NCBI RefSeq assembly: GCF_000015725.1
Contig: NC_008825.1
Span: 744,001-808,000 of the forward strand
Direction: 5' to 3'
DNA length: 64,000 nucleotides
From: Methylibium petroleiphilum PM1
Lineage (GTDB): Bacteria > Pseudomonadota > Gammaproteobacteria > Burkholderiales > Burkholderiaceae_C
In this document: positions 1-64,000 of the stretch, piece after piece
How the letters are laid out: the number at the start of each line of letters is the position of its first letter
Numbering within the stretch: the first letter of the stretch is position 1
Notes under the pieces: generated by a model
What the model was told of the DNA's origin: nothing
Databases searched by the model: none
What the model saw: only the letters and a program-made list of their open reading frames with translations
Program-made: the position numbers and the translations under genes

Positions 1-599
1 GCTTCGCGCTCGAGGTCGCGCGCGGTCAGCCCACCGCGCTGGTGGCCGCCAGCACCGACGAGGCGCTGCGCAACCAGGCCGTCGAGGCCTTCCACAGCGA
101 ATCGCTGCGCGTCTACACCTCCGCCGACCCGGTGGGCGTGGAGGTCGGCGGCGCGGTCAAGAACGTCATCGCCATCGCCACCGGCATTGCCGATGGCATG
201 GGCCTGGGCCTCAACGCGCGAGCAGCGCTCGTCACCCGCGGCCTGGCCGAGATCACGCGCCTGGGCACGGCGCTGGGCGCGCGAGTGGACACCTTCATGG
301 GCCTCAGCGGCCTGGGCGACCTGGTGCTCACCGCCACCGGCGATCTGTCGCGCAACCGCCAGGTCGGCCTGCAACTGGCCCAAGGCCGCTCGCTGCCCGA
401 GGTGCTGGCCGCGCTGGGCCACGTGGCCGAGGGCGTGTACAGCGCCGCCACCGTGCTGGCGCGCGCGCAGGCGCTGGGCGTCGACATGCCCATCACCGCC
501 GCCGTGGTGGCGGTGCTCGACGGGCGGCTGACGCCGGCGCAGGCGCTGGAGCGGTTGATGCGGCGGCAGGCAAGGGCCGAAGGCCACGCGCCGGACTGA
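1..599 (+). CDS. gpsA: Glycerol-3-phosphate dehydrogenase [NAD(P)+], C-terminal part
   Basis: This is the 3' part of gpsA; the open frame enters from the window edge at base 3, so the N-terminal nucleotide-binding half is missing. The enzyme reduces dihydroxyacetone phosphate to sn-glycerol-3-phosphate in the cytoplasm for phospholipid synthesis. About 198 residues are visible. They begin with the substrate-domain entry [13 protein letters not shown], followed by [14 protein letters not shown] with the catalytic lysine, [14 protein letters not shown], and [22 protein letters not shown], all characteristic of GpsA. The protein ends normally with a TGA at 597-599. Confidence is high for family and for the C-terminal boundary. 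Confidence 0.95.
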
Positions 600-628
600 G
601 CGCGTCCCGCTCTCGCATCGCATCGACG

Positions 629-655
629 TGACAGGCTGTTCGCAGCCTCCTGTCA
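629..655 (+). terminator. Hairpin downstream of gpsA, possible terminator
   Basis: The arms TGACAGG-CTG and CAG-CCT-CCTGTCA form a hairpin with a TTCG tetraloop and a 3-nt bulge, 30 bp after the gpsA stop. There is no T-run after it, so it may be a pause or processing hairpin and not a classical intrinsic terminator. Confidence 0.3.
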
Positions 656-749
656 GGACGTCGCTCCTGGTTACGCCTCTGCCCTGTTGTTGCAGGGAAA
701 TGCACGCATCGCCGTTCAAACTCCTGCGACCGCCAACGCAGGAGACGCC

Positions 750-1517
750 TTGTTCACCCGATACCTCGCCGTCTGGCTGCTGGTCCTGACCGGTCTGACG
801 GGCCTGGCGCCCGTCGCAGCGGCGCAGCCTGCACAGGCGGCCGCTGTGTCCGGCCCGACCGCCTACCCCTCCGAAGCCTCGCAGTGGCCGGGCAAGGGCG
901 TCGTGCGCGTCTTCGGCTGGATGGTCGACAACCGCCGCGAGTTCTGGCGGCAGCGCGAGCACGAGCGGGGCCGGGTGGTGTTCGCCGGCGATTCGCTGGT
1001 CGCCGGCTGGCGCACGCTGAAGCAGGACTTCCCCTCCGTGCCGGTGGCCAACCGGGGCATCGGCGGCGACGTCAGCCGCGGCCTGCTGTTCCGCTTCCAG
1101 GAGGACGTGCTCGATCTTCAACCGACGGCCGTGGTGATCCAGATCGGCACCAACGACCTCAGCGCCCAGCAGGCCCCGGCCGACACCGTGTCCAACCTCG
1201 TCGCGATGATCGAGATGGCGCGCCGGCACGACCGCGGGCTGCCGATCATCGTCTGCACCGTGCCGCCGCGTGCCCACCCGCAGGCGCCGATCGATCCGGC
1301 GAAGTGGAGGGAGCTCAACGCCGGCATCCGGGCGCTCGCGGATCGGCAGGCGGGCGTCAGTGTGGTCGAACTGGCCGAGCCGCTGTCGGCACCCGACGGA
1401 TCGCTCGACCCGCGCTACTTCGCGACCGACAGGCTGCACCTGTCGGCGCAGGGCTACGAGCGCTGGACATCGGCACTCGAGCCCGCCCTGGCGCCGCTGC
1501 GCACGAGCCGCCGCTGA
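750..1517 (+). CDS. Secreted SGNH/GDSL-family hydrolase
   Basis: Predicted secreted esterase of the SGNH (GDSL) hydrolase superfamily, 255 residues. The four family blocks are present: FAGDSLVAGW with the catalytic serine near residue 82, NRGIGGD with the oxyanion glycine near 106, QIGTND with the asparagine near 135, and DRLHLS with the catalytic Asp/His near 227 and 230. I chose the TTG at 750 because CAGGAG lies 6-7 bases before it and because it begins directly with a signal peptide (about residues 1-25, ending AAAQ). An upstream in-frame TTG at 687 would add a non-signal extension. An acyltransferase gene follows 25 bp downstream, so the pair may trim and add acyl groups on the EPS, but the substrate is unknown. 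Confidence 0.85.
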   Translation: MFTRYLAVWLLVLTGLTGLAPVAAAQPAQAAAVSGPTAYPSEASQWPGKGVVRVFGWMVDNRREFWRQREHERGRVVFAGDSLVAGWRTLKQDFPSVPVANRGIGGDVSRGLLFRFQEDVLDLQPTAVVIQIGTNDLSAQQAPADTVSNLVAMIEMARRHDRGLPIIVCTVPPRAHPQAPIDPAKWRELNAGIRALADRQAGVSVVELAEPLSAPDGSLDPRYFATDRLHLSAQGYERWTSALEPALAPLRTSRR

Positions 1518-1542
1518 TGCGCCTCGCCTCCGACGCCCGGTC

Positions 1543-2736
1543 ATGAACGCGCGAGCGCCGTCCTCCCCGGTCGCCGCACCGCCCATCGGTGCGGCCGCCA
1601 CGGCCTATCTCGACGCGCTCAGGGCGATCGCCGCCAATCTGGTGATCGGCTCGCACATCGTGCTGATCCACTTCGACGGGAAGATCCGCTACCCGGGCGG
1701 CAGCCTCGCGGTGGCGGTCTTCTTCCTGCTGTCGGGTTTCCTGATCACGCAATCGATGCTGAACTGGGCCGCGCGGCCCGGTCCCCGCCTGCCCGGCTTC
1801 CTGGCCGATCGGGTCGCCCGCATCATGACGCCCTTCGTGCCCGCCTTGCTGCTCATCGTGCTGGCCAACGGGTGGCTGATCTCCTCGCACTGGGGCGCGC
1901 CCGAGGTCAACACCGGCCTGCGGCCCTTCCTCGGCAACCTGCTGCAGCTGCAGGATCACAGCATTTTCCAGTTCCTCGAGATGCTGCGCCTCGACATGCC
2001 CTGGCGCATCCGGCCCTACAACACCGCCGAGCCGTTCTGGACCGTGTCGGTCGAGATGTGGATCTACGTCGCGATGGGCCTGTTCGCCTTCTGTGTGCTG
2101 TGCCAGGAGCGGCTGCGCCGCCGCTACCTCTGGCCGCTGGCCGCGCTGAGCTTTCCGGTGCTGGTGTGGAACGCCGCTGCCGGCGGCGGCAAGTCGCTCA
2201 CGCTGATCTGGCTCGTCGGTGCGGCGGCCGGATGGGCGTTCGCTCGACTGCCGGCCTACCGCCGCAGCGGCTGGCTGGCCGTGTGGCTGGTGGCCCTGGG
2301 TTCGGTGGCGCTGGTGGGCCGCGCAGCCAAGATCGGCTTCGACCCCTACGACCTGCAGACGGCGGCCCTGATCGCGCTGGTGATGTTCGGCGTGCTGTGC
2401 CATCTCCTGAATGCCCGCTCCGTTCCCGCTCCCGTCGAACGGGCGTGCCGCTTCTTCGCGTCCTACAGCTACAGCCTCTATCTCATCCATAACACCGTGC
2501 TGATCGTCGTCTGGGAGACGACCCGTGGTGCGCCCCGCTGGCTGGCCATCGTGGGCGGCGTGCTGCTCTCGCACCTGGTCGCCTACGGGCTCTATCTCGC
2601 GTTCGAGCGCCACTACCGCCATGTGGCGCTTTGGCTGAGACCGCGTTTCGAGCAGGCACTGCTGCCGCGTTCGCGCCCGGCCCGGCTGCCGACGGCTCAC
2701 GGGACGGTCGGTCTCGAGGCCGCCTCCCGCTTCTGA
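1543..2736 (+). CDS. Acyltransferase family 3 (OafA/YrhL-like) membrane protein
   Basis: Integral membrane acyltransferase of the Acyltransferase_3 family, 397 residues with about ten hydrophobic segments. The start of the family domain is seen in YLDALRAIAANLVIGSHIVLIHF (the family histidine lies in GSH) and the pattern FFLLSGFLI follows near residue 60. Such enzymes usually transfer acetyl or succinyl groups from cytoplasmic donors to surface polysaccharide. The ATG at 1543 is 25 bp after the SGNH hydrolase stop, so the two are probably co-transcribed. It is one of three proteins of this family in the EPS region (others at 10018-11187 and 15940-17136). The acyl group and the acceptor sugar cannot be read from sequence. 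Confidence 0.85.
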   Translation: MNARAPSSPVAAPPIGAAATAYLDALRAIAANLVIGSHIVLIHFDGKIRYPGGSLAVAVFFLLSGFLITQSMLNWAARPGPRLPGFLADRVARIMTPFVPALLLIVLANGWLISSHWGAPEVNTGLRPFLGNLLQLQDHSIFQFLEMLRLDMPWRIRPYNTAEPFWTVSVEMWIYVAMGLFAFCVLCQERLRRRYLWPLAALSFPVLVWNAAAGGGKSLTLIWLVGAAAGWAFARLPAYRRSGWLAVWLVALGSVALVGRAAKIGFDPYDLQTAALIALVMFGVLCHLLNARSVPAPVERACRFFASYSYSLYLIHNTVLIVVWETTRGAPRWLAIVGGVLLSHLVAYGLYLAFERHYRHVALWLRPRFEQALLPRSRPARLPTAHGTVGLEAASRF

Positions 2737-2802
2737 ACCGGAGAAACCTACAGTCACGCTCGTCACGTTTGTTGCGGCGCAGCAAGTGCGTAAACTGCAC
2801 CG

Positions 2803-3759
2803 ATGAATATTCACGTTCCCGCAGCGCGCGCACCCGGTGGACGGGTCGATGCGCAGCGGGCCGTCTCGAGCGAGGCCGGAGCGTCCGGTGGGGCGGCGCG
2901 CGCCGCTCGCCCGTTGCTGCCGGTGGCAGCCGGGCTGCTGCTGCTCTACCTGCCCAGCATCACGGACCTCGCGCAGGGCCTGTGGCAGACCGACACCCAC
3001 TCGCACGGCCCCATCGTGCTGGCGGTCGTCGTCTGGCTCTTCTACCGGCAGATCCGGCCGGCACTCGCCGACGGATCGGCAGGCTCCAGCGCGCGGCGGT
3101 CGGTGCCGGGCTGGCTGCTGCTCGCCGTGGGGCTGCTGGTCTACGTGCTCGGGCGTTCGCAGTCCTTCCCGGTCCTGGAGGTGGCGTCGCTGCTGCCGGT
3201 GCTGTTGGGCTGCTCGATGCTGCTGCTGGGCGCGCCCACCACGCGAAGGCTGTGGTTCGCTTTCCTGTTCCTGTGCTTCCTGATCCCGATGCCGGGTTCG
3301 ATGGTCGACGCGATCACGCAACCCCTGAAGATCGGCGTTTCTTACGTTGTCGAACATCTGTTGCACTCCGCCGGCTACCCGATCGCCCGTGCCGGCGTGG
3401 TCCTGACCGTCGGCCAGTACAAGCTGCAGGTGGCCGACGCCTGCTCGGGCCTGAACTCGCTGTTCATGCTGGAGGCCTTCGGGCTGCTCTACCTCAACGT
3501 GGTCCGCCACGCATCGGCCCTGCGCAATGCGGTGCTCGCGGTGCTGATCGTGCCGATCTCGTTCGCTTCCAACGTGCTGCGCGTCGTGGTGCTGGTGCTG
3601 ATCACCCACCACTACGGCGACGCCGCGGGGCAAGGCTTCATTCATGGCTTCTCGGGCATGGTGCTGTTCGCCGCGGCGCTGTGCATGACGGTGCTGGCCG
3701 ACACCGCCCTGCGCCGGCTCCCTGCGTTGCGCGGCGTCCGGCACGAGGCGCCGCAATGA
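2803..3759 (+). CDS. xrtB: Exosortase B
   Basis: Polytopic inner-membrane exosortase of 318 residues, the presumed cysteine transpeptidase that processes PEP-CTERM proteins. The catalytic triad can be placed: Cys214 in VADACSGLNSLFMLEA, Arg260 in SNVLRVVV, and His281 in GFIHGFSG. The long GLNSLFMLEAFGLLYLNV stretch after the cysteine resembles the XrtB subtype found in betaproteobacterial EPS loci. The first 35 residues are polar and low in complexity, so the true start could lie further in. There is no Shine-Dalgarno sequence before the ATG at 2803. The gene overlaps the EpsI gene by 4 bp (ATGA), the usual exosortase-EpsI pairing. Its likely substrate in this window is the PEP-CTERM protein at 24417-24890. 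Confidence 0.9.
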   Translation: MNIHVPAARAPGGRVDAQRAVSSEAGASGGAARAARPLLPVAAGLLLLYLPSITDLAQGLWQTDTHSHGPIVLAVVVWLFYRQIRPALADGSAGSSARRSVPGWLLLAVGLLVYVLGRSQSFPVLEVASLLPVLLGCSMLLLGAPTTRRLWFAFLFLCFLIPMPGSMVDAITQPLKIGVSYVVEHLLHSAGYPIARAGVVLTVGQYKLQVADACSGLNSLFMLEAFGLLYLNVVRHASALRNAVLAVLIVPISFASNVLRVVVLVLITHHYGDAAGQGFIHGFSGMVLFAAALCMTVLADTALRRLPALRGVRHEAPQ

Positions 3760-4508
3760 GCGCGGCCCTGACGACGCCCACGGCATCGGCGGGCGCCCGC
3801 GCGGGCCTGTCCTGGCGTTCGAGCCTCGCCGTGTTCCTGCTGATGCTGCTGGCCGCCGTGGCGGCCTGGCAGCTCACGCCTCGCGCGCTGCCGGGCGCGG
3901 CGGGCGCGGGTCCGCTGCCGCAACTCGAACTGGCGGTGCCCCCGGTCATCGGCGAGTGGCGGCTCGTGCCCTCGCTGCGAGAGCAGGTCGATCTGGCGGT
4001 CGACCGCGACGGCGAACGGCTCATCAGCCAACCCTATGACCAGACCCTGCTGCGCACCTACCAGAACGTGCGCGGGGAACAGATCCTGCTCGCGGTGGCC
4101 TACACCCGGCAGCAGAGCCAGGAGGTCAAGGTGCACCGGCCCGAGGTCTGCTACACGGCCGTCGGCTTCGAGGTGCTGTCGCTCGATCCGGCCCGCCTGG
4201 GTGTGGCGGCCGCAGGCACGCAGCCCGTCGACGGCATGCGCATGGTGGCGCGCAGCATGCACCACACCGAGGCCGTCAGCTACTGGATCCGCATGGGCGG
4301 CATCTACAGCCAGAACGCGTTCGACACCCGCCTGCACCTGCTGGCCGAGGGGCTGCAGGGCCGCCTGCGCGACGGCGCGCTGGTGCGTGCCTCACGCATC
4401 GTCGCTGACCCGCGCGAAGCAGCGGCGGCCTATCCGCAGATCGAGCGCTTCCTGTCCGAGTTCACTGCAGCGTTGACGCCCGAGGTGCGCGCGCTCCTGC
4501 TCCTCTGA
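3756..4508 (+). CDS. epsI: EpsI-family protein (exosortase B-associated)
   Basis: EpsI-type protein of 250 residues with one N-terminal membrane segment (about residues 22-42) and a periplasmic domain. Family features visible are the PPVIGEWRL strand, YTRQQSQEVKVHRPEVCY with the conserved His-Arg-Pro-Glu-x-Cys-Tyr block, and the RSMHHTEAVSYWIRMGG segment. EpsI proteins accompany exosortases in EPS clusters; their molecular role is not established. Translation is probably coupled to xrtB through the ATGA overlap at 3756-3759. The next gene starts 8 bp downstream. Assignment to the type-B EpsI subgroup rests on the neighbouring XrtB. Confidence 0.88.
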   Translation: MSAALTTPTASAGARAGLSWRSSLAVFLLMLLAAVAAWQLTPRALPGAAGAGPLPQLELAVPPVIGEWRLVPSLREQVDLAVDRDGERLISQPYDQTLLRTYQNVRGEQILLAVAYTRQQSQEVKVHRPEVCYTAVGFEVLSLDPARLGVAAAGTQPVDGMRMVARSMHHTEAVSYWIRMGGIYSQNAFDTRLHLLAEGLQGRLRDGALVRASRIVADPREAAAAYPQIERFLSEFTAALTPEVRALLLL

Positions 4509-4516
4509 ACCCCACC

Positions 4517-5578
4517 ATGCCTGTCGAACCTTCTGCCTCGCCGGCCGCCGCAACCCGCGTCCTGCTCGTGATCCCCACGCTCAACGAGGCGGCCCACATC
4601 GACGGCCTGCTCGCAGGGCTGCTGGCGGATCCGCCGAGCTCTGCGAGCTGGCGCATCGTCGTCGTCGACGGCGGCAGCACCGATGGCACCGTCGACAAGG
4701 TCAAGTCCGTGGCAGCGCAGCAACCCGCGGTGCAGTGGCTGCACAACCCGGCGCGCATCCAGAGCGCGGCGCTCAACCTTGCGGCGCGGCAGTTCGGCCG
4801 CGAGGCCGACGTGCTGATCCGCTGCGACGCCCACGCCGTCTACCCCGCCGGCTTCTGCCAGCGCCTGCTCGATACCCTGGCCCGTTCTGGCGCCGATGCG
4901 GTGGTGGTGCCCATGGATTCCATCGGCCACGGCTGCCTTGAGCGCGCCGTGGCCTGGGTGTCCAATTCGCCGGTCGGCACCGGCGGCTCGGCGCATCGCG
5001 GCGGCCACCGCAGCGGCTTTGTCGACCATGGCCATCACGCCGCATTCCGCATGGACATGTTCCGCCGTGCCGGGGGCTACGACGAGAGCTTCACGCACAA
5101 CGAGGACGCCGAGCTCGACTGCCGGCAGCGCGCCCTCGGTGCCCGCATCTACCTGGACGCCGACATCCGCCTCGGCTACCACCCGCGCAGCAGCCTGCCG
5201 GCGCTGGCGCGTCAGTACTTCCGCTACGGCGCCGGACGCTCGCGCACTGCGCGCCGCCACCCGGGCTCGCTGCGCCTGCGGCAGCTTGCCGTGCCCGCGC
5301 ATCTGCTGCTGTCGGTGCTGGCTGTCGCGATTAGTCCCTGGTTCGCCGGGCTGCTGGCGTGGCCGGCGTTCTACGTCGGCGTGCTGCTGCTCACGTCGCT
5401 GCTGATGGCGGTGCGGCACCGCTCGGCCTGCGGCCTGCTGGCCGGCGTGGCTGCCGCCACCATGCACACGGCCTGGGCGCTGGGCTTCCTGTCGGGTCTG
5501 GTGGGCCGGCGCGAGCAGGCCTGGCAGCCGGTGCTGGCCGCCCCCCTGTGGCCCGCTGAAACGAGAGCCCCCGCCTGA
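4517..5578 (+). CDS. Glycosyltransferase family 2, ExoA-like
   Basis: Membrane-associated family 2 glycosyltransferase of 353 residues, similar in plan to succinoglycan ExoA. The GT-A fold begins with LLVIPTLNEAAHIDGLL, followed by VVVDGGSTDGT (nucleotide-sugar binding) and RCDAHAVYPAGF, the DxD-like site. NEDAELDCRQRALG is the acceptor/catalytic ED block. Two or three hydrophobic segments near residues 255-330 would hold it on the inner membrane. It would add a sugar to the undecaprenyl-linked EPS intermediate. Its TGA overlaps the next ATG by one base (TGATG), indicating coupled translation. Confidence 0.88.
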   Translation: MPVEPSASPAAATRVLLVIPTLNEAAHIDGLLAGLLADPPSSASWRIVVVDGGSTDGTVDKVKSVAAQQPAVQWLHNPARIQSAALNLAARQFGREADVLIRCDAHAVYPAGFCQRLLDTLARSGADAVVVPMDSIGHGCLERAVAWVSNSPVGTGGSAHRGGHRSGFVDHGHHAAFRMDMFRRAGGYDESFTHNEDAELDCRQRALGARIYLDADIRLGYHPRSSLPALARQYFRYGAGRSRTARRHPGSLRLRQLAVPAHLLLSVLAVAISPWFAGLLAWPAFYVGVLLLTSLLMAVRHRSACGLLAGVAAATMHTAWALGFLSGLVGRREQAWQPVLAAPLWPAETRAPA

Positions 5579-6768
5579 TGAACCCGTCCACCTTGAACGT
5601 TCTGCTGGTCGATCCCTCGCTGTTCACCGCACCCTACGACGCGGCGCTCACCGAAGGCCTGCTTGCGGCCGGCGTGCAGCCCACGTGGGCCGTGCGGCCC
5701 ACACGCAAGGGCGACCGCCCCGAGCTCCCCGAGGCCCACGTCGACGCCTTCTTCTACAAGGTCATCGACGAGGCCCCGGGCCTGCCGCGTGCGCTGCGTG
5801 CCCTGGCCAAGGGCCTGTCGCACGCGATCGGCCTGCTGCAGCTGTGCCGGCGCGTGGTGGTGCGCCGCCCGGCGGTCGTGCACTTCCAGTGGGTGGTGGT
5901 GCCGCCGCTCGACACGCTGGCCATCCTGTTCATCCGCATGCGCTGCCCGGTCGTTCTGACCGTGCACGATACGGTGCCCTTCAACGGCGAGCGCATGTCG
6001 CTGCTGCAGAACCTGGCGTTCGACCTGCCCATCAAGCTGGCCGACCGCGTGATCGTGCACACCCTGGCCGGCCGCGAGCGGCTGGTGAAGCGCGGCGTGT
6101 CCGCCAGCAAGCTGGCCGTGATCCCGCACGGCCCGCTGCGCCTGCAGGCCACGCCGTCGCCGGCCGGCCTGCGGCGCGACGACCCGCGCTGGAGCTTCGT
6201 GCTGTTCGGCGAGATCAAGCCCTACAAGGGGCTCGACGTGCTGATCGAGGCAGTGGCCCGCCTGCCGGCCGATGTGCGCCGCCAGTCGCGCTTCATCGTG
6301 GCCGGTCGGCCGCGCATGGACCTCGCGCCGCTGCAGGCCCGCATCGCGGAGCTGAAGCTCGACGATGCGATCGAGCTGCGCCCCCAGCGCCTCTCGGAAC
6401 AGGAGATGGCCGACCTGTTCGCCCAGGCCCATGCCTTCGTGTTCCCCTACCGCCAGATCGACGCCAGCGGCGTGTACTACCTCGTCAAGTCGCTCGGCAA
6501 GTGGATGATCGCCAGCCGCGTCGGCATCTTTGCCGAAGACCTGCAGCACGGCACGCAGGGCGCGCTGGTGCCGCCCGAAGACATCGGCGCACTGTCCACG
6601 GCGCTGGCCGACGCGGTGATCCACCGCTCCATGCCGCGACCCCTGCCGCCCGGCAGCACCTGGGCCGGCATCGGCGTCACGACGCGGGTGCTGTACCAGC
6701 AGGCCATCGACGCACGCTCCGCAAGCGCCCGGCCTCCCAAGGTCCAACCGCAGCCGCCGGCGCAATGA
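5578..6768 (+). CDS. Glycosyltransferase (GT4-like, GT-B fold)
   Basis: Glycosyltransferase of 396 residues with GT-B organisation. The N-terminal half contains VHFQWVVVPPLDT and VLTVHDTVPF. The C-terminal half contains WSFVLFGEIKPYKGLDVLIEAV (family 1/4 activated-sugar binding start), SRFIVAGRP, and a FPYRQIDASGVYYLVKSLG block in place of the usual E-x7-E motif. It is cytoplasmic or peripheral and would extend the EPS repeat unit. The start overlaps the previous stop by one base, and its own stop overlaps the GH16 start by 4 bp, placing it firmly in the operon. Donor and linkage are unknown. Confidence 0.85.
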   Translation: MNPSTLNVLLVDPSLFTAPYDAALTEGLLAAGVQPTWAVRPTRKGDRPELPEAHVDAFFYKVIDEAPGLPRALRALAKGLSHAIGLLQLCRRVVVRRPAVVHFQWVVVPPLDTLAILFIRMRCPVVLTVHDTVPFNGERMSLLQNLAFDLPIKLADRVIVHTLAGRERLVKRGVSASKLAVIPHGPLRLQATPSPAGLRRDDPRWSFVLFGEIKPYKGLDVLIEAVARLPADVRRQSRFIVAGRPRMDLAPLQARIAELKLDDAIELRPQRLSEQEMADLFAQAHAFVFPYRQIDASGVYYLVKSLGKWMIASRVGIFAEDLQHGTQGALVPPEDIGALSTALADAVIHRSMPRPLPPGSTWAGIGVTTRVLYQQAIDARSASARPPKVQPQPPAQ

Positions 6769-7652
6769 ACAACCGCCGCCTTCTCACCGCCCGACTGGCC
6801 GTGATGGCCGCTGCGGCCACCTGCGGACCCGGCCTGCTGACGGCCTGCGCGCAACAGCCGCAGGGCGGCAGCGTGGCCGCCAGCGTGCCCAGCCAGCCGG
6901 TCGCGCCGGTGCGCGAATCGGGCTACAGGCTGGTGAAGAACTGGGACTTCAAGACGCTGATCCGTGACGACGCCGCATTGCGCAAGGAGTTCTTCACCCG
7001 CTACATCTTCGCCAACGGCACGCTCGATCACGTGAACGACGAGTGGAGCCGCTATCGCGACAACAACAACCACGTCTTCACCGACACCGGCCTGTCGCTG
7101 GTGGCCCGTGCACCCGGCGAACTGAAGCCCGGCAAGGTGGAGAGCGGCATGCTGCGTTCGCGCTGGAGCGGCCAGTACGGTGTGTACGAGATCCGCATGA
7201 AGGCGCCACCGGGTCGCGGCACCTGGCCCGCGTTCTGGCTCAACCCGCAGGACCAGACCTGGCCACCCGAGATCGACGTGGTGGAGATCGTGAACAACGG
7301 CGACGGCGGCACGCGGCGCAGCTTCCACTTCCTGCACGGCGTGGGCACCAAGAACGCGAAGCAGCGCGTCAGCAGGCTCGACGCGCAGAAGACCTATGTG
7401 CCGGGCACCGATTTCGCCGAACAGTTCCACGTGTTCTCGGTCGAGTGGACACCCGACAGCGTGCGCCACTACGTGGACGGGGTGCTGGTGACCGACCGCG
7501 ACTACCTCTGGGTGCACAACGACGGCCGGGACGCCGGTGCGGCCCATGTGCTGGTCAACCTGGCCATCGGCGGCAACTGGCCCGGCCCGCCGAACGCCGC
7601 GTCGATGCCGGCCAGCCTCGAGATCGACTACATCCGCGTCTGGCAGCGCTGA
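6765..7652 (+). CDS. Glycoside hydrolase family 16 lipoprotein
   Basis: Predicted lipoprotein of 295 residues with a signal sequence ending in the lipobox LLTAC (Cys28) and a glycoside hydrolase family 16 domain (about residues 55-295). The catalytic signature is EIDVVEI with the nucleophile Glu169, Asp171 and acid/base Glu174. The aromatic substrate-binding segments GTWPAFWLNP and FHVFSVEWTPDSVRHYVDG are intact. The closest functional analogy is ExoK, an endo-glycanase that cuts nascent succinoglycan, so this enzyme may trim or release the EPS made by this cluster. Both ends are tightly packed (4-bp overlap upstream, 3-bp gap downstream), so it is produced with the synthesis genes. Confidence 0.88.
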   Translation: MNNRRLLTARLAVMAAAATCGPGLLTACAQQPQGGSVAASVPSQPVAPVRESGYRLVKNWDFKTLIRDDAALRKEFFTRYIFANGTLDHVNDEWSRYRDNNNHVFTDTGLSLVARAPGELKPGKVESGMLRSRWSGQYGVYEIRMKAPPGRGTWPAFWLNPQDQTWPPEIDVVEIVNNGDGGTRRSFHFLHGVGTKNAKQRVSRLDAQKTYVPGTDFAEQFHVFSVEWTPDSVRHYVDGVLVTDRDYLWVHNDGRDAGAAHVLVNLAIGGNWPGPPNAASMPASLEIDYIRVWQR

Positions 7653-7655
7653 ACC

Positions 7656-9017
7656 ATGCACAGCCTCTCCACCACGGCCCCGTTCGACGCCCAGGCGCCG
7701 CTGGACGCTGCCGACACGCGGCACCAGGGCCGGGCGCTGCGCGGCGCCATCGTGTTCCTGCTGCTCTCCACCACCGTGCTGCAGCGCTTCGGGCTGAACT
7801 TCGGCAGCTATTCGGCCAACGTCACCTTGCTGGCGATGTTCGGCGTGCTCGGCGTGGCGCTGGCATCCAGCCGGCTGAGCTTTGCGGTCGAGCGCGTGTT
7901 CCTCTACGTGCTGTGCATCGCCGTCGCGGCGGCCAGCATGCTGACCAACCTGAACTTCTCGCAGATCGACCGTTCGTCGTTCTCGTCGCTGCTGCTGCTG
8001 GTGGTGATGTTCGTGCCCTTCCTGTTCGTCCTCAAGCCCGACCCCACCGGTCGCAACGACGCCGACTGGGTGATGCGCTGCTTCTCCAACATCGCGCTGT
8101 TCTGCGCTTTCGCGGGCATCGCGCAGTTCTTCACCCAATTCGTGATGAAGCCCCCGTGGCTGTTCGACTTCACCGAATCCATTCCCTTCATCCTGCGAGG
8201 GCCGAGCGGATTCAACACCGTCATCCCGGTCGGTTCGCTGTTCAAGTCCAACGGTTTCTTCTTCCGCGAGCCGTCGGGCTTCTCGTTCACCATGGCGTTC
8301 GCGCTGCTGGTCGAGGTGGCGCTCTACAAGCGCCTGCCGCGCATCGGCGCGTTCGCGCTGGCACTGCTGCTCACCTATTCGGGCACCGGCATCCTGGCGC
8401 TGTTCATCGGCTTGCTGTTCCCGCTGGGCCTGCGCACGGTGCTGCGGCTGGGCGCGGTGGCGCTGGTCGGCGGCCTGGCGGTGCTGGTGCTGGGCGACGC
8501 ACTGAACCTGTCGTTCACGCTCGGCCGCATCGGCGAGTTCGGCTCCGAGCGCAGCAGCGCCTACATCCGCTACATCGCGCCTTTCCGCGTCATCGCCGAC
8601 ACGATGATGAGCGACGCCTGGAGCTTCTGGCTGGGCCACGGGCCCGGCACCATCTACCGGCTCGGCCCGTCGTCGTCCTACGACTTCCACGACCCCACCT
8701 GGGCCAAGCTGCTGTTCGAGTACGGCCTTCTGGGCTTCGTCGCCTTCGTGGCGCTGTTTGCCACGGCCTTGTACCGGCCGCGCGTGCCCCAGCAACTGCG
8801 TGCCGTGCTGTTCTTCTCGTGGCTGCTGATGGGCGGGCACCTGCTGACACCGGAAAACAACTACATGACGCTGGTGCTGGTCGGCCTGATGCCGCTGGCC
8901 GGCGTGGCGCTGGGCCGGCGCGTCGTGACCGAAGCGTCCGCAGATGCCGATGCGGCAGCTTCGTCGCCGCCGGACCCCACGATGGTCGCCAAGCCAAGCG
9001 GAACCGAAACGAGATGA
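7656..9017 (+). CDS. O-antigen ligase / Wzy-like polysaccharide polymerase
   Basis: Polytopic membrane protein of 453 residues with about eleven hydrophobic segments, matching the O-antigen ligase/polymerase (Wzy_C) family. The central block LALLLTYSGTGILALFIGLLF and the large periplasmic loop with FWLGHGPGTIYRLGPSSS followed by WAKLLFEYGLLGFVAF are typical. It is the best candidate for polymerising the flipped repeat units, working with the Wzx-type flippase at 13365-14882 and the chain-length pair EpsF/EpsG. The last 30 residues are charged and alanine-rich. Its stop overlaps the next glycosyltransferase start (ATGA at 9014-9017). Confidence 0.82.
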   Translation: MHSLSTTAPFDAQAPLDAADTRHQGRALRGAIVFLLLSTTVLQRFGLNFGSYSANVTLLAMFGVLGVALASSRLSFAVERVFLYVLCIAVAAASMLTNLNFSQIDRSSFSSLLLLVVMFVPFLFVLKPDPTGRNDADWVMRCFSNIALFCAFAGIAQFFTQFVMKPPWLFDFTESIPFILRGPSGFNTVIPVGSLFKSNGFFFREPSGFSFTMAFALLVEVALYKRLPRIGAFALALLLTYSGTGILALFIGLLFPLGLRTVLRLGAVALVGGLAVLVLGDALNLSFTLGRIGEFGSERSSAYIRYIAPFRVIADTMMSDAWSFWLGHGPGTIYRLGPSSSYDFHDPTWAKLLFEYGLLGFVAFVALFATALYRPRVPQQLRAVLFFSWLLMGGHLLTPENNYMTLVLVGLMPLAGVALGRRVVTEASADADAAASSPPDPTMVAKPSGTETR

Positions 9018-10063
9018 CGCCCTCCTTGCCGAAGATCAGCGTGGTGATCCCATGCTTCAACTACGCCCGCTACGTGGGGCAGGCCATCGAGAGCGCGCTG
9101 GCGCAGGCGCATCCCGATACGGAGGTGGTGGTCGTCAACGACGGCTCCACCGACGGCTCGCTGGCGGTGATCGAGCGCTACGCGCAGCGGGTGGTGGTGA
9201 TCGACCAGGTGAACCAGGGCTCCATCGCCGCCTACAACCGCGGCTTCTCGGAATCGAGCGGCGACGTGGTGATCTTCCTCGACGCCGACGACCTGCTGGA
9301 GCCCGGCGCGCTGGCCGCCGTGGCGGCGGCCTGGACGCCGGCCTGCGCCAAGCTGCAGTACGACCTGAAGATCATCGACGCCGAAGGCCGCGACACCGGC
9401 CGCCGCTTCTGCAACTTCGCCAACGGCTACGGCACGGCCGAGGCCCGCAGCGCCTTCCTGCGCACCGGCACCTACCGCTGGCCCGTGACGACCGGAAACG
9501 CCTACTCGCGCTGGTTTCTCGAACCGATGTTTCCGCTGCGCATCGAGCACGGCCCCGATGGCCACCTGAACACCGTGGCACCGGTGTACGGCGACGTGAA
9601 GGTGCTGCCGCAGGTGCTGGGCGCCTACCGGGTGCACGGCGCCAACATGTGGTCCAGCGACGGCTCCGACCATTCGCGCCTGCCCTTCCGCATCCACACC
9701 CGCCAGCGCGAAGTGGCCTTCATGCAACTGCACGCGCAGCAGCGCGGTGTGTTCCTGCCGGCCGGCAACGTGCTGGATCGGGAACTGCCTTTCCTCAACT
9801 ACCGGCTCATGGCGCTGAAGCTCGGCCTGGCCTACACCGGCCAGGAGCACGACTCGCCCTGGTCGCTGGTGCGGCGGGCTTGGTCGCTCATCGTGTCGGA
9901 GCCCATGTCGCTCAAGCACCGCGTGGGCCACCTCGGATGGTTCGGCGTGCTGGCGCTCGCACCGCGGCAGGCGGTGCCGGCGCTCTTGCACGTGCGCTTC
10001 AACCGCAGCGAACTGCTTCAGTCGCTGCGGCGCTCCGTGGGGCTGGCGCCCGTGCGCACCTGA
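9014..10063 (+). CDS. Glycosyltransferase family 2
   Basis: Family 2 glycosyltransferase of 349 residues, soluble or peripheral. The GT-A motifs are ISVVIPCFNYARYVGQAIES, VVVNDGSTDGS, and VVIFLDADDLLEPGA with the DxD metal site. The C-terminal region is rich in Arg and Leu. It is a close relative, in layout and wording of motifs, of the protein at 19692-20801, which suggests duplication of one enzyme within the cluster. I chose the ATG at 9014 because it overlaps the previous stop. Its 3' end runs 46 bp into the 3' end of the opposite-strand acyltransferase gene. Confidence 0.88.
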   Translation: MTPSLPKISVVIPCFNYARYVGQAIESALAQAHPDTEVVVVNDGSTDGSLAVIERYAQRVVVIDQVNQGSIAAYNRGFSESSGDVVIFLDADDLLEPGALAAVAAAWTPACAKLQYDLKIIDAEGRDTGRRFCNFANGYGTAEARSAFLRTGTYRWPVTTGNAYSRWFLEPMFPLRIEHGPDGHLNTVAPVYGDVKVLPQVLGAYRVHGANMWSSDGSDHSRLPFRIHTRQREVAFMQLHAQQRGVFLPAGNVLDRELPFLNYRLMALKLGLAYTGQEHDSPWSLVRRAWSLIVSEPMSLKHRVGHLGWFGVLALAPRQAVPALLHVRFNRSELLQSLRRSVGLAPVRT

Positions 10064-11187
10064 GGCACGCCGCCGATGCGAGCGGCCTTGCTCGAGGGTG
10101 CAAGGGAGTAGGGCCGCTCCACCAGCAGGAAGAGCACGGCCGTAGGCAACAGCGTCAAGCCGAACAGGACAGGCAGCAGGCCCCAGAAAACCCACGCACC
10201 CTGTCCGGCCGGGGGTAGCACCTGCGCGAGCAGCAGGAACCCTGCGTTGAGCACCAGACCGTGCAGCAGGTAGTAGGAATAGCTCATGTTGCCAAGCCAG
10301 CGCAGGGGTGTCCACGAGAAGGCGCGTGGCAGCCACGCCGACGGCGCGCGAAAACACACCAGGCAAAGCAGCGGCCACGCCACGAAAAGGATGCAGACCT
10401 GAGCCGCCTGTGCAGCGTGGCCTTCACCGGGCAACAGCACGGCGCCGAGACCGGCCAGCAGCGCCAGCACCCCTGCCAGCGCACCGGGCGGAGACGCAGA
10501 CGCAGCCTTCAAGCGATGCGCCAAGGCCTCGTGCAGCAGCATGCCCGCCACGAACATCATGAGCCGGATGGGCCCGCCCTGAAGCGCCCCGTACAAGGCC
10601 AGCGCGCCGGCCAGCACCAGCAAGAACACCACGCGCCAGCGGCGGCTGCGTTGTCGCAACCCCAGCACTGCGATGAAGGCGGGCGTGACCAGGTAGAAGA
10701 GCATCTCGTAGCTCAGCGACCAGGCCACGGTGATCAGCGGATCGATGGGGAGCAGGCCGGGCAGCAACAGCAGGTTCTGCACCAGGTAGAGGGCGGCCTC
10801 CGCAGGGTCTGCGGGGATGCGACTCTCCGAAGGAAACGCGAACGACAGCAGCACGTACGCGACGAACACCACGATGAACGCGGGGTAGATGCGGGCGACC
10901 CGACGGCGCATGAAGCCGATGAAGGGCTGGGGGCGCTTCATCAGCGAGCCGTAGATGAGGTAGCCGCTGAGCACGAAGAACAGGTCGACGCCGGCGTGGC
11001 CCGCATGGCGCAAACCGCTGGCGATGCGCACGGTCTCGGTGCTGCCCGCAATCCACGGCTCCACCATGCCCGTGTAGTGCGTGAGGAACACCAGGAGCAC
11101 CGCGAAGCCCCGCAGTCCCTCCATCGGCCTGACGTTGTCTGCCTGGCCGCCGCGCGCCAGTTCGAACCGGTGAACGAGCCAGTTCAT
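10018..11187 (-). CDS. Acyltransferase family 3 membrane protein
   Basis: Membrane acyltransferase of 389 residues. RPMEGLRGFAVLLVFLTHYTG near the N terminus carries the family histidine, then GHAGVDLFFVLSGYLIYGSL and MRRRVARIYPAF follow, the standard Acyltransferase_3 opening. About ten membrane segments follow. It lies at the downstream end of the minus-strand EPS run and would O-acylate the polysaccharide or its precursor. The gene is convergent with the glycosyltransferase at 9014-10063 and overlaps it by 46 bp at the 3' end; the overlapping C-terminal tail (about 15 residues, Thr/Ser/Arg-rich) is not part of the family domain. Confidence 0.85.
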   Translation of the reverse strand: MNWLVHRFELARGGQADNVRPMEGLRGFAVLLVFLTHYTGMVEPWIAGSTETVRIASGLRHAGHAGVDLFFVLSGYLIYGSLMKRPQPFIGFMRRRVARIYPAFIVVFVAYVLLSFAFPSESRIPADPAEAALYLVQNLLLLPGLLPIDPLITVAWSLSYEMLFYLVTPAFIAVLGLRQRSRRWRVVFLLVLAGALALYGALQGGPIRLMMFVAGMLLHEALAHRLKAASASPPGALAGVLALLAGLGAVLLPGEGHAAQAAQVCILFVAWPLLCLVCFRAPSAWLPRAFSWTPLRWLGNMSYSYYLLHGLVLNAGFLLLAQVLPPAGQGAWVFWGLLPVLFGLTLLPTAVLFLLVERPYSLAPSSKAARIGGVPQVRTGASPTERRSD

Positions 11188-11233
11188 GCCTTTACATGCT
11201 CGGCGAGGTGCGGCTTGATGGACCGCGGCGGCT

Positions 11234-12028
11234 CTACGTGCCCGATGGTCCGAGATAGGGGCCGCCGACGTCAGCCGTCGAGCCCATTGGCGACGCAGGA
11301 GAGGAAGTCAGGTCGAACCATGCTCGGGCTGCGCGGTCTCGCAACCTCCAGAGAAACCGGTCTACGCGATGAGAGGCCAGGGACGATGCGCCGATCTGCT
11401 GGGCATGCTCGATCGTCGAGGGTCCATGGCGTTCAAGTACTGGAAACGGGAACAGCGTGAACGCGGGCATCCCGCATACCCAGTAGCGGGACATCGCCCA
11501 ATCCACGGGCATCGTCATGACCCGACAGGCCGACAACAACGCTTCGGCGCCGCGACGACTCAGCACATAGGCCTGGGTGCCGTAGAGATAGCCTCGCACC
11601 TGCATCAAGTGGCTGTGGTCGGACAGCAGCTTGTACTTGGCGATCCGCACGTTGATGGGGTGCGAGGTGTACAGGCGCAGCACGTCGATGCCATGATCGG
11701 CCAGGCGGTGCGCGCAGAGTTGCTCGATGAGCGGCCAGTCGACCATGACGTCGTCTTCGAAGACCAGCAACTGATCGGCAGCCGACATCAGGAACTGGCG
11801 CCAGACCTCGTAGTGGCTGGCATAGCAACCCACCTCGCCCGGCTTCAGCGCGCGACCGAATCGGCGCACGGTCAGCGGCTCGTCGTAGTGCAGCCCCTGC
11901 GCGGGAAGACGGAGCGCGTCGAAGAACTCCCAGCGAGCAGTGCCGTGCGCCGCACCCGCCGCGAACTGCTCGCGTCGCTGATGGGCCGAGGCCATGCTGA
12001 TGACCTTGATCTGGGTCGAGGTGCTCAT
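11234..12028 (-). CDS. Glycosyltransferase family 25
   Basis: Family 25 (LPS-type) glycosyltransferase of 264 residues. It opens with IKVISMASAHQRREQF, typical of the family, followed by the GEVGCYASHYEVWRQF block and LLVFEDDVMVDWP with the DxD-like metal site near residue 93. A third block, GTQAYVLSRRGAEALL, is also diagnostic. It would add a sugar, often galactose in this family, to the EPS unit. The ATG overlaps the stop of the pyruvyl transferase gene by 4 bp. The last 40 residues are low in complexity. Confidence 0.87.
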   Translation of the reverse strand: MSTSTQIKVISMASAHQRREQFAAGAAHGTARWEFFDALRLPAQGLHYDEPLTVRRFGRALKPGEVGCYASHYEVWRQFLMSAADQLLVFEDDVMVDWPLIEQLCAHRLADHGIDVLRLYTSHPINVRIAKYKLLSDHSHLMQVRGYLYGTQAYVLSRRGAEALLSACRVMTMPVDWAMSRYWVCGMPAFTLFPFPVLERHGPSTIEHAQQIGASSLASHRVDRFLWRLRDRAARAWFDLTSSPASPMGSTADVGGPYLGPSGT

Positions 12029-13356
12029 GGGGCAACAGGCTGGCCGGCGCCCTTCGGAGTCGACGCCGGAGATGACGCAGGGTCGGTGAAGATCGCGAGA
12101 TTGCGGACCGATGCCGCGATCACGGCTGGACGATGGTCGTGCACGAGCTGGCGAAGGGGCTCGAGTTCGTCGACGAAGCGGGTGACCAACGCTGCGAGCT
12201 TGGCGGGATTGCCGCTTTCCGCCGGCCCGAGCAGGTAGTGCTCCGGGTAGCCGAAATGCCGGAACAGCCCTTGAAACTTGTCCTGGTAGGTCAGTGCGGC
12301 CACGGGTTTGCCGACGCCCAGCGTGGCGATCGCCAGGTGCATGCGGCCTGTTACCACGCCATCGGTGCAGCCTGCGACTGCCTTCAACTGCGCGGCCGAC
12401 AGCCTTGCCGTCGGGTACGTCAGTCGGTCGCCCAACTCCGTCGACAGGGCCTGGAAGATCGGTGCCAGGCAGGCGTCGTCGCTCTCCTGTCCTCGGTAGT
12501 CATGCGAAATGAGCGCCACGGAGACGGCGCGCTGCGAGCAAACCTCCCGAAGCGCCTGCACGGCGCTGTGCACAAATCCCTGTACCTGCTCCGGCGTGGC
12601 GTTGCGGATCAGCATCGGGTGGATGTTGAAGCCGATCACCACGTCTCCTGCGCGGCGACGGGAGGTGGCCCACGCGTCCGCCGCAACGACTGCCGGGCCG
12701 GCGTCGTCGGGTGCGAGCATGAACGCCGCGTCCGTCACCAAGCGGGCCTTGGCGTGAGTAAAGCGCCTGAAACGATCGAGCGACAGCTGGTCCCGAACGT
12801 TGACGGCGATCGTCGGGGACAGCCGATCGAAGATCGGTTTGAGCCGAGGATGCGGGTGCTCGTTGAAGCTGAATCCGAGAATGCAGACGCGAGCGCCGGC
12901 CCGCGCGACCGACTCCGCGGTGAGCAGCATGCGCGCAGTCGTCAGCGGGCTGTAGTACCCGTCCATCACGTCCGCGCCCACCACGGCCAATGCATCGGGC
13001 GCAAAGGCGTGGACGGTGCGAAGTCCCTCTGCCATGGGGCTGGTCCAGGCATCGACCGGCTCGAACCCGAGCGCAGTCGCGGCGCTCTGGGCCGCGGGCG
13101 TCGCGGTGAGCACGCCCACCCGTAGGTTCGGTGACGCATCGCGGAGCCGCTTCACGACCCCTTGCATCATGGCCTCGTCACCCTTGGCGCCGACCAGCGT
13201 CCACGGGTCGCTGGGGACGATCAGGAGCCGCTGCACCGTGCCCTCGCGCCGAAGCGAGGGCCCCGGCGGCAAGGCATCGACGGCGCGGTACATCGCGCGG
13301 ATCTCTTTCCAGACGCGGAGCTGGTGGCGGAGCTTGCTGAGGTACGGAATCGCCAT
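12025..13356 (-). CDS. Polysaccharide pyruvyl transferase family protein
   Basis: Protein of 443 residues with the polysaccharide pyruvyl transferase domain. NAx-like opening residues LLIVPSDPWTLVGAKGDEAMMQG are followed by AVVGADVMDGYYSP. A C-terminal VTGRMHLAIATLGVGKPVAALTYQDKFQGLF block carries the GRMH motif that is strongly conserved in the family. These enzymes add ketal-linked pyruvate to sugars from phosphoenolpyruvate, giving the polymer negative charge. I selected the ATG at 13356 (MAIPYLSKLRHQ), 8 bp after the flippase stop; longer in-frame extensions lie inside the flippase gene. The 3' end overlaps the GT25 start by 4 bp. Confidence 0.85.
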   Translation of the reverse strand: MAIPYLSKLRHQLRVWKEIRAMYRAVDALPPGPSLRREGTVQRLLIVPSDPWTLVGAKGDEAMMQGVVKRLRDASPNLRVGVLTATPAAQSAATALGFEPVDAWTSPMAEGLRTVHAFAPDALAVVGADVMDGYYSPLTTARMLLTAESVARAGARVCILGFSFNEHPHPRLKPIFDRLSPTIAVNVRDQLSLDRFRRFTHAKARLVTDAAFMLAPDDAGPAVVAADAWATSRRRAGDVVIGFNIHPMLIRNATPEQVQGFVHSAVQALREVCSQRAVSVALISHDYRGQESDDACLAPIFQALSTELGDRLTYPTARLSAAQLKAVAGCTDGVVTGRMHLAIATLGVGKPVAALTYQDKFQGLFRHFGYPEHYLLGPAESGNPAKLAALVTRFVDELEPLRQLVHDHRPAVIAASVRNLAIFTDPASSPASTPKGAGQPVAP

Positions 13357-13364
13357 GCGAAGGT

Positions 13365-14882
13365 CTACGGAGTAGGAGTGTCGGAGGTCGGCGTGGCGAT
13401 GGCGGCAGGCTCGCGTCGAGGCCGCACGAGCGCGAGCGTGTTGCGAAGGACGTGGGGCGCGATCAACTGCATCGAGGCCAGATAGATGACCGCTCCGGCC
13501 AGCGAACTCCCGATCAGGACGACGAGCGTCGGCAGCCCTTCGGCGCGCAGGAACTCCTGCGAGAGCACCGCCGCGCCGACCATCAGGGCACTCGACGTCA
13601 GCATCGGCCAGATCCGGCGCAGGAGCTCGGACAGCGAAACACCGATCAGGCGCCTGACCAGATAGAAGCTCATCGGCGTGGTGGCCAGTTGACTGATCAC
13701 GTAGGCATGCAGCAGGCCCGTCATCCCGGAGTCTCGCGCGAGCGCCAGGGCGCCGAAGGTCAGAACGACCTTCACCACCATGAACTTCAGGCCGATCGAC
13801 GGGCGACCGATCGCGTTGTAGACGGTGCCGTTGTAGAACTGGAGCACCTGCACGGCGCCGAGCAGGCCCATCCACCGCATCACCTCGGCGCTGGCATGCC
13901 ACTTCGCGCCGAACAGCACGACGGTCAACGACGGGGCGACGGCCGCCACCATGCAGAAGATGGGCACGGCCACGGTTGCGGTCAGGCTGATGCTCTTGTA
14001 GTACGCCGCAATCAGCCCCGGGCGATCGTTGGCCAGCCTGGAGAATCCGCTGTGGGCGACGTCGAGGACGGTTGAACCGAGCATCTGAAGAAGTGCCTGG
14101 TACAGCTTGAGTCCAACCGTGTAGACAGCGAGCGCCGCTGGCCCCAGGGTGGATGCCAGAAACAACTCGACGTAGCGCGTGTTGGCGAAGTCGAGGAGGT
14201 ACGTCCCCAATCGATTGCCACCGTAAACCATCAGCGGCCGGACGCCTTCAAAGTCGACGCGGCGCGTCAATTTCCAACCTGGGCGCATCCACATGAGTGC
14301 GGCCGTCACGAGCGACGATGTCAGCGCCTGCGCAACCAAGCTCCAGACGCCCCAACCCGCAAAGAGTAGTGTCAGCAGCACGATGCTTCCCACGGCCGTG
14401 GACACCATTGCGGTCGTCGCTATCCAGCGATAGCCGAACGTGCGTCGCCGAACAGCCATCTGTCCGAACGTGACGGCCGAGATCGGCAGGGCCAGCGAGG
14501 CAATCTGCAGGATCGGCGCCAGTTCCGCGATGTTCATGAGATGCGCGATCTGCGGGGCGGTCACCCACACGACCACCACCAACACGATCGACACCAGCAA
14601 GTTGAGCCAGAAGACAGCGCTGAGTTGCTCTGGCGATATGTGTTCCCGCTGAACCACGGCTTCGCTCAGTCCTTGCTCAGACAGCATGCTGAAGAAGGTC
14701 AGGACAACCATGGCCGCAGCGAACAGGCCGAGTTGCTCGGGTGATAGCACCCGCGCCACAACCGTCAGCAGAAGGAGTGAACTGAAGCGGACACACCAAC
14801 TCTGAATGGCCGACCACAACAAGCCAGAACGAACTTTCTCTCTAAGCGACGAACTCAAAGTTCCGACTCCCAATAGCGACAA
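13365..14882 (-). CDS. Wzx-type polysaccharide flippase (WzxC-like)
   Basis: Integral membrane protein of about 505 residues with 12-14 hydrophobic segments, of the polysaccharide biosynthesis/MOP exporter family (WzxC-like). The N terminus reads VRSGLLWSAIQSWCVRFSSLLL, then RVLSPEQLGLFAAAMVVL and LSEQGLSEAVVQRE, a standard opening for these flippases. It would move the undecaprenyl-linked repeat unit across the inner membrane for polymerisation. The start used is a TTG 9 bp after the nitroreductase stop. It has no good ribosome site, so a slightly internal start is possible. The local GC content falls toward its 5' end, where the low-GC patch begins. Confidence 0.87.
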   Translation of the reverse strand: MSLLGVGTLSSSLREKVRSGLLWSAIQSWCVRFSSLLLLTVVARVLSPEQLGLFAAAMVVLTFFSMLSEQGLSEAVVQREHISPEQLSAVFWLNLLVSIVLVVVVWVTAPQIAHLMNIAELAPILQIASLALPISAVTFGQMAVRRRTFGYRWIATTAMVSTAVGSIVLLTLLFAGWGVWSLVAQALTSSLVTAALMWMRPGWKLTRRVDFEGVRPLMVYGGNRLGTYLLDFANTRYVELFLASTLGPAALAVYTVGLKLYQALLQMLGSTVLDVAHSGFSRLANDRPGLIAAYYKSISLTATVAVPIFCMVAAVAPSLTVVLFGAKWHASAEVMRWMGLLGAVQVLQFYNGTVYNAIGRPSIGLKFMVVKVVLTFGALALARDSGMTGLLHAYVISQLATTPMSFYLVRRLIGVSLSELLRRIWPMLTSSALMVGAAVLSQEFLRAEGLPTLVVLIGSSLAGAVIYLASMQLIAPHVLRNTLALVRPRREPAAIATPTSDTPTP

Positions 14883-14891
14883 GAGCCGGAA

Positions 14892-15935
14892 TCACTGCTC
14901 GTGCAAAGTGACAACCGTTTCTAGGTTGCGACGTGGTGACCTTGGCACCATTGCCTGCGCATCGGCATATCCAACGGCCAAGTACATGATGATCTTTTCG
15001 TTGGAGGGAATATCACCACGGTCATGGCCCTTTTGATCGGTATCTGGCGAGACGCACCAATTGAGGCAGCAAGATGCCAAACCACGACTTTGCAGCGCAA
15101 GAAGAAGACTCATGACGAACAGCCCGGCATCGACATAGGGCTCGTTCCGCTCCGTCGCATCGAAGAAAGTTCGGCTGTCAGCGCAAACGACGAGCAGCGT
15201 TGTCAGCTGGTGTCCGAATCCTGCGTTGCCATTCTGAAGTTCGAGCAGATGCTTGGTGCGTTGAGGATCTCGATAGATGTGCAATCGCCATGGCTGGCGA
15301 TTGCAGGCGCTGGGGCTCAGCTGAGCCGTCGCGATCGCCTCGTGGATCAATGAGATCGGAACGACATCGGTGGTGTATGCGCGAACGCTTCGACGCTGGG
15401 CACACAACAGGTCGAACGTTGCGGCTGTGCCTGCGCTCGGCTGGTACGGTCGCGGCGTCGTCAACGAGGGGGTCGGCGGCGCGAGGCTCAAGCATTCGTT
15501 CAGCAGCGACCATATCTGCGTGGCGTGCTCGGGCGGTGGCGGCGTGACCGCTAGCCGGTCGCGGTACGCCCGAAGCGTTTCGATCGCCCCCAAGAACACG
15601 GGATCGTTTGACGGTAGGCCGGCGCCGCTCCAGCGTTTGACCAGTCTGCAGGTCGCGATCACTGGATCGCGACCGAAGAACCGTCTTGGCCCCGCCATGC
15701 AGAGGCCCTTCTCGAGCTTGTGGTACTGGAAGATCAGCTCTGAACTCAACTTCGCGTACGAGGTGTCCTGCGCAGACCAGAACATGAACGACTTGGCATG
15801 TAGCAAGTCGGAAATGAAGTGTCTGAGCTTGACCCAGCGCTTGAGAACGATCTTGGCCGCGTCCAGGCGCGCTTTTGCCGCAGGGAATGGCTTTACCGCG
15901 AGATTGATGGGTGTTAGCAGCAATGACTTAAGCAT
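14892..15935 (-). CDS. Nitroreductase-family protein within the EPS operon
   Basis: Protein of 347 residues with a nitroreductase-fold FMN domain in the C-terminal half (from about residue 178). RRSVRAYT and QLSPSACNRQPWRLHIY are the FMN-phosphate and isoalloxazine contacts, followed by DAGLFVMSLLLALQSRGLASCCLNW and YLAVGYAD. The N-terminal 170 residues form a basic extension with a weakly hydrophobic start and no recognised domain. Nitroreductase-like proteins with such extensions occur in some capsule and EPS clusters, but their reaction there is unknown. The gene is 4 bp from the upstream acyltransferase and 9 bp from the flippase. Its base composition is close to 55% GC, against nearly 70% for the region, pointing to recent transfer. 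Confidence 0.8.
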   Translation of the reverse strand: MLKSLLLTPINLAVKPFPAAKARLDAAKIVLKRWVKLRHFISDLLHAKSFMFWSAQDTSYAKLSSELIFQYHKLEKGLCMAGPRRFFGRDPVIATCRLVKRWSGAGLPSNDPVFLGAIETLRAYRDRLAVTPPPPEHATQIWSLLNECLSLAPPTPSLTTPRPYQPSAGTAATFDLLCAQRRSVRAYTTDVVPISLIHEAIATAQLSPSACNRQPWRLHIYRDPQRTKHLLELQNGNAGFGHQLTTLLVVCADSRTFFDATERNEPYVDAGLFVMSLLLALQSRGLASCCLNWCVSPDTDQKGHDRGDIPSNEKIIMYLAVGYADAQAMVPRSPRRNLETVVTLHEQ

Positions 15936-15939
15936 GCGT

Positions 15940-17136
15940 TCATCCTGCTTTTAAAGTGGACGCAAGTCGACCGCTGGCGATCTCGGTGCCCAGGCGAACA
16001 AAGCGGCTTTCGATCTGTCGGTAGAGAAAGAAGCTGAGTGGGACGAGCACGACGAGGGCTGCCACCGTGCTGATTTCGCAAATCTGCTGATTCCACTGAC
16101 CAGTTGCTTGCGCAATCAACCAACCGAAGAGAGAAAACAGCGGGATGTGGATGAGGTAGGTCGAGTAATAACATTCGCCCAAAGCCCTGGCGACACGATT
16201 TGAGGTCAAAGCGAGCAGTGGAACGTCAAGTGCAGACTGGCCTGTGACATCTCCGCGTGCGCGACGAAGCTCGATCAAGGCGGCGCCGACGAATATCCCC
16301 CATATCACGACCTCCAATCTGACCGAACGCGGAACGATGAAGGATGCCGCGAGTGCCAGCGGAACGATCCACAAGTGAAGCCGGCTCAACAGCGGCATGA
16401 ACGCGCGGGAAAGAATGCCGAGCGCAAAAAAGTGAAGTGCCAGAGGCAGGAACGCCGGGTACTGCCATTGCAGGGGGCTCAACTTCTTGAAGGTGATCCA
16501 CAACGCCGCCATCAGGATCAGGCCGACCGCACGAGGCCAGCCGGGATGCACCAGGCAACCGACAAGCAGTGGTGCGACCAAGTAAAACTGCCACTCGAGC
16601 GACAAGCTCCACGCCGGGGCCAAAAGGCTGGACGAGCTGTAAGGCAGCCACGTGTCAGGGACCAGTCCGTGCAGAAGCCCGAGGTGCAATAGCAGATGCG
16701 TGCCGAAATGGGCGTCGGTCGACGCCTGGCGTTCAAGACGCATGGGGAGTTCGAACACCCACTCGCTCTGGTAAACGAACTGGTAGGCACCGCTCAGGGC
16801 CAGCGCGCACAGCAGCGCGAACCAGTAAATAGGAATGATCCGGAACGCCCGACGGGTGAGATACCGGAGGTACGACTCCCGCTTCTCCAGAAGCAGGTGC
16901 GTGATGACAAAGCCGCTGAGACAGATGAAGACATTGACTGCCACATCTCTTCGGCTGAGGAAGTCGGGGACGAGGTTGTTGATGCCGCAGAGATGCAGTG
17001 CGTGCCCGATTACCACCCACCAGGCCATGTAACCCCGCAAACCGTCGAGTGCGTGGAAGCTCTTGATGCCTGACGCGCCGCGGGCATCGTAGGTGGCGAT
17101 CTGCTTGGGCCAACGCAGCAAGTTGCTGGGGTTCAT
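15940..17136 (-). CDS. Acyltransferase family 3 membrane protein
   Basis: Third Acyltransferase_3 protein of the cluster, 398 residues. The family opening FHALDGLRGYMAWWVVIGHALH is followed by VAVNVFICLSGFVITHLL and YLTRRAFRIIPIYW, then about nine more membrane segments. It would acylate the EPS precursor or polymer. The ATG overlaps the upstream glycosyltransferase stop by 4 bp, and the nitroreductase gene follows after 4 bp. Its base composition is low for the window (28 G+C of 60 bases at 16081-16140), shared with the nitroreductase gene, so the two probably arrived together. Confidence 0.85.
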   Translation of the reverse strand: MNPSNLLRWPKQIATYDARGASGIKSFHALDGLRGYMAWWVVIGHALHLCGINNLVPDFLSRRDVAVNVFICLSGFVITHLLLEKRESYLRYLTRRAFRIIPIYWFALLCALALSGAYQFVYQSEWVFELPMRLERQASTDAHFGTHLLLHLGLLHGLVPDTWLPYSSSSLLAPAWSLSLEWQFYLVAPLLVGCLVHPGWPRAVGLILMAALWITFKKLSPLQWQYPAFLPLALHFFALGILSRAFMPLLSRLHLWIVPLALAASFIVPRSVRLEVVIWGIFVGAALIELRRARGDVTGQSALDVPLLALTSNRVARALGECYYSTYLIHIPLFSLFGWLIAQATGQWNQQICEISTVAALVVLVPLSFFLYRQIESRFVRLGTEIASGRLASTLKAG

Positions 17137-18362
17137 GGTGCGTGGGCCTTCTCGAACTGAAGTGAAGCAAGGGTGACGGTTTCCGATGGCCCGCCGGCAT
17201 CGAGCGTTGCGTGGAGCGAGGCGAGCTGAGCGGTGTTCCAGTTGAGCGCGGCATCGTGTGCGCGCGTGCGCAGTCGAGCGCGCGCATTCGCGTCGCCAAT
17301 CAGTTTCACTACCTCGCGCGCAAAGCCCAGGGCATCGATGTCGGCCACGACGGCGAACGCACCGCTGCCGTGCTCGTCGAGGCCGCGGGCGCCGGATGTT
17401 GTCGACACGATGGGCATCCCGGCGGCCAGCGCGTCGAGCAGTTTGATGTTGACGCCCGTTCCCGCCAGCACCGGGTTCACGAACACCATGGCCTGCGCAA
17501 AGGCTTGCTGGAGTCGGGGAACGAAACCCAGCTTCACGATGCCCGGACCATCGGGCACTTGAGCGGCCACGCCGCCTGCCAGCAGGAGTTGGACGTCAGG
17601 CCGCTCTTTGCGAATCAAGGGCAGCACCTGTTCGGAGAAGAACCGAGCCCCTTGCACGTTGAGCAGGTTGCCCGAGCCGACGAAGAGCAGATTCGGCGCG
17701 TCGGAAGGAGGAACGGGTTCGCCGATGTCGATCAGGTGGCCGACCTGAACCACGCTGGTTCCGGAGCCGGCCAGACGCCGGGCAAACGCGCGCGCCTCGT
17801 TCGCTTCGATCGCCAGCACGACATCCGCCCGGCGGAACCCGGCTTCCTCTCCGGCGAGTGACGTGGAGTACCACTGAGGGATCAGGCCCGACGCCAGGTA
17901 ATGACGGTGCCGCATGCCAAAGCTGTCGTGAGCGTCCAGCAGGCGAAGGCAACCGGGGCCGAACGCCTGGAGGGCCTTCGACATGAAGACGTACTCCACC
18001 AGCACGGCGTCGAATCGGTGGGCGGCATGCAGGTCGCGCAGCGCGTGGGTGATCCGCTCGTCATACCACTCATCCAGGCCCAGCATGTAGCCGGCGTCGA
18101 GCTTGAGCAGGCGCCCCAACTTGCGCAGTGCGCGCAGTGCCAGCAGACGCGCGCCGCCGCGCCGGGCCCACGGAAGCATGTGCAGTCGCGCGGGGCTGAA
18201 CCGTGCGGCCATGGCCTCCGTGTCGGCCTGCTCCATCGGAACGTATGCGAAGTGCACGTCGTGGCCCGAGGTGGCCAGTGCCTGCGCCAGGGTCGCGATG
18301 CGCACCCGGTTGCCCGCGTTCGGCGGGTCCGTCGGGACGGGGGAGACGACAAGGATCTTCAT
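17133..18362 (-). CDS. Glycosyltransferase (GT4-like, GT-B fold)
   Basis: GT-B fold glycosyltransferase of 409 residues. It begins MKILVVSPVPTDPPNAGNRVR, a common opening for EPS glycosyltransferases, and contains LLFVGSGNLLNVQGARFF, VQLLLAGG, and MVFVNPVLAGTGVNIKLLDALAAGMPIVSTTSGARGL, the acceptor/nucleotide block with the conserved glycine-rich turn. I chose the ATG at 18362 because it gives the conserved N terminus; an earlier in-frame start at 18401 would add 13 polar residues and overlap the upstream gene. It would add one sugar to the EPS unit on the cytoplasmic side. Confidence 0.85.
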   Translation of the reverse strand: MKILVVSPVPTDPPNAGNRVRIATLAQALATSGHDVHFAYVPMEQADTEAMAARFSPARLHMLPWARRGGARLLALRALRKLGRLLKLDAGYMLGLDEWYDERITHALRDLHAAHRFDAVLVEYVFMSKALQAFGPGCLRLLDAHDSFGMRHRHYLASGLIPQWYSTSLAGEEAGFRRADVVLAIEANEARAFARRLAGSGTSVVQVGHLIDIGEPVPPSDAPNLLFVGSGNLLNVQGARFFSEQVLPLIRKERPDVQLLLAGGVAAQVPDGPGIVKLGFVPRLQQAFAQAMVFVNPVLAGTGVNIKLLDALAAGMPIVSTTSGARGLDEHGSGAFAVVADIDALGFAREVVKLIGDANARARLRTRAHDAALNWNTAQLASLHATLDAGGPSETVTLASLQFEKAHAP

Positions 18363-18366
18363 CGCA

Positions 18367-19695
18367 TCACGAGAGCGTGCGTTCGCCGACCGGTTCGGCA
18401 TGCAACGAAGCGACCGGCTCGACGACGGACAACGTCGTGCCGCCGGCTGCCGCGGCGCGGCCTCGGTGCCGCTCGATCAGCGCATCGAAGGCCTGCTTCA
18501 GGTCGGCGGTCTTGCTTCGGTACGAGAAGCGGCGGTCGATGTGAGATCGCCCGGCTTCGCCGATGCGGCGCGCGAGTCCCGGGTCGACGAGAAGCTGGTG
18601 AATGGCTTCGGCAAAGGCGTCGGCCTGCGCGGCGACAAGCAGGTGCTGTCCGTGCTGAAGATCGAGGCCTTCCGCGCCGACGGGCGTGGCCACGACCGGG
18701 CAGCTGCGTGCCAGGGCTTCCAGCACCTTGATCTTGACGCCACCCCCAAAGCGATACGGCGTGAGCGAGACGGCCGCGTTGTCGAAGAATGCGTCGATGT
18801 CATCGACGAACCCCATCATGCGGATGCCTTGCGCCTCCAGCGCCGGAGACGGGGCAGGGCAGGCGGGCCCTGCGATCCGCAGTTCGACCGTAGGGTGGCG
18901 GGCGCGGACCTGGGGCCAGATGTCTTCCAGCAGCCAGCGCAGGCCGTCGATGTTGGGCGGATGGAAGAAGTTGCCTACCATCGCGACGTACTGGCCGGCG
19001 CCGCGCTCGACCGACGGTGGAATCTCGGTCGCTACCGGGCTCACGTGGCACGGCACGTCGGGCAGGTAGGCCCGCAGCACGCCCGCATCGGTGTCGCTGA
19101 TCGCAAGCAGCAGATCCGCCTGGCCGTAGTGCTTCAGCTCGTAGCGAGACCATGCCAGCCAGTTCAGTGCCTTGATCAGGCGCTTCAGCGTGCCTTGGGT
19201 CTTTCTCCACTCCCTGTAAAGAGACACGGCGCAGACATCTTGCGTGTCGACGATGGCGGGTACGCCCGCCGCCGCGCCCACGAACTGGGCGACCTGCGGA
19301 AACTGGAACAGAACGGCCGCGGCGTGAGAGCGGACGATCGTGTCGCGAATGGCCGATTCCATGGCGGCGGACCAGGGCGCGGCCATGGGTCGACCGCCGA
19401 GAAGCTGGCGCAGGCGCCCGCGCCAGCGCGGTTTGCCGGCCGGCATCGGAACCGTCGTCACGCTCGCGCAGAACTCGGCAAGCGCTCGCTTGCCGGCCTC
19501 GACGTCGTTGGCCGTGGTATCGAAGGAGACCCAATGGATGTCGTAGTGCTGTGCCAGGTGGCGCAGCATGCGAAAGCACAGTACGCCGCCACCGATGCCG
19601 CACCGCAGGTGGTAGACCCACGGCGCGACGACGACCAGGGAAGGGCGCTTCGATGACGGAACGGACGCGCGAGGCGCCGGGGTCTCGGCGTTCAC
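18367..19695 (-). CDS. Glycosyltransferase (GT4-like, GT-B fold)
   Basis: GT-B fold glycosyltransferase of 442 residues, related in layout to its downstream neighbour. Visible blocks are LVVVAPWVYHLRCGIGGG near the N terminus, QYVAMVGNFFHPPNIDGLRWL, VELRIAGPAC, and VSLTPYRFGGGVKIKVLEALARSCPVVATPVGAEGL. The GTG at 19695 overlaps the stop of the upstream family 2 enzyme (GTGA), which decides the start. The C-terminal 40 residues are Ala/Gly-rich and variable. Its place between a GT2 and another GT-B enzyme supports a role in repeat-unit assembly. Confidence 0.84.
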   Translation of the reverse strand: MNAETPAPRASVPSSKRPSLVVVAPWVYHLRCGIGGGVLCFRMLRHLAQHYDIHWVSFDTTANDVEAGKRALAEFCASVTTVPMPAGKPRWRGRLRQLLGGRPMAAPWSAAMESAIRDTIVRSHAAAVLFQFPQVAQFVGAAAGVPAIVDTQDVCAVSLYREWRKTQGTLKRLIKALNWLAWSRYELKHYGQADLLLAISDTDAGVLRAYLPDVPCHVSPVATEIPPSVERGAGQYVAMVGNFFHPPNIDGLRWLLEDIWPQVRARHPTVELRIAGPACPAPSPALEAQGIRMMGFVDDIDAFFDNAAVSLTPYRFGGGVKIKVLEALARSCPVVATPVGAEGLDLQHGQHLLVAAQADAFAEAIHQLLVDPGLARRIGEAGRSHIDRRFSYRSKTADLKQAFDALIERHRGRAAAAGGTTLSVVEPVASLHAEPVGERTLS

Positions 19696-20801
19696 CGCAC
19701 CACACCCAGCTGCCGCAGCGACTGCATCAGCAGCTTCGGCCGCGTGCCGGGCGCAAAGCGCCACAGCACCAGCCGGCGCGCCAGCGGTGCCGGTGCCACC
19801 AGCACGAGCATCGTCCACAGCGCGATCGCTGCGCGCGCCTGCAGACGCATGCCCTGCGGCCGGCCCCAGCTGCGCAAGAGGTCGCCCAGCAGGTTGAGCC
19901 GGTTGTCGCGCGGCAGCGGGTGCGATGCCGGCGCCAGCCGGTACGAGGCCACGCGGTAGGGCAGCAGCGTGAGGCTGTAGCGCACCGCGTCGTCCGGCAC
20001 CTGGATGCCGACGCGCGCCGCCGTGCGCTGTGCATAGGCAAACAGCTGCGTGGCCCGCGTCACCTCGCGGCCGAAGCGCAGGGTGTCGAGTTCGCTGAAG
20101 GCGCCGTCGTTCTGGCCGTGGATGCGGTAGCTCACCAGCGGCTTGGGCACGGTGATCACGTCGCCCAGGTAGGGCGCGGCGGCGATGCAGCAGGAGTCGG
20201 CGGCGCGGCCGCCCGCGTGGTCGAGCGGGAAAATCTTCTGAAGGAACTCGCGGCTGTACACGTTGCCCGAACCCGGCGGGGTGGGGTAGGCACTGGTGGT
20301 CATGACCCAGCGGCGCGCTTCCTCCGGCGTGGGCACCATGTGGTATTGCGGCAGCACGCTGCCCAGCGGTCGCAGCGCGGCGTCCACGCTGCGCATCTGG
20401 AACTGCACCTTGCTGAGGCCCGGCCGCCACACGGCAGCGGCTTCGCGCACCACGCTCGGGTCCAGCACGTCGTCGGAGTCGAGGAAGATCACCACGTTGC
20501 CGCGGCATGCCGCGAAGCCGGTGTTGCACGCGCCCACTTGGCCTTGGTTGTCTTGGTGGAGCGCGGTGATGCGCTGGCCGTAGCGGGCCATCACCTCGCG
20601 CGAGCCGTCGGTGGAACCGTCGTCGACGACGATCACCTCCACGTGCGGCCAGTCGAGCGCGAGCGCGCTGTCGATGGCGTCACCGATGAAGCGCGCGTAG
20701 TTGTAGTTGGGGATGACCACCGAGACGCGGATCTCGTCGCCCGTGCGGGCCGGCGCCACCACGCCGCCGTCGGCGCCTGGGGATCGAAGCGCTTGCAACA
20801 C
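19692..20801 (-). CDS. Glycosyltransferase family 2
   Basis: Family 2 glycosyltransferase of 369 residues. IRVSVVIPNYNYARFIGDAIDS, VIVVDDGSTDGS and VVIFLDSDDVLDPSV (DxD-type metal site) define the GT-A domain. PGSGNVYSREFLQKIFPLD lies in the acceptor region. It resembles the enzyme at 9014-10063 motif by motif, including the FNYAR/YNYAR and VVIFLD phrases, suggesting paralogy inside the cluster. The start is set at the GTG at 20801, which has GGAG six bases upstream; a TTG three bases further in is an alternative. The gene is 14 bp after epsG. Confidence 0.85.
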   Translation of the reverse strand: MLQALRSPGADGGVVAPARTGDEIRVSVVIPNYNYARFIGDAIDSALALDWPHVEVIVVDDGSTDGSREVMARYGQRITALHQDNQGQVGACNTGFAACRGNVVIFLDSDDVLDPSVVREAAAVWRPGLSKVQFQMRSVDAALRPLGSVLPQYHMVPTPEEARRWVMTTSAYPTPPGSGNVYSREFLQKIFPLDHAGGRAADSCCIAAAPYLGDVITVPKPLVSYRIHGQNDGAFSELDTLRFGREVTRATQLFAYAQRTAARVGIQVPDDAVRYSLTLLPYRVASYRLAPASHPLPRDNRLNLLGDLLRSWGRPQGMRLQARAAIALWTMLVLVAPAPLARRLVLWRFAPGTRPKLLMQSLRQLGVVR

Positions 20802-20815
20802 GGCGGCTCCGGAGC

Positions 20816-21763
20816 CTATTGCTCGTTGACGATCACGCCCGCCAGCTGGGCGGGGCCCTTGGCCAGGGCGTTGATCAGCGTCTGCATGCTCTTCATGCGG
20901 CTCTTGCCGCGCCGCCCGATCACCAGGGCGGCACCGCACTTCGCGGCCACCACGCGGGCGTCGGCCCCATGCACCGAAGCCGGCGTGTCGACTACCACGT
21001 GGTCGAACTTGGACAGCAGCTCGTGCATCAGCAACCCGAAGGCCGGGCGTTGCACCAGCTCCAGCGGGTTGGGTGGCACCGCGCCCACCGGCAGCACGAA
21101 CAGCGTGGGCAGGTCGGGCACCTGGTGGATCACGTTCTGCCGCGAGCGCCCCGAAAGAATGCTGCTGAGGCCGTTGCTGTTGTCGATGCCGAACAGCTTG
21201 TGCTGGCGCGGCGTGCGCATGTCGGCGTCCACCAGCAGCGCGCGCCCGCCGAGCTGGCTGAAGGCCACCGCCATGTTGGCGGCGACGAAGGTCTTGCCAT
21301 CGCCCACGTCGGGGCTCACCACGGCCAATGCGCGCCGCGCTTCGCTGAGGCTCAGCACGCCCATCATCAGCTGGCTGCGCAGCTCGCGGAAAGCCTCGGC
21401 CTGCTCGCAGAACGGGTTGGCGGCGACCACCAGCTCCGGGTTGCAGTCCGACTTGCCGCTGGGCGCGTAGGGGTAGTGGAACTGCTGCGACAGTGCCCAC
21501 AGCACGTCGTCGTTCGTCACCAGCTTGAGGGCCACCGCGGCTTCGCCGAAGCGCAGGCCATGCTTGCGCTGGTAGGCGAGGATCTTCTCGATCTGCGCGT
21601 CGGTCAGCCGCTTGGCCTCACGGATGATGTCGCCGATGGAGCGGTCGTGCAGGTCGCTCACATCCTCGGTGCCCTCGGGGGAAGACAACGAGGGGTTGTC
21701 GGTGTCGGCCGCTCCGGCCGAGGAGCCGAGCGGCTGGTGGGCGATGACGGGTTCGCGTCTCAT
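20816..21763 (-). CDS. epsG: EpsG-type chain-length determinant kinase
   Basis: Cytoplasmic ATPase of 315 residues, the kinase half of the EpsF/EpsG chain-length pair. The Walker A motif SPDVGDGKT (residues 150-158, Lys157) and the Walker A' motif ALLVDADMRTP (about 175-185) are those of bacterial tyrosine kinases, with HVVVDTPAS as the Walker B-like block. Residues 40-100 (RSIGDIIREAKRLTDAQIEKI onward) resemble the small N-terminal domain of type II secretion ATPases. The protein ends at VIVNEQ without the C-terminal tyrosine cluster of Wzc-type kinases. The ATG overlaps the epsF stop by 4 bp. Confidence 0.88.
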   Translation of the reverse strand: MRREPVIAHQPLGSSAGAADTDNPSLSSPEGTEDVSDLHDRSIGDIIREAKRLTDAQIEKILAYQRKHGLRFGEAAVALKLVTNDDVLWALSQQFHYPYAPSGKSDCNPELVVAANPFCEQAEAFRELRSQLMMGVLSLSEARRALAVVSPDVGDGKTFVAANMAVAFSQLGGRALLVDADMRTPRQHKLFGIDNSNGLSSILSGRSRQNVIHQVPDLPTLFVLPVGAVPPNPLELVQRPAFGLLMHELLSKFDHVVVDTPASVHGADARVVAAKCGAALVIGRRGKSRMKSMQTLINALAKGPAQLAGVIVNEQ

Positions 21764-23196
21764 GATCGGGCGGGGCCAGCGAGCCCTCTTACGACGCGCG
21801 CCTTGGTCAGCTTCAGCCGCGAGCCGCCATGGGCGTCCTGCCGGCTGGTCTTGGGCAGCACGATCAGCAGCGGCTGCCGCAGGCCGCTGACCACGTCTTC
21901 GATGGTGCGCATGCGTCGGTCCAGCAGTTCGCGTGCCAGCATCAGGCCGATGCCGAGCAGTGAGCCCAGCACCAGCGCCACCGCAGTGTTCAGCAGCAGG
22001 CGAGGGGACGAGGGGAACGCCGGCGCGGTGGCCTGCTTGAGCACCGACACGTTGGTCTGGGTGTTCTGGCTTTCCATGCTGGTCTGGTTCACGCGGGTCA
22101 GCACGGCGTCGTAGGTGCGTTGGGCGTTCTCCACGTCCCGCTGCAGCACGGCGGCTTCGTCGCGCAGGTCCTTCAGCTTCAGCAGCTTGGCGCGCTGTTG
22201 CTGGATCTCGGCATTGAGCTGGGCCAGGCGGCCCTCGTTCACGGTGTTGTTCACATTCAGGCTCCCGGTCACGCGTGTCGTCTGCGCCTGGATGCGCTTG
22301 TGCAGCTCCTCGATGTTGGCGCGCAGCTCCACGACCTGCGGGTTGTTCTCGCCCAGGCGTTCGTTCAGTTCGGTCAGCTTGGCCTGTTGGCGCGACAGGT
22401 CGGCGGTCAGGGCGCTGACCACCGGGTTGTTCAGCACTTCCTGCATGCGGTCGTTGTTGCCGCTCGACTGATCCTGCCGTCCGCGCGATTCGGCGGCCAG
22501 ACCCTGCAGCACGACCAGTTGCGTGGTCAGCTCGTTGAGGCGGGCGTTCTCGACGTCCAGGCGCTCGTCCGTGGCGATGATGCCCTTCTGCTGCTGGTAG
22601 GCGGACAGCTTGGCCTGCGCCTGTTCCAGCGCTTCGCGGGTGTGCTTGGAGCGGTCGTCGAAGAAGGCGTTGTACTGCTTGGCCGGCTCCACCTTCAGGT
22701 CGAGCGTGGTGTCTATATAGGCCTGCATGAAGGCGTTCGCAACAGCTGCAGAGAACTTGGGGTCGGGCGACGAATAGGCCAGCGTGATGACGTTGGATTC
22801 CCGCGCGGGCAGGATGTCGAGCTTCTTCTGGATCAGCGCCGCCAGCCACGATTCGAAGTCGCCCTGGCCGCCAGTGGAAGCCCGCCATTGCTCGCGCAGC
22901 TCGACGCTCTCGTTGAGCTTCAGGCCGGGGCTGCGCAGTGCACGCAACGCCACCCGTTCGCTGCGCACCACGTCGAGCTGGGTGGCCATGAAGCCCAGCG
23001 GCACGATGCCGCCGGCGGCAGCGGTGTTGCCGCCCAGGTCGGGCAGCTTCACGTCGATCAGCACCGAAGCGGTCGACGTGTACTGCTTCGGCAGCGACAG
23101 GCTGACCGCGATGACGACCGCCAGCACGACGGCGAGAACGGCGAAGCCCGAGACCCAGCGGGCCCGGACGATGGTGAAGAATTGGCTGAAGGTCAT
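21760..23196 (-). CDS. epsF: EpsF-type chain-length determinant (Wzz domain)
   Basis: Polysaccharide co-polymerase of 478 residues. A Wzz domain starts at the N terminus with a membrane segment at about residues 14-34, then YTSTASVLIDVKLPD. A long periplasmic coiled-coil region (about 170-385, rich in Gln, Glu and Leu) follows. The second membrane segment near 405-425 is preceded by the proline-rich ATAPAFPSSPR motif typical of the family. It regulates EPS chain length together with the kinase EpsG, encoded immediately downstream with a 4-bp overlap. Leucine/glutamine repeats in the coiled coil are normal for the family. Confidence 0.9.
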   Translation of the reverse strand: MTFSQFFTIVRARWVSGFAVLAVVLAVVIAVSLSLPKQYTSTASVLIDVKLPDLGGNTAAAGGIVPLGFMATQLDVVRSERVALRALRSPGLKLNESVELREQWRASTGGQGDFESWLAALIQKKLDILPARESNVITLAYSSPDPKFSAAVANAFMQAYIDTTLDLKVEPAKQYNAFFDDRSKHTREALEQAQAKLSAYQQQKGIIATDERLDVENARLNELTTQLVVLQGLAAESRGRQDQSSGNNDRMQEVLNNPVVSALTADLSRQQAKLTELNERLGENNPQVVELRANIEELHKRIQAQTTRVTGSLNVNNTVNEGRLAQLNAEIQQQRAKLLKLKDLRDEAAVLQRDVENAQRTYDAVLTRVNQTSMESQNTQTNVSVLKQATAPAFPSSPRLLLNTAVALVLGSLLGIGLMLARELLDRRMRTIEDVVSGLRQPLLIVLPKTSRQDAHGGSRLKLTKARVVRGLAGPARS

Positions 23197-23226
23197 GGCA
23201 ATGAGGTCTTCTGGACAGGCACGCGC

Positions 23227-24219
23227 TCAGCGCAGGCCCTGGATGCCCTTGCTGCGCGCCTCGGCCTCGAGCTCGGCCTTGCCGTTGCCGGTGGCGACCG
23301 GCGGTGCCAGGGTCGCGGAGGCCGGGCCGGCAGCAGCCCCTGCTGCAGCCTCTCCCGGCGCAGCCTGCGCGAACTTGCCGAGGTACTTGACCGGCGTCGT
23401 GCCGCGCATGGCTTTCAGTTCGGTGTCCACCTTCTGCTGCTTGCGCTCGTTCAACAGGAACTGCTCGATGGGCAGCCGCGCTTCTTCCAGCTTGCGCGGT
23501 GCGGGCGTGCTGCTGGTCAACACCAGCACGCGCAGCCCCGGCGGCTGCGGCAGGAACTCCACCTGCCCTTCACTCATGCCGGCCAGCCGGTCGAGCACGG
23601 GCAGGGCCCAGTCTTCCGCCGGCTTGGTGGCGGAGGCCAGCGTGTAGTTCAGACCGCCGGCGTTCAGCTCCGCCAGCATGGCGGGCACCGTGCGGGCCGC
23701 CGCGAGCTTGGCCTGCAAGGCGGGCAGCCGCTCGCTCGGTGCCACGATGCCGAGCTCCTGCACCGAATAGATGCGGCGTGTCTTGAAGAGTGCGGGCCGC
23801 TCTTCATAGAAGCGCTCGATTTCCTGCGCGGTGGGCTTGGCGGCGGTTTCGGCCAGGCGATCGATGTAGGCGCGCGCCAGCACCTCGCGGCGCGCGAAAT
23901 CCAGTGCCTGCACCACCTGGGGTTCGCGGTCGATCTTGGCTTCGTTGGCCTTCTGCACCGCGAGTTCGAGTTGAACCAGCCGCTCGAGTGCCGCGCGGCT
24001 GGCGGCCTCCACCTGTTCGGGGCGCAGGTCGGGCTGTCGCTGCAGCACGAGGTTCACCTGATGGATCGAAACCTCGCCCTGACCCACCTGCGCCGCCACT
24101 TGCGATGTGCTGGTGTCGGCGCGGCGCTCTCCGCACGCGATCAGCGCGAGTGCGCAGCAGGCCGGGACGAGGGCCGTCATGAGGCGAGTGGGCTTGGGCA
24201 GTGGACTGGAGTGATTCAT
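23227..24219 (-). CDS. epsD: EpsD-type peptidyl-prolyl isomerase lipoprotein
   Basis: Predicted lipoprotein of 330 residues with signal sequence and lipobox LALIACGER, followed by a SurA/parvulin-like chaperone layout. An N-terminal helical domain (VNLVLQRQPDLRPEQVEAASRAAL) leads to an isomerase-like domain with FYEERPALFKTRRIYSVQEL. It matches EpsD proteins of PEP-CTERM EPS loci, which are thought to assist folding of envelope parts of the exporter. The ATG at 24219 is preferred; a TTG directly before it is possible and neither has a clear ribosome site. It is the first gene of the minus-strand EPS run, 30 bp before epsF. The Gly/Ala-rich C terminus is of low complexity. Confidence 0.88.
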   Translation of the reverse strand: MNHSSPLPKPTRLMTALVPACCALALIACGERRADTSTSQVAAQVGQGEVSIHQVNLVLQRQPDLRPEQVEAASRAALERLVQLELAVQKANEAKIDREPQVVQALDFARREVLARAYIDRLAETAAKPTAQEIERFYEERPALFKTRRIYSVQELGIVAPSERLPALQAKLAAARTVPAMLAELNAGGLNYTLASATKPAEDWALPVLDRLAGMSEGQVEFLPQPPGLRVLVLTSSTPAPRKLEEARLPIEQFLLNERKQQKVDTELKAMRGTTPVKYLGKFAQAAPGEAAAGAAAGPASATLAPPVATGNGKAELEAEARSKGIQGLR

Positions 24220-24289
24220 CAAGAGGGGGCTGCGGGGAATACCCTAACCATAGCAAGACTAGTGCGCGGCGATGACGAAAGCACCCACA

Positions 24290-24307
24290 ACAGCCGTGTG
24301 CGGCTGT
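24290..24307. repeat. Short perfect palindrome upstream of epsD
   Basis: ACAGCCG-TGTG-CGGCTGT is a perfect 7-bp inverted repeat about 70 bp upstream of epsD, between it and the terminator of the PEP-CTERM gene. It may be an operator or an RNA hairpin; nothing in the sequence distinguishes these. Confidence 0.35.
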
Positions 24308-24357
24308 ATCGGCTCCTGCATCGAGCGGGGGCAGCCATCGTCATTCAGACGACGATC

Positions 24358-24391
24358 CGAAAAAGACAAAGGCGCCCCGAAGGGCGCCTTT
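24358..24391 (-). terminator. Intrinsic terminator after the PEP-CTERM gene
   Basis: Read on the minus strand, AAAGGCGCCC and GGGCGCCTTT form a perfect 10-bp stem around a TTCG tetraloop, followed by the T-rich tail GTCTTTTTCGG. It lies 25 bp after the stop of the PEP-CTERM gene and is the clearest rho-independent terminator in the window. It separates that gene from the epsD operon. Confidence 0.85.
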
Positions 24392-24416
24392 GCGTCGCCG
24401 TCGATCGCGACGCGGA

Positions 24417-24890
24417 TCAGACGGGTTGCTGCGACTTCTTGCGACGCAGCGCCAGTCCTAGAGCCCCCACGCTCAGCAGGGCGAGCCCCAGCGCAGCGGG
24501 TTCTGGCACCGCCGTAGCCGACGAGTGCAGCGTATAGCTGCCCTTGGGCAGGAACCCGCCGAGCACGCCGTAGTAGTAGCTGCCGGTGGACAGGTTGGCG
24601 AAGCTCCGGGTGGTGGTTGCGCCTTGCGGACCGGCGAGGAAGAAGCTGCCGATCAGGCTGTTGTCGACCGCATCGAACAAGCCCAGGCCCAGCAGGCCAT
24701 TGCTCTTCGTGATCTCAAGCGTGGTGCGCAGGCTCGAAGGCGAGGTGAGCTGGAAGTTGAACACGTCGGCAACCACGAACTGCTTGCCGGAGTTGTAGGT
24801 GAACGAGCCTTCGTCGTAGTTGCCCACGAAGGCATTGGCGTGCAGGGCAACGGCGGCCAAGGCGGCCACTAGCAGGCGCTTCAAACTCAT
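24417..24890 (-). CDS. Small PEP-CTERM sorting-domain protein
   Basis: Secreted protein of 157 residues with a signal peptide (residues 1-20, cut after HANA) and a C-terminal PEP-CTERM signal: VPEP at 128-131, a hydrophobic helix at 132-148 and the basic cluster RRKK at 149-152. The body is small and beta-rich, with ADVFNFQL and a GSYYYGVLGG strand near the end. This layout resembles the FxDxF group of PEP-CTERM proteins. The ATG at 24890 has GAGGAG upstream. It is predicted to be exported, processed by XrtB (2803-3759) and delivered to the cell surface or EPS matrix. A strong terminator follows, so it is transcribed as a single gene divergent from the sugar transferase. Confidence 0.88.
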   Translation of the reverse strand: MSLKRLLVAALAAVALHANAFVGNYDEGSFTYNSGKQFVVADVFNFQLTSPSSLRTTLEITKSNGLLGLGLFDAVDNSLIGSFFLAGPQGATTTRSFANLSTGSYYYGVLGGFLPKGSYTLHSSATAVPEPAALGLALLSVGALGLALRRKKSQQPV

Positions 24891-25043
24891 GTACGACTCC
24901 TCAGACTGAACGTCGATTGCCCGACGCGACACCACAAGTGTCCTCGATGAAATCCAACTCGGTGCGTTCGATTGCTGCAGTGTGTCAAAAAATGTAGTTT
25001 TTAGGGAAATTCCGCCTCTTGCTCGGAACGGCCAAGCTTCGAG

Positions 25044-25059
25044 ACGTCGACATCGACGT
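25044..25059. promoter_or_regulatory. Palindrome, candidate activator site
   Basis: ACGTCGA-CA-TCGACGT is a perfect 7-2-7 palindrome about 110 bp upstream of the sigma-54 promoter at 25168-25183, the usual distance for an enhancer-binding protein. No regulator gene is in the window, so the binding factor is unknown. Confidence 0.4.
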
Positions 25060-25112
25060 GAGTACGAAGTTTGGGGTTTCGTCGTGTTTCACATTGATGG
25101 TAAATCAGGCGC

Positions 25113-25125
25113 TTCGACTGTCGAA
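25113..25125. promoter_or_regulatory. Second palindrome, candidate activator site
   Basis: TTCGAC-T-GTCGAA is a perfect 6-1-6 palindrome about 43 bp upstream of the -24 element. It shares the TCGAC core with the palindrome at 25044-25059, so both may bind the same dimeric factor. Confidence 0.35.
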
Positions 25126-25167
25126 CGTCGCCGGATCCGTAAGCCGGTGTAACTCCCAATTCTTTTT

Positions 25168-25183
25168 TGGCAAGAATCTTGCA
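25168..25183 (+). promoter_or_regulatory. Sigma-54 (-24/-12) promoter for the sugar transferase
   Basis: TGGCAAGAATCTTGCA fits the RpoN consensus (TGGCAC-N5-TTGCA) with one change, and the invariant GG and GC are exactly 12 bases apart. Transcription would begin near 25195, about 30 bp before the ATG at 25226, leaving room for the GGAG ribosome site at 25215-25218. Two palindromes upstream could bind the required activator. PEP-CTERM EPS loci often encode the sigma-54 activator PrsR, which fits this placement. Confidence 0.7.
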
Positions 25184-25225
25184 CTGCAGCATTTGCGCCG
25201 CAAAATCGGTCGACGGAGATCCCAC

Positions 25226-25903
25226 ATGACTGCTGCTGCCTACATTCTGAATGCGCTACAGGTGAAGGGCCGGACGGGCGTCCGCCATTCGCTGCTCGAT
25301 GCGTCGAGCACCGTGTTCAATCAAGTGCTCGCGCTCATCATCCTGGTGCTGCTGAGCCCCGTGATGCTGGTCGTCTCGTGGTTGATCTGGCGTCGCGACG
25401 GCGCGCCGATCTTCTTCGGGCACTACCGCGTCGGGCGTGATGGTCGGCTGTTCCGGTGCCTCAAGTTCCGCACCATGTTCGTCAACTCCGAGCAGATGCT
25501 CTCGGACCTGTTGAAGAAGGACCCGCAGGCCCAGGCCGAGTGGGCACGTGATCACAAGCTGTCGAACGATCCTCGCATCACCCCGGTGGGCGATTTCCTC
25601 CGCCGCACCAGCCTCGACGAGCTGCCACAACTGTTCAACGTGCTGCGCGGCGAAATGAGTCTCGTGGGTCCACGTCCCATCACGGTGCCGGAACTCACGC
25701 GCTACGGCCGTGTGCGCTGGCACTACCTCAGCGTGCGGCCCGGCATGACCGGCCTGTGGCAGGTGAGCGGCCGCAACGAGACCACCTACAGCGAGCGGGT
25801 CGCGATGGACCGCTATTACGTGGGCCGCCGCTCGTTCTGGTTGAACGCCTGGATCATCGTGCAGACGGTCGCCGTTGTCGCAACGCGGCGCGGCGCACGG
25901 TGA
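25226..25903 (+). CDS. Undecaprenyl-phosphate sugar phosphotransferase (EpsB/ExoY type)
   Basis: Initiating sugar transferase of the bacterial sugar transferase family, 225 residues, short ExoY-like form with one membrane segment at about residues 33-55. Diagnostic blocks are [42 protein letters not shown] and [15 protein letters not shown]. It transfers a sugar-1-phosphate to undecaprenyl phosphate, the first step of repeat-unit assembly. The ATG at 25226 is chosen because GGAG sits 7 bases before it and it lies just below the sigma-54 promoter; upstream in-frame sequence lacks membrane or family features. The following glycosyltransferase probably shares the transcript. Confidence 0.9.
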
Positions 25904-25988
25904 GGGTTGCCGACTTGCGTCGCAAGAGGTCGCATTGAGGGGCGCGGATCGCTCAGGAGACGGGCCTGCACCGAGTCGGAGTACGGGT

Positions 25989-27215
25989 GTGGCCTCCTCG
26001 GGCGGCCATGTGATCCATCTGGTCGGGCGACTGACCGACGAGGTGTTCAGCTTTCTGGGTCCTGCCACCGAGGCACTGACCGGCTCCGGTCTGGCGCAGA
26101 CGGTGGTGATCGTCGACGACCTGCGCTACCGCCACCAGTTGCACCGCTTCCATGACGATATCGATCTGGTGCTGATCCCGGAGCGCGGCAGCCGGTTGCT
26201 GCGCTGGCAGGCATCGATGCAGACCTTGCGCGAGGTGCTGGCGAAGCATGACGACGTCAAGGCCATGCACCTGCATGGTTTCCTGCCGTCGCTCATCGGC
26301 TCGTATGTCGCCCGGTCCCTGGGGCTGGGCGTTCCCATGTACTACTCGCCTCACGGCTCCAAGTCGCTCGGCTCGCTGCATCGCTTGGGAAGCCTGATGC
26401 TGTGGTGCCTGAAGCCCGTGATCGGCTCGTTGCGTGATCTGCGAGCGATCTCCAGTCTGTCGCAGGAGGCCAAGGCCCTGCACACGCTGACGGACACCCA
26501 GTCGATCGAGGTGGCCGAGAGCCCGGTGTCGGAGGCCTTCTTCGACGTTGATCGCCATGAAGTCCACCACCCGCTGATCGTCACCGGCAGTCGCTGCCAC
26601 GATCCGCGCGCGGCTGAACTGTTCGCGCAACTCGCCGTGCTGCTCAGCGACAAGGCGCTGCGCCTGAGCTTCAACTGGATCGGCCGGACGGATCAGAACT
26701 CGCAGGTGCGTCTGCGTGCCGCCGATGTGAGCGTCTATGACGTGCGCGAGGACAGCGATCTCGCCTCGCGTCTGGCGGCAGGCTGGATCTATATGGCCCC
26801 CGGCAGGACGCGCGGCTTCCCCGTGTTCCTGGCGGAAGCGATGGCGGTCGGTCTGCCCTGTGTCGCGATCGACACTCCCGATCACCGCGACGTCATCCGG
26901 CACGGCGAGACGGGCTTTCTCTGCCGCAACGAAGAAGAAATCCTCTACAGCATCGCGCAGTTGATCGACACACCGGGGTTGCGTGCCGCCATGGGCGCGG
27001 CGGCCCGCCGGACCGCACGGCAGCGATTCAGCGAAGCGCGTTTCCGCGACTCGCTGCTGTCGGCCTACGACCTGCCCACGGGTCCGGGCGGCCTCTCGCC
27101 GCTGTCGCCGCTGCTGCCTTCCATCGGTGGCTCGGGCCTCACGTCCGCCACACCCGCGGCTCCGCCCCCGCGCAGTCCCACGCCAGCCGGCGCCATCGAC
27201 CTCTCACCGCTCTGA
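25989..27215 (+). CDS. Glycosyltransferase (GT4-like)
   Basis: Glycosyltransferase of about 408 residues. It opens with GHVIHLVGRLTDEVFSFLGP, includes MYYSPHGSKSLGSLHRLG, and ends its GT-B domain with WIYMAPGRTRGFPVFLAEAMAVGLPCVAIDTPDHRDVI, the E-x7-E-like donor block. I chose the GTG at 25989, which has GGAG 7 bases upstream; a TTG at 25935 with AAGAGG is an alternative. It likely adds the second sugar after the initiating transferase 85 bp upstream. Its last 40 residues (Pro/Ser/Leu-rich) are not part of the family domain, and the final 77 bp overlap the 3' end of ureD on the other strand. Confidence 0.82.
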   Translation: MASSGGHVIHLVGRLTDEVFSFLGPATEALTGSGLAQTVVIVDDLRYRHQLHRFHDDIDLVLIPERGSRLLRWQASMQTLREVLAKHDDVKAMHLHGFLPSLIGSYVARSLGLGVPMYYSPHGSKSLGSLHRLGSLMLWCLKPVIGSLRDLRAISSLSQEAKALHTLTDTQSIEVAESPVSEAFFDVDRHEVHHPLIVTGSRCHDPRAAELFAQLAVLLSDKALRLSFNWIGRTDQNSQVRLRAADVSVYDVREDSDLASRLAAGWIYMAPGRTRGFPVFLAEAMAVGLPCVAIDTPDHRDVIRHGETGFLCRNEEEILYSIAQLIDTPGLRAAMGAAARRTARQRFSEARFRDSLLSAYDLPTGPGGLSPLSPLLPSIGGSGLTSATPAAPPPRSPTPAGAIDLSPL

Positions 27216-28029
27216 GCCGCTGCATCAGCGGCTCCACCCGCGCGCCCAGCATGCGCAGCACGACCACGTGGTCGTGCGGGGCGGTCACGCCCAGCGGCTC
27301 GGCGCCCGGTTGTGCGGCCGAGTCGGGCGCGCGTGCGGCGTCGATCAGCGCATCACGCCGCGCGCTCGCGAGGGCGGTGCCGCTGGCGAACCACAGCGTC
27401 GCCAGCACCGTGTGGCCGGCCCAGCCCAGCGGGCTGGCGAGCAGCCGCTGCGTGACGGGCGCATGGCGCGGGTCGTCGAAGTCGAGCACGCCGCGCTCCA
27501 GCCAGGGCAGCGGGTGGGCGGCGCTGCGCACCTCGATGCTCTGCTCGAAGCAGCCGCTCGCGTAGCGCTCGCCCGCCGCGGGCAGGCCCAGCGCCAGCAG
27601 GTCCCAGCCCAGCATCTCGGCGCCGGGCGCCAGCTCGAAGCGCAGCGCGTTGCGTGCGCGCGCGCCGTCGTGCACCAGGGTCTCGAGCGGCAGCCACTCC
27701 AGCCGTGCGCCGTCGGCCACCCGGGCGGTCAGCGTCTGCAGCGCGGCGTCGCCGCCGCTGCGGTAGAAGCGCGTGGCGCCCGGCGTGGTGAGCAGCGCGT
27801 GCGCGCCGGTGTCGACCTGCGCCGTCAGCGCCAGCTCGTCGCCGCCCACGATGCCGCCCGGCGGATGCACCAGCACGTGGTGGCAGATGCCCGGGCCTTC
27901 GGGGTACAGACTCTGCAGCACCCGCAGCGGCCCGCTGTGCACGCCGCGGCCGATGGTGCGGGGAAGCGCCGCCGCGGGGGCGTCGGGATCGGGGCGGTAG
28001 TGCAGGTCGAGGCTGCCGAGCCAGGCCAT
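27139..28029 (-). CDS. ureD: Urease accessory protein UreD
   Basis: UreD (UreH) of 296 residues, a scaffold in nickel insertion into urease. Signature segments are PEGPGICHHVLVHPPGGIVGGDEL, TTPGATRFYRS, DGARLEWLPLETLVHDGA and the normal C terminus RRLAWDCAGAEPRVWRT. The start is the ATG at 28029. The usual downstream partners ureA, ureB and ureC are absent; instead the gene runs convergently into the EPS glycosyltransferase gene and overlaps it by 77 bp. It is therefore an orphan in this window, either displaced from a urease operon elsewhere or left by a rearrangement. All family blocks are intact, so it could still function in trans. Confidence 0.92.
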   Translation of the reverse strand: MAWLGSLDLHYRPDPDAPAAALPRTIGRGVHSGPLRVLQSLYPEGPGICHHVLVHPPGGIVGGDELALTAQVDTGAHALLTTPGATRFYRSGGDAALQTLTARVADGARLEWLPLETLVHDGARARNALRFELAPGAEMLGWDLLALGLPAAGERYASGCFEQSIEVRSAAHPLPWLERGVLDFDDPRHAPVTQRLLASPLGWAGHTVLATLWFASGTALASARRDALIDAARAPDSAAQPGAEPLGVTAPHDHVVVLRMLGARVEPLMQRLRAVRGRWRRLAWDCAGAEPRVWRT

Positions 28030-28301
28030 GGGATGCGTGCGGAGCGGGGGAGGGACGCGGAGGGCGCGAGCGATTGGCCGCAACTCTAGCCGCTCGCTCG
28101 AGCCTCGTGGATCCAGCTCCGGACGGGACGATGATCCGCACCTCGCAACATGCGTACGGCGCATGCGAAGCGCCCCAGATGTCGCTTGAGGCGGACGTCG
28201 GCGATGGGTTCAATGGGTCTCGCAGCAGCGCCCGCGGCGAACCGACCCAGGCGATCGGTTCCGGGCTCTGCTCGTTCGATGAACGAACCTCCGGAGCCCC
28301 C

Positions 28302-29201
28302 ATGAACACGCTGACCCCTCTGCTCGAGCCCCTGCGCACTCCCCCCGGCCCGTCGCCCCGCCGAGACAGGCACGTCCTGGCGCGACTGAACTACCTCCAG
28401 CCCACCGCGGAGCGTCCGTACAGCTATGCCTGCGAGCCGCCGCCGGGCACACCGTGGGAGAACTGCGAGTACGAGCCGCGGCAGATGGAGATCCGGGACG
28501 CGCGCCTCGCCGACAAGCCGCCGTGCATCGATAGCGAGGGCTACGCGTTGTGGGACGCGCCCACGTCCGTCACGGACTTCCTCGACACCGAAGCGGTCCG
28601 GGCCCGCTACTACCCCGAGGCCGCAGAACTGGCGCTGGCCGCGACCGGCGCGACGCGCGCCTACGTCTTCGACCACCTGGTGCGCCGGCGCGAACCCGAT
28701 CGCGCGGCACTCACGTTCGGCCGGCAACGCGCCAACGACGTGGCCGCGGCCAATGGCCGCATCCACAACGACTACACGGAAGCCTCCGGCCGCAAGCGGC
28801 TGGCGCTCGTGCTGGACGATCCCGAGGCGGTGGCCCGCGTCAGGCGGTTCGCCATCGTCAACGTGTGGCGGTCGATCAAGGGTCCGGTGCTGGACACGCC
28901 GCTCGCGGTGTGCGACGCGCGCACGCTGACGGTCTCGGACCTCGTGGTCAGCGATGTGCGCTACCCGCGCCGCACCGGCGAGATCTACGTCGCGCTGCAC
29001 TCGCCGCTGCATCGATGGTCCTACTTCTCGCAGATGGACCGCCATGAGGCGCTGGTGTTCAAGCAGTACGACTCCCGGGTCAGCGGCGTGGCCCGGTTCA
29101 CACCGCACACCGCCTTCGACCTGCCCGACATCCCCGCCGGCGCGCCGCTGCGCGAGAGCATCGAGCTGCGCTGCCTCGTGGTCTACGGAGACGCGCAATG
29201 A
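28302..29201 (+). CDS. CmcJ/NvfI-like oxygenase-family protein
   Basis: Protein of 299 residues resembling the CmcJ/NvfI/AsaB group, which includes fungal biosynthetic oxygenases and a cephamycin methoxylation protein. Visible family blocks are LNYLQPTAERPYSYACEPPPG, ATRAYVFDHLVRRRE, a RIHNDYTE metal-binding-like motif, VNVWRSIKGPVLDTPLAVCD, and YFSQMDRHEALVFKQYDS. Fold and metal use in bacterial members are not established by this sequence. The ATG at 28302 has GGAG 6 bases upstream. It overlaps the next gene by 4 bp (ATGA), so the pair is translated together; the partner suggests aromatic or thiol-dependent chemistry, which is inference. Confidence 0.8.
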   Translation: MNTLTPLLEPLRTPPGPSPRRDRHVLARLNYLQPTAERPYSYACEPPPGTPWENCEYEPRQMEIRDARLADKPPCIDSEGYALWDAPTSVTDFLDTEAVRARYYPEAAELALAATGATRAYVFDHLVRRREPDRAALTFGRQRANDVAAANGRIHNDYTEASGRKRLALVLDDPEAVARVRRFAIVNVWRSIKGPVLDTPLAVCDARTLTVSDLVVSDVRYPRRTGEIYVALHSPLHRWSYFSQMDRHEALVFKQYDSRVSGVARFTPHTAFDLPDIPAGAPLRESIELRCLVVYGDAQ

Positions 29202-29803
29202 GCGCCGCGCCGATCGAGTTCTGGTTCGAGTTCGCCAGCAACTACAGCTACCTCAGCGTGATGCGCATCGAGGACTGCGCTGCCCGGCGCGGCGTGCAAG
29301 TCCGCTGGAAGCCCTTCCTGCTGGGGCCGATCTTCCGGAGCTTTGGCTGGCAGACATCGCCCTTCGTGCTGCAGAAGGCCAAGGGCGACTACGTCTGGCA
29401 GGACATGGTGCGCCAGTGCCGCAAGTACGACCTGGCATGGACCCGGCCCTCGGGCTTTCCCCGCTCGTCGCTGCTGCCCTCACGCGTGGCGCTCGTGGGG
29501 GCCGAGCAGGATTGGATCGGCGCCTACTGCCGGCGCGTGATGTCGATCAACTTCGGCGAGGACCGGGAGATCGATACGAACAAGGTGGTGACGGAGGTGC
29601 TCACGGCGCTCGGCCTGCCGGCACGGCAGATCATCGACGAGGCGCAGTCCGAGGCCAACAAGCTGCGGCTGAGGCAGCAGACGGAGACGGCGGCGCGGCG
29701 AGGGATCTTCGGTGCGCCGATGTTCTTCGTGGGCGACGACATGTTCTGGGGCAACGATCGCCTGGACGATGCCCTGGACCACTGCGTCCAGGCGCCGGCG
29801 TAG
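29198..29803 (+). CDS. 2-hydroxychromene-2-carboxylate isomerase-like (DsbA family)
   Basis: DsbA-fold protein of 201 residues, of the HCCA isomerase/kappa-class glutathione transferase family. It opens with IEFWFEFASNYSYLSVMRIED, where the serine/asparagine region sits in place of a thioredoxin CxxC. It contains VRWKPFLLGPIFRSFGWQTSP and ends with ARRGIFGAPMFFVGDDMFWGNDRLDDAL, the family glutathione-binding block. HCCA isomerase acts in naphthalene degradation, but no other naphthalene genes are present, so the substrate here is open. It is co-translated with the CmcJ-like protein and convergent with the LysR gene 7 bp downstream. Confidence 0.85.
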   Translation: MSAAPIEFWFEFASNYSYLSVMRIEDCAARRGVQVRWKPFLLGPIFRSFGWQTSPFVLQKAKGDYVWQDMVRQCRKYDLAWTRPSGFPRSSLLPSRVALVGAEQDWIGAYCRRVMSINFGEDREIDTNKVVTEVLTALGLPARQIIDEAQSEANKLRLRQQTETAARRGIFGAPMFFVGDDMFWGNDRLDDALDHCVQAPA

Positions 29804-29810
29804 GGACGAC

Positions 29811-30773
29811 TCAGGAACGCCGGGCGCGCGGCTTCGGTGCCGTCTGCGGGGGCGCGAGAGCGGGCTCGGCCGACATTCGCGCCTCGCTTTCTATCCACTC
29901 CGCCACGCGACGGATGTCGGCGCGGGGACGATCGTTGGCGAGGATGAGCCAGTAGGCGTGCTCCATGTCCGCACGGTGGTTCGGTGGGGCCAGCCGGACC
30001 AGCCGGCCGGCGTCGAGCAGCGGCTGGATCAGCTCGATGCGCCCCAGCGCCACGCCCTGCGCGTCCAGCGCGGCCTGGATCACCTGGTCGTACTGGTTGA
30101 AGTGCAGCATGCCCTGGTGCCGCACGTCGGACCAGCCTGCGGCACCGAGCCAGTCGCCCCATCGCAGCCAGGGGTGCGTCGGGTCGTCGAACTCCAGCAG
30201 CGAGACCTTCGCGAGCGCCTGCGCCGACCGCAGGGACTTGAGGCCCAGTGAAGGGTGGGCCACCGGCGCGACGGATTCGCCGAACAGGCGGGTCGCCCCG
30301 GCCGGCGCCAAGGCCGGCGTGGTGTAGCGGATGGCCAGGTCGATGCCGTCGCTGCGCAGGTCGGCCACGCGGTTGTTCGCAGACACGCGCAGGTCCACGC
30401 CCGGATGCAGCTTCTGGAACCGGCTCAGCCGCGGCAGCAGCCACAGGCCCGTCACGCCGATGCTCGCGCTCAGCATCACCGGTCGCAGCACGCCGGTGGT
30501 GTGGATCTCGCCCATCACGTCCTGCATCTGCTGCACCGCGCCGTCGGCGCTGCGGAACAGCCGTTCGCCTTCGGCCGTGAACGCGATGGAGCGGTAGCCG
30601 CGGACCAGCAGCTTCACGCCGAGCTGCTCTTCCAGCGCGCCGATCTGCCGACTGACGGCGGATTGCGTGAGGCACAGGTCCTGCGACGCGAGCGTGATGC
30701 TCATGCGGCGTCCCACCGCGACGAAACCCCGGATCAGGTCGAGCGATGGCAGTCGTACGAGAGGGAGTGACAT
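29811..30773 (-). CDS. LysR-family transcriptional regulator
   Basis: LysR-type regulator of 320 residues. The N-terminal winged helix-turn-helix is seen in LDLIRGFVAVGRRMSITLASQDLCLTQSAVSRQIGALEEQLG, and the effector domain has LRPVMLSASIGVTGLWLLPRL and LRSDGIDLAIRYTTP, similar to GcvA-like members. I used the ATG at 30773 (MSLPLVRLPSLDL); an earlier start at 30941 would include unrelated sequence. It is divergent from the small ABM-like gene and convergent with the CmcJ/HCCA pair; either could be its target. The C-terminal tail is proline- and arginine-rich. Confidence 0.9.
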   Translation of the reverse strand: MSLPLVRLPSLDLIRGFVAVGRRMSITLASQDLCLTQSAVSRQIGALEEQLGVKLLVRGYRSIAFTAEGERLFRSADGAVQQMQDVMGEIHTTGVLRPVMLSASIGVTGLWLLPRLSRFQKLHPGVDLRVSANNRVADLRSDGIDLAIRYTTPALAPAGATRLFGESVAPVAHPSLGLKSLRSAQALAKVSLLEFDDPTHPWLRWGDWLGAAGWSDVRHQGMLHFNQYDQVIQAALDAQGVALGRIELIQPLLDAGRLVRLAPPNHRADMEHAYWLILANDRPRADIRRVAEWIESEARMSAEPALAPPQTAPKPRARRS

Positions 30774-30848
30774 TCCTGGGGCGTATGCGATGCGACGGAA
30801 TGATCGATTGAAGCACAGGCGGCGCGGTCCTGTAATCCGAACCTCGAA

Positions 30849-30864
30849 CCGGCATGCGTGCCGG
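30849..30864. promoter_or_regulatory. Inverted repeat between the LysR gene and its divergent neighbour
   Basis: CCGGCA-TGCG-TGCCGG is a perfect 6-4-6 palindrome in the divergent intergenic space between the LysR gene and the gene at 30889. LysR regulators commonly bind such dyads next to their own gene, so it is a candidate operator. The classical T-N11-A form is not evident. Confidence 0.35.
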
Positions 30865-30888
30865 CCCCTGCTTCGACCGGAGACCGTG

Positions 30889-31203
30889 GTGACAACCGAT
30901 CCGACCGTTTCGTGGCCCTCGATGGACCACGTGCTGATCATCCACTCCGTGCGCGACTACGCGGCCTGGAAGCAGGTCTTCGACGAGGCCGCCGCGCTGC
31001 GCCGGCGCGCCGGTGAACTGAGCTACCAGCTCCTGCGCGACGAGCACGATGCCAACCGGGTGGTTCACTTCTCGCGATGGACATCGCTCGCGGAGGCCCG
31101 CGCCTTCTTCGAATCGCCGGGGCTGGAGGAGATCCGGCGACGTGCCGGCGTCGAGGCCCCCGAGTTCAACTACCTGCACGGCCTGGAGCAGGGCACGCTC
31201 TGA
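30889..31203 (+). CDS. Small ABM-like (dimeric alpha/beta barrel) protein
   Basis: Protein of about 104 residues with the pattern of the antibiotic-biosynthesis-monooxygenase/dimeric ferredoxin-like barrel families. HVLIIHSVRDYAAWKQVFDEAAALRRRAGELSYQLLRDE is a first strand-helix unit, then VVHFSRWTSLAEARAFFESPGLEEIRRRAGV follows. The specific reaction cannot be assigned. The GTG at 30889 has GGAG six bases before it; an ATG at 30922 is the alternative start. It is divergent from the LysR gene and 61 bp before the cupin gene, and may be controlled by that regulator. Confidence 0.65.
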   Translation: MTTDPTVSWPSMDHVLIIHSVRDYAAWKQVFDEAAALRRRAGELSYQLLRDEHDANRVVHFSRWTSLAEARAFFESPGLEEIRRRAGVEAPEFNYLHGLEQGTL

Positions 31204-31264
31204 ACGCCCGCGTCGAGCCCGGACCTCGGCGCCGAACCCATGACATCCAGAGTCGGAGGAACCG

Positions 31265-31747
31265 ATGAATGAGGACCAGAAACCGGTGGCGATCCACGCG
31301 CTCCAGGCCGCCGTGCGGACGAAGCCGTCCAACTATCCCGAGCCCTTCGCGTCCCGCATGGCGGGGCGCGTCATCCGTCCGCTCGGTGATGTCTTCGGCC
31401 TGTCGAACTTCGGTGTCAATCTGACGCTGCTGGCGCCCGGCGCGGTGTCGGCGCTGCGGCACGCGCACCGCCGGCAGGACGAGTTCGTCTACGTCGTGGC
31501 GGGCTCGCCGACGCTGGTCACCGACGCGGGCGAGACGCCGCTGCAGCCCGGCATGTGCGCCGGATTCCGCGCGGGCAGCGGCGATGCGCACCGGCTGGTC
31601 AATCGCACCGACCACGATTGCCTCTTCCTGGTGGTGGGCGACAGGACCGCCGGCGACAGCGCGATCTACCCGGACGACGACCTCGTGGCGCAGCTGGGCG
31701 AGGGCGGCCGGTGGCAGTTCCTGCACAAGAACGGCGATCCGTATTGA
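31265..31747 (+). CDS. Cupin-domain protein
   Basis: Single-domain cupin of 160 residues. The two cupin motifs are visible: GAVSALRHAHRRQDEFVYVVAGSPTLVTDAGE (motif 1, metal ligands His-x-His and Glu) and GMCAGFRAGSGDAHRLVN (motif 2, with the last ligand His), followed by LFLVVGDR. It has no signal peptide. The start ATG has GGAGG 5-9 bases before it. Function is unknown; such cupins bind small metabolites or sugars. A second small beta-type protein follows 19 bp downstream. Confidence 0.82.
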   Translation: MNEDQKPVAIHALQAAVRTKPSNYPEPFASRMAGRVIRPLGDVFGLSNFGVNLTLLAPGAVSALRHAHRRQDEFVYVVAGSPTLVTDAGETPLQPGMCAGFRAGSGDAHRLVNRTDHDCLFLVVGDRTAGDSAIYPDDDLVAQLGEGGRWQFLHKNGDPY

Positions 31748-31766
31748 CGGACCCCCCGCCCGCATC

Positions 31767-32132
31767 ATGAAGCCGAGCTCTCGCCACGTCCTGATCGCGT
31801 GGAACGAACGCCTGGAGCGCACCGTGGGTGCGGCGCTGCGCCTCTGGCGCCGACCGGGCGCCGTGTCGCGACCCGACGCCCTGGAGGTGGACGTCGCGTT
31901 CGCCGAGCCCTACCGAATCACCTCGCCGACGGACGTTTGGGTCGCATGCCTGAGCGGAACGGCGTGGCTGACGCGGGAAGGGTGTCTGGCCGACACGATC
32001 CTTTCGCCGGGTGACGTCCGGCGCGTGCCGGCCAGCGGGAAGCCGCTGGTCGTCGGCATGCCACGCTGCCGGCTGCGGATCGCCCTGCTGCGCGAACACG
32101 TGGCGGAGCAGCGCGGTACGCCGACCGCCTGA
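31767..32132 (+). CDS. DUF2917-domain protein
   Basis: Protein of 121 residues matching the DUF2917 pattern common in Burkholderiales: DVWVACLSGTAWLTREGCLADTILSPGDVRRVPASGKPLVVGM, a compact beta structure resembling half a cupin. No function is known for the family. The ATG at 31767 gives a normal-length protein. It lies 19 bp after the cupin gene, so the two may be co-expressed, and is convergent with the histidine kinase gene 31 bp away. Confidence 0.75.
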   Translation: MKPSSRHVLIAWNERLERTVGAALRLWRRPGAVSRPDALEVDVAFAEPYRITSPTDVWVACLSGTAWLTREGCLADTILSPGDVRRVPASGKPLVVGMPRCRLRIALLREHVAEQRGTPTA

Positions 32133-32163
32133 GCCCTCGCCGGCGCGTCCGCTGCCGGTCAGG

Positions 32164-33957
32164 TCAGGCGAGCCGCGCGAAGCCCGAGTCGCGCGGCGGC
32201 TCGTCGGCCGGGCGCGTCCTGGCGCGGCCGGAGAGCGAGAAGAACACCGTGGTGCCCACGTCGGGCTGCGAGCTCAGGCGGATGTGCCCGCCATGGCGGC
32301 GCACGATGCGCTGGCAGGTGGCCAGCCCGACGCCGGTGCCGCTGAACTCCGACGCTTCGTGCAGCCGCTGGAAGGGCTTGAAGAGCTTGTCCGCCTGCCG
32401 CGTGTCGAAGCCGGCGCCGTTGTCGCGCACGAAGAACTCCGTGCCGTCCGGCGACTCGACACGGCCCACCTCGATCTCGGCGCACGCGCGCTTGCCCGAG
32501 TACTTCCAGGCGTTGCCGATCAGGTTCATGAGCAGCGAGCGGGCCAGTCCGGGGTCGGCCTGCGCGTGCAGCCCGTCCTCGATCCTCACCTCGGCCTGGC
32601 GGCCGGGCTCGGACTGCCGCAGCTCGGCCACCACTTCGCGGGCGATGGCGCTCAGGTCCACGGACACCGGTTGCAACTGGTGCGTCGCCACCTGCGACAA
32701 CGCCAGCAGGTCGTTGATCAGGTGGTTCATGCCGCGCGCCGAGCTTTCCACCAGCGCGCTCATCCGGTCCCCCTCGGGGCCCAGCGCCGGCGCATAGCGT
32801 GCCCGCAGCAGGCCGATGAATCCGATGATGGCGTTCAGCGGTGTCTTCAGGTCGTGGGCGGCCGTGCGGGCGAAGGCGTCGAGCTCGTCGTTGGCGAACT
32901 GCAGCGCGGCGGTGCGGGCCTGCACGCGTTCCTCCAGCTGCTCGTTGGCGTCGCGCAGGGCCTGCGCGGCCGCCCGGACGTCGGTGATGTCCTCGATGAT
33001 CCCGCCCACCAGCCGCGAGCCGTCGCTCGCGTCGACGATGCGGCGCTTGCGGTCGGCCACCCAGCGCACGCTGCCGTCCGGACGGCAGATGCGGTACTCG
33101 CACTGCGCGCTGCCGAACGCCACCAGGTTGAGCAGCGATTCCTCGGCGATCGGCCGGTCCTCCGGGTGCACCAGCGACAGCCACAGCGTGCGGTCCTGCA
33201 GCAGCGAGCGCGCGGAGTGGCCGCAGATCGTCAGGAACGCCGGGCTCGCATAGAGCATCTCGCGCACGTCGTCCTTGCCGATCCACAGCGCTTCCTGCAG
33301 GCTGTCGTGCAGCTGGCGGAACTGCAGTTCCTGGCGCTTGAGCGCGTCGCGCGTGCGGACCTCGTCGGTCACGTCGTCGGCGATCACCAGCACGCTGTCG
33401 CGGTGCCGGATGCGCATGCGGTGCAGGCTCACGTGCACATGGCACAGCTCGCCGTTCTTCTTGCGGTGACGCACGATGCCGGCATCGTGGTGCGGCGTCA
33501 GCGTCTCGCTCAGCAGGCGCATCATCTGCGGCACGTCCTCGGGCGGGCGAATGTCGGTGGCCAGCATGCCCAGGAACTCGGCCTCGGTATAGCCGTAGTG
33601 CGCGACCGCGGCGTGGTTCACCGCGATGAAGCGCAGCGTCTCCTCGTCGAAGGCCCACATCGGCTTCGGGTGGTGCTGGAACAGGTCCTGCACCCGCACC
33701 TCGCCGATGTGCAGCCGCTGCTGGGCCTTCAGCAGCGCCAGGTTGCCGGTGCGCACCAGCGCGACGACCAGCAGGCCGCTCAAGAGCACGTAGGCGATGC
33801 CCTTGTAGCGCTGGGTGAACGTCAGCCAGTCGATGTCGTTCGAGACCTGGAGCACCAGCGCATCGGACAGCAGGATCCAGGCGATGCCGGCGACGATGTA
33901 GATCGCGCCGATGCCCAGCGCGACCTGCGTTGCCCGACGTCGAAAGACCGAATCCAT
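32164..33957 (-). CDS. Membrane PAS-domain sensor histidine kinase
   Basis: Sensor histidine kinase of 597 residues. Two membrane segments lie at about residues 12-31 and 53-69, with only a short loop between them, so sensing is probably by the membrane or the PAS domains. Two PAS regions follow (about 92-205 and 212-330), the second with the FGSAQCEYRICRPDGSVRWV PAC segment, then a coiled linker. The H-box is AFARTAAHDLKTPLNAIIGF with the phosphorylated His368. The N-box is LLMNLIGNAWKYSG, with FVRDNGAGFDTR and GTGVGLATCQRIVRRHGG completing the ATP site. No response regulator is adjacent, so it is an orphan kinase here. Confidence 0.92.
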   Translation of the reverse strand: MDSVFRRRATQVALGIGAIYIVAGIAWILLSDALVLQVSNDIDWLTFTQRYKGIAYVLLSGLLVVALVRTGNLALLKAQQRLHIGEVRVQDLFQHHPKPMWAFDEETLRFIAVNHAAVAHYGYTEAEFLGMLATDIRPPEDVPQMMRLLSETLTPHHDAGIVRHRKKNGELCHVHVSLHRMRIRHRDSVLVIADDVTDEVRTRDALKRQELQFRQLHDSLQEALWIGKDDVREMLYASPAFLTICGHSARSLLQDRTLWLSLVHPEDRPIAEESLLNLVAFGSAQCEYRICRPDGSVRWVADRKRRIVDASDGSRLVGGIIEDITDVRAAAQALRDANEQLEERVQARTAALQFANDELDAFARTAAHDLKTPLNAIIGFIGLLRARYAPALGPEGDRMSALVESSARGMNHLINDLLALSQVATHQLQPVSVDLSAIAREVVAELRQSEPGRQAEVRIEDGLHAQADPGLARSLLMNLIGNAWKYSGKRACAEIEVGRVESPDGTEFFVRDNGAGFDTRQADKLFKPFQRLHEASEFSGTGVGLATCQRIVRRHGGHIRLSSQPDVGTTVFFSLSGRARTRPADEPPRDSGFARLA

Positions 33958-34061
33958 GCGGCGCTCAGCCCCCGGGAACAGGACGAAGCGCCGACTGTAA
34001 CGCCGGGCGGGTGCCCGCGATCAGCGATGTCGCGGCGCTTCGTGCGGGGTGGCGCGAACCG

Positions 34062-35840
34062 TCAGAACGATTCCCAGTCGTCGGTGCCGCTGCGGGCCGC
34101 TGCCGCCTCGGCGGTCGTGGACGAGGGCGCCTTGGCCTGGAAGGCCGGGCGCACCACGTTGGTCGCGCGGTTGGGGCTGCGCCGCTCGATCATCGGCGCC
34201 GCGGCGGCCTTGGGCGGCTTGGCCGGGGTCGGAGCCGGCAGCGCGAGCGGTGCGCGGCTCGACGAGCCCTGCGCCGCGGTCGACGCGGCGGCGTCGTGCG
34301 CCAGCTTGAACACCGCCACGGCCTGCACCAGCTGCTGGGCCTGGGCCTTCAGGCTCTCGGCGGCGGCGGCGCTTTCTTCCACCAGCGCGGCGTTCTGCTG
34401 CGTGGCCTGGTCCATCTGCGTGACGGCCTCGCCCACCTGCGCCACGCCGGCGCTCTGTTCCCGGCTGGCCGAGCTGATCTCGCCCATGATGTCGGTCACG
34501 CGGCGGATCGACGAGACCACCTCGCTCATCGTCACGCCGGCCTGGTCGACCAGCGCGCTGCCTTGTTCCACGCGCTGCACGCTGGCGTTGATCAGGCCCT
34601 TGATCTCCTTGGCGGCATCGGCGCTGCGCTGCGCCAGGTTGCGCACCTCGCTGGCCACCACCGCGAAACCGCGGCCCTGCTCGCCGGCGCGTGCCGCTTC
34701 CACCGCGGCGTTCAGCGCCAGGATGTTGGTCTGGAACGCGATGCTGTCGATCACGCCGATGATGTCGGCGATCTTCTTCGAGCTGTCGTTGATGCCCTTC
34801 ATGGTGTCGACCACCTGGCCGACCACGTCGCCGCCCTTGACCGCCACGGTCGACGCGCCCAGCGCGAGCTGGTTGCCCTGCTGGGCGTTGTCGGCGTTCT
34901 GCTTCACGGTGCTCGACAGCTCCTCCATCGAGGCCGCGGTCTCTTCCAGCGCGCTGGCCTGTTCCTCGGTGCGGCTGGAGAGGTCGTTGTTGCCCTGGGC
35001 GATCTGCGCCGAGGCGGTGGCCACGCCTTCGGCGTTGCGGCGCACCTCGCTCACGATCGCCGCGAGGCGGGTCTTCATGTCGTGCAGCGCGGCCAGCAGC
35101 AGGCCGGTCTCGTTCTTGCCGTTGGCGGCGAACTCCATCGCCAGGTCGCCACCGGCGACGGCGCGCGCGATCGCCGCCGCCTCGGCCAGCGGCCGGGTCG
35201 TGCTGCGGATGATCCACAGCGCCATCAGGCCGGCGACCACGAAGGCGGCGGCCAGCAGCGCCGCCACGCTGGAGATCGTGCTGGAGACGGCCGCGCTCAC
35301 CTCGTCGGCCGAGGCCGTCATCAGGTTCTCCTGGAGCTGGATCAGCTCGTCGAGGCGGGCCATGTAGGCGACCTGCTTGGGCGTCACCTCGCGCACCAGC
35401 ACGAGCTTGGCCTCGTCCATCTGGCCGGCGCGCAGCAGCTCCAGCACCTTGTCGCGCGGGCCGCGGTAGTCGGCGCGCGCGGCCATCAGCTTGTCGAGCG
35501 CCGCCTTGCCCTGCGCGCTGGTGATGCTGCGCTGGAGCGTGTCGATGTTCGCGTTGGTGCGCTTGCTGCTGTTGGCGATCACGTCGAACTGGGCCTGCAC
35601 GTCAGCCGGCTCGCTCACCACGAACAGGTTGCGGATCGCCAGCGAGACCTCGTTGTTCACCGTGCGGATGTCACCGGCGGTCTGGATCTTCGGGTAGCGG
35701 TCGTCCATCACGTCGGCGAACTTGCCCTGGATGGCCGTCACCTTGATGATGGCCAGTGCGCCCAGCAGGCTCATCAGCACGGCCATCGCCGCAAAGCCCA
35801 GCATCAGCCGGGTCGAGATCTTCATGTCGCTCAGTTTCAT
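34062..35840 (-). CDS. Methyl-accepting chemotaxis protein
   Basis: Chemoreceptor of 592 residues. A first membrane segment is at about 10-32, and a helical periplasmic ligand domain (34-190, four-helix type) follows. The second membrane segment is near 191-212, then a HAMP domain ([21 protein letters not shown]). The cytoplasmic coiled coil has the invariant hairpin tip around [38 protein letters not shown]. The extreme C terminus DWESF resembles the NWETF pentapeptide that tethers CheR/CheB, after a 60-residue flexible Ala/Pro linker. No chemotaxis operon is present nearby. The ATG at 35840 gives the usual MKLSDMKI-type start. Confidence 0.94.
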
Positions 35841-36009
35841 GTCGTGTGATCGATGATGTCGATGGCAGGGGGTGCCGGATAGGCGCTCGTGGACCGGACG
35901 GGCGCAACCCGCCTGTGTTCCACGACCCTGCGATGGTGCCGGCGACTCGGCACCTCGGCTCCGTCGATAAGGCCGGCGAAACCCGGCCTGTTCGCGCCGT
36001 CCGTGCCGC

Positions 36010-36372
36010 TCAGGCGGTGCCGGCGGGCGCCGGTGCCGGCTTCGGCAGCGCCAGCTTCAGCAGCAGGCTCAGCAGGCCGGCGATGCCCAGCAAGGCCGCG
36101 CAGCCCAGCCCCCACACCGTCCACACGATCCACGGCGCGGCGCTGCCCACCCAGGCCAGCGCGGCCTGCGTCAGGCCGATGCCCAGGCGCAGCAGGTCCT
36201 GCCAGCCCGGCAGCCACGTGGCGAGCCAGTCGCCCCAGGGCAGGTGCGCAACCGCCGTGTTCACGTCGTTCAGCCAGGCCGGGTCGAGGGTCAGCAGCGT
36301 GTGCAGCCCCCACGCGCACAGCGACCACAGGGCGATGCCGAAGGCGGTGAAGAGCCAGAGGGCGAGCTGCAT
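36010..36372 (-). CDS. Small membrane protein of unknown function
   Basis: Protein of 120 residues with three hydrophobic segments (about 3-25, 52-74, 80-105) separated by short tryptophan-rich loops such as [23 protein letters not shown] do not recognise a family. The C terminus is a Pro/Ala tail. It lies 74 bp downstream of the MocR regulator gene in the same direction, and could share its transcript. Codon bias in third positions is strongly GC-rich, as expected for a real gene in this genome. Confidence 0.65.
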
Positions 36373-36446
36373 GGTGCGACGGCGGGGAGTGGGGGAGCTG
36401 CTTCGAGCGGCCGGACGGGCCGGGGTTCCGGCGCCGTGCGTGCGCT

Positions 36447-37877
36447 TCAGGCGACGCGGCCCGCGGCGGCCAGTTCGCCGGCCAGCCGGCCCACCGTCTG
36501 CAGGGCGGATTCGAAGCGCGGGTCGTCCGGGTGGCCGTGGTTCAGGCGCACGTGGTGGCGGAATCGCCGGTCGGTCGAGAACAGCTGGCCCGGCGCGAGG
36601 CTGATGCGCTGCGCCAGCGCCAGCCGGTGCAGCGCCAGCGCGTCCACGCTCGCCGGCAGCTCGATCCACAGGAAGTAGCCGCCCTCGGGCCGCGCCACGC
36701 GCGTGCCGGCGGGGAAATGGCGGGCGATGGTGCGCAGGGCCAGCGTCTGCTGGCGCGCCAGCGCGGGGCGCAGCCGGCGCAGATGGCGGTCGTAGCCGCC
36801 GCGGTCGAGGTACTCCGACAGCGCCAGCTGCGACGGCACCGCCGCCGACAGCGTGGTCATCAGCTTGCGCCGCTCGATCGCCTGCGCGTGCCGGCCGGCC
36901 GCCACCCAGCCCACGCGGTAGCCCGGCGCCAGGCTCTTGGAGAACGAGGCGCAGTGCAGCACGCCGCCCGCACGGTCCCAGGCCTTGGCCGGCGGCGGGC
37001 GGCGCGTGCCGTGGTGCAGCTCGCCGTACACGTCGTCCTCGATCAGCGGCACGCCGTGCGCGGCCAGCAGCTCCACCAGCGCCTGCTTGTTCGCGTCGGG
37101 CATCAGGCTGCCCAGCGGGTTCTGGAAATTGGGCATCAGCCAGCAGGCCTTCACCGTGTGGCGCTCCAGCGCCTGCGCCAGCGCCGCGAGGTCGATGCCG
37201 GTGCGCGGGTGGGTCGCCACCTCCAGCGCCTTCAGGTGCTGCTGCTCCAGCGCCTGCAGCGCGGCATAGAAGGTGGGCGACTCCACGATCACCGTGTCGC
37301 CCGGCCGCGTGAGCGCCTGCAGGCTGAGGTTCAGCGCCTCCAGCGCGCCGTTGGTGATGACGATCTCCTCGGCGCTCACCTCCAGGCCGTCGAGCCGGTA
37401 GCGCAGCGCGATCTGCTCGCGCAGCCGGGCGCTGCCCGGCGTCAGGTCTTCCACCGTGCGCCAGGGGTCCAGGCGCTTCAGCCCGGCCGCCAGCCCGCGC
37501 GCCAGCTGCGCCATCGGGAACAGCTGCGGGCTCGGGAAGGCCGAGCCCAGCGGCACCACGTCGCGGTCCTTCACCGAGCCCAGCACCTCGAACACCAGCT
37601 CGCTGACCTCCACGCCGCTGGAGCGCCGCCGCGGCCGCGACAGCCGCGGCTCGGCCGGCGCCGGCAGCGCGCGCGCCGCCACGTAGTAGCCCGAGCGGGG
37701 CCGTGCCTCGGCCAGCCCGCGCGACTCCAGCAGGTAGTAGGCCTGGAACACCGTGGCCGGGCTGATGCCGCGGTGCGCGCTGGCCTGGCGCACCGACGGC
37801 AGGCGGTCGCCGGGCTGCAGCGCGCGGTCGGCGATCAGCCGCGCGATCTCGTCGGCATAGCGTTCGTAGCGTTTCAT
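36447..37877 (-). CDS. MocR-type GntR regulator with aminotransferase domain
   Basis: Protein of 476 residues with a GntR winged helix (YADEIARLIADRALQPGDRLPSVRQASAHRGISPATVFQAYYLLESRGL, residues 5-57) fused to a class I aminotransferase-like domain (about 110-470). The PLP site is recognisable: ITNGALEALNLSLQAL, LIEDDVYGELHHG with the cofactor-binding Asp and Tyr, and CASFSKSLAPGYRVGWV with the Schiff-base lysine. Such MocR proteins sense PLP-linked amino compounds and control metabolism genes. It is divergent from the DUF2970/cytochrome genes, with direct repeats in between that could be its site. Confidence 0.92.
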   Translation of the reverse strand: MKRYERYADEIARLIADRALQPGDRLPSVRQASAHRGISPATVFQAYYLLESRGLAEARPRSGYYVAARALPAPAEPRLSRPRRRSSGVEVSELVFEVLGSVKDRDVVPLGSAFPSPQLFPMAQLARGLAAGLKRLDPWRTVEDLTPGSARLREQIALRYRLDGLEVSAEEIVITNGALEALNLSLQALTRPGDTVIVESPTFYAALQALEQQHLKALEVATHPRTGIDLAALAQALERHTVKACWLMPNFQNPLGSLMPDANKQALVELLAAHGVPLIEDDVYGELHHGTRRPPPAKAWDRAGGVLHCASFSKSLAPGYRVGWVAAGRHAQAIERRKLMTTLSAAVPSQLALSEYLDRGGYDRHLRRLRPALARQQTLALRTIARHFPAGTRVARPEGGYFLWIELPASVDALALHRLALAQRISLAPGQLFSTDRRFRHHVRLNHGHPDDPRFESALQTVGRLAGELAAAGRVA

Positions 37878-37905
37878 CGGGCGCGGAGGGCTGTGGCCCG
37901 ACTGT

Positions 37906-37950
37906 ACTGATCAGAAAGCAAGGAATTTCAAGAAAGCCGGCAAACTGATC
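37906..37950. promoter_or_regulatory. Direct repeats, candidate MocR binding site
   Basis: The heptamer ACTGATC occurs at 37906-37912 and again at 37944-37950, 38 bp apart on the same strand, within the space between the MocR gene and the DUF2970 gene. MocR regulators such as PdxR bind directly repeated half-sites, so these are a plausible operator for autoregulation or for the divergent genes. Confidence 0.4.
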
Positions 37951-38030
37951 TGGTTTTTTTGCGTCGATCTGAGCCTTCAAAACCCGCGGTGACTGGCGCA
38001 CAGTGCCGTCATGTCTGCCGGAGTCCGACC

Positions 38031-38219
38031 ATGAATTCGCTGCGCTATGTCCAGATCGTGCTGTGGAGCTTCTTCGGGGTGCGCAAGCGCGCCGACCACG
38101 CCATCGACCTGCAGCGCGCCCGGCCGGTGCCGCTGCTGCTGGTGGCGGTAGGCCTGGCCGCGCTGTTCGTCGTGGGCCTGGTGTCGCTGGCCGGGCTGGC
38201 GGTGCGCTCGCTGAGCTGA
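38031..38219 (+). CDS. DUF2970-domain small membrane protein
   Basis: Protein of 62 residues with the DUF2970 opening YVQIVLWSFFGVRKRADHA followed by one hydrophobic helix (about residues 36-60). The family is common in proteobacteria and often sits beside respiratory genes; its function is unknown. The ATG at 38031 has GGAG eight bases upstream, and the gene is 12 bp before the first cytochrome gene, so the three genes are probably one operon. Confidence 0.82.
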   Translation: MNSLRYVQIVLWSFFGVRKRADHAIDLQRARPVPLLLVAVGLAALFVVGLVSLAGLAVRSLS

Positions 38220-38231
38220 AGGGGGCTGACC

Positions 38232-38954
38232 GTGAACGGCCGCTGGCGCCATGCGCTCGCCGCGCTGCTGGTGGGCCTGGGCCTCGCATCGGCCGCCGCG
38301 GCACAGGGCACGCCGGCGCCGCACTGGCCGCCGGAAGACACACTCGCGCAAAGGGTCCTGGCCTGCACCACCTGCCACGGCAAGGAAGGCCAGGCCACCA
38401 ATTTCGGCTACTTCCCGCGCATCGCCGGCAAGCCCGCCGGCTACCTGCACCACCAGCTGCTCGCGTTCCGCGACGGGCGGCGCCACTACCCGCTGATGAG
38501 CGCACTGGTCGAGACCCTGTCCGACGACTACCTGCGCGAGATGGCCGAGTACTTCGCCGCGCTCGACCTGCCCTACCCGCCGCCGCAGACGCGCGACGCG
38601 CCGGCCGCGCTGCTGGAGCGCGGCCGCGTGCTGGTGCGCGAGGGCGATGCGGCGCGCCAGCTGCCGGCCTGCACGCAATGCCACGGCGAGGCGATGCTCG
38701 GCGTGCAGCCGGCCATCCCCGGCCTGCTGGGCCTGCCGCGTGACTACCTGAACAGCCAACTCGGCCAGTGGCGCTCGGGCCAGCGCCACGCGCTCGCACC
38801 CGACTGCATGGCCGACATCGCCCGCCAGCTGGCGCCGGAGGACATCGCGGCGCTGTCGGCCTGGCTGTCGTCGCAACCGGTGCCGGCCGGCGGCAAGCCC
38901 GCCGCCGCGCTGCCGGCGAAGCTGCCGCGGCCCTGCAGCGGCGTGTCGCCATGA
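38232..38954 (+). CDS. Di-heme cytochrome c (c4-like)
   Basis: Exported cytochrome of 240 residues with a signal peptide (about 1-25, ending AAAQ) and two haem c sites, CTTCH in VLACTTCHGKEG and CTQCH in PACTQCHGEAM. Each half carries the cytochrome c4-type follow-on (FPRIAGKPAGYLHHQLLAFRDGRRHY; IPGLLGLPRDYLNSQLGQWRSGQRH). Met residues for axial ligation are present in both halves. It would carry electrons in the periplasm. The start is the GTG at 38232 with AGGGGG-like spacing upstream. It is followed after 10 bp by the tri-haem cytochrome gene. Confidence 0.88.
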   Translation: MNGRWRHALAALLVGLGLASAAAAQGTPAPHWPPEDTLAQRVLACTTCHGKEGQATNFGYFPRIAGKPAGYLHHQLLAFRDGRRHYPLMSALVETLSDDYLREMAEYFAALDLPYPPPQTRDAPAALLERGRVLVREGDAARQLPACTQCHGEAMLGVQPAIPGLLGLPRDYLNSQLGQWRSGQRHALAPDCMADIARQLAPEDIAALSAWLSSQPVPAGGKPAAALPAKLPRPCSGVSP

Positions 38955-38964
38955 GGGCCGCGGC

Positions 38965-40281
38965 ATGACGAAGCATCCGCGCGGTCCCAGGCTGGCGCTG
39001 TGGGCGGCGCTCGGCCTCGTGCTGATCGTCGCCGCGCTGTGGGCTGCGGTGTGGGCGCTCAACGTGCGCGGCGAGTCGCCGATGCCGGCCGGTGACGCGG
39101 CGCCGTTCGTGGCGACGCCGCAGCAGGTGGAGCGCGGCGCCTACCTGGCGCGCGCCGGCAACTGCGCCGGCTGCCACACCGCGCGCGGCGGGGCCGCCTA
39201 CGCCGGCGGCCTGGCGATCGAAACGCCGTTCGGCACCGTGTTCTCGTCCAACCTCACACCGGACCCCGCCACCGGCCTGGGCCGCTGGAGCGCCGCGCAC
39301 TTCTGGCGCGCCATGCACCACGGCCGCTCGATGGACGGCCGCCTGCTCTACCCGGCCTTTCCGTACACCGACTACACCCTCGTCACGCGCGAGGACAGCG
39401 ACGCGCTGTTCGCCTACCTGCGCAGCCTGCCGCCGGTGGCGCAGGCGCGGCCGGCGCACGCGCTGCGTTTCCCGTACGACACCCAGGCCGCGCTGGCGGT
39501 GTGGCGTGCGCTGTACTTCGAGCCGGCGCGCTTCGAGCCCGAGGCCGACCGCCCGGCCGACTGGAATCGCGGCGCCTACCTGGTGCGCGGCCTGGGCCAT
39601 TGCAGCGCCTGCCACACCCAGCGCAATGCGCTGGGTGCCAGCGATCTGGGGCTGCCGCTCGGCGGCGGGCTGATCCCGGTGCAGAACTGGTACGCGCCCT
39701 CGCTGCGGTCGGCCGACGAAGCCGGCGTGGCCGAGTGGTCGACGCAGGACGTGGTGGACCTGCTGAAGACCGGCCGCTCGGCCCGCGGCTCGGCCATGGG
39801 GCCAATGGCCGAAGTGGTGGCCCGCAGCACCCAGCACCTGAACGACGCCGACCTGAACGCGATGGCGGTCTACCTGCAGTCGCTGCCGCAGCACGGCGCG
39901 CGCCGTCCGCGCGCGGCGCAAGCTGACGTGGCCGCGGCAGGGCCAGCCGACTCGCGCGGTGCAAAGCTCTACGAGCAGCACTGCGCGCAATGCCACGGCC
40001 CGGCCGGCGAGGGCGCCGCGGGCCTCTACCCGCCGCTGGCCGGCAACCGCGCGGTGAGCATGGACTCGGCCGCCAACCTGATCCGCATCGTGCAGGGCGG
40101 CGGCTACCTGCCGGCCACCGCCGGCAACCCGCGCCCCTTCGGCATGCCGCCGTTCGCCCACGTGCTGGACGAGGCCGACACCGCCGCGGTGCTGAGCTAC
40201 GTGCGCGGTGCCTGGGGCAACGACGCGGCGCCGGTCACGCCGCTGGAAGTGCTGAGGCTGAGGCCGGGGGCGCTGCGGTGA
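38965..40281 (+). CDS. Tri-heme cytochrome c, dehydrogenase-subunit type
   Basis: Membrane-anchored cytochrome of 438 residues with an N-terminal hydrophobic segment (about 9-32) and three haem c sites: CAGCH, CSACH and CAQCH. The order and spacing match the cytochrome c subunit of alcohol, gluconate or sorbitol dehydrogenases, including RGAYLARAGNCAGCHTARGG, FSSNLTPDPATGLGRWSAAHFWRAMHHG and LPLGGGLIPVQNWYAP. No flavin or quinoprotein dehydrogenase is encoded next to it, so its electron donor is unknown; together with the upstream di-haem protein it could form a small electron path to oxidase. Confidence 0.9.
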   Translation: MTKHPRGPRLALWAALGLVLIVAALWAAVWALNVRGESPMPAGDAAPFVATPQQVERGAYLARAGNCAGCHTARGGAAYAGGLAIETPFGTVFSSNLTPDPATGLGRWSAAHFWRAMHHGRSMDGRLLYPAFPYTDYTLVTREDSDALFAYLRSLPPVAQARPAHALRFPYDTQAALAVWRALYFEPARFEPEADRPADWNRGAYLVRGLGHCSACHTQRNALGASDLGLPLGGGLIPVQNWYAPSLRSADEAGVAEWSTQDVVDLLKTGRSARGSAMGPMAEVVARSTQHLNDADLNAMAVYLQSLPQHGARRPRAAQADVAAAGPADSRGAKLYEQHCAQCHGPAGEGAAGLYPPLAGNRAVSMDSAANLIRIVQGGGYLPATAGNPRPFGMPPFAHVLDEADTAAVLSYVRGAWGNDAAPVTPLEVLRLRPGALR

Positions 40282-40297
40282 GGTGAGGGCGGCGGGG

Positions 40298-41176
40298 TCA
40301 AGCCGCCAGCGCCTCCGCCAGCGGCTGCGCGCCCGCCCCGAAGGCATAGGCATCCATCGCCAGGCAGCCGTAGGTCACCGCGTCGTGCAGCCGCAGCCCG
40401 GGCGCCGCCAGCCCGCCGGCCCCGGCGGCGATGTAGAACGGCAGCCAGTGCTCGTCGGTCGGGTGCATCAGCGCCGCGTGCGGCGCCTGCGTGCGGTAGG
40501 CCAGCAGCGCGTCGCGGTCGCGCGCGGCGCTGCGGCCGGCCACCCAGTCGCGGAAGGCCCGGCTCTCGGCCATTTCTTCGCCGTCCTCGGCGCCGAGCGC
40601 GTCGACCCGGCGCCGGCCGAACACCAGCTGCAGGTTGTGCGTGAGGCTGCCGCTGCCCAGCACCAGCACGCCCTCGGCCAGCAGCGGCGCCAGCGCCTCG
40701 CCCAACGCCCACTGCGCCGCGGGCGGCTGATGCGGCGCCAGCGCCACCGGCAGCACCGGCACGTCGGCGTCGGGCCACGCGAAGCGCAGCACCGCCCAGA
40801 TGCCGTGGTCCAGCCCCGCCTCGTCGCTGGGGTGCGCGGCGATGCCGGCCGCGGCCAGCAGCGCACTCACGCGCGTGGCCAGCGTCGGCGCGCCGGGCGG
40901 GCCGTACTGCAGCTCGTACAGCGCGGGCGGAAAGCCGCCGAAGTCGTGCACCGCGTGGTGCTGGGCGCTGCCCAGCACCAGCGGCAGGCGCGCGGCGGTG
41001 TGCGGCGACACCACCACGATGGCCTTGGGCCGGCCGAAGCGCGTGTCGATGGTCTGGCCCAGGCGCCGGAAGAACGGCCCGGTGCGGCCCGGCTCCAGCG
41101 CCAGCATCGGCGAGCCGTGCGAGACGAACAGGGCGGGCAGGGGAGTGGCAGGTGCGGTGGTGCTCATGCCTGCCAT
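40298..41176 (-). CDS. ygiD: DODA-type extradiol dioxygenase (YgiD/LigB superfamily)
   Basis: Protein of 292 residues in the class III extradiol ring-cleavage superfamily, closest to 4,5-DOPA dioxygenase YgiD. Metal-ligand blocks are LFVSHGSPMLAL (first His), IVVVSPHTA (second His), and SGSLTHNLQ (third His). The substrate region has DHGIWAVLRFAWPDADVPVLPVAL and HPTDEHWLPFYIAAGA. It has no signal peptide. Two in-frame ATGs (41176 and 41167) are possible. The 3' end is 16 bp from the convergent cytochrome gene. Aromatic substrate in vivo is unknown. Confidence 0.88.
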   Translation of the reverse strand: MAGMSTTAPATPLPALFVSHGSPMLALEPGRTGPFFRRLGQTIDTRFGRPKAIVVVSPHTAARLPLVLGSAQHHAVHDFGGFPPALYELQYGPPGAPTLATRVSALLAAAGIAAHPSDEAGLDHGIWAVLRFAWPDADVPVLPVALAPHQPPAAQWALGEALAPLLAEGVLVLGSGSLTHNLQLVFGRRRVDALGAEDGEEMAESRAFRDWVAGRSAARDRDALLAYRTQAPHAALMHPTDEHWLPFYIAAGAGGLAAPGLRLHDAVTYGCLAMDAYAFGAGAQPLAEALAA

Positions 41177-41631
41177 TGCATCACCGCCGCGGCGGGGCGG
41201 GGTTCAGCGGGTTTGCATGCAGCGTTCGGTGGGGGTGAGGGAGGGCGAACGACCGCGGCGGCGGTTACCGGTCGTTCGGTCTTGGTCAACCCGGACGTAC
41301 GACTGCTTCACGGTTGGGGTCGCGCACTCGGCGTGCGGAGAGGCCAGCAGTTCGATGAACGACCGGATGGGTTCAACGCGGAGTGGCGCTTCCGACCCAT
41401 CAGCGACATCCATGGCCTCGAATCCGTCACCCTGAAGCCGCCGTTCAGCAACTGCATCAGGCAGGGTGCTGACATCACCGGCCACCGAGCTCGTTGAGGG
41501 CGGCCAGCCGCAAACTCTCAGCCGCTGCCAGCGGCTTTTGACGACAATGATGGCCGTTGACGCTCGCCGTCATTGTCCGATGTCGACGTGGTTCTCGGCA
41601 CCCGCTTGCCGTGCCGTGTTGGAAAGCGCCG
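41177..41631. other. Non-coding stretch with a palindrome and an orphan terminator-like hairpin
   Basis: No gene is supported in these 455 bp. It contains a perfect 10-bp inverted repeat, CGAACGACCG / CGGTCGTTCG (41246-41255 and 41269-41278, 13-base spacer). A hairpin at 41520-41536, AGCCGCT-GCC-AGCGGCT, is followed by TTT on the plus strand and looks like an intrinsic terminator, although no plus-strand gene precedes it. The promoter of the hydrolase at 41632 must lie in the last part. Confidence 0.5.
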
Positions 41632-43671
41632 ATGCTCCGCTGGTTCTTCTTGGCCCTGATAGCCGGGTTCATGTCCACGCCGGCCCCCGCCGAGGTGGTC
41701 GCGATCGAGGTCACGGACCAGCGGCCTTGGATACCGGGTCGTGCCTTTGGCGCCGGAGAATACGAGCTGCTGACGGGCCGGGTGCGCTACGAAATTGACC
41801 CCGCCGCGGCCTCGTCCCGTGATGTCGCCGACATCCATCTCGCGCCGCGCAATGCCCGGGGCAAGGTCGAGTTTCATGGCCCCTTCCTGCTGCTGCGTCC
41901 GCGCGACGCCGCCAGGGCCAACGGGACCACCGTCTTCGAGTTCGCCAATCGCGGCCGCGATCAATCGAATGGTCTGCTGTTCCAGGCCGACAGCTTCGCC
42001 CTCAGCAGGAACGAGACGCGTGAAGTCTCGCGCTCGACCCTGTTCGACATGGGCTACACCTTGGCATGGGCCGGGTGGCAGGGCGACCTGCAGGCCGACG
42101 AATTCGGTCTGACCGTACCGTCTGTGCCGGTCACGGGATCCGTCCGGGCGGCCGCCTTCCTGGGTTGGGGCCCTGGTCGACGCGATGGCGGCGACTTCGA
42201 TCAAGAAGCCCCCTGCGTGCTCGAAGGCGCCGAGTCAAGCGCCGTGCTGCGCACCCACCGCAGCCTGGAAGATCCGGGAGAGGTCATGCCCCGCGCTGCG
42301 TGGCGGTTCGCCAGGAGGGCGGCAGATGGTCGCGTCGTTGATGACCGGTGCGCCTTTGTCCTCGCAACCCCGGTCGATCGACCGACGCTGGTGACCATCG
42401 TCTTCACCGCCGGGCCGGCCAAGGTGATGGGGCTGGGGCAGGCCGCCTTGCGCGACTTTGCCTCCCACCTGAAGCATGGCGACACCGTCAGCGCGCTGAA
42501 CCGTCATCCGGCCTATGCGCGCCGAGTGATCGGCTACGGGTACTCGCAAGGCGGGCGGTTGATCCGCGACTTCCTCTACCGGGGCTTCAATGCCGACGCA
42601 CGAGGGCGTCGCGTGCTGGATGGTGTGCTCGACACGGCCAGCGGCGCGGGCCGCGGCTCCTTCAACCACCGCTATGCACTGCCAGGAGAGGCAGGTAACT
42701 CGGTGAGGAGCCACTTGCGAGCCGTCGACCTTTATCCCTTCGCCGACCTGCCAACGCCGGACATCGCCGGGCCAGGCCCCGCAGAAGGCTTGCTGGACCG
42801 CGCGCGTCGGGATGGGGTTCAGCCGCGCCTGTTCCATGTGCTCAACTCGACGGAATACTGGGCGAGGGCGGGCTCTCTGCTTCACACCACCGTGGATGGC
42901 CGCCAGCCTGTGCCCGAGGCCGAGGGCACACGCACTTATGCCTTCGCCGGGACCGCGCACGCACCCCAGGCATCGACCTTGTTCCTGGAAAGCAGCGACC
43001 GCGCAGCGTTACCCTACAACGACAACGACGATCTGGCGTTGGCGCTGCCCGCCTTGTTGGTGGGCCTCGACCGGTGGATCTCGGCGGGTGCGGAGCCACC
43101 GCCGTCCACGCACCCGCGTTGGGGGTCCACGCTGGTACCGCCCGACAAGCTCAGGTTTCCAGCGATTCCGGGTGTTGTCGTGCCCACCGCCCCGCCGCCG
43201 AGGTACCAGCTCGATCTTGGGCGCGATTACCGATCGCAGGGCGTCATCACCGAGCCTCCACAGGTCGGCCCGCCGTATGTGCTGCTGGTGCCGCAGGTCG
43301 ATGCGGATGGCAATGAACTCGGCGCCTGGTGCGGCCTTGCGCAGTCGGTCCCGCTTGGCACCTACACGGCCTGGAATCCGCGGGATGCGGCGCTGCTGCC
43401 CTTCGGCTTCATCTCGGGGCTGAGGGGGGCGTTCATTCCGTTTCCGGCCACGGCCGCAGCAGGTGCCCGCGCCAAGGACCCGCGGCGGTCGATTGCCGAG
43501 CGCTACGTTGGGGTGGACGGGTACATGGCGATGGTTGAGCATGCAATCGAGGCGCAAGTCGCCGCTGGCTTCCTGCTCCCGCAGGATCGCGAGCAGGCCC
43601 GCACCACCATGCGGACATACTGGGACCGGGTGGCCCGGCTGCGGTTTCATTGGCCTCCGCGTGTGCCATGA
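41632..43671 (+). CDS. Secreted alpha/beta-hydrolase domain protein
   Basis: Secreted protein of 679 residues with a signal peptide (about 1-21, cleaved after APA) and a large alpha/beta-hydrolase domain of the type often annotated Abhydrolase_10. The nucleophile elbow is VIGYGYSQGGRLIRDFLYRG (serine in GYSQG). Other family blocks are the N-terminal YELLTGRVRYEIDP, FEFANRGRD, TLAWAGWQGD, RLFHVLNSTEYWARAGSLLHTT, and the C-terminal PRRSIAERYVGVDGYMAM, which probably carries the final domain signature. Substrate unknown; an ester or lactone is likely. It is a single transcription unit with long intergenic spaces on both sides. Confidence 0.75.
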   Translation: MLRWFFLALIAGFMSTPAPAEVVAIEVTDQRPWIPGRAFGAGEYELLTGRVRYEIDPAAASSRDVADIHLAPRNARGKVEFHGPFLLLRPRDAARANGTTVFEFANRGRDQSNGLLFQADSFALSRNETREVSRSTLFDMGYTLAWAGWQGDLQADEFGLTVPSVPVTGSVRAAAFLGWGPGRRDGGDFDQEAPCVLEGAESSAVLRTHRSLEDPGEVMPRAAWRFARRAADGRVVDDRCAFVLATPVDRPTLVTIVFTAGPAKVMGLGQAALRDFASHLKHGDTVSALNRHPAYARRVIGYGYSQGGRLIRDFLYRGFNADARGRRVLDGVLDTASGAGRGSFNHRYALPGEAGNSVRSHLRAVDLYPFADLPTPDIAGPGPAEGLLDRARRDGVQPRLFHVLNSTEYWARAGSLLHTTVDGRQPVPEAEGTRTYAFAGTAHAPQASTLFLESSDRAALPYNDNDDLALALPALLVGLDRWISAGAEPPPSTHPRWGSTLVPPDKLRFPAIPGVVVPTAPPPRYQLDLGRDYRSQGVITEPPQVGPPYVLLVPQVDADGNELGAWCGLAQSVPLGTYTAWNPRDAALLPFGFISGLRGAFIPFPATAAAGARAKDPRRSIAERYVGVDGYMAMVEHAIEAQVAAGFLLPQDREQARTTMRTYWDRVARLRFHWPPRVP

Positions 43672-44365
43672 GGTCCCGAGGGTCCCGAGGCTGCGGCGTC
43701 ATGGCACCCTTGACCGGGTTGCGGGCCGGCGAACCGCTTCTTGGACGCTGCTGTAGGCACGCAAGCGTGTGAACGGCGTCTGCGGGCTGAGATGACAGTC
43801 GGGGCCCTGCCCCGGGAGGAACACAGGCCTGGATGAGCTTCTTGCCCTGGCGCAGTCGAAAGAGCATGGGCAACAAGCCCCTGGGCCTGCAGCGCTGCAC
43901 CTGAGGGGCCTACCTGTTTGTCGCCACGTTCGGTTGATTTGTGTCCGACATCGTTTGAATGCGCGGAGGGGACCTTTCGTCAGTGACTGTGGACAGCCGG
44001 GATCAGGTCTCCATGAACTTCGCCGTGGGCTGCCGGCCCCGGCAAGCGGCCAACAGAAAGAGGGGCCTGGTCAGCCACATCGAGCGAAGGGTCATGGAGC
44101 TTTTGCTGCGGCTGGGATGGCATGCGTGCGGGCAGCGATACCCGGCCGGCCAGCAAGTCCCAGGCGCGCGCCGAGAGCGCGCGGTTCAAGCGATCACCCC
44201 AGGGAAGTCAAGCCTGCCGTCCAAGGCCCATACACCGCCAGGACCCTGGATCTCGCCTTCCAGGCCGACGACTCGTACGGGGCTCGTGCGCTTGCGGCAG
44301 CCGATCGGAAACGCGTCGTATACGCTCCGTGCCTGTCGCATGCCGGGCATGCATCTGGGGACCAC
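43672..44365. other. Long intergenic region, no supported gene
   Basis: This 694-bp stretch between two plus-strand genes holds no ORF with family features or with the third-position GC bias of its neighbours. It has a 9-bp unit repeated twice (GGTCCCGAG, 43673-43690) and a short GCATGCC/GGGCATGC palindrome near 44338-44353. The frame of the downstream gene stays open back to 43934, but that extension has no signal peptide and no recognisable motif. It may be decayed coding sequence. Confidence 0.5.
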
Positions 44366-45862
44366 ATGTTCGACACAGATCAGGCTGCGGGCGCAGTGAC
44401 CAGAGGCGCCGCGCGGCCCGCGTTGCTGCTGGCAGCAGCTGTGCTGGCCTTCTTCACATCGGCCGCGCAGCCGCAGCCGCAGACTTCAGCCGCGTCGACC
44501 TTCGAGACAGACACTGAGCTGCAGGCCGCGACACGGCTCTTCTCCGCTTGGCTGGAAGGCCACATGGCCCAGCGCGGCACGCCGGGTGTCATGGTCGGCG
44601 TCGTGCATGACCAGCAGCTGGTCTGGCACAAAGGCTTCGGCTTTGCCGATGTCGCGTCTCAGCGGCCCATGACCGCGCAGACCCGCTTCCGCATGGCCTC
44701 GCACTCCAAGATGCTCACCGCCATCGCCGTCATGCAACTGCGTGAAGAGGGCCGGCTGCGGCTGGACGACCCGGTGGCCCAGCACCTGCCGTGGTTCAAG
44801 CTGAAGCCGGCGGGCGACGACGACGGGCCTGTCACGATCGAACAGCTGCTGTCGCACAGCTCGGGCTTGCCGCGCGAAGCCAGCGACCACTGGACCTCGC
44901 TGCAGTTCCCCAGCCGCAGCGAGTTGCAGGCGCTGATGGCGCAGAGACAGTCGACCTTCGCGCCGCAGGTGCGCTGGAAGTACTCGAATCTGGCCTACGG
45001 CGTGGCCGGCCAGGTGGTGGAGCAGCTCAGCGGACAACCGTTCGCCAGCTACGCGCAGGCCCACATCCTGGGCCCGCTGGGCATGCAGGACTCCAGCTAC
45101 GACCAGGACGTGCCGGGCCTGGCCACGCCCTACGGCCGGCGCCTGCCGGACGGCACGCGTGTGAGCTTCCCCTTCGTCGATGCGCGTGGCCTGGCTGCTG
45201 CCACCGGCCTGACCTCGACGCTCGACGACATGGTGAAGTTCGTCTCGGCCCAGTTCCGGCGCGGCCCGCGTGGCGGCACGCAGATCATCAGCAGCGGCTC
45301 CCTCCGTGAGATGCACCGCGTGCGGTCCGTGGACGAGAATTGGTCCGTTGGCACCGGCCTGGGCTTTCTGACCACGCGCATCAACAACAAGAGCTACGTC
45401 GGCCACGGCGGCGGCTACCCCGGCTACACGACGCAGACGCTGTTCCACCTTGGCGACAAGCTCGGCGTCATCGTGCTCACCAACAGCGCCGATTCGGGCG
45501 TGAACGACATCGCCCGCCAGGCGATTGCGGCCTTTGGCCCGCCGGTGGCGAAAGTCGCCGCCGCAGGCGCGACCACCCCCGCCTGGGACCCGGCCTGGGC
45601 GCGTTTCCAGGGCATGTACCGCAGCCGCGGCGGCGACACCTTTGTGGTCATGCTGAACAAGCGGCTGGTGCTGCTGGGCGCGTCGGCGGCGGGCATCGAT
45701 GCCGCCACCCGGCTGGAGCCGCTCGGCAACGGCCACTTCCGGCTCGACAGCGCCACAGGGGGGCCGCCGGTCGGCGAGGTGGTGTACTTTCAGGAGGGCA
45801 GCGGCAAGCCCATGCGCATGGTCGTGGGCGACAACACGTCGGAGCGCATCGCGGCGCCTTAG
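44366..45862 (+). CDS. Secreted serine beta-lactamase-like hydrolase (class C fold)
   Basis: Secreted protein of 498 residues of the beta-lactamase/peptidase S12 (class C, EstB-like) family. A signal peptide (about residues 18-37, ending SAAQ) precedes the catalytic domain. The active-site motifs are MASHSKMLTAIAVMQL (Ser-x-x-Lys), WKYSNLAYGVAGQVV (Tyr-x-Asn) and GHGGGYPGYTT (third motif in place of KTG). A C-terminal beta domain of about 100 residues follows, as in esterase-type members. The function is probably esterase or peptidase, not drug resistance. I chose the ATG at 44366 because it begins just before the signal peptide; earlier in-frame sequence is unsupported. Confidence 0.85.
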   Translation: MFDTDQAAGAVTRGAARPALLLAAAVLAFFTSAAQPQPQTSAASTFETDTELQAATRLFSAWLEGHMAQRGTPGVMVGVVHDQQLVWHKGFGFADVASQRPMTAQTRFRMASHSKMLTAIAVMQLREEGRLRLDDPVAQHLPWFKLKPAGDDDGPVTIEQLLSHSSGLPREASDHWTSLQFPSRSELQALMAQRQSTFAPQVRWKYSNLAYGVAGQVVEQLSGQPFASYAQAHILGPLGMQDSSYDQDVPGLATPYGRRLPDGTRVSFPFVDARGLAAATGLTSTLDDMVKFVSAQFRRGPRGGTQIISSGSLREMHRVRSVDENWSVGTGLGFLTTRINNKSYVGHGGGYPGYTTQTLFHLGDKLGVIVLTNSADSGVNDIARQAIAAFGPPVAKVAAAGATTPAWDPAWARFQGMYRSRGGDTFVVMLNKRLVLLGASAAGIDAATRLEPLGNGHFRLDSATGGPPVGEVVYFQEGSGKPMRMVVGDNTSERIAAP

Positions 45863-46244
45863 TCCGGCTGTTAACTGAGCGGCGCCGGCATCCGGCAGGT
45901 GACTTCCGAAGGATGAAATGCCGGTCAGCCGGCTCAGCCGGCTCAGCCGCCGTACGGCTGCCTATGCGGTCGCGCCGTACCGTCCTGCGCGACTTCGAAT
46001 GGACGGGATGCCAGGAACCCGCCATTCGCCAACGGCAGCTGATGGCCGCGAGTGCCAATTCGCGGCCGCACCAGGAAGCGGCCCTTCGGGCTGAAGTCGC
46101 GGTGAGTCTGTAGTCGCGCGGCCAATCGACTGTGGTTCGCGGGAAGGCTGTCCTCGTCCGCAGCGCCCGTCGATCAGATTTCTGCCTGTCCCGAGGTCTC
46201 CAAGCCTTCATCCACATCGCTGCCCGGCAATCGCACGCTCGCCC
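45863..46244. other. Convergent intergenic region with a short tandem repeat
   Basis: No gene is supported in these 382 bp between convergent genes. It contains a 9-bp unit (CAGCCGGCT) repeated 2.7 times at 45926-45949. No clear terminator with a T-run was seen for either gene. Confidence 0.45.
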
Positions 46245-47084
46245 TCAGAGATCGACATCGATCTCGGCCACCGTGAGCACACGGCCATTCACCGTTTCCT
46301 TGACCAAGGCGCTCGGCGATGGGGCGGGCAGACGATGGATCAGCAACCGCTCACCGTGAGGAGTCACCTCCATGAGCTGGAAGTGGCGCAGCGCATGTTG
46401 CGTCAACGGAATCGCCGCCGTGGAGCGCAGGATCACGGTGTCGGTGGGGCCCGGCGCCAGCGTGGCGGTGGCCGGCTCGAAATCGACCTGGCCCTCCGCG
46501 TCGCGGATGAAGAGGGCGCGGCCCGCAGCGCCATGCACCGAATACCTCCAGACGACCGCGCGGGCATCGAAGGCGATGAACCAGGCCGTAGCCAGGGGGT
46601 CGGCCGACGACCACCGGATGCGCACGTAGCCGAGGAGCGAACTCGGGACGTGCTGCGTGATCGAGCGCTGCAGGGGCAGCGCGTCCCGTGCGGCCCGGTC
46701 GGCCGCGGAGACGGTCGCGCCCTCATGCAGCCTGCGAGCGCTGCCGCTGCCGCCGTCAGGGGCAGGAGCCGTGGTGCTGTCGAACCACAGCGTGGAGTCC
46801 CCGTCCGCGCGGTCGATGTCGGTGTACGCGAAGAACGCGGGGTCCGTCGCGGTGAGTTGAAACAGCAGGTCGACCGTGGTGTCGCCGCCCGAACCCTCGG
46901 ACCCGAAGACAGACAGTCCCTGGTGCTCAGCGCGGCAGATCAGCCCCAACGCTGAAAGCCGTGCCGGAGGCGGCTCCACCAGTTGCCACGCGACGGGCAC
47001 GGAGGCCCCCGCCTCATCGAAGCCGGCGTGACGCACTTCGATGGAGAAGGCCCTTTTCCAGCCCTGCGGCGCCTGACCGGTCAC
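46245..47084 (-). CDS. Unrecognised protein
   Basis: Protein of 279 residues that I do not recognise. It has no signal peptide or membrane segment. It looks like a soluble beta-rich protein: FSIEVRHAGFDEAGASVPVAWQLVEPP at the N terminus, DLLFQLTATDPAFFAYTD in the middle, then VWRYSVHGAAGRALFIRDAEGQVDFEP and HFQLMEVTPHGERLLIHRLP at the C terminus. The GTG at 47084 is chosen because GAGGAG lies five bases upstream; the frame stays open further upstream through the amidohydrolase gene, but that is shadow sequence. It lies 89 bp after the amidohydrolase gene in the same direction. Strong codon bias supports a real gene. Confidence 0.7.
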   Translation of the reverse strand: MTGQAPQGWKRAFSIEVRHAGFDEAGASVPVAWQLVEPPPARLSALGLICRAEHQGLSVFGSEGSGGDTTVDLLFQLTATDPAFFAYTDIDRADGDSTLWFDSTTAPAPDGGSGSARRLHEGATVSAADRAARDALPLQRSITQHVPSSLLGYVRIRWSSADPLATAWFIAFDARAVVWRYSVHGAAGRALFIRDAEGQVDFEPATATLAPGPTDTVILRSTAAIPLTQHALRHFQLMEVTPHGERLLIHRLPAPSPSALVKETVNGRVLTVAEIDVDL

Positions 47085-47173
47085 GCTGACTCCTCGGATG
47101 TGTGCTCGGGGCTGCACCGGAAACCATCGGCGAAGCGGTGGCGGGTGCTGGAGCCCGCCGCCAAGCCCCTTGT

Positions 47174-48559
47174 TCAGTGGGTCAGGCGGTTCTTGTACAG
47201 CTTGCCGTCTTTCATGATGACCAGCAGTCGCCGTTCCGGATCGGCAAGGAGATTGATGTCGGCCATCGGATCGCCATCGACGAGCAGCAGGTCGGCGAGC
47301 GCACCCACTTCCACCACGCCGAGGCGGCCCTTGTAGGGGGCGCGCTTGCCCGACAGCGCCAGCAGTTCGGCGTTGGTGCCCGTCGCCATCACCAGCACCT
47401 CGCCCGGCGTGTACCAACGCACCATCTTCGCCAGTTGCGCACCCTGCCGCGCCGCCAGCTTGGCGTCGAACAGCGTGTCGGTGCCCCAGGCCGTCTTCAG
47501 CCGGTACTTCTTGGCCAGCGCATAGGCCGAGTCGGTCCCGCGGGTCATCTCCAGCTGCTTCTCCCGGTTCGCCGAACCTTCCGGGAAAGGGTTCGCGTCC
47601 TCGTCGTCGAGGAAGGGCTGCATGGACAACCACACGCCCTTCTCTGCCATGAGCTTGGCGGAGGCATCGTCCATCAGCTGGCCATGGTCGATGACGCGGA
47701 CACCGGCCTTGATCGCCGCTTGGATCGCACGCGGCGTGTATGCATGCACGCCGACGTAGGTGCCCCAGTTCTCCGCCGATTCCACGGCGGCACGGAACTC
47801 TTCCTCGCCGTATTGCGCCACATCCAGGGGATCGAAATTGGAGGACACCCCGCCGCCGGCCGCCAGCTTGATCTGGCTGGCGCCCATCATCAACTGCTCG
47901 CGCACGGCGCGGCGTACCTCGTCCGGTCCGTCGGCGATGCGCGCCGCACCCATCACCTCGGTTGAATGCGGTGGCGACGATGGAGAGCGCGGCAGGTCGC
48001 TGAACGCGCGATAGTCCGCATGGCCGCTGGTCTGCGAGATCATCGCGCCCGAAGGCCAGATGCGCGGGCCCGGCGTCACGCCCTCGTCGATGGCGCGCTT
48101 CAAGCCCCAGGCGGGACCCGCGAGATCCCGCACGCTGGTGAAGCCGCGCATCAGCGTGTCTTTGGCCGCTCCCGCCGCCACGATGTTGATGAACCCCGGG
48201 TGTGCCGACAACCCGTCCTTCAGCGGGATCGCCGCCATCATGGAGTGCCAGTGCGCATCGATCAGGCCGGGCATCAGCGTGCGGCCTCCCCCGTCGATCA
48301 CGGTGGCGGTGGAGGACGCAGCAGCTTCGCCGATCGCCGCGATGCTGTTGCCCTTGACCAGCACATTGGACGGGGCCGTCAACCGGGCCGTCTTGCCGTC
48401 GAAGACCCGAACATTGCGGAAGAGGACCTCGGCAGGTGCCGCCTTGGCGTCCACCGCCACCGGCGCGGCAGGCGCCTGAGGCGAATGCGCCGTGGCAGGC
48501 ATCACTGCAAGCAGAGGCGCTGCAGCGAGCGCGATGACGAGGGGTCGAAAGTGCGCCAT
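47174..48559 (-). CDS. Secreted amidohydrolase-family metalloenzyme
   Basis: Amidohydrolase of 461 residues with a signal peptide (about 1-24, ending ATAHS). The metal site begins with GLIDAHWHSMMA (His-x-His), and further ligands lie in GASQIKLAAGGG, VGVHAYTPRAI and GVRVIDHGQL, with the final Asp in KTAWGTDTLF. The C-terminal segment VGALADLLLVDGDPMADI is characteristic of imidazolonepropionase/prolidase-type amidohydrolases (Xaa-Pro dipeptidase-like). The substrate could be a small peptide or cyclic amide and cannot be fixed from sequence. Transcribed divergently from nothing close; the unrecognised gene follows. Confidence 0.88.
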   Translation of the reverse strand: MAHFRPLVIALAAAPLLAVMPATAHSPQAPAAPVAVDAKAAPAEVLFRNVRVFDGKTARLTAPSNVLVKGNSIAAIGEAAASSTATVIDGGGRTLMPGLIDAHWHSMMAAIPLKDGLSAHPGFINIVAAGAAKDTLMRGFTSVRDLAGPAWGLKRAIDEGVTPGPRIWPSGAMISQTSGHADYRAFSDLPRSPSSPPHSTEVMGAARIADGPDEVRRAVREQLMMGASQIKLAAGGGVSSNFDPLDVAQYGEEEFRAAVESAENWGTYVGVHAYTPRAIQAAIKAGVRVIDHGQLMDDASAKLMAEKGVWLSMQPFLDDEDANPFPEGSANREKQLEMTRGTDSAYALAKKYRLKTAWGTDTLFDAKLAARQGAQLAKMVRWYTPGEVLVMATGTNAELLALSGKRAPYKGRLGVVEVGALADLLLVDGDPMADINLLADPERRLLVIMKDGKLYKNRLTH

Positions 48560-48717
48560 CAAACTGCTCTCCCTGTCCGCTGCCAGTCGCAGGCCTTGTC
48601 GCGCTCGAACGGCGTCAAGGACGAACCATTCGCTCAGGTTACTCGAAGATCGCGTCGCCCTGCAGCAATGACTCGCTGCTCGATCCCCGCGCATGGGTTC
48701 GCGGTGTTGCCGCTCCC

Positions 48718-49398
48718 TCAAGCCTCCACCAGGCCCGGCGCCACCTTCCGCCCCAGCGCCCTGCAGAGCTTGCCCCACGCCCCATCGTCCAGCAGCGCGC
48801 GCGCCGAGTCCAGCACCGGCTCGCGGGCCGCGGGCGGCAGGCCGGCGATCAGCTGCGCGCGCTCCGTAGGGTTGAGCGCCAGGATCAGCCAGCGCAGCCA
48901 CAGGCTCATTTCCTGCGGGCCGATGCCGGCCAGGATGCGGTGCTCGATCGCCTGCAGTTCGGCATCGCTGTAGCCGGCCCACAGCGCCTGGTTGTGGCGG
49001 GTCTCCTCCATGTCCATGTGCTCGAAGTTCTCGGCCACGAAGGCGGCCAGCTGGCGGTACAGCCGGTGTGCCGTCGCGGCTTCGGGCGCGGCACGCAGCG
49101 CGGCGGCGTGCGCGCGCAGCGTGGCGATGATGTCGAGGTGCTCGCGGTGTTCGCCGGCGATGCGCTGGCTGGCGCCGGCCTGCTGCAACTCGAGGGCCGG
49201 GTGGATGCAATCGTTCTCGTGCTGCAGGTGGCTGCTCGCGGCGCCCAGCAGCGTGTCCAGCTGGCCCAGGCCGGCCGCCAGGTCCTGCGGGTCGTCCAGG
49301 TCCAGCCGGCCCAGGCGCTGCAGCGTGTCGGTCATGAACAGGCGCAGCGCCTTGTGGATGGGTGCGTAGATGTCGAAACGGGGTGGGGTGGTGCGCAT
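48718..49398 (-). CDS. Hemerythrin-domain protein
   Basis: Cytoplasmic hemerythrin-HHE-like protein of 226 residues. Iron-ligand candidates are His in YAPIHKALR, HLQHENDCIHPALE (His-x3-Glu pattern), EHREHLDII and NFEHMDMEETRHNQALW. The rest is helical. Such proteins bind a di-iron centre and sense or buffer oxygen or nitric oxide. The C-terminal 70 residues beyond the four-helix bundle are unassigned. The gene is divergent from the MalT-like regulator 206 bp away and may be under its control, which is inference. Confidence 0.85.
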   Translation of the reverse strand: MRTTPPRFDIYAPIHKALRLFMTDTLQRLGRLDLDDPQDLAAGLGQLDTLLGAASSHLQHENDCIHPALELQQAGASQRIAGEHREHLDIIATLRAHAAALRAAPEAATAHRLYRQLAAFVAENFEHMDMEETRHNQALWAGYSDAELQAIEHRILAGIGPQEMSLWLRWLILALNPTERAQLIAGLPPAAREPVLDSARALLDDGAWGKLCRALGRKVAPGLVEA

Positions 49399-49604
49399 GA
49401 TGGGGGTCCGTCAGAAGAAGGAATGAAGGAAGGAGCCGCCAGTGTTGCGAGCCACCGCCGCGCCGGCATCGCTCCGGAGAGCCATGGCGCCATCGCCGCA
49501 CGCGGATGGCTCTTCGCGCCGCGGCGGCGTGCCGGCTTCCTAGAATCGGGCAGCCTTCCGCGCTGTTGCGGTGGCCGCTGCCGCCGCCGCTGTCGCTGCT
49601 GTCC

Positions 49605-52265
49605 ATGGACAACACCCGCAACGCCTCCGCTGCCCCCGCCTCCAGCAAGCACCGCATCCCGCGCGCACGGCGCGACGTGGTGCCGCGCCCGGCGCTGCTG
49701 GCGCCGGTGCTGGAGCAGGCGGCCGACGCCCGGCTGGTGCTGGTGCAGGCGCCGGCCGGCTTCGGCAAGACCACGCTGCTGGTGCAGCTGGCCGCAGCGC
49801 TGGCGACGGCCGCGTCCGGCGCGCAGGTGGTGTGGGTCTCGCTCGATGCCGAGGACAACGACGCCAACCGCCTGTTCGCGGCGCTGTTCGGGGCGCTCGC
49901 GCCGCTCGATCTGCCGTGGGCCGTGCCGCCCGCCACGGTGCTGGCCCAGTTGCAGGACGCCAGCCCCGCCGCGCGCACCGCGCTGGGCCTGCTGACCGAC
50001 GCGCTCGGGGTCCGGCCCGAGTCGCGCATCGCGCTGGTGCTGGACGACCTTCACCACGTCACCGACGCGGCGGCGCTGCAGCTGCTCGACACGCTGATCG
50101 CCCGCGCGCCGCCGGAGCTCTGTCTCCTCATCGGCAGCCGCACCGCGCCGCCGCTGTCGCTGGCGCGCTGGCGTGCCGGCGGCGAGCTGGTGGAGCTGGG
50201 CCTGGAGGACCTGCGATTCGACCTCGGCGCTGCGCAGGCGCTGTGCCGGCTGCGCGGGCTGCAGGCGCCGTCCGACGCGGCGCTGCAGGCCGCGCTCGCT
50301 CGCACCCACGGCTGGGTGGCCGGCCTGCACCTGCTGCTGGGCAGCGCGCGCGCCGGCACGGGCAGCCTGCCCGCGCTCGCCGGTCCGGCGGCCCACCGCC
50401 ACCTGTTCGACTATTTCGCGCAGGAGGTGCTGGCCGGGCTGCCGCCGCCGCTGCAGCAGTTCGTGCTGTACGGCAGCGTGCTGCCCGAGCTCAGCCCCGC
50501 GCTGTGCCAGGCCGTCACCGGCCGCGACGACGCCCGCGCGGTGCTCGACGACCTGTTCGGTCGCCAGCTCTTCCTCAGCGCGCTCGACGACACCGTGCCG
50601 GTGCTGCGCTTCCACGACCTGTTCCGCGATTTCCTGCGCGGCGAGCTGGAGCGGCGCGAGCCCGGGCACGCCGCCGCGCTGCATGCGCTGGCCGCTGCCG
50701 CCGAGACGCGCGCCGAGCGCGCCGTGCCGCACTGGCTGGCCGCCGGGCGCTGGGCCGAGGCCCTGGCCGCACTGCGCCAGATGGCCGACGGCCTGCTGGC
50801 CGTGGGCGGCACGCACCGCCTGGAGCGCTGGCTGGATCAGTTGCCGCTGGCGTGGCGCGAGGCGCAGGCCGACGCGGCGCTGCTGCGCGGCCTGTGCGCG
50901 TGGTCGCGCTGGGACTGGGGCCTGGCCCGCGACGAATTCCAGCGCAGCCACGACGCCTATGCGCAGCAAGGCCGGCCGCGCGATCGCTACGTTGCGCTGG
51001 GCATGCTGGGTGCCTGCCACAACGCGCTGGGCGAGCTGGACCGGGCCGAGGCCGTGCTCGCCGACGCGGCCGACGCACCGCTGCCGCCGGCGCTGCAGGT
51101 GGCCTTCGATTCGCTGCAGGCCTGGCACGGCGTGGCGCGCGGCGACGGCGCAGCCGTGCTGACCGGCCTTGCCGCGATGGCCGACAACGCGGCGCGGGCC
51201 CCCGAGGCGCGCTACCCGAACATCGTCGACATGAGCTACGGGCACTTCACCGGCCTGCCCGGCACGCGACCGCTGATGGAGCGGCTGGGCCGGCTGTGCC
51301 GCGCCGACCAGCCGGGCGGCGAGGTGCAGGTGCCGGCGCTGCATGCCTGGCTGGCGTTCTGGCACGGCGAGCCCGGCACGGCCCGCGAGGCCTTACACGA
51401 GCTGCTGCAGCGGCAGCGCCAGCTGCCCGGCGACACCATGCTCGGCATCGGCGCGCTGCACCTGCACAGCCTGCACCTCGCCGCGCAGGGCCACACGGCC
51501 GAGGCGCTGGCCGCCATCGCCCAGGTGCCCGCTCTCATGACGCCGGGTTTCAGCCGGGGCTGGCGGCGCACCTATGCGCATGTGCAGGCCCGCCTCCACT
51601 GGCGCGCCGGGGACGCCGACGGCCTGGCCGCGCTGCTGCCCGATCTGTCGCGGCCGCGCTCGGCGCGCGAATGGCCGGTGCTGGACACCGGCGCCCCGCT
51701 GCTGCAGGGCCAGCATGCGCTGCTGTGCGGTGAGCTGGCCGCAGCGCGCGCGCACCTGGAGCGCGCCGCGCTGCTGCAGGCTGGCGCGCGGCTGCCGGCC
51801 TTCATGGGCGACGCCCGCTGCGCGCTGGCGCTGTGCCGCGCCGCGCAGGGCGAGCCCGAGGCGGCCGCCGCAGCGCTGGACGATCTGCTGTGCGAGGCGG
51901 TGCAGGACGACGGCCTCGGCAGCCTGCTGCTGGAGCCGCCGGCCCGGCTGCAGGCGCTGTGGCAGGCGCTGGCGCCGCGCCTGCGCTGCCCGGCCGCGGC
52001 GCAGGCCCGGCTGCGCGGCCGCCTCGCGGCCTGGCTGGCCGAGGGCCCGCGCGCCGCCGTGGCCGACGCAGCGCCGCCGGACGATCCGCTGTCGGCCCGC
52101 GAGCGCGAGGTGATGGCCCTGCTGGCCGAGGGCCAGAGCAACAAGCTCATCGCCCGCGCGCTCGGCCTCAGCCTGCACACCGTGAAGCGTCACGTGGCCA
52201 ACATCCTCACCAAGCTGGCGCTCGACAGCCGCACCCAGGCGGCGGCCTACTGGCACCGGCGCTGA
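49605..52265 (+). CDS. MalT-like ATP-dependent LuxR-family regulator
   Basis: Large regulator of 886 residues with the MalT/LAL plan. An N-terminal NTPase domain has Walker A VQAPAGFGKTTLLVQL (near residue 45-60) and Walker B-like IALVLDDLHHVTD. A long helical repeat (TPR-like) region follows at about 330-800. The C-terminal LuxR helix-turn-helix is LSAREREVMALLAEGQSNKLIARALGLSLHTVKRHVANILTKL (about 828-872). It would be activated by ATP and an inducer and bind DNA as an oligomer. The ATG at 49605 is used; earlier in-frame starts are possible. A structured repeat element begins 19 bp after its stop. Targets are unknown. Confidence 0.88.
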   Translation: MDNTRNASAAPASSKHRIPRARRDVVPRPALLAPVLEQAADARLVLVQAPAGFGKTTLLVQLAAALATAASGAQVVWVSLDAEDNDANRLFAALFGALAPLDLPWAVPPATVLAQLQDASPAARTALGLLTDALGVRPESRIALVLDDLHHVTDAAALQLLDTLIARAPPELCLLIGSRTAPPLSLARWRAGGELVELGLEDLRFDLGAAQALCRLRGLQAPSDAALQAALARTHGWVAGLHLLLGSARAGTGSLPALAGPAAHRHLFDYFAQEVLAGLPPPLQQFVLYGSVLPELSPALCQAVTGRDDARAVLDDLFGRQLFLSALDDTVPVLRFHDLFRDFLRGELERREPGHAAALHALAAAAETRAERAVPHWLAAGRWAEALAALRQMADGLLAVGGTHRLERWLDQLPLAWREAQADAALLRGLCAWSRWDWGLARDEFQRSHDAYAQQGRPRDRYVALGMLGACHNALGELDRAEAVLADAADAPLPPALQVAFDSLQAWHGVARGDGAAVLTGLAAMADNAARAPEARYPNIVDMSYGHFTGLPGTRPLMERLGRLCRADQPGGEVQVPALHAWLAFWHGEPGTAREALHELLQRQRQLPGDTMLGIGALHLHSLHLAAQGHTAEALAAIAQVPALMTPGFSRGWRRTYAHVQARLHWRAGDADGLAALLPDLSRPRSAREWPVLDTGAPLLQGQHALLCGELAAARAHLERAALLQAGARLPAFMGDARCALALCRAAQGEPEAAAAALDDLLCEAVQDDGLGSLLLEPPARLQALWQALAPRLRCPAAAQARLRGRLAAWLAEGPRAAVADAAPPDDPLSAREREVMALLAEGQSNKLIARALGLSLHTVKRHVANILTKLALDSRTQAAAYWHRR

Positions 52266-52284
52266 GCCTTGTTGCGTGCGTTGC

Positions 52285-52515
52285 CGCTGCAGGCGCTGCC
52301 CGCTGGGGGCTCCTGCTGGGGCGGTCGGCCTGGCAGGCCGACTGCACTGCGATGCTCGCGCCAGGGTCGTGCCGCAGAACTCACTGCGCGCCCTGCGGTC
52401 GCTCCGTTCAGACAACCGCGGCAAGTCGGTTCACGAAGCGCGCTGGCGCGCGCCGACCCTGGCGCTGTGCTTCTCGTCGCCCCAGACATCGCCCCAGCGG
52501 ACAGCGCCTGCCGCG
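52285..52515 (+). repeat. Structured intergenic repeat, copy A
   Basis: First of four related elements (A-D). It folds through five complementary parts. P1 closes it: 52285-52309 with 52491-52515 (22 of 25 paired), plus CTGGGGC/GCCCCAG inside. P2 is a hairpin, GTCGGCCT-GGC-AGGCCGAC (52324-52342). Then comes a conserved strand TGCACTGCGATGCTCG (52343-52358). P3 is GCGCCAGGGTCG (52358-52369) with CGACCCTGGCGC (52454-52465), a perfect 12-bp match. P4, TGCCGC/GCGGCA, encloses a 38-base core (52378-52415) that begins AACTC and ends GACAA. P5 is GCGCGC-TG-GCGCGC. It lies 19 bp after the regulator stop and is tail-to-tail with copy D. Confidence 0.85.
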
Positions 52516-52561
52516 ACCACCACCGGTGTTGGCGTGCGCGGGAAACACTCGCAGTGGTTCA

Positions 52562-52689
52562 GCAAAGGCGGGCTCGGGCAGGCGGCGGTGCGCCTCCGAG
52601 GCGCCGCGAGACCGAGCATCGCAGGGGAGTCGGCGCCCGGCGCCGACCAGCGAGGCGAAGCACCGTCGCCTGCCCGGGCGCGCCTTTGC
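52562..52689 (-). repeat. Structured intergenic repeat, copy D (core-less)
   Basis: Short member of the A-D family, in opposite orientation to A and 46 bp from it. Its closing arms are 28 bases each (52562-52589 and 52662-52689, 25 of 28 paired) with a sequence unlike the arms of A, B or C. The P2 hairpin GTCGGCGC-CGG-GCGCCGAC (52629-52647) and the conserved strand, TCCCCTGCGATGCTCG on the minus strand, are kept. The 38-base core and P3-P5 are missing and replaced by a small hairpin, GCGCCT-CCG-AGGCGC (52590-52604). Confidence 0.8.
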
Positions 52690-52775
52690 CGCACCGACCG
52701 ACCCCCCGTCGCAGACAGCGAACCCCAGCAATACAGGCCGGCCCCCCGTCGACCGAACCAGTCACGACGAACGAC

Positions 52776-53465
52776 TCAAGCCTCCGGCAACGCCGCCAGC
52801 ACCGCCGCGCTCGGCGCGTGCCAGCCGACGATGGCGCCCTGCGCCGCGATCATCTCCAGTACCGCGGCCTTGTAGGCCGGGAAGTAGCTCTCGGTGCCGT
52901 CTTCCACCAGCAGGCCGTCGTAGCCGCGGTCGTTGGCCTCGCGCATCGAGGTCTGCACGCAGACCTCGGTGGTCACGCCGGTGAACACCAGGTGGCTCAC
53001 GCCCAGCGCCTGCAGCCGCTCGTGCAGGCCGGTGGCCCAGAACATGCCCTTGCCGGGCTTGTCGATCACGATCTCGCCGGGCTGCGGCGCCAGCGCCGCG
53101 ATGATCTCGGTGCCGGGCTCGCCGCTGATCAGCAGCCGGCCCATCGGCCCCGGGTCGCCGATGCGCAGCGTGGGCGCGCCGCGCAGGCGCTTGGCCGGCG
53201 GGCAGTCGCTCAGGTCGGCCTTGTGCGCCTCGCGGGTGTGCACCACCGGCCAGCCGCGCGCGCGCCACGCCGCCAGCAGCGCGGCGATCGGCGCGATGGC
53301 CGGCACCAGCAGCGAGACGTCGTTGCCGAGCGAGGCGCCGAAGCCGCCGGGCTCGATGAAGTCGCGCTGCATGTCGATCACGACCAGCGCGGTGGCGCCG
53401 GGTGCCAGGCGGTAGTCGAACGGGGCGGCGGGGATGCTGATGCTCATGCTGGTGCTCGTGCTCAT
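52776..53465 (-). CDS. Isochorismatase-fold cysteine hydrolase (second paralog)
   Basis: Cysteine hydrolase of 229 residues in the isochorismatase-like amidohydrolase family. The triad is Asp31 ([11 protein letters not shown]), Lys136 ([14 protein letters not shown]) and Cys169 ([12 protein letters not shown]). It is a clear paralog of the protein at 55063-55758 with the same motif order, and both resemble biuret hydrolase (BiuH) and triuret hydrolase (TrtA). The context of allophanate and carboxybiuret hydrolase genes supports action on biuret-like ureides. The ATG overlaps the stop of the ATPase gene by 4 bp. It is the last gene of the cluster. Confidence 0.85.
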
Positions 53466-55066
53466 GCGGCCTCCGGCAGCGGCTGGGCGTGCCCGTGGTC
53501 GGCGCCGCCGCCCATGTGCGCGCCGATGGTGTGGCGGTCCACGTCGGCGGCCGGCGTCTCGAACACGATGCGGCCTTCGCTCATCACCGCGATGCGGTCG
53601 GCCAGCTCGATCAGCTCGTCGAGGTCTTCGCTGATCAGCAGCACCGCGCCGCCGCGCTCGCGCACCTGCAGCAGCCGCGCGTGGATCTCGGCCACCGCCG
53701 CGAAATCGAGGCCGAACACCGGGTTGGCGGCGATCAGCACGTTCACGTCGCCGGCCAGCTCGCGCGCCAGCACCGCGCGCTGCACGTTGCCGCCCGAGAG
53801 CGAGCCGATCGGCGCGTTCTCGCCGCGCGTCTTGATGCCGTACTCGGTGATCCAGGCACGCGCGCGTTCCTTCCAGGCGCCGAAGCGCAGCCAGCCACCA
53901 CGCCGCAGCGGCGGCTGGTCGAAGTCGCGCAGCGCCATGTTCTGCGCCACGCTCAGCTCGGCCACGCTGGCGCTGCGCAGCGGTTCCTCGGGCAGCGCGC
54001 GCAGCTTCAGCAGGCGGTTCTCGTGGCGCTTCGCGCCGTAGGGCACGCCGCCCACCCGCACCATGCCGGCCAGCCGCGGGCGCTGGCCGACCAGCGCCTC
54101 GACCAGCTCGCGCTGGCCGTTGCCGGACACGCCGGCGATGCCGAGGATCTCGCCGGCCTTCACCGCCAGGCTCAGGCCCTGCACCGCGAGCGTGCCGCGG
54201 TCGCCCAGCGCATCGAGCCCCTGGACCTGCAGCGCCACCGGCGCGTCGGCCGGCACCGGCGTGCGCGCCACCGGCTCGCCGTGGGCCGGCGCGCGGGCGC
54301 TGCCGCCGGCGGTCTCGCCGATCATGGCCTGCGCCAGCTCGGCCGGCGTGGTGTCGGGCACGCCCACGCCGTGCACCTTGCGGCCGCGGCGCAGCACCGT
54401 CACGCCGTCGGCATAGGCCATCACCTCGCGGAACTTGTGCGTGATCATCAGCACCGTGCATTCGCCGCGCCGCGCGACGGCGCGCACGAAGGCCAGCACC
54501 TCGTCGGCCTCCTGCGGCGTGAGCACCGACGTGGGTTCGTCCAGGATCAGCAGCCGCGGCTTCAGGTAGAGCTGCTTCAGCAGCTCGAGCTTCTGCTTCT
54601 CGCCGGCGGCCAGCTGGGCCGGCGTGGCGTCGAGGTCCAGCGTGAACGGTGTGGTGGTCAGGAACTCGGCCAGCGCCTTGCGCTCCCTGGCCCAGTCGAT
54701 CAGCGCCGGCGTGCGGCCGCCGGCCAGCAGCAGGTTCTCGGCCACCGTCATGCCGGGCGCCAGCGTGAAGTGCTGGTAGACCATGCCGATGCCGAGCGCG
54801 CGCGCGACGATCGGCGAGGCGATGTCCTGCTCGCGGCCGTCGATCAGCACCGCGCCGTGCTCCGGCGGGTGGTAGCCGGCCACGCACTTGACCAGCGTGG
54901 ACTTGCCCGCGCCGTTCTCGCCCAACAGCGCATGCACCGAGCCGGCCGGCACCTGCATCGACACGCCGTCCAGCGCGGTGAAGCTGCCGAAGCGCTTGGT
55001 GAGCTCGAAGGTGTCGAGCGCGAGTGCGCCCTCGGTCGGCGGTCGGGGATCGAGCGGGGCGGTCAT
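53462..55066 (-). CDS. ABC transporter ATPase, two-domain BMP/nucleoside type
   Basis: ATP-binding subunit of 534 residues with two ABC domains, as in simple-sugar/nucleoside importers of the BMP group. Domain 1 has Walker [13 protein letters not shown] and Walker [13 protein letters not shown]; its LSGGQ-equivalent is degenerate ([12 protein letters not shown]), normal for this group. Domain 2 has [19 protein letters not shown] in place of Walker A, the signature [16 protein letters not shown], and [12 protein letters not shown] as Walker B, where the catalytic glutamate is absent, as is common in these transporters. It powers uptake with the permeases at 55774-57841 and the binding protein at 58450-59574. 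It sits between the two hydrolase genes with 4-bp overlaps on both sides. Confidence 0.93.
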
Positions 55067-55758
55067 GCCAGTGCCTCCAGCACCGCGGTGGACGAGGCCA
55101 CCGCGCCGAACACGCCACCCTGCATCTTGACCATGTGCAGCGCCGCGAGGTGGTTGCCGTGGTCGGTGGCCGCGGTGCAGTCCGACAGCAGCAGGCATTC
55201 GTAGCCGCGGTCGTTGGCGTCGCGCATCGTCGTGTGCACGCACACGTCGGTGGTGATGCCGGCCAGCAGCAGGTTGCGGATGCCGCGCACGCGCAGCAGC
55301 ATGTCGAGGTCGGTGGCGTAGAACGAGCCCTTGCCCGGCTTGTCGATCACCGGCTCGCCGGGCAGTGGTGCCAGCTCGGGGATGATCTCCCAGCCCGGCT
55401 CGCCGCGCACCAGGATGCGGCCGCAGGGGCCGACGTCGCCGATGCCGACGCCGCCGGTGCCGGCACGGCGCGAGCGCCAGCGCTTGTTGGCCGGCAGGTC
55501 GGCGAGGTCGGGGCGGTGGCCCTCGCGGGTGTGGATGATGTGGAAGCCCAGCGTGCGCAGGCGCGCCATCAGCCGCTTGATCGGCTCGATGGGGGCGCGC
55601 GTCAGCGCCAGGTCGTAGCCCATCTTGTCGACGTAGCCGCCGACACCGCAGAAGTCGGTCTGCATGTCGATGACGATCAGCGCGGTGTTGTCGGGGCGCA
55701 GGTCGCCGTCGTAGGGCCAGGGGTAGGGCTCGGCATGGACGAAGGATTCGTTGGGCAT
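55063..55758 (-). CDS. Isochorismatase-fold cysteine hydrolase, biuret hydrolase-like
   Basis: Cysteine hydrolase of 231 residues. The triad is Asp31 ([11 protein letters not shown]), Lys140 ([14 protein letters not shown]) and Cys173 ([20 protein letters not shown]). The segment [21 protein letters not shown] and the whole layout are very like biuret hydrolase BiuH as I remember it, which turns biuret into allophanate and ammonia; triuret hydrolase TrtA belongs to the same family. AGGAG lies six bases before the ATG. It is encoded between the second permease and the ATPase and overlaps the ATPase start by 4 bp, so substrate import and hydrolysis are produced together. Confidence 0.85.
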
Positions 55759-55773
55759 CGCGGTCTCCTTCTC

Positions 55774-56691
55774 TCAGCGCGCGGACGACAGCTCGCCCGG
55801 ACTGCCCTGCGCCACGCTGCCGGGCCGGCAGCTCAGCACCAGGATCACCAGCGTGAGCACATAGGGCACGGCGCTGAACAGGTAGTAGCCCTGGCTGATG
55901 CCGATCGACTGCAGCGCCGGGCCGATGGCGCCCGCGCCGCCGAACAGCAGCGCCGCGCCCACGCAGCGCAGCGGACTCCAGCGCGCGAAGATCACCAGCG
56001 CCACCGCGATCAGGCCCTGGCCCGAGGAGATGCCCTCGTTCCAGCTGCCGGGGTAGAACAGCGTCAGCGAGGCCCCGCCCAGCCCGGCGATCGCGCCGCC
56101 GGCCGCGGTGGCGGCGATGCGGATCGCGCCGACCGAGTAGCCGAGCGCGCGCGTCGCGTTGGCCGAGTCGCCGGCCAGCCGCACCAGCAGGCCCCAGCGG
56201 GTGCGTGCGAAGCCCAGCCACAGCAAGACCGCGAGCACGATGCCCAGCGGCAGCAGCGGGTTGATCTGCAGCGCGGCCTGCACCACGCTCGACTCGCTCC
56301 AGCCGCCCAGCGCGATGGGCGTGAGCTGCGGTGCCTGCGGCTGGATCAGCGGCTTGCCGAGGTAGAAGGCCAGGCCGGTGCCGAGCAGCATCAGCGCGAT
56401 GCCGGTGGCCACGTCGTTCACGCGCGGCAGCGTGCACAGCAGGCCGTGCAGCAGCGCCAGCAGCGCGCCGGCGCCGGCCGCGACCAGCACGCCGACCCAC
56501 ACCGAGCCGCTGAGGTAGGCGCCACCGAAGGCCGCCATCGCCGACAGCACCAGCACGCCCTCGAGGCCGAGGTTGATGCGGCCGGCCTTCTCGGTGAGGC
56601 ACTCGCCGAGGCTCACGAACAGGAAGGGCACGCCGACGCGCAAGGCGCCGCCGAGGATGGCGGCGGAGAAGGCGATCAGGGTGTCGCTCAT
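55774..56691 (-). CDS. ABC transporter permease, BMP/nucleoside type
   Basis: Inner-membrane permease of 305 residues with about eight membrane segments, of the BPD_transp_2 family used by simple-sugar and nucleoside importers. Diagnostic stretches are LTEKAGRINLGLEGVLVLSAMAAFGGAY and the central NDVATGIALMLLGTGLAFYLGKPLI. Partner of the permease encoded immediately upstream (52-bp gap) and of the ATPase downstream; the two permeases would form a heterodimeric channel. The gene ends 15 bp before the next hydrolase gene. Confidence 0.9.
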   Translation of the reverse strand: MSDTLIAFSAAILGGALRVGVPFLFVSLGECLTEKAGRINLGLEGVLVLSAMAAFGGAYLSGSVWVGVLVAAGAGALLALLHGLLCTLPRVNDVATGIALMLLGTGLAFYLGKPLIQPQAPQLTPIALGGWSESSVVQAALQINPLLPLGIVLAVLLWLGFARTRWGLLVRLAGDSANATRALGYSVGAIRIAATAAGGAIAGLGGASLTLFYPGSWNEGISSGQGLIAVALVIFARWSPLRCVGAALLFGGAGAIGPALQSIGISQGYYLFSAVPYVLTLVILVLSCRPGSVAQGSPGELSSAR

Positions 56692-56743
56692 GACGTGGCT
56701 CCCGTGTGCTCGATCGCCCGCTGCTTCCTCGTCATGGTCATCA

Positions 56744-57841
56744 TCACGTTCCCCCGCCCTCGACCTTCAACTGCACCGGCGCCGCCGGCCCGGCCGGGGG
56801 CCTGAGCTTCACCGCGGCGGCGCGCCAGTCGATGCCGCGCAGCGCCTCGCTGGCGAGGATCAGCACGAAGGCGATGCCCTGCAGCACCTGCACCGAGGCG
56901 TCGGGCAGATCGAGCCGGCGCTGCAGCAGGCTGCCGGCCGCGCCGAAGCCACCGAACAGGATGGCGACCGGGATCACGGCGATCGGGTTGTGCCGTGCGA
57001 TGAAGCTCACCAGGATGCCCGCGTAGCCGTAGCCGGCGATGATGGAAGCGTTGGCATTGGTGTGCACCGCGGCCACCTCGATCGCGCCGGCCAGCCCGGC
57101 GCAGGCGCCGCCGATCGCGCAGGCGATCAGGATCAGCCCGCTGGCCGGCAGGCCCACCAACTGCGCGGTGCGCGGGTTGCCGCCGACCACGCGCACCGCG
57201 AAGCCGCGCGCGGTGAGCGCGAGCCACAGGCCCAGCACCGCGCAGGCCAGCAGGCCCAGCACCAGGCCCCAGTGCACGTCGGAGCCGAACATGCCGCCGA
57301 TGCGGATGCCTTCGTCCAGCGCGCGCGTGGACGGCTTGTTCAGCGTGGCCGGGTCACGCAGCGGGCCCTCGACGATCTGCTTGAACAGTGCGATCGCGAT
57401 GTAGGCGAGCAGCAGGCTGCTGATGGTCTCGTTGACGCCGCGGTACTGCCGCAGCGCACCGGCCAGCGCGATCCACGCGGCGCCGGCCGCCATGCCGGCC
57501 GCGCAGACCAGCACGGTGCCGATCACGTTGCCCGGCAGCGGCACCGCGTAAGGCAGCGCCGCTGCGGCCAGGCCGCCGAGCACCAGCGCACCTTCGCCGC
57601 CGATGATCACCAGGCCGGCACGCGCCGGCAGCGCGACGCACAGCGCAGTGAGCATCAGCGGCGCGGCGCGCTGCAGCGTGTTCTGCCACGAGAACCAGTC
57701 GCCGAAGGCGCCCTTGAACAGCAGCACCCAGACCTCGACCGGGTCGGTGCCACCGAACCACACGAACACGCCGAACAGCAGCAGCGCGGCGGCCAGCGCG
57801 CCGATCGGCAGCAGGATGTCGGCGAGGGCGGTGCTGCGCAT
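56744..57841 (-). CDS. ABC transporter permease, BMP/nucleoside type
   Basis: Inner-membrane permease of 365 residues, longer partner of the pair, with eight or more membrane segments. Family blocks are ALPARAGLVIIGGEGALVLGGLAAAALPY, RGVNETISSLLLAYIAIALFKQIVEGPL, and VAAVHTNANASIIAGYGYAGILVSFIARHNPIAVIPVAILFGGFGAAG, typical of the nucleoside-type permease. It begins with the ATG at 57841. Unlike the other genes in this run it is separated from the upstream binding-protein gene by 608 bp containing repeat copies B and C. Confidence 0.9.
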   Translation of the reverse strand: MRSTALADILLPIGALAAALLLFGVFVWFGGTDPVEVWVLLFKGAFGDWFSWQNTLQRAAPLMLTALCVALPARAGLVIIGGEGALVLGGLAAAALPYAVPLPGNVIGTVLVCAAGMAAGAAWIALAGALRQYRGVNETISSLLLAYIAIALFKQIVEGPLRDPATLNKPSTRALDEGIRIGGMFGSDVHWGLVLGLLACAVLGLWLALTARGFAVRVVGGNPRTAQLVGLPASGLILIACAIGGACAGLAGAIEVAAVHTNANASIIAGYGYAGILVSFIARHNPIAVIPVAILFGGFGAAGSLLQRRLDLPDASVQVLQGIAFVLILASEALRGIDWRAAAVKLRPPAGPAAPVQLKVEGGGT

Positions 57842-57877
57842 GGCGGTCGACTCCTGTGGCGGTCAGTGGTGCGCGCT

Positions 57878-58112
57878 GGCGCGGCAGGCGGTGGGCGCCG
57901 GGGCGGTGATGGGGTGCGGTCGGCGCGCTGCGCCGACTGCGCTGCGGTGCGCGGGCCGCAGGCGCGTCGCGCAACTCGCTCTGTTCGCTGCGCTCACGGC
58001 GCTCGGACAAGCGCGACGGATCGGATCACGATGCGCGCTGCGCGCGCCGCCTGCGACCCTGTGCTCCTCGCCGCACCCCGGCACCGCCCCGGCGCCCACC
58101 GCCTGCCGCGCC
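57878..58112 (+). repeat. Structured intergenic repeat, copy B
   Basis: Second full-length member of the family, inside the transporter gene run. P1 arms are 42 bases each (57878-57919 and 58071-58112, 40 of 42 paired). P2 is GTCGGCGC-GCT-GCGCCGAC (57919-57937), then the conserved strand TGCGCTGCGGTGCGCG. P3 is CGCAGGCG (57957-57964) with CGCCTGCG (58048-58055). P4 is CGTCGCGC (57965-57972) with GCGCGACG (58011-58018), enclosing a core of exactly 38 bases (57973-58010) that again begins AACTC and ends GACAA. P5 is GCGCGC-TGC-GCGCGC. No ORF, T-run or target duplication was found. Confidence 0.87.
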
Positions 58113-58159
58113 GAACCCTCGGTGGCGGACGATCGCGGCGCGGCACCGATGTCTCTGCC

Positions 58160-58392
58160 GGGGTGTGGCCGGCCGTTCCGGGGGGCGCGTGAGAGGCGCC
58201 GAGGCGCGCAGGGTGCGTGGCTGGCGCGCGCAGCGCGCCTCGTGGACTGACTGGCCGCGGTTGTCCGAGCGCCGTTCGCGCAGCGAACAGAGCGAGTTCC
58301 GCGGCCCGGCCAGGCAGCCGAGCACCGCAGGGGAGCCGGCGCCGTGCGCCGGCCGCCGAACCCGCGCCCCCTGGCCCGGCCGGCCACGCCCC
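58160..58392 (-). repeat. Structured intergenic repeat, copy C
   Basis: Third full-length member, inverted relative to copy B and 47 bp from it. P1 arms are 58160-58189 and 58363-58392 (26 of 30 paired). P2 is GCCGGCGC with GCGCCGGC around a triloop (58335-58353). On the minus strand the conserved strand is TCCCCTGCGGTGCTCG. P4 is GCCGCGG with CCGCGGC (58299-58305 and 58254-58260), enclosing the 38-base core (58261-58298). Inside the core, GTTCG-CTGCG-CGAAC forms a further hairpin. P5 is GGCGCGC-TGC-GCGCGCC. P3 is weak in this copy. Confidence 0.87.
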
Positions 58393-58449
58393 GGCCGCTC
58401 GCCACGAGCAGGAACCTGAGCGAATCAGCACCCATGATCCGCGCCCACC

Positions 58450-59574
58450 TCAGATCGACCCGACCACACCCTCGACCAGGTAGTTCATCTTCTCGAGCTC
58501 GAGGTCGGTCTGCTTCAGCACCTTGCCGGCCGGGATGACCACCGCGCCCTTGTTGTCCTTCAGGCCGCCGGTGAAGATGTCGAACGAGCCGGCGATCATC
58601 TTGGCCTTGATGCCGTCGGCGGCCGTCTTCGCGGCCTCCGGCACCATCGGGCCGTAGGCCGACATCTTCACGTAGCCTTCCTTCAGGCCGCCGCGCAGGA
58701 AGTTCGGGTGCGGCTTGCCGGCCTGCGCCGCCTCGATGATGGTCTTGTAGGCGGTGAGCCAGTTCCACTCGGCGCCGGTCAGGTAGGCATTGGGCGCGAG
58801 CTTGGCCTGGCTGGCGTGGTAGCCGCAGACCATCTTGCCGCGCTTGGCGGCGGTCTCGACGATGACCTTCGGTCCGTCGACGTGCATCGTGAACACGTCG
58901 GCACCCTGGTCGGCCAGGCTGTTGGTGGCCTCGGCCTCCTTGACGGCCATCGACCACTCGCCGGTAAAGATGACCGTGCAGGTGATCTTGGGGTCGACCG
59001 AGCGCGCGCCCATCGTGAAGGCGTTGATGTTGCGCAGCACCTGCGGGATCGGCTTGGCGGCCACGAAGCCGAGCTTCTTGCTCTTGCTCATGTGGCCGGC
59101 GATCACGCCGTTGAGGTACTGGCACTCGTCGATGTAGCCGAAGAAGCTGCCGGTGTTCTTGGGGTGCTTGCCCTCGGTCCACATGCCGCCGCAGTGCGAG
59201 AAGCGCACGTCGGGGTACTTGGCGGCGAGCGCGAGCATGTGCGGGTCGAAGTAGCCGAACGAGGTGGGGAACAGCAGCTTGGCGCCGTCCTGCACGATCA
59301 TGCCGGTCATGGTCTTCTGCACCGCGGTGGTCTCAGGGACGTTCTCCTCCTCGACGACCTTGATGCCGGGCAGCTTCTTGACCTCGGCCGCGGCGGCGGC
59401 CTGCGCCTGGTTGTAGCCGAAGTCGTCCTTCGGGCCGACGTAGATCACGCCGATGGTCATCTTGGTCTGGGCCTGCGCGGCGCGCAGTGCCCACGGCGAG
59501 GCGGTGGCCAGGCCGGCGGCCGACAGTTGCGCCAGGGCGCGGCGGCGGGAGGCCCGGAAATCGTGTTGCGTCAT
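58450..59574 (-). CDS. BMP-family ABC transporter substrate-binding protein
   Basis: Periplasmic binding protein of 374 residues in the basic membrane protein (BMP) family, which mostly binds nucleosides or other small N-containing compounds. The N terminus has a twin-arginine-like signal SRRRALAQLSAAGLATAS, cut near AQA at about residue 36. Mature motifs include TIGVIYVGPKDDFGYNQAQA, FATSFGYFDPHMLALAAKYPDV-like LLFPTSFGYFDPHML, FFGYIDECQYLNGVIAGHMSKSKKLG, GADVFTMHVDGPKVI and the C-terminal LEKMNYLVEGVVGSI. The ATG at 59574 has GGAAGAAGGA upstream. With the hydrolases nearby, a ureide such as biuret or triuret is the likely ligand. Confidence 0.92.
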   Translation of the reverse strand: MTQHDFRASRRRALAQLSAAGLATASPWALRAAQAQTKMTIGVIYVGPKDDFGYNQAQAAAAAEVKKLPGIKVVEEENVPETTAVQKTMTGMIVQDGAKLLFPTSFGYFDPHMLALAAKYPDVRFSHCGGMWTEGKHPKNTGSFFGYIDECQYLNGVIAGHMSKSKKLGFVAAKPIPQVLRNINAFTMGARSVDPKITCTVIFTGEWSMAVKEAEATNSLADQGADVFTMHVDGPKVIVETAAKRGKMVCGYHASQAKLAPNAYLTGAEWNWLTAYKTIIEAAQAGKPHPNFLRGGLKEGYVKMSAYGPMVPEAAKTAADGIKAKMIAGSFDIFTGGLKDNKGAVVIPAGKVLKQTDLELEKMNYLVEGVVGSI

Positions 59575-59795
59575 GGTTCCTTCTTCCTCGATGTGGATGG
59601 CACGGCAGCAGCGGGGCGGGGCATCCGCAACCGGCGTGGCCGGTCTTGGTGCACGCATTGGTATACAAGATGGAATACGCAAATGCCGTGCCTGCGGCGG
59701 GCCGCCGGAGCGGCGGTGCGGACGGGCCGCAAGGACGGCGCGCAGCCCGGCCCCGGCGCCCGGCGGCGCCGCGTGCGGTGAGGGGAGGACGGCCG

Positions 59796-60563
59796 TCAGC
59801 GCGCGAGCTGCGCGCGGGCCTGCTGGAGCATCGCCAGCGTGATCTTGCGGACCTCGGACTTGCTCTGCTCGACGTGGCTGCGCAGCAGCAGCTGGGCCTG
59901 GTCGAGCTTGCGCTGCATCACTGCGCGCAGGATCTTGGCGTGCTCGGTGTAGGTGGCGTCGATGCGGTCGCCGCGCGTGAAATCGAGCCGGCGGATGATG
60001 CGGATGCGCTCGGTCACGTCCCAGTGCACGCGGGCGATCTCGGTGTTGCCGGCGGCGCGCACCAGCGTGGCGTGGAACTGCTCGTCGAGTGCACCGACTT
60101 CGCGCCCGTCGCTCAGGCGCTCGGCGGCCGGCAGCAGCCAGGTCTTCTTCAGCGCGTCGAGCTCGGGCGAAGAGTCGTCGGCACGGGCGCACAGCTTGGC
60201 CACGCTGGCGAGTTCGAGCAGCACGCGCAGGTCGTAGAGCTGCTCGAGCTTGTCGAAATCGATCGGCCGGACGTACCAGCCCGATTTCGACTCCACTTCG
60301 AGGAAGCCCTCGTTGCGCAGCCGGAACAGCGCCTCGCGCACCGGGGTGCGGCTGACGCCGAGGCGGGTGCCGATCTCGGCCTCGGAGAAGCGGTCACCGG
60401 GCACCAGCAGGAAGTCGTGGATCTCGGCCTTGAGCCGGGCGTAGGCCTGCTCGGCGAGGTTGCTGCGCACCGCGGTGGCGGGCAGCGTGGTGGCCGGGGC
60501 CGCGGCGGTGGCGCGCGCGCGGGAGGCGGCGGTTGCGGGACGGCGGGCGGGACGCGTGCTCAT
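59796..60563 (-). CDS. GntR-family regulator (FCD domain)
   Basis: FadR-type GntR regulator of 255 residues. The winged helix is LAEQAYARLKAEIHDFLLVPGDRFSEAEIGTRLGVSRTPVREALFRLRNEGFL (about 35-88), followed by an FCD effector domain (about 105-240) with LYDLRVLLELASVAKL and LDEQFHATLVRAAGN. The first 30 residues are an Ala/Arg-rich tail. It lies 27 bp downstream of the AtzH-like gene and before the transporter genes, so it is the likely local regulator of the cluster, responding to a pathway intermediate. Its operator was not identified. Confidence 0.9.
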   Translation of the reverse strand: MSTRPARRPATAASRARATAAAPATTLPATAVRSNLAEQAYARLKAEIHDFLLVPGDRFSEAEIGTRLGVSRTPVREALFRLRNEGFLEVESKSGWYVRPIDFDKLEQLYDLRVLLELASVAKLCARADDSSPELDALKKTWLLPAAERLSDGREVGALDEQFHATLVRAAGNTEIARVHWDVTERIRIIRRLDFTRGDRIDATYTEHAKILRAVMQRKLDQAQLLLRSHVEQSKSEVRKITLAMLQQARAQLAR

Positions 60564-60590
60564 CGCGCGAGTCTAGACGGCGCTCGGAAC

Positions 60591-60983
60591 TCAGCCATCG
60601 ATCAGGCTCACGTGCGCGGCCACCACGCGCCAGCCGCCGTCGGCGAAGCGCACCCAGGTCTGGCTCTGGCGGCCGATGCGGGCGTCGCCGTCGCGGTGGA
60701 ACTCGGTCATCGCGGTGGCGAAGTCCTGCCCGTAGGTGGTGATCACGGTAAGCGCCAGGCGGCGCGCCAGGCCCTGCGACGGCCGGGCGCGCCGGAAGGC
60801 GCGGATCGCGTCGATGCCGACCAGGTTCTCGGCGGTGCCGTAGCGCACCGTGTGGGCGCTCGGCCAGAACAGCGCGTCGAGCACCTCGATGCGGTTGTGG
60901 ACCAGCGCGTCCTCGTAGCGCGCGAACACGGCCTGCATCTCGGCCAGCACCTCGGGGCGGTTGATGTCGTGGTCTTCGGTCAT
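60591..60983 (-). CDS. atzH: AtzH/HpxZ-like SnoaL-fold protein
   Basis: Small protein of 130 residues with a SnoaL/ketosteroid-isomerase-like pattern: EMQAVFARYEDALVHNRIEVLDALFWPSAHTVRYGTAENLVGIDAIRAFRR and QSQTWVRFADGGWRVVAAHVSLIDG. It matches AtzH and HpxZ, which occur next to AtzG/AtzE amidases. AtzH has been reported to decarboxylate 1,3-dicarboxyurea to allophanate, the product of AtzEG. The start is the ATG at 60983, 19 bp after atzE. Naming rests on motif memory and on the neighbours. Confidence 0.8.
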   Translation of the reverse strand: MTEDHDINRPEVLAEMQAVFARYEDALVHNRIEVLDALFWPSAHTVRYGTAENLVGIDAIRAFRRARPSQGLARRLALTVITTYGQDFATAMTEFHRDGDARIGRQSQTWVRFADGGWRVVAAHVSLIDG

Positions 60984-61002
60984 CGCCGATCTTCCTTCGG
61001 AT

Positions 61003-62421
61003 TCAGTCGAGCGCGGCGACCGGCGAGCGCACCACGCCGGCGGCCTCGAGCGCGGCGCCGACACGCAGCGCGTGGTCCTCGCGCCAGGGCGCGGCGATCA
61101 CCTGCACGCCGATCGGCAGGCCCGGCTGCGCCTCGCTGCAGCCCCACACCGGCACTGCGCACACCGGCAGGCCGATGCAGGAGATCGGCTGCGTCAGCAG
61201 GCCCAGGCTGGGCCGGGCCGGGAGCCGCTGGCCGTTCAGCTCCAGCCACTCGGTGCCGAGCCGCGGCGCGACGCAGGGCGTGGCCGGTGCCAGCAGCACG
61301 TCGACCTGGCCGAACAGCTCGGCCGCGCGCTGCGCGAACCAGCGCCGCACGCGCTGCGCCTGCAGCACCCAGGCGGCCGGCAGCAGCGCGCCGGCGAGGA
61401 AGCGGTCGCGCGACAGCGGCTCGAAGTCCTGCGCGCGCGTGCGCAGGTCGCCCAGGTGCAGCGTGGCGCACTCGGCGTTGCTGATCAGGAAGGCGGCGGC
61501 GCGGGCGCGTGCCACCTCCGGCAGCTCGACGCGGCGCGTGACGCCGAGCGCCGCCGCGACACGCTCGACCGCGGCGCGCGCCTCGGGCAGCGCATGCTCG
61601 TGGAAGTAGCCGCCGAGCACCGCGATGCGCAGGCCGCCCGCGCCCCGCGCCAGCGTGGCGTGCGTCGGCTCGATGGGGCGCTGCACGCAGCCCGGGTCGG
61701 CGGCCTCCCAGCCCTGCAGCAGGTCGTAGCTGAGCGCCAGGTCGGGCACCGAGCGCGCGAACGGCCCGAGGTGGTCGAGGCTGGCGACGAAGGGGTAGGA
61801 GCCGTGGCGCGGCAGCCGGCCGTAGGTGGGCTTGAGGCCGAACACCCCGCACAGCGAACTGGGCACGCGGATCGATCCGTTGGTGTCGGAGCCCAGGGTC
61901 AGCGGCACCTGGCCGGCGGCGATGGCCGCGCCCGAGCCGCCCGACGAGCCGCCCGCGCTGCGCGCCAGGTCGTGCGGGTTGTGGGTGGCGCCGGCATGGC
62001 TGTTCTCGGTGGTGAAGCCGTAGGCGTACTCGTCCATGTTCAACGCGCCCACCAGCACGGCACCGGCGGCCTCGAGCCGCTCGACCAGCGGCCCGTCGCG
62101 CAGCGCCGGCGCGCGCTCGCGCTCGATCTTCGAGCCGGCCAGCGTGGCCAGGCCCTGCACGTCGAACAGGTTCTTCACCGCGAAGGGCACGCCCAGCAGC
62201 GGCAGTGCCGCGGTGTCGCCGGCCGCGTGGCGCGCGTCGAGCGTGGCGGCACGCTCCAGCGCGCGCTGCGCGGTGAGGTCGGTGAAGGCATTGACGCGTG
62301 CGTCGGTGGCGGTGATGCGCGCGAGGCTGGCCTGCACCATCGCACTGGCGCTCACCTCGCCGCGCTGCACCGCGGCAGCGATGCCGGTGGCGGTGCCGGC
62401 GAGCAGGGTGTCGGCGCTCAC
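61003..62421 (-). CDS. atzE: AtzE-type amidase (1-carboxybiuret hydrolase large subunit)
   Basis: Amidase-signature enzyme of 472 residues. The triad is Lys83 (FAVKNLFDVQG), Ser159 (SAGGSSGGSGAAIAAG) and Ser183 (GSDTNGSIRVPSSLCGVFGLKPT). It opens with DTLLAGTATGIAAAVQRGEVSA, typical of AtzE. Paired with the small AtzG, it hydrolyses 1-carboxybiuret in cyanurate and related pathways. The GTG start at 62421 overlaps the atzG stop (GTGA), and the AtzH-like gene follows 19 bp downstream, the gene set described for Pseudomonas sp. ADP. An HpxY-like role in oxamate metabolism is the main alternative. Confidence 0.88.
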   Translation of the reverse strand: MSADTLLAGTATGIAAAVQRGEVSASAMVQASLARITATDARVNAFTDLTAQRALERAATLDARHAAGDTAALPLLGVPFAVKNLFDVQGLATLAGSKIERERAPALRDGPLVERLEAAGAVLVGALNMDEYAYGFTTENSHAGATHNPHDLARSAGGSSGGSGAAIAAGQVPLTLGSDTNGSIRVPSSLCGVFGLKPTYGRLPRHGSYPFVASLDHLGPFARSVPDLALSYDLLQGWEAADPGCVQRPIEPTHATLARGAGGLRIAVLGGYFHEHALPEARAAVERVAAALGVTRRVELPEVARARAAAFLISNAECATLHLGDLRTRAQDFEPLSRDRFLAGALLPAAWVLQAQRVRRWFAQRAAELFGQVDVLLAPATPCVAPRLGTEWLELNGQRLPARPSLGLLTQPISCIGLPVCAVPVWGCSEAQPGLPIGVQVIAAPWREDHALRVGAALEAAGVVRSPVAALD

Positions 62422-62627
62422 GGCGCGGCGTCCTGCGGCGACAGCGGCACGAACTGCGGTGCCGGCTCGTCCTCCACGGCGAGCGGCAGGCCGTTCACCA
62501 GCGCGGCCATCTGCGACGCGAGCGCGAAGTAGCGCAGCACGCCGGGGCGGTGCTCGGGCGCGAGCGGCAGGGCCAGTGCCGCGGCGGCGGCATCGACGTA
62601 GGCCTCGATCGTGTCGGCGGGCGGCAT
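62418..62627 (-). CDS. atzG: AtzG-like small subunit (DUF4089)
   Basis: Protein of 69 residues with the DUF4089/AtzG plan: TIEAYVDAAAAALALPLAPEHRPGVLRYFALASQMAALVNGLPL followed by an acidic EDEPAPQFVPL tail. AtzG forms a complex with AtzE and stabilises it, and evolved from the same transamidosome-like small-subunit arrangement as GatC. The ATG has AGGAG seven bases before it. It is encoded directly before atzE with a 4-bp overlap and 46 bp after atzF, so all are in one operon. Confidence 0.87.
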   Translation of the reverse strand: MPPADTIEAYVDAAAAALALPLAPEHRPGVLRYFALASQMAALVNGLPLAVEDEPAPQFVPLSPQDAAP

Positions 62628-62673
62628 GTCGTTCTCCTGGAAGTCCGGGCAGATGAGGACGGGCGCGGCGGGC

Positions 62674-64000
62674 CTAGGCCGCGGCACCGCGCAGCGACGC
62701 CGCATAGGCGCGCCAGCCGCCGAAGGCGCTGACATCGGGCGCGCCGGCCAGCGCATGCGACTCGCACAGGAAGCCGTGCACCCAGCGGCCGTCGGCCAGT
62801 TCGATCGAGCCCAGGCCCAGCGGCGGCGGGATCAGCGCGAGGAAGGAGCCGACGGCGTGCAGCGGCAGCGCCCACACCTCGACCGCGATCGCGTGACCCG
62901 CGTCGCCGGCGGCGACCCGCACCAGGCCGGGCTTCGGCGGCGTGGTGCCGGGCAGCGCGTGCAGGCGGTAGCGCGGCGCGGTGGTGGTGGCCTCGAGCAG
63001 GCTCGCGCCGCGCTCGGTGAGCTGGCCGTTCAGCGGCAGCCCCGACAGATGGGCGCCCACCACGGCCAGCGACAGCGTGGGCTCGACGGCCGGCAGGGGG
63101 CCCGCCGGTGCCGCGGGCAGGTCTTCGAGGTGGCGGCGCGAGGCGCCGAGCGGCAGATCCATCGCGCGCTGCCATTGCGCGCCGAAGCGGGCCAGCGCGG
63201 CGTCGGCGTTCGCCGGAGCGATGAAGGTGACGCCGAACGGCAGCCCGGCGGCCGGGCCTTCGGACACCGGCGTGGCGGTGAAGCCGGCCGGCGCCGCCAG
63301 CGCGCACCAGCCCAGCAGGTTGACGAAGTTCGTGTAGGTGCCCAGGCCGGCGTTCGCACCCAGCGGGTCGGCGTCGACCTCGTCGAAGCGCGGGTGCCCC
63401 GGCGCGGTGGGCACCATCAGCACGTCGACCTGCCGCCACAGCGCAGTGGCGTCGCGCTGCGCCGCCCGCAGCCGGTACTGGCCGCGGAAGGCATCGGTGG
63501 CGTTGAAGGCGGTGGCCGATTCGACGATCTGGCGCACGCTCGGGTCCAGCGCCTGCGGGTCGCGCGCGAGCAGCTCCTGCACCACGGCATGGCGCTCGGC
63601 CACCCAGGGCCCGGCGTACAGCAGGTCGGCCACCCGGTGCAGCGGCGCGAAGTCGATCGGCACCGCGCTGTGGCCGAGCCGGCGCAGCTCGCCGAGCGCC
63701 CGCTCGAAGGCCGCGGCATAGCCGGCGTCGCCGCTGAAGACCGGATCGCGCGGCACGCCGACGCGCAGCGGGCCGTTCCAGCCGGCGGGCCCCGGCGCGA
63801 AGGCGCTGTACGCGTCGTCGGTGTCCGGCCCTTCGATCAGCGCGAGCACGGTGGCCGCGGCCGGCACGGTGTGCGCGAACACCGACACGCAGTCCAGCGA
63901 GCGGCAGGCCGGCAGCACGCCGGTGGTGGACACGCGGCCCGGTGTGGGCTTGAGGCCGACGATGTTGTTGAATCCGGCCGGCACGCGGCCCGAGCCGGCG
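62674..64000 (-). CDS. atzF: Allophanate hydrolase, N terminus outside window
   Basis: Allophanate hydrolase of the AtzF type, about 442 residues visible; the N terminus, including the catalytic lysine and first serine, lies beyond the window edge. The amidase domain is seen from SGRVPAGFNNIVGLKPTPGRVSTTG, then VDVLMVPTAPGHPRFDEVDADPLGANAGLGTYTNFVNLLG. The C-terminal domain ends with PPKPGLVRVAAGD, VEVWALPLHAVGSFLALIPPPLGLGSIELADGRWVHGFLCE and FGGWRAYAASLR, which is specific for allophanate hydrolases. It releases two ammonia and two CO2 from allophanate. It is the first visible gene of the run. Confidence 0.92.
   Translation of the reverse strand, partial: AGSGRVPAGFNNIVGLKPTPGRVSTTGVLPACRSLDCVSVFAHTVPAAATVLALIEGPDTDDAYSAFAPGPAGWNGPLRVGVPRDPVFSGDAGYAAAFERALGELRRLGHSAVPIDFAPLHRVADLLYAGPWVAERHAVVQELLARDPQALDPSVRQIVESATAFNATDAFRGQYRLRAAQRDATALWRQVDVLMVPTAPGHPRFDEVDADPLGANAGLGTYTNFVNLLGWCALAAPAGFTATPVSEGPAAGLPFGVTFIAPANADAALARFGAQWQRAMDLPLGASRRHLEDLPAAPAGPLPAVEPTLSLAVVGAHLSGLPLNGQLTERGASLLEATTTAPRYRLHALPGTTPPKPGLVRVAAGDAGHAIAVEVWALPLHAVGSFLALIPPPLGLGSIELADGRWVHGFLCESHALAGAPDVSAFGGWRAYAASLRGAAA

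Follow-up and report, generated by a model that had tools for sequence, protein, structure and literature searches.

Inverted pairs of two folded repeat arms in Methylibium petroleiphilum PM1 and its relatives appear to be small mobile DNA elements of an unnamed family

The inverted X/Y repeat pairs described here, two of which are located in a 64,000-bp stretch of the Methylibium petroleiphilum PM1 chromosome (hereafter the window), resemble small mobile DNA elements and appear to form a family that has not been named. Sequence comparison strongly supports that the pair, and not the single arm, is the unit that is inherited and copied. No paper with a name for the X/Y repeat turned up in full-text literature searches or in a search with the letters of its conserved core.

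The two pairs in the window

The features of the window are listed in Table 1. An initial annotation had described four repeat copies, A to D, as tail-to-tail inverted pairs with near-identical spacing. The arrangement of A with D and of B with C is confirmed by reading the sequence, since both pairs have their 3' ends turned towards each other. The spacing is indeed near-identical, the 46 bp given for A-D being in fact 47 bp, the same value as in B-C. The internally folded units of 128-235 bp that had been reported are branched hairpins, which measure 128-239 bp in the window. That D is truncated, and that A/B and C/D represent two distinct arm types, had been missed. The likeness between A and D within the window is weak (36-nt inverted matches, 78-86%) because the core of D has been lost.

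The A-D pair follows the end of a LuxR/MalT-like gene, with a convergent hydrolase gene on its other side, and B-C is located between the genes for a BMP-family solute-binding protein and a permease, both of which run in the same direction.

Table 1. Repeat arms, spacers and neighbouring genes in the window (positions counted from its first base)
Feature	Position	Strand	Description
Copy A, Y-type arm	52286..52514	+	229 bp; branched hairpin with outer stem GCNGCAGGCGCTG...CAGCGCCTGCCGC
A-D spacer	52515..52561	no strand	47 bp; weak hairpin possible (ACCAC...GTGGT)
Copy D, X-type arm	52562..52689	-	128 bp; central stem-loops deleted; outer stem GCAAAGGCG...CGCCTTTGC left
Copy B, Y-type arm	57881..58109	+	229 bp; near-perfect 26-bp outer stem
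B-C spacer	58110..58156	no strand	47 bp
Copy C, X-type arm	58157..58395	-	239 bp, full length; in the X clade of the arm tree
LuxR/MalT-like regulator gene	49506..52265	+	ends just before A-D; role judged from translation
ABC transporter permease gene	56744..57841	-	adjoins B-C; role judged from translation
ORF with BMP-family solute-binding protein gene	58450..60192	-	other side of B-C; true start inside the ORF

Other copies in Methylibium and decay of the arms

The PM1 genome (G000) consists of a chromosome of 4,044,195 bp, of which the window covers positions 744,001-808,000, and a second replicon of 599,444 bp. It contains only five long arms: A, B, C, a copy of A at C1:32214 (95% identical) and one arm at C1:817321. 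The copy of A is followed by a D-like arm, giving a second pair (C1:32214-32583) in which the 47-bp spacer is kept. Therefore, A and D were copied together as a unit.

In Methylibium sp. Root1272 (G001), the ortholog of A-D (L092:7724-7910 and 8093-8279) has a full-length partner arm, which carries the approximately 110 bp missing from D. By this comparison, copy D is a deletion derivative of a full X arm that has lost its central stem-loops. The spacer of the ortholog (L092, 7910 to 8093) is enlarged by a tandem repeat of about 26 bp (CTCCACCATCGGTGGCCTGTCGCGAT). Copy B has a 97% identical ortholog in Root1272. The locus at 817321 is a complete pair in Root1272 (L091), and in PM1 its X arm is deleted, part of the outer stem being left; the partner arms at the remaining A-like loci of both genomes represent further deletion states. 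Since the same loci are occupied in PM1 and Root1272, the Methylibium copies look old.

In Rhizobacter sp. Root404 (L146:4090-4450), a Y arm and the remnant of an X stem are present in the same bmpA-permease gap as B-C. The orientation of the arms is apparently opposite to that of B-C, which suggests that they derive from independent events.

Two arm types

Clustering of the arms within seven genomes showed that each of 48 pairs is composed of one X and one Y arm (48/48). The probability of this composition under random pairing ranges from 0.0002 in G010 to 0.4 in those genomes that have just three pairs. Arms of one type share 71-93% identity and X and Y arms 59-67%, the latter being equal for partners and non-partners. 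Gene conversion within pairs was considered as a source of similarity and rejected, since X-Y identity is not higher within pairs.

In a tree of arms from ten genomes and the window, a single split parts both arms in 39 of 44 pairs; G026, G136 and G099 deviate from it. On the basis of this split, the divergence of the X and Y types is placed before that of most of the genera sampled.

The pair as the unit

Among relatives, all 57 arm pairs less than 400 bp apart are tail to tail and none is head to head or direct, so that the same ends always face each other, as had been noted in the window. If each pair had a one-in-four chance of this orientation, the probability of such a result would be 0.25^57. 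A predicted enrichment of spacings of 40-55 bp holds for the main mode; G010, G124 and G126 also show secondary modes, in which the spacing exceeds the main one by about 40 bp and 90 bp, and a minority of the arms have no partner. Between cores, the gap is 113 bp in 6/6 pairs of G119 and 117-119 bp in 12/14 pairs of G124.

The complete genome of G119 is the clearest case. Twelve of its 14 arms form six pairs, whose arms lie exactly 281 bp apart from start to start, and the two single arms are pairs with the Y arm deleted at its stem. The six pairs occupy unrelated loci and are about 90% alike over approximately 510 bp, spacer included, and the likeness ends at the outer stems. In G124, 28 of 40 arms form 14 pairs. 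Most partner arms of G126 are too diverged for the covariance model, several of them being visible by DNA profile. In several genera there are 14-54 copies or fragments per genome. The proposal that the pair, rather than the single element, is what spreads is thus strongly supported by the identity over the whole pair, the constant X+Y composition and the copying of A-D as a whole.

The single arm as the unit was rejected: the singles that were closely inspected are pairs minus one arm. Arms have been lost repeatedly, by deletions at the stem bases.

Some elements are enclosed by an outer inverted repeat (L330, L332 and L333 in G119; L120-L122 in G026; L106 in G004), for instance GCTTGCGGCCCTTTGCTGAAGTTC ... 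GAACTTCAGCAAAGGGCCGCAAGC, as if the element had been inserted in the loop of a different palindrome. This is the situation of three of the six G119 pairs.

Insertion sites, genomic context and distribution

At all three G119 loci compared with the congener G149, the insert is absent from G149 and the flanks are uninterrupted. For instance, the nifE-nifN gap is 1-3 bp long in G149 and G150 versus about 590 bp in G119, where it contains a full pair. The G119 inserts exceed the pair by 30-60 bp per side that are neither repeat nor empty-site sequence. We infer the direction of change (gain versus loss) at these polymorphic sites. In G148, the same gap (L402, G148:C9:27500-29300) carries one arm and another repeat-like stretch, a state that could reflect either repeated insertion or partial loss. 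No target-site duplication was detected among 53 pairs, direct repeats in the flanks being at the level of shuffled sequence.

In a rough gene call, co-directional genes flank 75 placements, convergent genes 28 and divergent genes 5; another 5 apparently fall within an ORF and 5 at contig edges. Those within ORFs probably correspond to false ORFs running through the repeat. Divergent promoters are therefore rarely adjoined (5 of the 108 co-directional, convergent or divergent placements, by the same rough call). In G124 (L340, L341, L343-L347), 9 of 14 pairs have the intrinsic terminator of a neighbour pointing at them within 120 bp and no terminator points away from the G124 pairs, an arrangement absent in the other genomes examined. 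Most G124 copies thus lie behind a terminator, mostly outside the transcript of the neighbour.

With the covariance model, an arm was detected in 68 of 120 genomes of the family (E <= 1e-6) and, beyond the family, in 11 other genomes among 369 of the class (E <= 1e-8). By motif, three of nine distant loci inspected (L453, L457 and L459) have a tail-to-tail pair. The distant arm relatives L453, L457 and L460 are flanked by palindromes of the AAGAAAAGTAAC / TTTCTTTTGG type. Searches of plasmids gave short partial matches only, and one search of phages gave none.

The folded arms as DNA

An alignment of 46 arms yielded 56 consensus base pairs. Several conserved blocks, AACTC-CT, TC-A-ACA, AGTCAG and GA-GCGCGC, are mostly unpaired and kept across genera. 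The stems covary, with two-sided changes in 40 of the 56 consensus pairs. The proportion of paired cells is 94.6%, compared with 76.1% when partners are shuffled and 34-46% in slid versions. Part of this excess is to be expected, as the structure itself comes from this alignment. Two-sided changes amount to 432 versus 59-82 in slid versions, a difference that such a bias would hardly explain.

An RNA under selection is expected to tolerate G-U pairs well above A-C. The 2,519 cells include 34 G-T pairs versus 49 A-C, and neither strand shows an excess of G-U. As a control, seven tRNAs of the same loci showed 13 G-U in 164 pairs; this control is small, biased towards pairing and restricted to pairs. 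Because G-U is no commoner than A-C despite the strong covariation, the substitution pattern favours an arm conserved as a Watson-Crick DNA hairpin rather than as RNA.

Genes between the arms

In three pairs of G146 (L407:1552-2350, L408:1571-2130 and L409:1601-2183), the short spacer is replaced by 560-800 bp that contain a small gene. The G+C content of these genes is 61-63% versus 68% in the surroundings. The wide-gap pairs of G146 are X+Y by their outer stems; by the core, only L408 is clearly so. Inverted pairs of same-type arms surround 0.5-1.9 kb in G082 (L406:1808-4019) and G010 (L237, L238 and L239), and in these four cases both arms are 93-98% identical and ORFs are enclosed. The idea that all wide-gap pairs are X+Y therefore did not hold, since the sequences suggest X+X for L237, L239 and L406 and Y+Y for L238.

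Pfam, NCBIfam and PHROGs gave almost no family match for the enclosed genes. The exceptions, weak and below the cut-offs, are WIF and MalM-like matches, the MalM likeness being that of one protein in the same-type pairs of G010/G082. No transposase was found between the arms in the loci inspected. These observations are suggestive of arms that carry passenger genes.

Comparison with known systems

The initial annotation had pointed out a resemblance to REPIN/BIME arrangements, which holds for the layout only. In REPIN systems, a RAYT transposase (Y1_Tnp) is encoded in the genome, usually beside a REP, and the REPs are short and carry a tag tetranucleotide. An inverted REP doublet is the replicative unit, forms hairpins and leaves singlets as decay products (PMC3116915). 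The X/Y elements are likewise intergenic, hairpin-forming inverted pairs of high copy number whose singlets are remnants. However, their multi-branched arms are about 230 bp long, in contrast to the approximately 20-40 bp of a REP, they are of two non-interchangeable types, and the same X/Y split spans many genera. Moreover, no Y1_Tnp (PF01797) match was obtained in 7 of the 13 element-bearing genomes tested (G000, G001, G119, G124, G126, G146 and G135), and four of them, G119, G124, G126 and G146, are rich in elements. The link to RAYT was therefore rejected for most element-bearing genomes tested; the Y1 transposase does not track the element. A true REPIN system, with REP doublets moved by RAYT, shares the inverted doublet but is already largely refuted by these genomes and by the size and types of the arms, and we regard it as highly improbable.

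Miniature inverted-repeat elements (MITEs) and mobile insertion cassettes are also short and transposase-free, with inverted ends, an occasional passenger gene and empty sites. The features of this kind found here are the size of about 510 bp, outer ends that are both GCGGCA-like and the three sites empty in G149. In contrast, the X/Y element ends in long folded arms of two types and lacks target duplication. With the ends of IS200/IS605 elements and the attC sites of integrons, the arms share a structure more conserved than the sequence, Watson-Crick pairing and conserved unpaired bases and, with IS200/IS605, distinct left and right ends; they differ in being much larger and in lacking a link to a Y1 transposase. 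The Beta-proteobacterial repeat element (BRE) is 75-91 bp long and tandem, and PM1 is not among its listed hosts (PMC3110155). Like the X/Y repeat, it is chromosomal, intergenic and multi-copy in Comamonadaceae; the X/Y arms are longer and inverted, and are set apart from BRE by its description, not by sequence (PMC3110155).

Proposed mechanism and alternatives

We consider it on balance probable that the pair is a mobile element that is non-autonomous, has distinct folded structures at its two ends and is moved by an enzyme encoded elsewhere. A Y arm and an X arm, inverted and joined by a short spacer, would constitute one small element. When the DNA becomes single-stranded, for instance on the lagging-strand template, both arms would fold into hairpins, which an enzyme supplied elsewhere in the genome could recognise as left and right ends. 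By analogy with the subterminal hairpins of IS200/IS605, with REPINs and with attC sites, this enzyme may move or copy the pair to other intergenic sites, and a small unrelated gene would lie between the arms of occasional copies. The near-absence of the arms from plasmids and their absence from the one phage search would be unusual for an active mobile element and count against mobility. The missing target-site duplication, the extra 30-60 bp beside the G119 inserts, the mixed state of the nifE-nifN gap in G148, the apparent age of the Methylibium copies and the fact that no mobilising gene was found also weigh against it. A bolder proposal, which we hold only tentatively, is that of an unnamed DNA superfamily reaching from Burkholderiales to further families of the class, with two non-interchangeable branched Watson-Crick hairpins as ends, moved by a single-strand recombinase and able to carry small genes.

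The pair might instead be transcribed with the neighbouring operon as a structured RNA and act between cistrons or at a 3' end (RNase III site, stabiliser or bidirectional terminator), as REP/BIME and ERIC are thought to act. The strong covariation would fit this, as would the intergenic placements, mostly downstream of genes or between co-directional ones and avoiding divergent promoter regions; B-C itself separates a solute-binding protein gene from a permease gene, and one G119 copy nifE from nifN. However, G-U is as rare as other mismatches on either strand, the G124 pairs lie just behind the terminators of their neighbours in 9 of 14 cases, and no Rfam family matched in the window at the gathering threshold, nor was there a relevant match around the pairs up to E = 5. 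We therefore judge an RNA function unlikely. Passive palindromes, whose complementarity is kept by mutation (template switching at quasi-palindromes) and which spread by rare duplication with no dedicated mobility, appear somewhat less likely still. It speaks for them that hairpins appear to form in vivo, judging from the repeated deletions at stem bases and the concerted multi-base stem changes among close copies, but no homogenisation is seen between the X and Y arms within a pair, unpaired motifs (AACTC, TCA-ACA, AGTCAG and GA-GCGCGC) are conserved across genera, spacing and X+Y composition are fixed, and the copy numbers in several genera are high. Finally, the arms could be integron-related recombination sites around small genes, the bare pairs being empty cassettes. 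This idea draws on the lower-G+C genes that replace the spacer in three G146 pairs and on the ORFs within the homotypic pairs of G010 and G082; cargo is nevertheless rare and the arms are inverted, unlike attC sites, which are direct, and a cassette origin seems very unlikely.

Significance

If the pairs are indeed mobile elements with two folded ends, inverted-doublet mobility would extend beyond REPINs and RAYTs, and a repeat family common in the chromosomes of Burkholderiales would have, as its ends, two different folded DNA structures of very large size. An undiscovered enzyme able to read DNA hairpins would also be implied. Because arms are lost at the stem bases, the family would allow hairpin formation to be tested cleanly in living cells, and it may constitute a vehicle for genes of unknown origin.
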